Below the pieces are notes generated by a model. The model was given only the letters and a program-made list of their open reading frames with translations. It was not told the DNA's origin and did not search any database. Of a DNA stretch of 18,002 nt, positions 1 to 18,002 are shown in pieces (positions within the stretch are counted from its first letter, which is position 1; each line of letters begins with the position of its first letter). Position numbers and translations under genes: made by a program. The DNA is from an uncultured Dorea sp. (lineage in GTDB: Bacteria > Bacillota > Clostridia > Lachnospirales > Lachnospiraceae), in assembly GCA_948844705.1 (NCBI GenBank), contig CAQNVT010000206.1, positions 1 to 18,002 of the forward strand. Reading direction: 5' to 3'.

Positions 1-100
1 GATTAGGCATCCAATATTCCGGAATATGACTATATCCCAGCATAGTTCCCAATATACCTGCGGCTGATGCCGGATTACAATCCGAATCCCATTTCCATGA
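1..100 (-). pseudogene. ADP-ribosylglycohydrolase-like fragment, fused out of frame behind clpP
   Basis: Reading the minus strand with codons starting at 100, 97 and so on gives about 33 residues, running from [10 protein letters not shown] through [12 protein letters not shown] to IPEYWMPN. The WDSDCN signature followed by a glycine/alanine-rich helix and a G-Y-x-x-IP-E motif is the metal-binding style seen in ADP-ribosylglycohydrolase (DraG/ARH-like) proteins of Firmicutes. The frame differs from the clpP frame that precedes it and has no start of its own, so this is a 3' piece of a gene whose 5' part is absent. It runs off the window edge. The assignment rests on motif memory over a short stretch, so it is moderately sure. 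Confidence 0.5.
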
Positions 101-480
101 ATAGCAGGCTGATGTATCATAATTTCTGCATCAGGCAAAGCAAGACGCTTTCCTTTTGCACCTCCCGCTAATAAAAATGCACCAAAACTGGCAGCAAGAC
201 CGATACATATTGTCGAAACATCACATTTGATATATTGCATTGTGTCATAAATAGCAAACCCCGCCGAAACAGAACCACCCGGACTATTTATATATAACTG
301 AATGTCTTTTCCCGGATCTTGTGATTCTAAAAACAGCATTTGTGCAATAATCAAACTTGCTGAAACATCACTTACTTCTTCTCCTAAAAAAACAATCCTG
401 TCGGACAATAGTCTTGAAAAAATGTCATAACTACGTTCTCCCCGGCTTGTCTGTTCAATAACATAAGGAACCGTACTCAC
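1..480 (-). CDS. clpP: ClpP-type serine protease subunit, 3' truncated/chimeric
   Basis: ClpP forms the proteolytic chamber of the cytoplasmic Clp protease. The GTG start at 478-480 opens with [20 protein letters not shown], a typical ClpP N-terminus. [11 protein letters not shown] lies at residues 65-74, the nucleophile S98 in GLAASFGAF (most ClpP have Met rather than Phe after the Ser) and H123 in MIHQP. Family similarity stops near residue 132 (GNGI). After that the frame stays open but no longer reads as ClpP, and the next frame reads as an ADP-ribosylglycohydrolase. The third catalytic residue, Asp near 170, is therefore missing and the product is unlikely to be active. The GTG overlaps the TGA of the upstream AraC gene, and an AGGGGGTG ribosome binding site lies inside that gene's 3' end, so the two are co-transcribed and probably coupled. 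The region is more AT-rich than the rest of the window, suggesting transfer; it may be a secondary, element-borne clpP. Confidence 0.8.
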
Positions 481-893
481 GCTGCTAATTCACCCCCTGC
501 TAAATAACACATAGATGAGTATCCATTAAACGAACTCATCATGCACATCCTCGGTTGTTTAGGATAGAACACACCATTTTTACGATAAATATTGGGCGTA
601 CATTCATATAATTGTTTAAAGGCTAATGTGAAAGCCTGCTGTGAATCATAATGTGCTTCATAAGCAATTTCAACAATGGGCCGCTCTGTTTCCACAAGTT
701 TTTTTGCCGCCAAAGTCAGTCTGCGTCCTTGTATGTATTTATAAATCGTACATTTTGTTTCTTCCGTAAAAATTCTGGCCATATAAAATTTTGAATAATG
801 TAATGCATTTGCTATTTTATCAAGCGATAAATCCTCATTAATGTGTGTTTCTATATAATCCACTGCCTTTTTTACTATCACCCTGCCGTTCAT
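477..893 (-). CDS. AraC/XylS-type transcriptional regulator, DNA-binding domain only
   Basis: The product is a 138-residue DNA-binding protein made almost entirely of an AraC-type double helix-turn-helix. The first helix pair covers [21 protein letters not shown] and the second covers [21 protein letters not shown], followed by the usual KQLYECTP-Y segment. There is no N-terminal ligand-binding domain, as in MarA/SoxS-size regulators. About 28 residues of unrecognised tail (from NGVFYP) follow the HTH. I chose ATG at 893 because AAAGGAG lies 8 bases upstream; a GTG at 902 would sit directly on that site. The stop overlaps the GTG of clpP (GTGA), so it heads a two-gene unit. A perfect 15-bp direct repeat upstream (951-981) may be its own operator. 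The target and inducer are unknown. Confidence 0.85.
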
Positions 894-916
894 ATATAAC
901 ACTCCTTTCCCTGTTT

Positions 917-945
917 AATATAACATATCCTTCTGAAATTATCTT
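917..945 (-). promoter_or_regulatory. Candidate activator-dependent promoter for the araC-clpP unit
   Basis: Reading the minus strand, a good -10 (TATATT, 917-922) is spaced 17 bases from a poor -35 (AAGATA, 940-945, three of six matches to consensus). The direct repeats at 951-981 end 5 bases upstream of the -35. A weak -35 with adjacent repeats is the usual layout of promoters activated by AraC-type proteins, so autoregulation is plausible but inferred. Confidence 0.45.
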
Positions 946-950
946 AATAA

Positions 951-981
951 AAATTGCCCTGATTAGAAATTGCCCTGATTA
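951..981. repeat. Perfect 15-bp direct repeat, two copies one base apart
   Basis: AAATTGCCCTGATTA occurs at 951-965 and again at 967-981, a 16-base period. The pair lies in the gap between the divergent AraC and MerR genes, next to the araC promoter and about 35-50 bases before the merR -35. Tandem direct repeats of this size are typical AraC-family binding sites, although a random tandem duplication cannot be excluded. Confidence 0.7.
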
Positions 982-1014
982 AAAGCAAGCTTCGAAATTT
1001 TCACCTCATACCGC

Positions 1015-1045
1015 TTGACATTCAACCTGCTTTATACTTTATAAT
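1015..1045 (+). promoter_or_regulatory. Promoter of the MerR gene with a 19-bp spacer
   Basis: A perfect TTGACA (1015-1020) and a perfect TATAAT (1040-1045) are separated by 19 bases, two more than optimal. Overlong spacers between good hexamers are the hallmark of promoters controlled by MerR-family proteins, which untwist the DNA. The next gene is a MerR regulator, so autoregulation is the likely reading. I see no clean dyad between the hexamers. Confidence 0.6.
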
Positions 1046-1069
1046 GACGGCAGAAAAGGAGGGATTTTG

Positions 1070-1831
1070 ATGAAAATAAAGGAAGTGGAGCAGCAAATCG
1101 GAATTACCCGGGCCAATATCCGATACTATGAAAAAGAAGGCCTGCTGACGCCTCACAGAGATCAGGAGAATAATTACCGTGAATATACGGAGGAGGACAT
1201 AAACCACCTGGAACGTATTAAAATACTCCGCGTTTTGGGAATCAGCATTGCAGAAATCAAACAATTGAATAACGGAGCTCTTAACCTCACAGATGCGGCA
1301 GAAAACCGCCTGTCACAAATTCGCGAGGAAACGCAGAAGCTTTCGGATGTACGGCAGGTATGTGAATATATTCTGAAAAACGACATCTCTTTCGGAGAAG
1401 TAAATAATCAGCTTTTAAGCAGCGGCACGGAGAACGATCATGACTGGAAAAATGATTTTATGAAAATCTGGCAGGAAGACACAGACAGGCGTTTTTACGG
1501 AAGGGATATTTTATATACAGTAGATTTTATCATAAATCTGATGCTGAGCTTACTCGTTATATTTTATTACTGTTACCTGTATCTAACCGTCGGAGCGGCA
1601 GCTTCCGCATATGAAATAATTTTTGCAGGTATGGGAATTCCTCTGGTAGGATGTACCGTAAGCATTTTAACAGCAGTTATTGAGATCCTCTATGGAATCA
1701 GCCGAATACAGGGGAAAAAGCCTTACGCCTCTATGATTTTACAGCAGTGGCCAATGATGTGGATTATAATAAAATGCATGATGCTGTTCATGGGAATTGC
1801 AGCGTGGCTGGCAGGGATCCATATATTTTAG
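1070..1831 (+). CDS. MerR-family regulator with a C-terminal membrane domain
   Basis: The 253-residue product begins with a MerR winged helix: MKIKEVEQQIGITRANIRYYEKEGLL, then the NNYREYTEEDI wing, residues 1-70. A helical, probably coiled-coil stretch follows (about 75-120). Three hydrophobic segments then lie near residues 149-174, 183-210 and 230-251. It therefore looks like a DNA-binding protein tethered to the membrane, sensing something there; no effector-binding cysteines or other ligand motif stand out. The ATG at 1070 is preferred because AAGGAGGG ends 6 bases before it; a TTG three bases upstream would sit too close. It is the only clear plus-strand gene, is transcribed divergently from araC and converges on the transporter operon, so its target is not given by context. 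The family call is firm; the signal is unknown. Confidence 0.85.
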   Translation: MKIKEVEQQIGITRANIRYYEKEGLLTPHRDQENNYREYTEEDINHLERIKILRVLGISIAEIKQLNNGALNLTDAAENRLSQIREETQKLSDVRQVCEYILKNDISFGEVNNQLLSSGTENDHDWKNDFMKIWQEDTDRRFYGRDILYTVDFIINLMLSLLVIFYYCYLYLTVGAAASAYEIIFAGMGIPLVGCTVSILTAVIEILYGISRIQGKKPYASMILQQWPMMWIIIKCMMLFMGIAAWLAGIHIF

Positions 1832-1844
1832 TTATAGAAAATGT

Positions 1845-1929
1845 AAAAAGGGACAAGGTATTTTCAATTGGGGACGTAGTAAAATTAATTTTACTACGTC
1901 CCCAATTGCAGTTTACCCTGTCCCTTTTT
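1845..1929. repeat. Nested inverted repeat with a perfect 44-bp palindrome, REP/MITE-like, possible two-way terminator
   Basis: The core at 1865-1908 is a perfect palindrome whose arms carry CAATTGGGGACGTAGT. Outside it, AAAAAGGGACA (1845-1855) matches TGTCCCTTTTT (1919-1929), with partly matching bases between, so almost the whole 85 bp can fold as one long hairpin. It lies between the convergent MerR and ATPase genes and its right edge overlaps the ATPase stop codon. With an A-run on one side and a T-run on the other it could terminate transcription from both sides. The repeated GGGACGTAGTAAAA arm recurs at 8148-8162, which points to a small dispersed palindromic element rather than an ordinary terminator. 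Confidence 0.8.
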
Positions 1930-3013
1930 ATCTTCTCCCTTTGATCTCTTCCACCAGCTTCTTAAGCCGTGCATTACAACTCCCCCACGGAATATCCGTA
2001 CAGATCACTTTCCTGCACCCCAATGCGGCCGTCCTTGCCTCTTTATAAACAGCCTCATTGATCTCCTGAAAGGCCTCCACAGAAATCACCCGGCTGGCGA
2101 GCTGCCTTGCGAGCTGATAATCGATATCGTTCTGATACAGGATTCCGGCGATAAAGGGGAGCCCTTTCTTCTGCAGATGTCGGTAAATGGGAATTCCTTT
2201 TCCGCCCGCAGAGATCACCATCGTTTCCGGCTCTCCCTCAGGACGCGGCAGCTCGATGCTTCCGAATACCGGATCAAAGCTTCCTTTTTCCAGTCCGTAC
2301 AGCCGCCGGATAAACTCTTCATTCAAAATCTCCTCCGGCGTACCGTAAGCATACACGCATCCTTCCTTTACCGGAAGCACTTTATCCGACACCTTCCCGG
2401 CAAGATCGATCTCGTGCAGAGACATAACGACCGTAATTCCCTGCTCCTTCGCCATCCTCCGGAGGATATGAAGAAGCTCCAGCTTATATTTAATATCCAG
2501 AAAGGAGGTCGGCTCATCCAACACCAGAATCTCCGGCTCCTGACAAATAGCACGGGCCAGCAGGACCCTCTGCTTCTGTCCGTCGCTCAGCGACGTAAAA
2601 AGCCGGCTTCCAAGCGCCTCCGCCCGTACAAGCGCCATTGCCTCATCTACCTTGTCCTCATCCCTCCGGCTTAAGATTCCGAGTCTCCCCGTATAAGGAT
2701 ACCGCCCGGTAGCTACGATATCATGACAGGTCATTAGCTCCGGTCTCACACGGTCCGTGAGCACTACCGCCATTTTCCGTGAAAGCTCCTGATAAGAAAA
2801 TGCGGACAGCTCCTTTTCTCCCACGGTAACCCTTCCGCTCAGGATCCGGAGCTGTTTCGTAATACTTTTCAGTATCGTGGATTTTCCCGCGCCGTTCGGA
2901 CCGATCAATGTAAGTATTTCCCCTTTTTTCAAATGAATCTGAATATTCTCAAGCAACGCTCTGCCGCCGTAGCCCACTGCCAGTCCTTCCGTCCTGAAAT
3001 AATAATCCGCCAT
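1928..3013 (-). CDS. Corrinoid/iron-complex-type ABC transporter ATPase with an extra C-terminal domain (BtuD/FecE type)
   Basis: This is the cytoplasmic ATPase that would power the permease encoded just upstream. Walker A is GPNGAGKST (residues 38-46), the signature LSDGQ (142-146), Walker B ILVLDEP (162-168) and the switch histidine H200. The Q-loop position reads VVLTDR, so the usual glutamine is absent. The ABC core ends near residue 250. A further ~100 residues (262-361) form an extra domain with GGKGIPIYRHL, NDIDYQLARQLA and CTDIPWGSCN, alternating predicted strands and helices like a small Rossmann-type fold; I do not recognise its function. FecE and BtuD are normally about 250-270 residues. 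The gene starts 2 bases after the permease stop, with GGAGAG as binding site. The operon's cobalamin riboswitch implies corrinoid transport rather than iron. Confidence 0.88.
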   Translation of the reverse strand: MADYYFRTEGLAVGYGGRALLENIQIHLKKGEILTLIGPNGAGKSTILKSITKQLRILSGRVTVGEKELSAFSYQELSRKMAVVLTDRVRPELMTCHDIVATGRYPYTGRLGILSRRDEDKVDEAMALVRAEALGSRLFTSLSDGQKQRVLLARAICQEPEILVLDEPTSFLDIKYKLELLHILRRMAKEQGITVVMSLHEIDLAGKVSDKVLPVKEGCVYAYGTPEEILNEEFIRRLYGLEKGSFDPVFGSIELPRPEGEPETMVISAGGKGIPIYRHLQKKGLPFIAGILYQNDIDYQLARQLASRVISVEAFQEINEAVYKEARTAALGCRKVICTDIPWGSCNARLKKLVEEIKGRR

Positions 3014-3015
3014 AT

Positions 3016-4059
3016 TTACTGTCTCTCCTTCTCACGGTGAATCAGCATCCAGATAACGACCGGGGCGCCGAATACCGACGTCACCGTACTGATATTGAGC
3101 TCCAGCGGTGCGAATGCTGTCCGTGCTGCCAAATCACTGAACATGCAGAATACGGCCCCTCCAAGAAAGGAGGCCGGGATCACGATCAGAGGTCTCGAGG
3201 TACGAAGTGCAAGCTTCGTAAGCTGGGGAACCGCAATTCCCACAAAGGAAACAGGCCCCGCAAACGCCGTGACACATGCGGAAAATATACTGGACAGCAG
3301 GATCAGTACAACCCGGAAAACCTTAATATTTACCCCCATGCTCCTGGCATAGGCCTCTCCCATCTGATAAGCTCCGATCGGTTTAGACAGAAGAAACGTA
3401 AAAATAAAGGTTACGGTAACGATCACCAGACCGATACGCACATTGCTCCAGCTCATTCCGGAAAAGCTGCCCAAAGACCAGCCGTGCAGATTCACGATAT
3501 CCGAATCCTCCGCAAAGGTAACGACAAAATCCGTAATTGCCGAGCATATATAGGAGATCATGATTCCGGCAACCAGAAGCGCAGACATATTCTGAAGCTT
3601 TTTGGAAACGAGAAGCACAAAGCCCACAGACAAAAGAGAGCCCGCGAACGCCGCCCCTACAAGCGCATAGGAGGAAAAGCTACCAATACTGCTCAGGCAG
3701 AAAATCATCATAAGCGCCACTACCATCTTTGCCCCGGAAGATATCCCGAGAATAAAAGGACCCGCAATCGGATTATTGAAAAACACCTGCAGAAGAAAGC
3801 CGGATAAAGATAACGCGCCTCCTAAAACAGCCGCCATAAGAATCCGCGGCAGACGGATCTGCCAGATAATATTATACTCTGTCCTTTCCGCCTGTCCGGT
3901 AAATATGATCCTGAAGATCTCCGGCGCTGAAATATCTACGGTTCCTGTATTGATATTCATTACGGTCATAACCAGAAGCGCCAGAAGCATCACGGCAAAT
4001 ACGGCGGCATACCGGCCGCATCTTTTTAAATTTTCATAATGAAAGCTATTCTCTGTCAT
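3016..4059 (-). CDS. FecCD/BtuC-family ABC transporter permease
   Basis: The product is a 347-residue polytopic membrane protein of the FecCD family, the size expected for a BtuC-like half of a homodimeric channel. Recognisable blocks are IWQIRLPRILMAAVLGGALSL with GFLLQVFFNNPIAGPFILGIS after it, the ITDFV segment, and the C-terminal FAGPVSFVGIAVPQLTKLALR loop that contacts the ATPase. About nine or ten hydrophobic segments are spread over residues 15-345. Its ATG overlaps the TGA of the substrate-binding gene (ATGA, 4056-4059), so translation is probably coupled. It should move the bound corrinoid across the membrane using the neighbouring ATPase. The substrate is inferred from the riboswitch; the sequence family alone also includes siderophore and heme permeases. 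Confidence 0.92.
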   Translation of the reverse strand: MTENSFHYENLKRCGRYAAVFAVMLLALLVMTVMNINTGTVDISAPEIFRIIFTGQAERTEYNIIWQIRLPRILMAAVLGGALSLSGFLLQVFFNNPIAGPFILGISSGAKMVVALMMIFCLSSIGSFSSYALVGAAFAGSLLSVGFVLLVSKKLQNMSALLVAGIMISYICSAITDFVVTFAEDSDIVNLHGWSLGSFSGMSWSNVRIGLVIVTVTFIFTFLLSKPIGAYQMGEAYARSMGVNIKVFRVVLILLSSIFSACVTAFAGPVSFVGIAVPQLTKLALRTSRPLIVIPASFLGGAVFCMFSDLAARTAFAPLELNISTVTSVFGAPVVIWMLIHREKERQ

Positions 4060-5288
4060 TTTTTTACCCTGTATAAAAATGTCATCTCATCCTCGTCGCC
4101 GCCCGTCAGCATAAGGTGAATATCGGAAATCATCTCCGATGCAATATCGGTTGCCTGATAAAAATCCTTATCCGTGCAGAATACATTTCCCTCTTTTACA
4201 GCCTTTATATCCTTCAGGATCTCATCCTTTGCGGTCAGATCCGCTATGGAATCCAGCTTATTATCAATCGAAGCATTATAGATCATATAATCTGCATCTG
4301 CTGCCGCTGCGTAAAATTCCTCCATCGTAATCGTTACTGTACTCTTTGATTCGTCTGCAAGGCTGTCAAAGGGATACCGCCCGCCTGCGATTTCGATCAT
4401 CCTGGCTATATAATCGGTCCCTGTCCTTACGACGGCCTGACCGCTTGAATTAATGTAGAAATATACCACCGACTGCTCTGTATTCTGAAATCCTTCAAGC
4501 TCCTCCAGAACCTTTGTCTGCTCCTCAAAAAAAGCGTCTGCTTCTTCCTCTTTATCCAGCAGGATGCCGTATACTTTAATCCACTCCACCCTTCCAAGAG
4601 GATGCCCCTCGTTGCTGGAACAATCGACAAATACCGGAATGTCCATCATCTGAAGCATCTCCATAACCTTCGGTGTATGATGGATCATCTGCGATTCCAC
4701 CGCCAGGTCACAGTCCTCGTTCACCAGCATCTCATAGTCCGGCTCACTGTATTTCCCTGCAAACCTGATCTCACCGGCTTCCATGGCCTCTCTTGCCTCA
4801 TCCACATACCAGCCTTCCGCGTTAAGCGCGCTGAATTTCACCTGTCCCAGTCCGTCAAGCGCATGAAACATGGCCATCGTAGCCGTAGCGGCAACATAGA
4901 TATGCTCTGCCGGCTGCTTTAACACAGTCATCCCCTCCGGCAGATCCTCCGGAGCCTCACCGCCCTCCGGCACTACCAGATAAGAAAGACTGTTTTTTAC
5001 GTCAATCACCTGAAAACCGTCATTATACTTATACACCTGAAATGCTTCTGCATATTGAAGGCTGAGCTTCGACTCACAGACAAGCCCCGATATCTTCGGT
5101 GCATCCGAAAGATCCGCCTCCGCCCCCTTATTTACGCCTTCATCTGCCAGTTCTTTTTCCGCCGCAGTCCGGCTGTCTGATGTCTTCTCTTCCTGTTTCT
5201 TGCCGCAGCCGCTTCCCAGTACCGTCATAAGAACCAGCATTAGTATGACGGCGCCGCTTAATATACATCTGCCCTGTCTCTTCCTCAT
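4056..5288 (-). CDS. ABC transporter substrate-binding lipoprotein (BtuF/FepB-type)
   Basis: This 410-residue protein has a basic, hydrophobic leader and a lipobox-like LGSGC with the lipid-accepting Cys at residue 28, so it is probably anchored outside the membrane. A Lys/Glu/Ser linker follows. The N-lobe spans about 63-242 (APKISGL; SYLVVPEGG; IYVAATATMAMFHALDGLG; FAGKYSEPDYEMLV; CDLAVES; IPVFVDCSS; EWIKVYGILL). A connecting helix is rich in Glu, and the C-lobe spans about 270-410 (VVYFYINSSGQAVVRTG; YIARMIEIAGG; ADYMIYNAS). This is the helical-backbone class III binding protein used by BtuFCD-like systems. It starts 6 bases after the surface lipoprotein gene, with AAAGGAT upstream, and overlaps the permease by 4 bases. 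Its N-lobe is repeated at the C-terminus of the preceding gene's product. Confidence 0.9.
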   Translation of the reverse strand: MRKRQGRCILSGAVILMLVLMTVLGSGCGKKQEEKTSDSRTAAEKELADEGVNKGAEADLSDAPKISGLVCESKLSLQYAEAFQVYKYNDGFQVIDVKNSLSYLVVPEGGEAPEDLPEGMTVLKQPAEHIYVAATATMAMFHALDGLGQVKFSALNAEGWYVDEAREAMEAGEIRFAGKYSEPDYEMLVNEDCDLAVESQMIHHTPKVMEMLQMMDIPVFVDCSSNEGHPLGRVEWIKVYGILLDKEEEADAFFEEQTKVLEELEGFQNTEQSVVYFYINSSGQAVVRTGTDYIARMIEIAGGRYPFDSLADESKSTVTITMEEFYAAAADADYMIYNASIDNKLDSIADLTAKDEILKDIKAVKEGNVFCTDKDFYQATDIASEMISDIHLMLTGGDEDEMTFLYRVKK

Positions 5289-5294
5289 GCCGTA

Positions 5295-7700
5295 TTATCC
5301 TTTCTCTGTCTCTGCCTGACACAATGCATCCGCCTCATCCTCACAGCCAAAAATGATCCCGTATACTTTAATCCACTCGTTTCGTCCTTTTTTCGTTTTT
5401 TCCAGAGAAGAACGATCGACAAACAACGGGATATCCAATTCGTCTAAGTACTCGGCTGCCTCTATATATTTTTCTAAATCCGCTTCACCGTCTTTTGCCG
5501 GAAGAATCTCCGCGGGCATGACGGCCAGGTCACATTTTGCTTTGACAAACGCTTTATATTTCATATTATTATATGTACCGCCAAATGTAATCTTTTTATC
5601 CTGAAAAAGTTTCTGTACATTTTCCGTCTCACATTCCTCCTCCTTCATACCCAGCAGGGCAATATTTTCTAATTGTCCCATGTCATCCATCCACTGGAGT
5701 GCATCCCGGGACGCTACATACGCATGAAAGGATTCGCCCGACTCTTTATCCGGCTGTCTGATTACCACCATTTCCTTGTCAAGCCCTGCCGGAATCTCTG
5801 CATCGTACGGTACGACCAGATACCGGAGAATCTCTTTGCCGTACAGCTTAAGGTCCTTATCTATATCTACGCCAAGATCAATCTCTATGCAGGTAATGCC
5901 GCCTTCATACTTAAAAATCTTATAATACTCGGCCTCCTCTGCCTTCGTCTCTTCTGCGAATGTAAGTCCGGCAATCTTCGGCGCTTCCTTGCTTAATTCT
6001 GTCGCCGACAGCTTACCTGCTGCCGCCTGCTCCGAGGCATCGCCGCCTGACGCACCCTCTATATATACAAAAATACTGTATATAATCTCATGAGCCGCCG
6101 ACATCCTTGTCGTACACCCAATAATCGTATTGTTCTGATTGAGCTGCACCGGTATCTCAAAGGTTGAAGTACCCGCCGTATTCACGCCGTAATATGTGCT
6201 CCCGTCCGCCTTGACATAGCTGTATGCACCGCTGCCAAAAACAATTGTTGCGTAGGCCTGCCCGCCTCTGACCACAACCTTCGGACAGCTTATGGAAACT
6301 CTTCCTGTTCCTCCCGAGAAGCTGAATTGGTCCGGAGTATAGGTTCCGTCTGCCAGATTTATCGAGCTGTTAACACCGGCCGTGCTTCCGCCGACGGTTG
6401 CGCTCCATGAAGAATTATTGCTTCCCGTACCTCCGCCCTGATTTCCGGTGCCGCTTCCGGTATTGCCTGTACTGCCGCCCTGATTTCCGGTATTACTGCC
6501 CTGATTTTCTCCTCCCAGCGAGATGAGTGTATCCTTCTTAAACGTCAGGGTCCGGTCGTACCATACTTTATTTTTCGTAGAATACGCCGCAACCGCAATC
6601 GGAGCATCGATGCTTTCCAAATTCAGAGTATAAGTATATTTACCATTCTTATCTGCCGCAAACGGTATCCATTCCGACCGGGCCGCACCTGCCGCTTCCA
6701 CGGCTGTTCCGAGATACAGGTATCCATAGCCCGTTCCGCTTAAGGTAATCACTGCGGAAATTTTCTTGCTCTTTACCGTCAGCGTACAATCTGTCACTCT
6801 GAACATAGCCGCGCTGGAATCTACTCCGATAGAGTATTTCCCGTCCTTTAACATGGAGGCGCCTGGTTTTTCATCCCCCGGCTTATTATCACCCGGTTTA
6901 TTATCGCCCGGTTTATCATTATCCTCCTTATCATTTCCGGTATCTTCCGAAATAGAAATCGTTATCTGATAATCAACCCAGTGAGGATCGCTCATAGCCG
7001 TCGTATAGCCGCTGATATCCGTTATTCCGTTGATCTTAACCGGCACCTCTGCCTGAGCCTTTCCGTCCACAACCGACATTTCATATTCGATGCAGCCGAC
7101 TTTTATCCTTGTATAATTTTTACTACTGAATTGGATAATTCCATATGCCTTTCCACCTGCAACTCTTACTCCGCCGCATGTAATCTTTACCTTGCCGGTT
7201 CCTCCGCTATAACTGAACTGACCCTCCCCGAGCACGTAATTCCCGTCGGCAAGTGTGGTGCTGTTATCGACCGGCGCCTGTTCGGTTCCGGACTGAGCAG
7301 GTTCCTCCGACTGAAGCTCCAAAGGTCCGGCTTTTTCCTCCTGTGTTCCCGGAGATACCGATTCTGCCGAACTGCCGGACACTGCTTCCTCCCCGGCCGG
7401 CTTCTCACCTTCTGCAGGCTGCTGCACCTCCTCCGCAGATGTCTGCTCTTCTTCTGCAGGCATCTGCTCCTCCTCCGCAGGCTCTTTAACCTCTGCAGGC
7501 GGTTGCTCCTCTTCTCCCGGCAGCTGCTCTTCCTCTGCGGGCATTTGCCCCGTCTCTGCAGGCATTTGCTCCTCCTGTATGATTTCCGGCGTCGGTGCCG
7601 CTTCCTCTGCTGATACGTCTATACCGCATCCTGCCGCACAAGATATCAGCATGGCCGCTGTCAGCAGCCCTGACAGTCCTTTTCGCATCCACATTTTCAT
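5295..7700 (-). CDS. Large surface lipoprotein: repeat stalk, three NEAT-like modules and an orphan binding-protein N-lobe; probable corrinoid receptor
   Basis: First gene after the cobalamin riboswitch; 801 residues from the ATG at 7700. That start is chosen because GAAGG lies 5 bases upstream and AAAGGAG 11; the GTG at 7712 touches the latter. Numbered from 7700: a signal peptide with lipobox LISC near 18-21 (or AAGC just after), an acidic Pro/Glu/Gln repeat (about 42-104), module 1 (149-249), a GDNKPGDNKPG linker, module 2 (284-389), a Gly/Ser/Asn linker, module 3 (448-548), then residues 566-801. Modules 1 and 3 are clearly related (LADG-Y, FS-GGTG, TTxMS near their ends). All three resemble NEAT-type Ig-fold ligand-binding domains, though I cannot confirm the family. 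The last ~235 residues match only the N-lobe of the next gene's protein and stop at EWIKVYGII plus a short acidic tail. Capture and hand-over of corrinoids at the surface is inferred. Confidence 0.85.
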   Translation of the reverse strand: MKMWMRKGLSGLLTAAMLISCAAGCGIDVSAEEAAPTPEIIQEEQMPAETGQMPAEEEQLPGEEEQPPAEVKEPAEEEQMPAEEEQTSAEEVQQPAEGEKPAGEEAVSGSSAESVSPGTQEEKAGPLELQSEEPAQSGTEQAPVDNSTTLADGNYVLGEGQFSYSGGTGKVKITCGGVRVAGGKAYGIIQFSSKNYTRIKVGCIEYEMSVVDGKAQAEVPVKINGITDISGYTTAMSDPHWVDYQITISISEDTGNDKEDNDKPGDNKPGDNKPGDEKPGASMLKDGKYSIGVDSSAAMFRVTDCTLTVKSKKISAVITLSGTGYGYLYLGTAVEAAGAARSEWIPFAADKNGKYTYTLNLESIDAPIAVAAYSTKNKVWYDRTLTFKKDTLISLGGENQGSNTGNQGGSTGNTGSGTGNQGGGTGSNNSSWSATVGGSTAGVNSSINLADGTYTPDQFSFSGGTGRVSISCPKVVVRGGQAYATIVFGSGAYSYVKADGSTYYGVNTAGTSTFEIPVQLNQNNTIIGCTTRMSAAHEIIYSIFVYIEGASGGDASEQAAAGKLSATELSKEAPKIAGLTFAEETKAEEAEYYKIFKYEGGITCIEIDLGVDIDKDLKLYGKEILRYLVVPYDAEIPAGLDKEMVVIRQPDKESGESFHAYVASRDALQWMDDMGQLENIALLGMKEEECETENVQKLFQDKKITFGGTYNNMKYKAFVKAKCDLAVMPAEILPAKDGEADLEKYIEAAEYLDELDIPLFVDRSSLEKTKKGRNEWIKVYGIIFGCEDEADALCQAETEKG
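7389..7577 (-). repeat. Degenerate Pro/Glu/Gln heptad-like coding repeat
   Basis: Inside the surface lipoprotein gene, units of the form MPAEEEQ, LPGEEEQ, MPAEEEQ and QPAEGEK recur about every 6-10 residues, encoded by related TCTGCAGGC/CTCCTC-rich DNA on the plus strand. It forms an extended, strongly acidic stalk that would hold the binding modules away from the membrane. Such tracts can vary in copy number between strains. Confidence 0.7.
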
Positions 7701-7806
7701 AAATTCCTTCACTCCTTTGCCTTTTTAATATATGCCAGCCATATCTTTGTCTTAGAACACACTTTCACCGATTAGATTGCGCACATACTGGGCGCACATA
7801 AAGAAT

Positions 7807-7835
7807 ATGCCTGCTTTCTTTCTGAAAACAGGCAT
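7807..7835 (-). promoter_or_regulatory. GC-containing hairpin in the leader, downstream of the riboswitch
   Basis: On the minus-strand RNA, AUGCCUGUUUUC (7824-7835) pairs with GAAAGCAGGCAU (7807-7818), a 12-bp stem with one G-U pair and a 5-base loop. It follows the A/T-rich hairpin at 7842-7865 and precedes the first start codon by about 105 bases. It is followed by a U-rich but not continuous tract, so it may be a second terminator or an RNA-stability element. Confidence 0.45.
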
Positions 7836-7839
7836 CACC

Positions 7840-7865
7840 AAAAAACTATGAAAACTCATAGTTTT
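7840..7865 (-). terminator. Candidate riboswitch-controlled terminator
   Basis: The minus-strand RNA folds AAAACUAUGA against UCAUAGUUUU (10 bp, 4-base loop), and the right arm runs into a string of six U. It lies 46 bases after the riboswitch closing stem and well before the gene, the normal place for a cobalamin-riboswitch expression platform. The stem is AU-rich, so termination strength is uncertain. Confidence 0.5.
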
Positions 7866-7911
7866 AATCTCTTTACATGAAACCACTTTCGTCGGAAGCT
7901 GTTCATCAACA

Positions 7912-8086
7912 TTTCCAGCAGGTTTCCTGGCTTACAGATCATCGCCTGGCCGCACCTTCTCACATATCTTTATGCAATGGCATCCCGCAGCCGCGCTCCC
8001 TGCTCACAGTGACCGGATCGCTCAGGACTTACACCTGATTCCCTTTTAACCTGACAGAAGCAATAGCTTCTGCCCGGCACTGGAAA
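7912..8086 (-). ncRNA. Cobalamin (adenosylcobalamin-type) riboswitch
   Basis: The minus strand carries the class hallmarks in order. The closing stem pairs TTTCCAG (8080-8086) with CTGGAAA (7912-7918). GGTTAAAAGGGAA is followed by CAGGTGTAAGTCCTGAGC, then CACTGTGAGCAGGGAGC, a GATGCCATTGC hairpin, and the B12 box AAGCCAGGAAACCTGCT at 7917-7933. The L5 loop CCATT (7976-7980) can pair with AGTGG (7883-7887) in the loop of a hairpin just downstream (7879-7890), the position of the L5-L13 kissing contact. It precedes the surface lipoprotein and transporter genes and should reduce their expression when cobalamin is plentiful. It shows directly that this operon belongs to corrinoid metabolism. Confidence 0.95.
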
Positions 8087-8114
8087 CTTTTCATATATTT
8101 AACATATTTGTATG

Positions 8115-8143
8115 ATTATAACAAATCTCCGGATCAATTACAA
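8115..8143 (-). promoter_or_regulatory. Promoter of the cobalamin-uptake operon
   Basis: On the minus strand TTGTAA (8138-8143), 17 bases, then TATAAT (8115-8120). The predicted start near 8108 is about 20 bases before the riboswitch closing stem. No other comparable hexamer pair is present between the serA stop and the riboswitch. Confidence 0.7.
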
Positions 8144-8147
8144 TCTG

Positions 8148-8162
8148 TTTTTACTACGTCCC
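8148..8162 (-). repeat. Partial copy of the 1845-1929 palindromic element
   Basis: The minus strand reads GGGACGTAGTAAAAA, 14 bases of which are identical to one arm of the palindrome core at 1865-1908. As in that copy, it lies just after the stop codon of a minus-strand gene (serA). The opposite arm is missing, so it is a half-site or decayed copy and cannot form the long hairpin. Confidence 0.6.
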
Positions 8163-8168
8163 TAACTA

Positions 8169-9332
8169 TTATCCGATCACCCGGACTCTTAATACTTCTT
8201 TTACATTTTCAAGATCCTGCGCCACTCTTTCCGGCACCTTGGAATCTATATCAATCATTGTATAGGCATATTTGCCTTTGCTTTTATTTGTCATATCAGC
8301 AATATTCATGTTATCATCTGCGAGGATCTTCGTAAACTGTCCGATCATGTTCGGAACATTCCTGTGCAGCAGAAGGATCCTCGTATTTTCTCCCCGCATT
8401 CCCATATCGCAGTTGGGATAATTTACGGAATTGTGAATATTGCCGTTCTCCAGGTAGTCTTTTACCTGCCTGACCGCCATCTTTGCGCAGTTATCCTCTG
8501 CCTCCTCTGTCGAAGCTCCGAGATGAGGAATTACGATCGCCCCTTTTACCCCGGCAATCACCGGTGTCGGGAAATCGGTCACATAATGCTTTACTTTTCC
8601 GGACAGAAGCGCATCCACCATGGCCTCCTCATCTACCAGTACGTCTCTTGGAAAGTTAAGCATGACAACACCGTCCTTCATCAGGCTGACGGCTCCTTTA
8701 TCGATCATGCCCTTCGTGCTGTCCATGGCCGGCACGTGGATCGTGATATAATCGCAGTCCTTGTAGATTTCATCTGCCGTCTTGGCATGGTGGATGCTTC
8801 TCGACAGTCTCCATGCAGAGTCTACGGATACATACGGATCATAGCCGTATACGTCCATGCCCAGGTTTGCAGCCGCATTGGCAACCAGCACTCCGATAGC
8901 GCCAAGGCCGATCACTCCGAGCTTCTTTCCCTCCAGCTCGCATCCGGCAAATGCCTTCTTTGCCTTCTCCGCATCCCTGGCAATATTGCCGTCCTCTTCA
9001 TTCTCCTGCACCCAGTTGATTCCTCCGATAATATCTCTGGACGCAAGAAGCATTCCGGCAAGCACAAGCTCCTTTACGCCGTTGGCATTCGCCCCCGGCG
9101 TGTTAAACACGACGATACCTTCCTCCGCGCACCGGTCAAGAGGAATGTTGTTTACCCCGGCTCCGGCTCTTCCGATCGCCTTAAGCTTCCTTCCGAATTC
9201 CATCTCATGCATTACGGCGCTTCTTACAAGAATCGCATCCGCCTTATCCGGCGTGCTGACCGGCGCATATTCTGCGGTAAATTTTTCTAACCCTACGTCC
9301 GAGATCGGATTTAAACAGTGATAGCTATACAT
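8169..9332 (-). CDS. serA: D-3-phosphoglycerate dehydrogenase, short ACT-domain type
   Basis: SerA oxidises 3-phosphoglycerate to 3-phosphohydroxypyruvate, the first step of serine synthesis. The 387-residue protein has GRAGAGVNNIPLD near the substrate loop, the NAD-binding GLGAIG at 142-147, the catalytic-region R229 in NFPRDV, H270 in PHLGAST and a C-terminal ACT domain (about 315-387, LLLHRNVPNMIGQFTKIL) for allosteric control. The canonical block DVFPTEP between R and H reads DFPTP (253-257), so the usual catalytic Glu is absent from that position. I believe this is shared by a clade of anaerobe SerA proteins rather than a defect here. It starts 2 bases after the serC stop, with GAGGAG inside serC. 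No clear terminator follows before the cobalamin operon promoter. Confidence 0.93.
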   Translation of the reverse strand: MYSYHCLNPISDVGLEKFTAEYAPVSTPDKADAILVRSAVMHEMEFGRKLKAIGRAGAGVNNIPLDRCAEEGIVVFNTPGANANGVKELVLAGMLLASRDIIGGINWVQENEEDGNIARDAEKAKKAFAGCELEGKKLGVIGLGAIGVLVANAAANLGMDVYGYDPYVSVDSAWRLSRSIHHAKTADEIYKDCDYITIHVPAMDSTKGMIDKGAVSLMKDGVVMLNFPRDVLVDEEAMVDALLSGKVKHYVTDFPTPVIAGVKGAIVIPHLGASTEEAEDNCAKMAVRQVKDYLENGNIHNSVNYPNCDMGMRGENTRILLLHRNVPNMIGQFTKILADDNMNIADMTNKSKGKYAYTMIDIDSKVPERVAQDLENVKEVLRVRVIG

Positions 9333-9334
9333 AA

Positions 9335-10417
9335 TTACAGATTCTCCTCCTCAAACCTTTTCATAAATTCCACCAGAGCCTTAACACCCTCGGCCGGCAT
9401 TGCATTATAAATACTTGCACGCATACCGCCTACCGTACGGTGTCCCTTAAGGCTCACAAGCCCGGCTTCCTTCGCCTCTTTTACAAATTTTGCTTCCAGC
9501 TCCTCATCTCCGATGACAAAGGGAACATTCATAAGCGAACGGTCCTTCTTAACGACCGTTCCCCGGAACATTTTGCTCTGATCCAGGTAGTCATAGAGAA
9601 TTTTTGCCTTTTTCTCGTTATGCTCCTTCATCGCCACAAGGCCGCCCTGCTTTTTCAGCCATTTGAACACCTTGCCGCAAATGTAAATGCCGTATGCCGG
9701 CGGAGTATTATAAAGAGAGCCCGCATCTGCATGTGTCTTATACTTCAGCATGGTCGGAGTTCCCGGAAGCACCTCGTCTGTGATCAGGTCCTTTCTGATG
9801 ATCACAATAACCGTTCCGGCCGGCCCCACATTTTTTTGCACGCCGCCGTGAATGACTCCGTATTTCGTCACGTCATGGGGCTCCGATAAGAAGCAGGAGG
9901 ACACGTCAGCAACCAGCGTCTTTCCCTTCGTATCCGGAAGCTCCTTGTATTTCGTTCCGTAGATCGTATTATTTTCACAGATATATACATAGTCTGCATC
10001 CTCGGAAACCGGAAGATCCGAAACATTCGGAATGTAGGAAAATGTCTTGTCGGCAGACGATGCTATCACATTGACCTTGCCGTATTTTTCTGCCTCCTGC
10101 GCCGCCTTTTTCGCCCACTGTCCCGTCACGATATAATCCGCGACGCCGTTTTTCATCAGATTCATCGGAATCATGGCAAACTGCTGGGAAGCGCCGCCCT
10201 GCAAAAACAGCACCTCGTAGTCGTCCGGGATTTTCATAAGCTCACGGAGATCCGCCTCGGCCTCGTCAATAATATTCTGGAAATCCTTTGAGCGGTGACT
10301 CATTTCCATCACGGACATACCGGTTCCTCTGTAGTCTAACATCTCCTGTGCTGCTTCCCTTAATACTTCCTCCGGCAATACTGCCGGTCCTGCTGAAAAA
10401 TTATACACTCTGCTCAT
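9335..10417 (-). CDS. serC: Phosphoserine aminotransferase
   Basis: SerC is a PLP enzyme that transfers the amino group of glutamate to 3-phosphohydroxypyruvate, the product of SerA encoded directly downstream; the family can also act in pyridoxal phosphate synthesis. The 360-residue protein starts MSRVYNFSAGPAVLPEEVL, with MSHRSKDF, LFLQGGASQQFAMIPMNL (phosphate/PLP loop), VADVSSCFLSEP and HGGVQKNVGPAG, where K195 is the expected Schiff-base lysine. HRTVGGMRASIYNA near the end is the usual substrate-binding Arg region. I chose ATG at 10417 because GGAGG lies 7 bases upstream; the ATG at 10423 is only 1 base from it. The gap to ilvB is 24 bases. Confidence 0.95.
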   Translation of the reverse strand: MSRVYNFSAGPAVLPEEVLREAAQEMLDYRGTGMSVMEMSHRSKDFQNIIDEAEADLRELMKIPDDYEVLFLQGGASQQFAMIPMNLMKNGVADYIVTGQWAKKAAQEAEKYGKVNVIASSADKTFSYIPNVSDLPVSEDADYVYICENNTIYGTKYKELPDTKGKTLVADVSSCFLSEPHDVTKYGVIHGGVQKNVGPAGTVIVIIRKDLITDEVLPGTPTMLKYKTHADAGSLYNTPPAYGIYICGKVFKWLKKQGGLVAMKEHNEKKAKILYDYLDQSKMFRGTVVKKDRSLMNVPFVIGDEELEAKFVKEAKEAGLVSLKGHRTVGGMRASIYNAMPAEGVKALVEFMKRFEEENL

Positions 10418-10441
10418 TTTCATTCCTCCACTTCTATCTGG

Positions 10442-12127
10442 CTAATTGTTTTCCTTCTCCTGTAAATCCTTCTCGTCAAACACCTCACGGATTGATGCTC
10501 CCGGAGCCACCATCGGCCATACCTTGTCATCACAGTCGATCTGACAGTCGATCACCACCGGCCGGTTAAGCGTGAGCGCTTCCGCAAATGCTTCCGCGAA
10601 CTCCTCCTTTGTCGCCGCGCGGATACCGACAGCGCCCATGGCCTCTGCAAGCTTCACAAAGTCCACGGCATCATTCAGCACCGTCGCAGAATATCTCTGT
10701 CCGTAGAACAGATTCTGCCACTGGCGCACCATACCGAGCACATGGTTGTTGATCACGACCTGGATCACCGGAATATTATGGCGTACCGCCGTCGCAATCT
10801 CATTCATATTCATGCGGAAGCATCCGTCTCCGGCAATATTAACCACCGTTTTATCCGGCATACCCGTCTTCGCTCCGAGAGACGCGCCAAGGCCGTAGCC
10901 CATCGTTCCGAGACCTCCTGAGGTCAGGAAGGTTCTCGGCTTCGTATACTTATAATACTGTGCCGCCCACATCTGATGCTGTCCTACCTCTGTGACAATC
11001 ACCGCCTCACCCTTCGTCTGGCGGTAAATCTCCTCCACGACATAAGGCCCTGTCAAAATATCCGGATGATAGGAAAGGGGATACCTCTCTTTATAGTCCA
11101 TAATTGTCCGGATCCATTCCGTATGATTCTGCTGCGGAAGTCTTTCATTCAAAATCTCAAGAATTACTTTAATGTCGCCGACAACACCTTCCGTGATCAG
11201 CACATTTTTATTCATCTCCGCCTCATCCACATCAAACTGCAGAATCTTCGCATTGTCTGCAAATTTTTTTGCGTTACCGGTCACGCGGTCGCTGAACCTT
11301 GCCCCAACCACGATCAGAAGATCACATTCGCTGACTCCGTAGTTGGAGGTTTTCGTCCCATGCATGCCGAGCATTCCCGTATAAAGCGGGTCCGTTCCGG
11401 GAAATGCGCCCTTACCCATCAGACTGTCGGTTACCGGTGCGTCCACCCTCTTTACAAATGTACGAAGCTCCTCGCTTGCTCCTGAGAGCACGGCTCCGCC
11501 GCCCACGAAAATGTAAGGCTTCTCTGCCTTCTCAATCATGGACAGTGCTTTTGCAATATCTTCCTCACACACTGTTTTCTTCGGCTTTACCTCCGGGATC
11601 TCTGCCCGTTCGTACTCCGCCCTGTTGGCCGTAACATCCTTCGGTATATCGATGAGAACCGGTCCCGGGCGTCCCTTCTTTGCGATAACAAAAGCCTTCC
11701 TTATCGTCTCCGCCAGATCACTTACATCCTTTACAATATAATTATGCTTTGTGATCGGCATTGTGATTCCTGCGATGTCAATCTCCTGAAAGCTGTCCTT
11801 TCCAAGAAGCGCCACGCCTACATTACAGGTGATCGCCACGACCGGAATCGAATCCATATACGCGGTTGCGATCCCGGTAACAAGATTGGTTGCTCCCGGT
11901 CCGCTTGTCGCAAAGCACACGCCCACCTTGCCGGTTGCTCTCGCATAACCGTCCGCAGCGTGAGCCGCTCCCTGCTCGTGCGATGTAAGAATATGGGTTA
12001 TCTCATCACTATGCTTATATAATTCATCATATACATTCAAAATTGCCCCGCCCGGATATCCGAATACGGTATCCACGCCCTGCTCCTTCAGGCATTCAAT
12101 AACAATTTCTGATCCTGTCAGCTGCAT
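10442..12127 (-). CDS. ilvB: Acetolactate synthase, large (catalytic) subunit
   Basis: This thiamine diphosphate enzyme condenses two pyruvates to acetolactate, or pyruvate and 2-oxobutyrate to acetohydroxybutyrate, in valine, leucine and isoleucine synthesis. The 561-residue length is standard. VFGYPGGAILNVYDEL is followed by the catalytic E51 in SHEQGAAHAADGYAR, then ATSGPGATNLVTG, the FAD-binding central domain, and the diphosphate/metal motif GDGCFRMNMNEIATA with NNHVLGMVRQWQ. These distinguish biosynthetic AHAS from other pyruvate-ThDP enzymes. AAGGAG lies 11 bases before ATG 12127. It follows ilvD by 27 bases and precedes serC. No small regulatory subunit gene (ilvN/ilvH) is in the window; it may lie elsewhere. 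Confidence 0.95.
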   Translation of the reverse strand: MQLTGSEIVIECLKEQGVDTVFGYPGGAILNVYDELYKHSDEITHILTSHEQGAAHAADGYARATGKVGVCFATSGPGATNLVTGIATAYMDSIPVVAITCNVGVALLGKDSFQEIDIAGITMPITKHNYIVKDVSDLAETIRKAFVIAKKGRPGPVLIDIPKDVTANRAEYERAEIPEVKPKKTVCEEDIAKALSMIEKAEKPYIFVGGGAVLSGASEELRTFVKRVDAPVTDSLMGKGAFPGTDPLYTGMLGMHGTKTSNYGVSECDLLIVVGARFSDRVTGNAKKFADNAKILQFDVDEAEMNKNVLITEGVVGDIKVILEILNERLPQQNHTEWIRTIMDYKERYPLSYHPDILTGPYVVEEIYRQTKGEAVIVTEVGQHQMWAAQYYKYTKPRTFLTSGGLGTMGYGLGASLGAKTGMPDKTVVNIAGDGCFRMNMNEIATAVRHNIPVIQVVINNHVLGMVRQWQNLFYGQRYSATVLNDAVDFVKLAEAMGAVGIRAATKEEFAEAFAEALTLNRPVVIDCQIDCDDKVWPMVAPGASIREVFDEKDLQEKENN

Positions 12128-12154
12128 ATTTTCATCTTCTCCTTGCCTGTTTCC

Positions 12155-13828
12155 TTATCTGCTCTTTGGTATCTCCAGGATCGCCCCTCTGTTTCCTGAT
12201 GTTACCATAGACGCATACCTTGCCAGATAACCGGTCGTAACCTTCGGCTCTCTCGGCTCCCATTTTTCTCTTCTCTTTGCAAGCTCTTCCTCTGATACGT
12301 CAAGCTCAAGCTTAAGACCCGGAATGTCGATCTTAATGATATCTCCCTCTTCCACAAGCGCAATCGGACCGCCGACCGCCGCCTCCGGTGATACATGACC
12401 GATGGACGCGCCTCTGGATGCGCCGCTGAAACGTCCGTCTGTAATAAGCGCCACGCTGGAGCCAAGGCCCATTCCTGCAATCGCAGAGGTCGGATTCAGC
12501 ATCTCGCGCATACCGGGGCCTCCTTTCGGTCCCTCATAGCGGATCACTACCACATCGCCTGCCACGATCTTTCCTCCCTTAATGGCATCGATCGCGTCCT
12601 CCTCACAGTCAAATACTCTTGCCGGGCCTTCATGTACAAGCATCTCTTCTACAACAGCAGAGCGCTTCACAACACTTCCGTCCGGAGCAAGATTGCCCTT
12701 TAGAACCGCAAGTCCGCCGGTCCGGCTGTATGGATTATCGATCGGACGTATTACCTCCGGATTCCGGTTAACGGCCCCTTCTATGTTCTCTCCTACGGTC
12801 CTTCCCGTGACCGTCATACAATCCGTATGAATGAGATTCTTCTTATTTAACTCTGCCATTACCGCATAGACGCCGCCGGCCTCATTCAGATCCTCCATAT
12901 AGGTCGGCCCTGCCGGTGCAAGGTGGCAGAGATTCGGAGTCTTCTCGCTGATACCGTTTGCAAAATCGATCTCAAAATCCATGCCGATCTCATGTGCGAT
13001 CGCCGGAAGATGAAGCATACTGTTGGTAGAACATCCAAGCGCCATATCCACAGTCAGCGCATTTAGGACCGCCTTCTCCGTCATAATGTCTCTCGGACGG
13101 ATATTTTTCTCCCAGAGCTTCATTACCTGCATACCTGCCTGCTTTGCCAGCCGGATCCTTGCCGAATATACCGCCGGAATTGTTCCGTTTCCGCCAAGTC
13201 CCATGCCAAGCACCTCTGTAAGGCAGTTCATACTGTTTGCCGTATACATACCGGAGCAGGATCCGCAGGTCGGGCATACCTTATTTTCAAATTCACACAG
13301 GTCCTCATCGGACATGGTTCCCGCCGCATTGGCTCCCACTGCCTCAAACATACTGGAAAGACTTCTCTTCTCGCCCTTCACGTGTCCCGCCAGCATCGGG
13401 CCGCCGCTTACAAAAATGGTCGGAACATTAATTCTTGCCGCCGCCATCAGAAGCCCCGGAACATTCTTATCACAGTTCGGTACCATGACAAGTGCGTCAA
13501 ACTGGTGTGCCAGCGCCATCGCCTCCGTAGAATCCGCGATCAGGTCTCTCGTGACAAGAGAATATTTCATTCCGATATGCCCCATGGCAATTCCGTCGCA
13601 TACGGCGATCGCCGGAAATACGATCGGCGTTCCGCCTGCCATGGCAACGCCCTGCTTTACTGCGTCCACGATCTTATCCAGATTCATATGCCCCGGCACG
13701 ATCTCATTATAAGAGCTTACGATCCCGACTAACGGTCTCTCCATCTCCTCCTTCGTAAGTCCCAGCGCATTAAATAAGGAACGGTGCGGCGCCTGCTGCT
13801 TTCCCTTCGTAACTGTATCACTTCTCAT
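12155..13828 (-). CDS. ilvD: Dihydroxy-acid dehydratase
   Basis: IlvD dehydrates 2,3-dihydroxyisovalerate and 2,3-dihydroxy-3-methylvalerate to the keto acids leading to valine/leucine and isoleucine. The 557-residue protein has the IlvD/Edd layout with iron-sulfur ligand candidates C77 (AVCDGI), C119 (PNCDKN) and C191 within [19 protein letters not shown]. Later come [14 protein letters not shown], the [12 protein letters not shown] block and [21 protein letters not shown]. The last blocks favour IlvD over 6-phosphogluconate dehydratase, and neighbouring leuB and ilvB agree. GGAGG lies upstream of ATG 13828, 17 bases after leuB stops. Confidence 0.96.
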
Positions 13829-13845
13829 AGTTCGTTATCCTCCAA

Positions 13846-14940
13846 TCAATTTATATATTCCGATATCAAATCTCCCATTTTTGCCGTACCGACCTTTTCC
13901 TTACCCTCGGACATAATATCCCCGGTGCGGTAGCCTGCCTTAAGAACCTCTGCCACGGCATTCTCGATCGCATCTGCCTCCTTGTCAAGATCAAAGCTGA
14001 ACCTTAGCATCATTGCCGCCGACAGAATCGTTGCGATCGGGTTTGCGATTCCTTTCCCTGCAATATCCGGTGCGGAGCCGCCGCTTGGTTCATAAAGCCC
14101 GAACTTTGTCTCATTCAGGCTGGCGCTTGCAAGCATTCCGATAGACCCCGTCACCATACTCGCCTCATCGGATAAAATATCCCCAAACATATTCTCTGTA
14201 AGGATGACGTCAAACTGCTTCGGGTCCTTTACAAGCTGCATCGCACAATTATCCACCAGCATATGCTCCAGGGTAACCTCCGGATACTCCGTCGCAACCT
14301 CCTCTACAACCTTTCGCCAGAGCCTGGAGGAATCCAGCACATTTGCCTTGTCTACGCTCGTCACTTTTTTCCTGCGCTTCATGGCAATGTCAAAGCCGCG
14401 CTTCGCGATCCGGCGGATCTCTCCCTCATTATATGTAAGAGAATCGTAGGCCGTCAGAACACCGCCCTCCTCTACCGTCCTTCTCTCACCGAAATATAAA
14501 CCGCCCGTAAGCTCCCGCATGATCATCATGTCAAAGCCGCCTCCGGTGATCTCCTCCTTAAGCGGACATGCACCCTTAAGCTCGTCATAGAGAATCGCCG
14601 GGCGTAAATTTGCAAACAGGTTCAGCGCTTTCCGGATCTTAAGAAGCCCCGCCTCCGGCCTTTTTGAAGGCTCCAGCTTATACCACGGAGACGTCTTCGC
14701 ATCCCCTCCGATGGATCCCATCAGGACTGCATCACAGGCCTTTGCCGCTTCAATCGTCTCGTCTGTCAGCGGAATACCATGTACATCGATGGACGCGCCT
14801 CCCATTAAAAGCTGCGTATACTCTATGGTATGCCCGTATTTATCTGCCGCTTTATCAAGGACCTTCATCGCCTCCGTTACGATCTCCGGACCGATTCCGT
14901 CCCCCTTAATCACACCGATTTTCAAATTCATGCTTCTCAT
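13846..14940 (-). CDS. leuB: 3-isopropylmalate dehydrogenase
   Basis: LeuB oxidises and decarboxylates 3-isopropylmalate with NAD to 2-oxoisocaproate, the leucine precursor. The 364-residue protein shows GDGIGPEIV, substrate-side [26 protein letters not shown] (Tyr149 expected catalytic), [15 protein letters not shown] (Lys198 catalytic), VDNCAMQL (Asp230), FGDILSDEA (metal-binding Asp254/258) and the NAD loop [20 protein letters not shown]. The IPMDH-type NAD loop argues against isocitrate dehydrogenase. First gene of the five-gene operon. ATG 14940 has AGAAGG 4 bases upstream; an in-frame ATG at 14931, giving MNLKIGV, is an alternative start. leuA, leuC and leuD are not in the window. Confidence 0.95.
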
Positions 14941-14962
14941 CTTCCCTTCTCATTTAAACCTT

Positions 14963-14980
14963 GTACTAACTGTTCAGTAC
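14963..14980. promoter_or_regulatory. Imperfect 18-bp dyad in the leuB leader, possible operator
   Basis: GTACTAACTGTTCAGTAC has matching GTACT/AGTAC arms (six of nine pairs) and lies about 15-32 bases after the predicted transcription start of leuB. A partly overlapping AACTGT (14969-14974)/ACAGTT (14985-14990) pair is also present. This is a plausible repressor site; no regulator can be named. Confidence 0.35.
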
Positions 14981-15001
14981 CTTCACAGTTACGCTTGTAC
15001 C

Positions 15002-15030
15002 ATAATATCGCATTTTATGCCATGTTTCAA
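15002..15030 (-). promoter_or_regulatory. Promoter of the leuB-ilvD-ilvB-serC-serA operon
   Basis: Minus strand TTGAAA (15025-15030), 17 bases, TATTAT (15002-15007). The leader before the leuB ATG is only about 55 bases. That is too short for a T-box or attenuator, so control is more likely at initiation. Confidence 0.65.
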
Positions 15031-15032
15031 GA

Positions 15033-15061
15033 CTTTAATTTACTAAACTAATAAATTAAAG
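15033..15061. repeat. AT-rich perfect inverted repeat at the deoD 3' end
   Basis: CTTTAATTTA (15033-15042) and TAAATTAAAG (15052-15061) form a 10-bp stem with a 9-base loop. The repeat includes the deoD stop codon and abuts the leuB -35. It may separate deoD transcription from the leuB promoter, but it has almost no GC pairs and no clear U-tract, so a terminator role is weak. Confidence 0.35.
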
Positions 15062-15754
15062 CTCCAACGCTATTTCCATCATCTGATTAAATCCGGTCTG
15101 GCGTTCCTCAGCGCTCAGGGAAGCTTCTTTATACAAATGGTCGGAGACAGTCAGGATACAGAGAGCCTTTTTCCCGGCTCTCGCCGCGTTCATATAAAGG
15201 CCGGCCGCCTCCATCTCTACGGCGAGCACGCCCATTCGTTTCCATCTGTCGTTGAAATCCTCCATATCATTGTAAAATACGTCCGAGGACAAAATGTTGC
15301 CTACCTTTACGTTTGCGCCCTTTGCCCGGGCAGTATTTACCGCCCTCTCCAGCAGGTCATAGTCGGGAATCGGTGCAAAGGTCCCCGGAAGCCCGTACTG
15401 GTCCGCGTAATTGGAGTTGGTGCAGGCGCCCATTCCGATCACGATATCCATGACGTTTACATCCTCCTGCATCGCTCCGGCAGAGCCGATGCGGATAATG
15501 CTGTCTACATCATAAAAATGATACAGCTCATAGCTGTAGATTCCTATGGATGGTATCCCCATGCCGCCTCCCATGACGGAAAGCTCTTTTCCCTTATAGG
15601 TGCCTGTGTATCCGAACATATTTCTTACCGTGTTAAAGCATTTTACATTTTCGAGATATGTATCCGCAATGTATTTTGCACGGAGCGGATCGCCCGGCAT
15701 CAGTACTGTCTTTGCAATATCTCCTTTTTCTGCCGCATTATGTGGTGTTCCCAT
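15056..15754 (-). CDS. deoD: Purine nucleoside phosphorylase, DeoD (hexameric) type
   Basis: DeoD cleaves purine (deoxy)nucleosides with phosphate to free base and (deoxy)ribose 1-phosphate in nucleoside salvage. The 232-residue protein begins MGTPHNAAEKGDIA with H5, then MPGDPLRAKYIA (phosphate-binding Arg), VMGGGMGIPSIGIYSYEL, IRIGSAGA (phosphate), the AVEMEAAGLY block (ribose-binding Glu) and TVSDHL (catalytic Asp). This is the bacterial hexamer class, not the trimeric PunA class. ATG 15754 is chosen because AAGGAGG lies 8 bases upstream and the family starts there; the longer open frame to 15796 adds an unrelated LRRDYTDNKEEKK-type extension that overlaps the leader. It has its own promoter and does not obviously belong to the leuB operon. 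Confidence 0.95.
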   Translation of the reverse strand: MGTPHNAAEKGDIAKTVLMPGDPLRAKYIADTYLENVKCFNTVRNMFGYTGTYKGKELSVMGGGMGIPSIGIYSYELYHFYDVDSIIRIGSAGAMQEDVNVMDIVIGMGACTNSNYADQYGLPGTFAPIPDYDLLERAVNTARAKGANVKVGNILSSDVFYNDMEDFNDRWKRMGVLAVEMEAAGLYMNAARAGKKALCILTVSDHLYKEASLSAEERQTGFNQMMEIALEL

Positions 15755-15786
15755 CTTCTTTTCCTCCTTATTGTCCGTATAATCTC

Positions 15787-15803
15787 TGCGGAGCATTCCC
15801 GCA
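15787..15803 (-). promoter_or_regulatory. Small GC hairpin in the deoD leader
   Basis: The minus strand reads TGCGGGAATGCTCCGCA, a 5-6 bp stem 32 bases before the start codon. A near-identical dyad precedes the next gene upstream (16972-16987). It may stabilise the leader or bind a protein. Confidence 0.4.
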
Positions 15804-15813
15804 TTTTGTTATT

Positions 15814-15842
15814 ATTATAACATCTTTTTTCCTAAATGAAAA
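15814..15842 (-). promoter_or_regulatory. Promoter of deoD
   Basis: Minus strand TTTTCA (15837-15842), 17 bases, TATAAT (15814-15819). The predicted start near 15807 gives a leader of about 50 bases. The promoter begins within 2 bases of the acyltransferase stop codon, so that gene has no room for a separate terminator. Confidence 0.6.
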
Positions 15843-15843
15843 T

Positions 15844-16953
15844 TTATTTGCCTTCCTGACACAAGGATTCTATGTACCTTTCAATATTGCCGCAATGCTG
15901 TTTTACCTTTAATATATTAAAAATTTCCAGCCTGACGCGGTCGATCAAAGCGCCTGCAAATCCGATTACCAGTGCGGTAATCAAGACAGCTAAAACCATT
16001 AAAAACGGATTCAGCTCTATATAATGCCGGAAGGCCCCTACAATAAATGCTTCTCTGATCAGCGGCTCTTCATGAAAGAGATAGATACCGAAAGAAACCG
16101 GCACAAAGAAACGTATCAATCGCTTAAGCCCCTCCCTGCAGTCCAGCCTGGAAAAGAACAGAAGCAAAAAAACAGAACAGGACACGATTGTAGGAGATAC
16201 ATAGCTGATCAGATAATTACCGTCCCCAGGTGTTCCGGTCTTTTTGAAATTCACAAACTCTATAACAATTTTTGACATCCACGTCAGAATCACACAGAAA
16301 AAATATCCCAGGAGATTTTTCTTATTATTATAGGAAAGCGCACCCGCATATTTTTTCATATAAGCGCCCGCAATATACAGTACGGAAAGCCACAAAAAGC
16401 TGAAGCCATTACCCGTAAACGGAAAATCCGACTGAAACAGAACCGGCAATACTGAAAAAACGACAAACATCGTAACAAGCATTTTTTTCATCACTGCCCT
16501 GTCAAAAGTATCTAACATAAGATTATAAAATGGCATGAAAAAAAACAGGCAGAAATATGCCGTGAAATACCAGTATGTGTTAAACGCAAACGGAAAGGCC
16601 GCATGAAACAGCGCCTGCGGACCAATAAGCTCCGGCCGGTAAACATAAAATACTGCCGTAGTAATAAGTGTATAAAAGATCACTTGCAGATACAAATACA
16701 ATAATTTTGAATATTTATGCCTTTTCCCATACCCCACATAACCGGAGATCAGCGCATAGGAATTCACGGCACAGTAGGCTCCCACTGCAAGAAGCCATGC
16801 TGTCTCATGATTTACAGTCAATGCATCTGTCGCGTCCCAGATGCTGCCATGCCCCAATATATGGAGAATAAGAACCATGAACATGGAAATAATTCTGAAC
16901 AGGCCGATCCCATAATTGTATTCTGTATTTTTATCTAAATCTGTATTTCCCAT
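15844..16953 (-). CDS. Acyltransferase family 3 membrane protein
   Basis: A 369-residue polytopic protein with about ten hydrophobic segments. Near the N-terminus, GLFRIISMFMVLILHILGHG contains the R-x10-H arrangement typical of acyltransferase-3 (OatA/WecH/NodX-like) enzymes. YWYFTAYFCLFFFMPFYN, FPFTGNGFSFLWLSVLYIAGAYMKKY and FVPVSFGIYLFHEEPLIR near the C-terminus also fit. Such proteins O-acetylate or otherwise acylate cell-surface polysaccharides, teichoic acids or peptidoglycan from the membrane. There is no extra periplasmic SGNH domain, so it is the membrane-only form, like those in polysaccharide clusters, although no glycan genes adjoin it. The ribosome binding site is weak (AGGTTG) and I see no convincing promoter. 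The acceptor is unknown. Confidence 0.85.
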   Translation of the reverse strand: MGNTDLDKNTEYNYGIGLFRIISMFMVLILHILGHGSIWDATDALTVNHETAWLLAVGAYCAVNSYALISGYVGYGKRHKYSKLLYLYLQVIFYTLITTAVFYVYRPELIGPQALFHAAFPFAFNTYWYFTAYFCLFFFMPFYNLMLDTFDRAVMKKMLVTMFVVFSVLPVLFQSDFPFTGNGFSFLWLSVLYIAGAYMKKYAGALSYNNKKNLLGYFFCVILTWMSKIVIEFVNFKKTGTPGDGNYLISYVSPTIVSCSVFLLLFFSRLDCREGLKRLIRFFVPVSFGIYLFHEEPLIREAFIVGAFRHYIELNPFLMVLAVLITALVIGFAGALIDRVRLEIFNILKVKQHCGNIERYIESLCQEGK

Positions 16954-16971
16954 TTTTCAACAACCTGATAC

Positions 16972-16987
16972 TGCGGAATATCCCGCA
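16972..16987 (-). promoter_or_regulatory. Small GC hairpin before the acyltransferase gene
   Basis: The minus strand reads TGCGGGATATTCCGCA, 5 bp paired, 18 bases before the start codon. It resembles the deoD leader dyad at 15787-15803. A perfect CGGCCGGCCG palindrome sits a little further upstream (17015-17024). Confidence 0.4.
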
Positions 16988-17063
16988 CGCTGTAATCCTT
17001 TCATTTTATAAGTACGGCCGGCCGCTATTATCATATACCTGCCGTTCATAAACCTCCATGCAC

Positions 17064-17111
17064 AAAAAGCAGGAAAAAAGAGAACCCTGCATCTGATCTC
17101 CATTTCCTGCT
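17064..17111 (-). terminator. Intrinsic terminator downstream of yajC
   Basis: On the minus strand AGCAGGAAA (17103-17111) pairs with TTTCCTGCT (17068-17076), 9 bp with a large loop that contains its own GAGA/TCTC pairing, and is followed by a T-run (17064-17068). It ends the yajC transcript about 35 bases after the stop codon. Confidence 0.75.
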
Positions 17112-17144
17112 CTTTAAAAATCTGTTTTAATCTGCGGCAAGTCC

Positions 17145-17453
17145 CTACTCCGCGGATGCCTTCTCGATCTGTGCCACTGCTGCCTTCTGCATCGGAATAC
17201 GGCAGTTCTTGTTGTTGCCAAACTCTACAATGATATCATTATCTTGAATATCAATGATCACACCATAAAAACCGCTTGTTGTAAGCACGGTATCTCCGAC
17301 TTCCATATCAGCGATCATCGCCTGTATTCTCTTCTGCTCCTTTTTCTGCGGTCTGATAAAAATGAACCAGAAACCTCCGAAAATCACTGCGTATACAACC
17401 AGTAATAACACCCAGCTCATTCCGCCCTGCGCCTGTGCTGCTAATGTAAACAT
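17145..17453 (-). CDS. yajC: Preprotein translocase accessory subunit YajC
   Basis: YajC is a small single-pass membrane protein that associates with SecDF and SecYEG during protein export. The 102-residue product has a short N-terminus (MFTLAAQAQGG), one membrane helix (about 12-34, WVLLLVVYAVIFGGFWFIFI) and the family signature IRPQKKEQKR immediately after it. A soluble beta domain follows (GDTVLTTSGFYGVI, the common G-D-x-V-x-T-x-x-G motif). ATG 17453 is chosen because AGGAGG lies 9 bases upstream; a longer frame to 17477 runs through that site. It follows tgt, the usual arrangement. The secD/secF genes that often come next are absent here, because a terminator and then an acyltransferase gene follow. 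Confidence 0.93.
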   Translation of the reverse strand: MFTLAAQAQGGMSWVLLLVVYAVIFGGFWFIFIRPQKKEQKRIQAMIADMEVGDTVLTTSGFYGVIIDIQDNDIIVEFGNNKNCRIPMQKAAVAQIEKASAE

Positions 17454-17491
17454 ACAATTCTTCCTCCTAAATCTCATTAAACACTATTGCT

Positions 17492-17520
17492 ATCATACAG
17501 GATATTACCCTTTTCATCAA
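17492..17520 (-). promoter_or_regulatory. Promoter of yajC
   Basis: Minus strand TTGATG (17515-17520), 17 bases, TATGAT (17492-17497), placed between the tgt stop codon and the yajC ribosome binding site. yajC can thus be transcribed independently of tgt. Confidence 0.6.
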
Positions 17521-17545
17521 GTAATTTTCCCTAATTCATGCAAAT

Positions 17546-18002
17546 TTAATATTTCCCGCCCGTCACCTTCCGAAGCTTTTCCTCTTTATATTCCTTATAT
17601 CTGCCCTCTTCGATCGCTCCGCGTATCTCTGTCATCATCGTATTATAAAAATACAGATTATGAAGCACGCACAGCCTCATGCCGAGCATCTCCTTCGCCT
17701 TTAAGAGATGCCTGATATAGGCCCTTGAATAGGTACGGCATACGGGACAGCCGCAGCCTTCCTCGATCGGGCGCGCATCCAGCTCGTACTGTGCGTTGAA
17801 AAGATTCAGCTTCCCTTCATTTGTATAGACATGCCCGTGCCTTCCGTTGCGGCTCGGATATACACAGTCGAAAAAGTCCACTCCCCGGTCTACCGCTTCC
17901 AGTATATTTGCCGGAGTTCCTACTCCCACATCGCGCTGGTAACCATCGAGATAAACGACTGAAAGCTTTTTTTCAGACTCATCCCAGAACATACAGTCCC
18001 CC
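17546..18002 (-). CDS. tgt: Queuine tRNA-ribosyltransferase (Tgt), C-terminal part, 5' end cut or chimeric
   Basis: Tgt exchanges guanine for a queuine precursor at the wobble position of certain tRNAs. From GVGTPANILEAVDRGVDFFDCV the match is clear. The Asp in FFDCV is the expected nucleophile, PSRNGRHG the guanine-34 recognition loop, CGCPVC with C and H further on (RLCVLHNLYF) the zinc site, and the C-terminal helices end ...EIRGAIEEG. The ~25 residues encoded by 17928-18002 (DCMFWDESEKKLS, then VVYLDGYQRDV) are not what the family has before GVGTP, where P-x-YLM is expected. None of the three minus-strand frames supplies it. The frame is open to the window edge. Either recombination or an assembly fault near 17928 is likely. 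Confidence 0.85.
   Translation of the reverse strand, partial: GDCMFWDESEKKLSVVYLDGYQRDVGVGTPANILEAVDRGVDFFDCVYPSRNGRHGHVYTNEGKLNLFNAQYELDARPIEEGCGCPVCRTYSRAYIRHLLKAKEMLGMRLCVLHNLYFYNTMMTEIRGAIEEGRYKEYKEEKLRKVTGGKY

Follow-up and report, generated by a model that had tools for sequence, protein, structure and literature searches.

Gut species compete for corrinoids. To our knowledge, the only ligands described for the NEAT fold are heme and hemoglobin. In Bacteroides, surface proteins capture vitamin B12 in the gut, as described earlier (PMC6143338, PMC8941943, PMC13398666), and the homologs of DUF4465 treated in one of these papers include a small share from Bacillota (PMC13398666). Lachnospiraceae are called the commonest Gram-positive bacteria of the gut (PMC12934955). 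Heme-binding NEAT domains carry a YxxxY motif on the last strand (PMC4143258); according to this 2014 survey, YXXXY occurs in 165 of 343 NEAT domains, so that its absence does not exclude a domain from the family. Clostridial NEAT domains without YxxxY are also described there: heme binding was proposed for the clostridial proteins, most of which carry LPXTG, and an alternate role in anaerobes was left open by the authors (PMC4143258). The words cobalamin and riboswitch are absent from the main text of that survey, and in the available passages of PMC10327494 the mentions of NEAT concern S-layer proteins.

The window analyzed here, a stretch of 18,002 nucleotides from an uncultured Dorea sp., carries a locus on its minus strand that we interpret, with a probability of about 0.68, as a system by which Gram-positive gut bacteria capture corrinoids (the B12 family), organized like the Isd relay. 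Its features are as follows.

8143-8115, minus strand: promoter-like site TTGTAA-17-TATAAT, with TG preceding the -10 element (10 of 12 consensus matches)
8099-7900, minus strand: cobalamin riboswitch aptamer (RF00174, 111.7 bits, E 1.1e-27)
7835-7807, minus strand: intrinsic-terminator-like hairpin of 12 bp with a T-rich tail, between aptamer and gene
7700-5295, minus strand: receptor gene, 801 aa (P0001), with ATG at 7700 and an alternative GTG at 7712
7700-7626, minus strand: signal sequence with a possible lipobox, LISC (residues 18-21) or AAGC (22-25), read from the sequence
7607-7257, minus strand: acidic stalk, residues 32-148, 29% D+E
7256-6954, minus strand: module 1, type B, residues 149-249, with HWVDY at 240-244 (6983-6969)
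6851-6534, minus strand: module 2, type A, residues 284-389, with a predicted NEAT fold
6359-6057, minus strand: module 3, type B, residues 448-548, with HEIIY at 537-541 (6092-6078)
5990-5316, minus strand: half periplasmic-binding-protein domain, N-lobe only, residues 571-795
5288-4056, minus strand: complete binding protein in a BtuF-like position (PF01497, 120.8 bits; N-terminal LGSGC by eye)
4059-3016, minus strand: permease of the FecCD/BtuC family (PF01032, 257.9 bits)
3013-1928, minus strand: ABC ATPase with a C-terminal extension (PF00005)

The receptor is thus ordered as signal sequence, acidic stalk, modules B-A-B and half binding-protein domain. A first-pass annotation had proposed a cobalamin riboswitch ahead of a lipoprotein with three NEAT-like modules on an acidic stalk, followed by a BtuFCD-type transporter. 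Its description and coordinates of the locus were borne out, including the riboswitch, the stalk and the three transporter genes. Three modules are indeed present, at about residues 149-249, 284-389 and 448-548, but they are of two types and not three like copies. This distinction had been overlooked, together with the half binding-protein domain, the HxxxY motif, the fusions of modules to binding proteins and the chelatase described below. Lipoprotein anchoring is uncertain: LISC and AAGC are both present, but among 78 module-bearing ORFs from relatives, only 6 match a simple lipobox pattern, which overlooks some cases (e.g., FGC in L058). A motif scan of the window protein found no LPXT[GA] sortase anchor, and DUF4465 was not among its Pfam matches with E up to 1.

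A close similarity links modules 1 and 3: 44 of 107 aligned columns are identical, and the score is 166, where 200 shuffles reached no more than 9. Pairwise, module 2 resembles module 1 only faintly (score -1, shuffle maximum -2) and scores -9 against module 3 (shuffle maximum 0). At the level of profiles, type A and type B match with a probability of 96% and a score of 52 (hhalign), whereas 12 controls reached at most 4.1% and 19.4; on these alignments, type B modules are clearly homologous to type A. Structure prediction, a check proposed with the first-pass annotation, gives module A an eight-strand Ig-like NEAT fold; the profile check proposed alongside it found no match to PF05031 (NEAT) in the window protein. 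Among relatives, matches to this family are marginal against its cut-off of 32.8: 37.0 and 37.3 bits in P0006 and P0007, with the best stretch in the A modules, 34.5 bits in L070 and 32.8 bits in L084, there in a B module; P0029, P0032 and L088 fall slightly under. The YXXXY heme motif is absent from the window modules, where the B modules have HWVDY and HEIIY and the A module has WYDR. For the 3-10 helix motif SXXXXY, module A has SSAAMF, i.e., SXXXXF (295-300), and no instance was noticed by eye in the B modules. Without a PF05031 match or YxxxY, the window protein is NEAT-like and not proven NEAT; what stood of the earlier designation is the predicted A fold and the profile link between B and A. 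Searches of PDB sequences with the window protein, with alignment A3 and with L084 each returned no match, and L088 matched IsdX1 (3sik, E 0.042) via its B module. Another alignment, A1, placed module 1 against A modules, as judged from conserved columns, and was therefore used only for two contig scans. No Pfam family of any kind exceeded its cut-off in the window protein, and plain carbohydrate-binding or structural modules were accordingly rejected.

In residues 571-795, Pfam PF01497 (Peripla_BP_2) aligns over model positions 8-117 of 235 with 23.1 bits, below the cut-off of 27.5, and this half domain shares 31% identity (E 6e-27) with the N-lobe of the binding protein that the operon encodes separately. 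The operon continues with the genes for this class III binding protein, a FecCD permease and an ABC ATPase. The top NCBIfam model of the permease is BtuC, with 203.7 bits, short of the cut-off of 334; the ATPase scores 210.7 bits with FecE and 206.8 with the corrinoid ATPase (cut-off 537 for the latter), both below cut-off. The binding protein is not of the IsdE type (TIGR03659, 28.8 bits against a cut-off of 298.65). In a fold ranking of the fused binding protein of L071, BtuF of V. cholerae came fifth, and the nearest PDB sequence in the transporter comparison was Lmo2184. Since B12, siderophore and heme systems are intermingled in the rankings by NCBIfam and by fold, the transporter families are not decisive for the ligand.

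The aptamer is the sole Rfam match in the window, is full-length (model 1-189) and exceeds the gathering threshold of 31.5; it scores 153.1 bits with R1, a purpose-built covariance model of 27 sequences of which the window is a member. Terminator-like sites number two on both strands, against 0.2 expected from shuffles, and an AT-rich hairpin that precedes the terminator-like one in the predicted fold is not significant (z -1.18). The promoter-like site is weak on its own, as the region holds two where 1.2 are expected. From this layout, the riboswitch is likely an OFF switch that acts through termination.

This association was followed in relatives. A protein search returned 3449 relatives among 7993 scored candidates, of which the best 120 are listed. 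A scan of genome contigs found 153 that encode a relative, and the best 80 of these 153 loci were analyzed; many come from gut and rumen Clostridia, including Coprococcus comes, Faecalicatena contorta, Fusicatenibacter saccharivorans, Blautia glucerasea and [Ruminococcus] faecis. In 56 of these best 80 loci, found by protein alone, a riboswitch lies upstream of the module gene on the same strand (55 plus L050, which the motif filter had missed); it is within 414 nt of the module ORF in 32 of the 55. Where at least 3 kb of upstream DNA is available among the best 80, the proportion rises to 49 of 53, and the riboswitch was not found upstream of L047, L065, L073 and L074. Of the 24 negative loci, 12 start at most 3 nt from where the contig ends, and in another 8 the upstream DNA amounts to 0.2-1.7 kb. 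R1, with which all 80 loci were searched, was built from the window and 26 regularly spaced loci out of the 51 that bear the box, so that its member loci match it by construction. In nine named genomes, Rfam itself placed the receptor riboswitch over the cut-off in 9 of 9 (coordinates matched by eye), with a background of 42 riboswitch hits, 40 over the cut-off, in 29.9 Mb. Viral contigs gave 20 pattern matches, none of them a relative, and PHROGs gave no match.

In a separate sample, alignment A3 matches 77 of 200 genomes from the family of Coprococcus comes. Rfam was applied to 44 of the 77, picked from the hit table ahead of any riboswitch search in them: 30 with shorter or split hits and 14 with the strongest or long hits. 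In 38 of the 44 genomes (26/30 and 12/14, respectively), at least one module gene is preceded by a riboswitch on its own contig and strand, at a distance of no more than about 3.5 kb. Among the others, the module gene is close to a contig end in G012, G072 and G150; none was found in G062 and G075, where there is little upstream DNA, nor in G067 by Rfam or R1 over 4.7 kb of upstream DNA. Positive genomes can also hold module hits without a riboswitch (e.g., G162:C12 and G129:C62). The tie to corrinoids that the first-pass annotation had drawn from the riboswitch therefore reaches far beyond one locus, with 56 of the best 80 of 153 loci and 38 of 44 genomes.

These counts bear on the view that the locus is a heme or iron system with an incidental cobalamin riboswitch. 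Such a system would account for the NEAT fold, the weak IsdE match (28.8 against 298.65) and Lmo2184 as nearest PDB sequence; however, the riboswitch association recurs in dozens of genomes and in none near canonical NEAT loci. PF05031 is above its cut-off in 20 of 295 genomes of the order, and near these loci Rfam found a riboswitch in 0 of the 20, only 11 of which have one over the cut-off anywhere; the nearest is on the opposite strand, at a distance of about 31 kb. Genome G036 keeps the two kinds of loci on separate contigs: its NEAT clusters are on contigs 49 and 60, with an IsdE-like ORF (by eye) adjoining the former, a contig from which the cobalamin riboswitch is absent, and contig 29 carries modules together with a riboswitch and an ORF that resembles CbiK (by eye). 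An incidental riboswitch in a heme or iron system is thus highly improbable.

The operon takes several forms among the best 80 of 153 loci. In 59 of the 80, the receptor has the half domain and a complete binding protein is encoded separately; in 7, several of them at contig ends, the half domain is present and no complete separate binding protein was seen. Modules are fused to a complete binding protein in 10 of the 80, 3 have a separate binding protein and a module ORF without the half domain, and 1 has neither. L058 appears by eye to combine an A module, a B module, the half domain and a full binding protein in a single ORF. In 12 of these 80 loci (L013, L015, L016, L024, L028, L030, L049, L052, L058, L070, L071, and L075), the riboswitch and the module gene are separated by a relative of CbiK; this relative shares one ORF with an A module in L028 and, by eye, in L024. 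A shorter form, in L083-L090, consists of the riboswitch, a CbiK with an export signal (by eye), an A+B protein of about 300 residues, mostly lipoprotein-like, and a binding protein, after which permease and ATPase follow in most. In L090 (Pfam) and L089 (by eye), the operon continues into a CobQ-type enzyme; in this group, the names come from Pfam for CbiK in L089 and for the CobQ-type enzyme in L090, and were otherwise given by eye. C. comes has a second cobalamin riboswitch, followed by two lipoprotein-like products, a CbiK (by eye) and a NEAT-like protein that scores 22.6 bits with PF05031. The available passages of PMC7689651 include none on an exported CbiK.

The CbiK genes raise the question of which tetrapyrrole is captured. 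The ligand could be another member of the cobalt branch, such as cobalt-sirohydrochlorin, a corrin precursor or a cobalt porphyrin, on which an exported CbiK would act outside the cell, with the riboswitch merely reading B12 sufficiency. Planar porphyrins are known ligands of NEAT folds, the PDB list includes IsdA with a cobalt porphyrin, and the position of CbiK in 12 of the best 80 of 153 loci and in the sister operons, its exported-looking N-terminus and its ORF shared with an A module in L028 and L024 (by eye) fit this scheme; the exported CbiK of the sister operons keeps other cobalt tetrapyrroles among the possible ligands. However, the window operon is without CbiK, its permease and ATPase score as near to corrinoid as to iron-chelate transporters, and L090 and, by eye, L089 run on into the CobQ-type enzyme, which works on late corrinoids. 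We consider such a ligand unlikely.

The modules themselves carry a further clue. In a structure model of the A and B modules, the last strand begins at the second window His (HEIIY). HxxxY occurs in 134 of 136 distinct B modules that end the module series with more than 150 residues after them, usually a binding-protein domain, half or full; rows gapped at the Tyr column are left out of this count. Of the other B modules, 33 of 65 have the His, and the Tyr is present in every one without a gap at its column. The His is thus conserved chiefly beside the transporter part, and may be the axial ligand of cobalt, about where heme-binding NEAT domains use Tyr. The backing for this placement is confined to strand position and the VIA range ends. 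A residue-level match of HxxxY on YxxxY was sought by comparing profiles with six pieces of canonical NEAT domains from G036, of which two overlap, and failed (probability 19%).

One could also suppose that the modules attach to the cell wall, to a glycan or to a protein carrying B12, leaving the vitamin to the binding protein alone. The near-invariance of HxxxY in B modules before the C-terminal lobe (134/136) and the direct fusion to complete binding proteins in 10 of the best 80 of 153 loci argue instead for ligand hand-over; given the fusions, the most straightforward view is that the modules pass the ligand to the binding protein. Modules that do not bind the corrinoid seem quite improbable.

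Under the preferred reading of corrinoid capture, scarce corrinoid would leave the aptamer empty and the receptor operon would be transcribed. The receptor would be exported, its acidic stalk spanning the cell wall, and the NEAT-derived modules, chiefly the B module beside the binding-protein lobe, would bind corrinoid. The half domain may dock the receptor on the permease or pair with the binding protein; for receptors without a lipobox, such docking would be needed for staying at the cell. The corrinoid would then pass to the complete binding protein and through permease and ATPase into the cell. More broadly, a large clade of NEAT-derived modules may have been retargeted from heme to corrinoids, with a His-ligated B module, a half-domain adaptor and BtuFCD, as a general means of B12 scavenging in Lachnospiraceae and other gut Clostridia, many lineages adding an exported cobaltochelatase that acts on extracellular cobalt tetrapyrroles; for this wider proposal, we see about even odds.

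If the modules bind corrinoids, the NEAT fold gains a second tetrapyrrole ligand, His537 of the window protein offers a single testable residue, and the fusion proteins are ready for hand-over studies. Many Lachnospiraceae and related gut bacteria appear to carry the receptor, which suggests a B12 capture by Gram-positive bacteria that has gone unrecognized. A full-text literature search, which left most subscription journals outside, returned neither NEAT-like modules with cobalamin riboswitches nor such a receptor, and works joining the NEAT domain with vitamin B12 showed nothing on one in titles or beginnings of abstracts. Besides the small Bacillota share of DUF4465, no Gram-positive counterpart of surface B12 capture was found in this literature.

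Four described systems or groups resemble the locus. With BtuFCD it shares the gene order binding protein-permease-ATPase and, for the permease, BtuC as best NCBIfam model, but the window genes reach no NCBIfam cut-off. We know of no BtuF that has a NEAT-like receptor or a duplicated half domain. With BtuG, BtuH and BtuJ (a DUF4465 protein) of Bacteroides it would share the use of surface proteins for catching B12 in the gut; phylum and cell envelope are mainly different, the modules are of another kind, and the window protein is without DUF4465. The clostridial NEAT group likewise lacks YxxxY, whereas the window receptor lacks LPXTG. With the Isd relay the locus shares a surface protein of tandem Ig-like modules of NEAT type, among them module A with its predicted NEAT fold, a class III binding protein and a FecCD-type permease. 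In contrast to Isd, a cobalamin riboswitch stands upstream here, YxxxY is absent and HxxxY is found in the B modules, and the window receptor, without LPXTG or a PF05031 match, carries a half binding-protein domain. Taken together, this comparison suggests a NEAT-like receptor system that works like the Isd relay and is tied to corrinoids.

Cobaltochelatase relatives (CbiK) follow cobalamin riboswitches at the following loci of relatives:

L013:1796-3031, CbiK (PF06180)
L089:5131-6363, CbiK (PF06180)
L058:613-1788, CbiK (BLAST)
L070:2269-3525, CbiK (BLAST)
L081:124-1323, CbiK (by eye)
L090:2812-4077, CbiK (by eye)

Read by eye, these proteins look exported, many with lipoprotein-like N-termini, and the cobaltochelatase is apparently located outside the cytoplasm. 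CbiK is also found joined to other domains: an exported protein of 1595 aa (L024:1641-6428) contains two CbiK domains and fn3, and a single ORF (L028:3881-5785) combines one CbiK with an A-type NEAT-like module, the latter detected by profile. By eye only, the beginning of the 1595-aa protein is NEAT-like.

At four loci, a second exported module-bearing protein, perhaps an outer relay member, is encoded between the riboswitch and the receptor:

L048:690-5609, second module-bearing exported protein
L068:689-5476, second module-bearing exported protein
L021:4003-5862, second module-bearing exported protein
L040:4177-5964, second module-bearing exported protein

The relative P0002 is 95% identical to the window receptor (P0001) and is set apart from it by an insertion in the Gly/Asn/Thr-rich linker N-terminal to module 3, as if the length of this linker varied among strains. 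In [Ruminococcus] faecis (L036:6095-8957), the receptor is encoded by two overlapping ORFs, A2+B1 and the half-domain, which reflects either a frameshift or a genuine split.

In genome G036, no cobalamin riboswitch is present on contigs 60 and 49 (L091 and L092, respectively). By eye, the two contigs of this one genome hold NEAT ORFs resembling leucine-rich-repeat proteins, and also a NEAT cluster that an IsdE-like ORF adjoins.

In the window, genes neighbouring the operon were named by eye only, and none evidently related to corrinoids was found among them:

8169-17992, serA, serC, ilvB, ilvD, leuB, deoD, acyltransferase, yajC, tgt

Within the operon, the ABC match of the 361-residue ATPase (1928-3013, minus strand) stops at residue 170, with a long extension beyond; a corrinoid-ATPase model spans residues 9-340.
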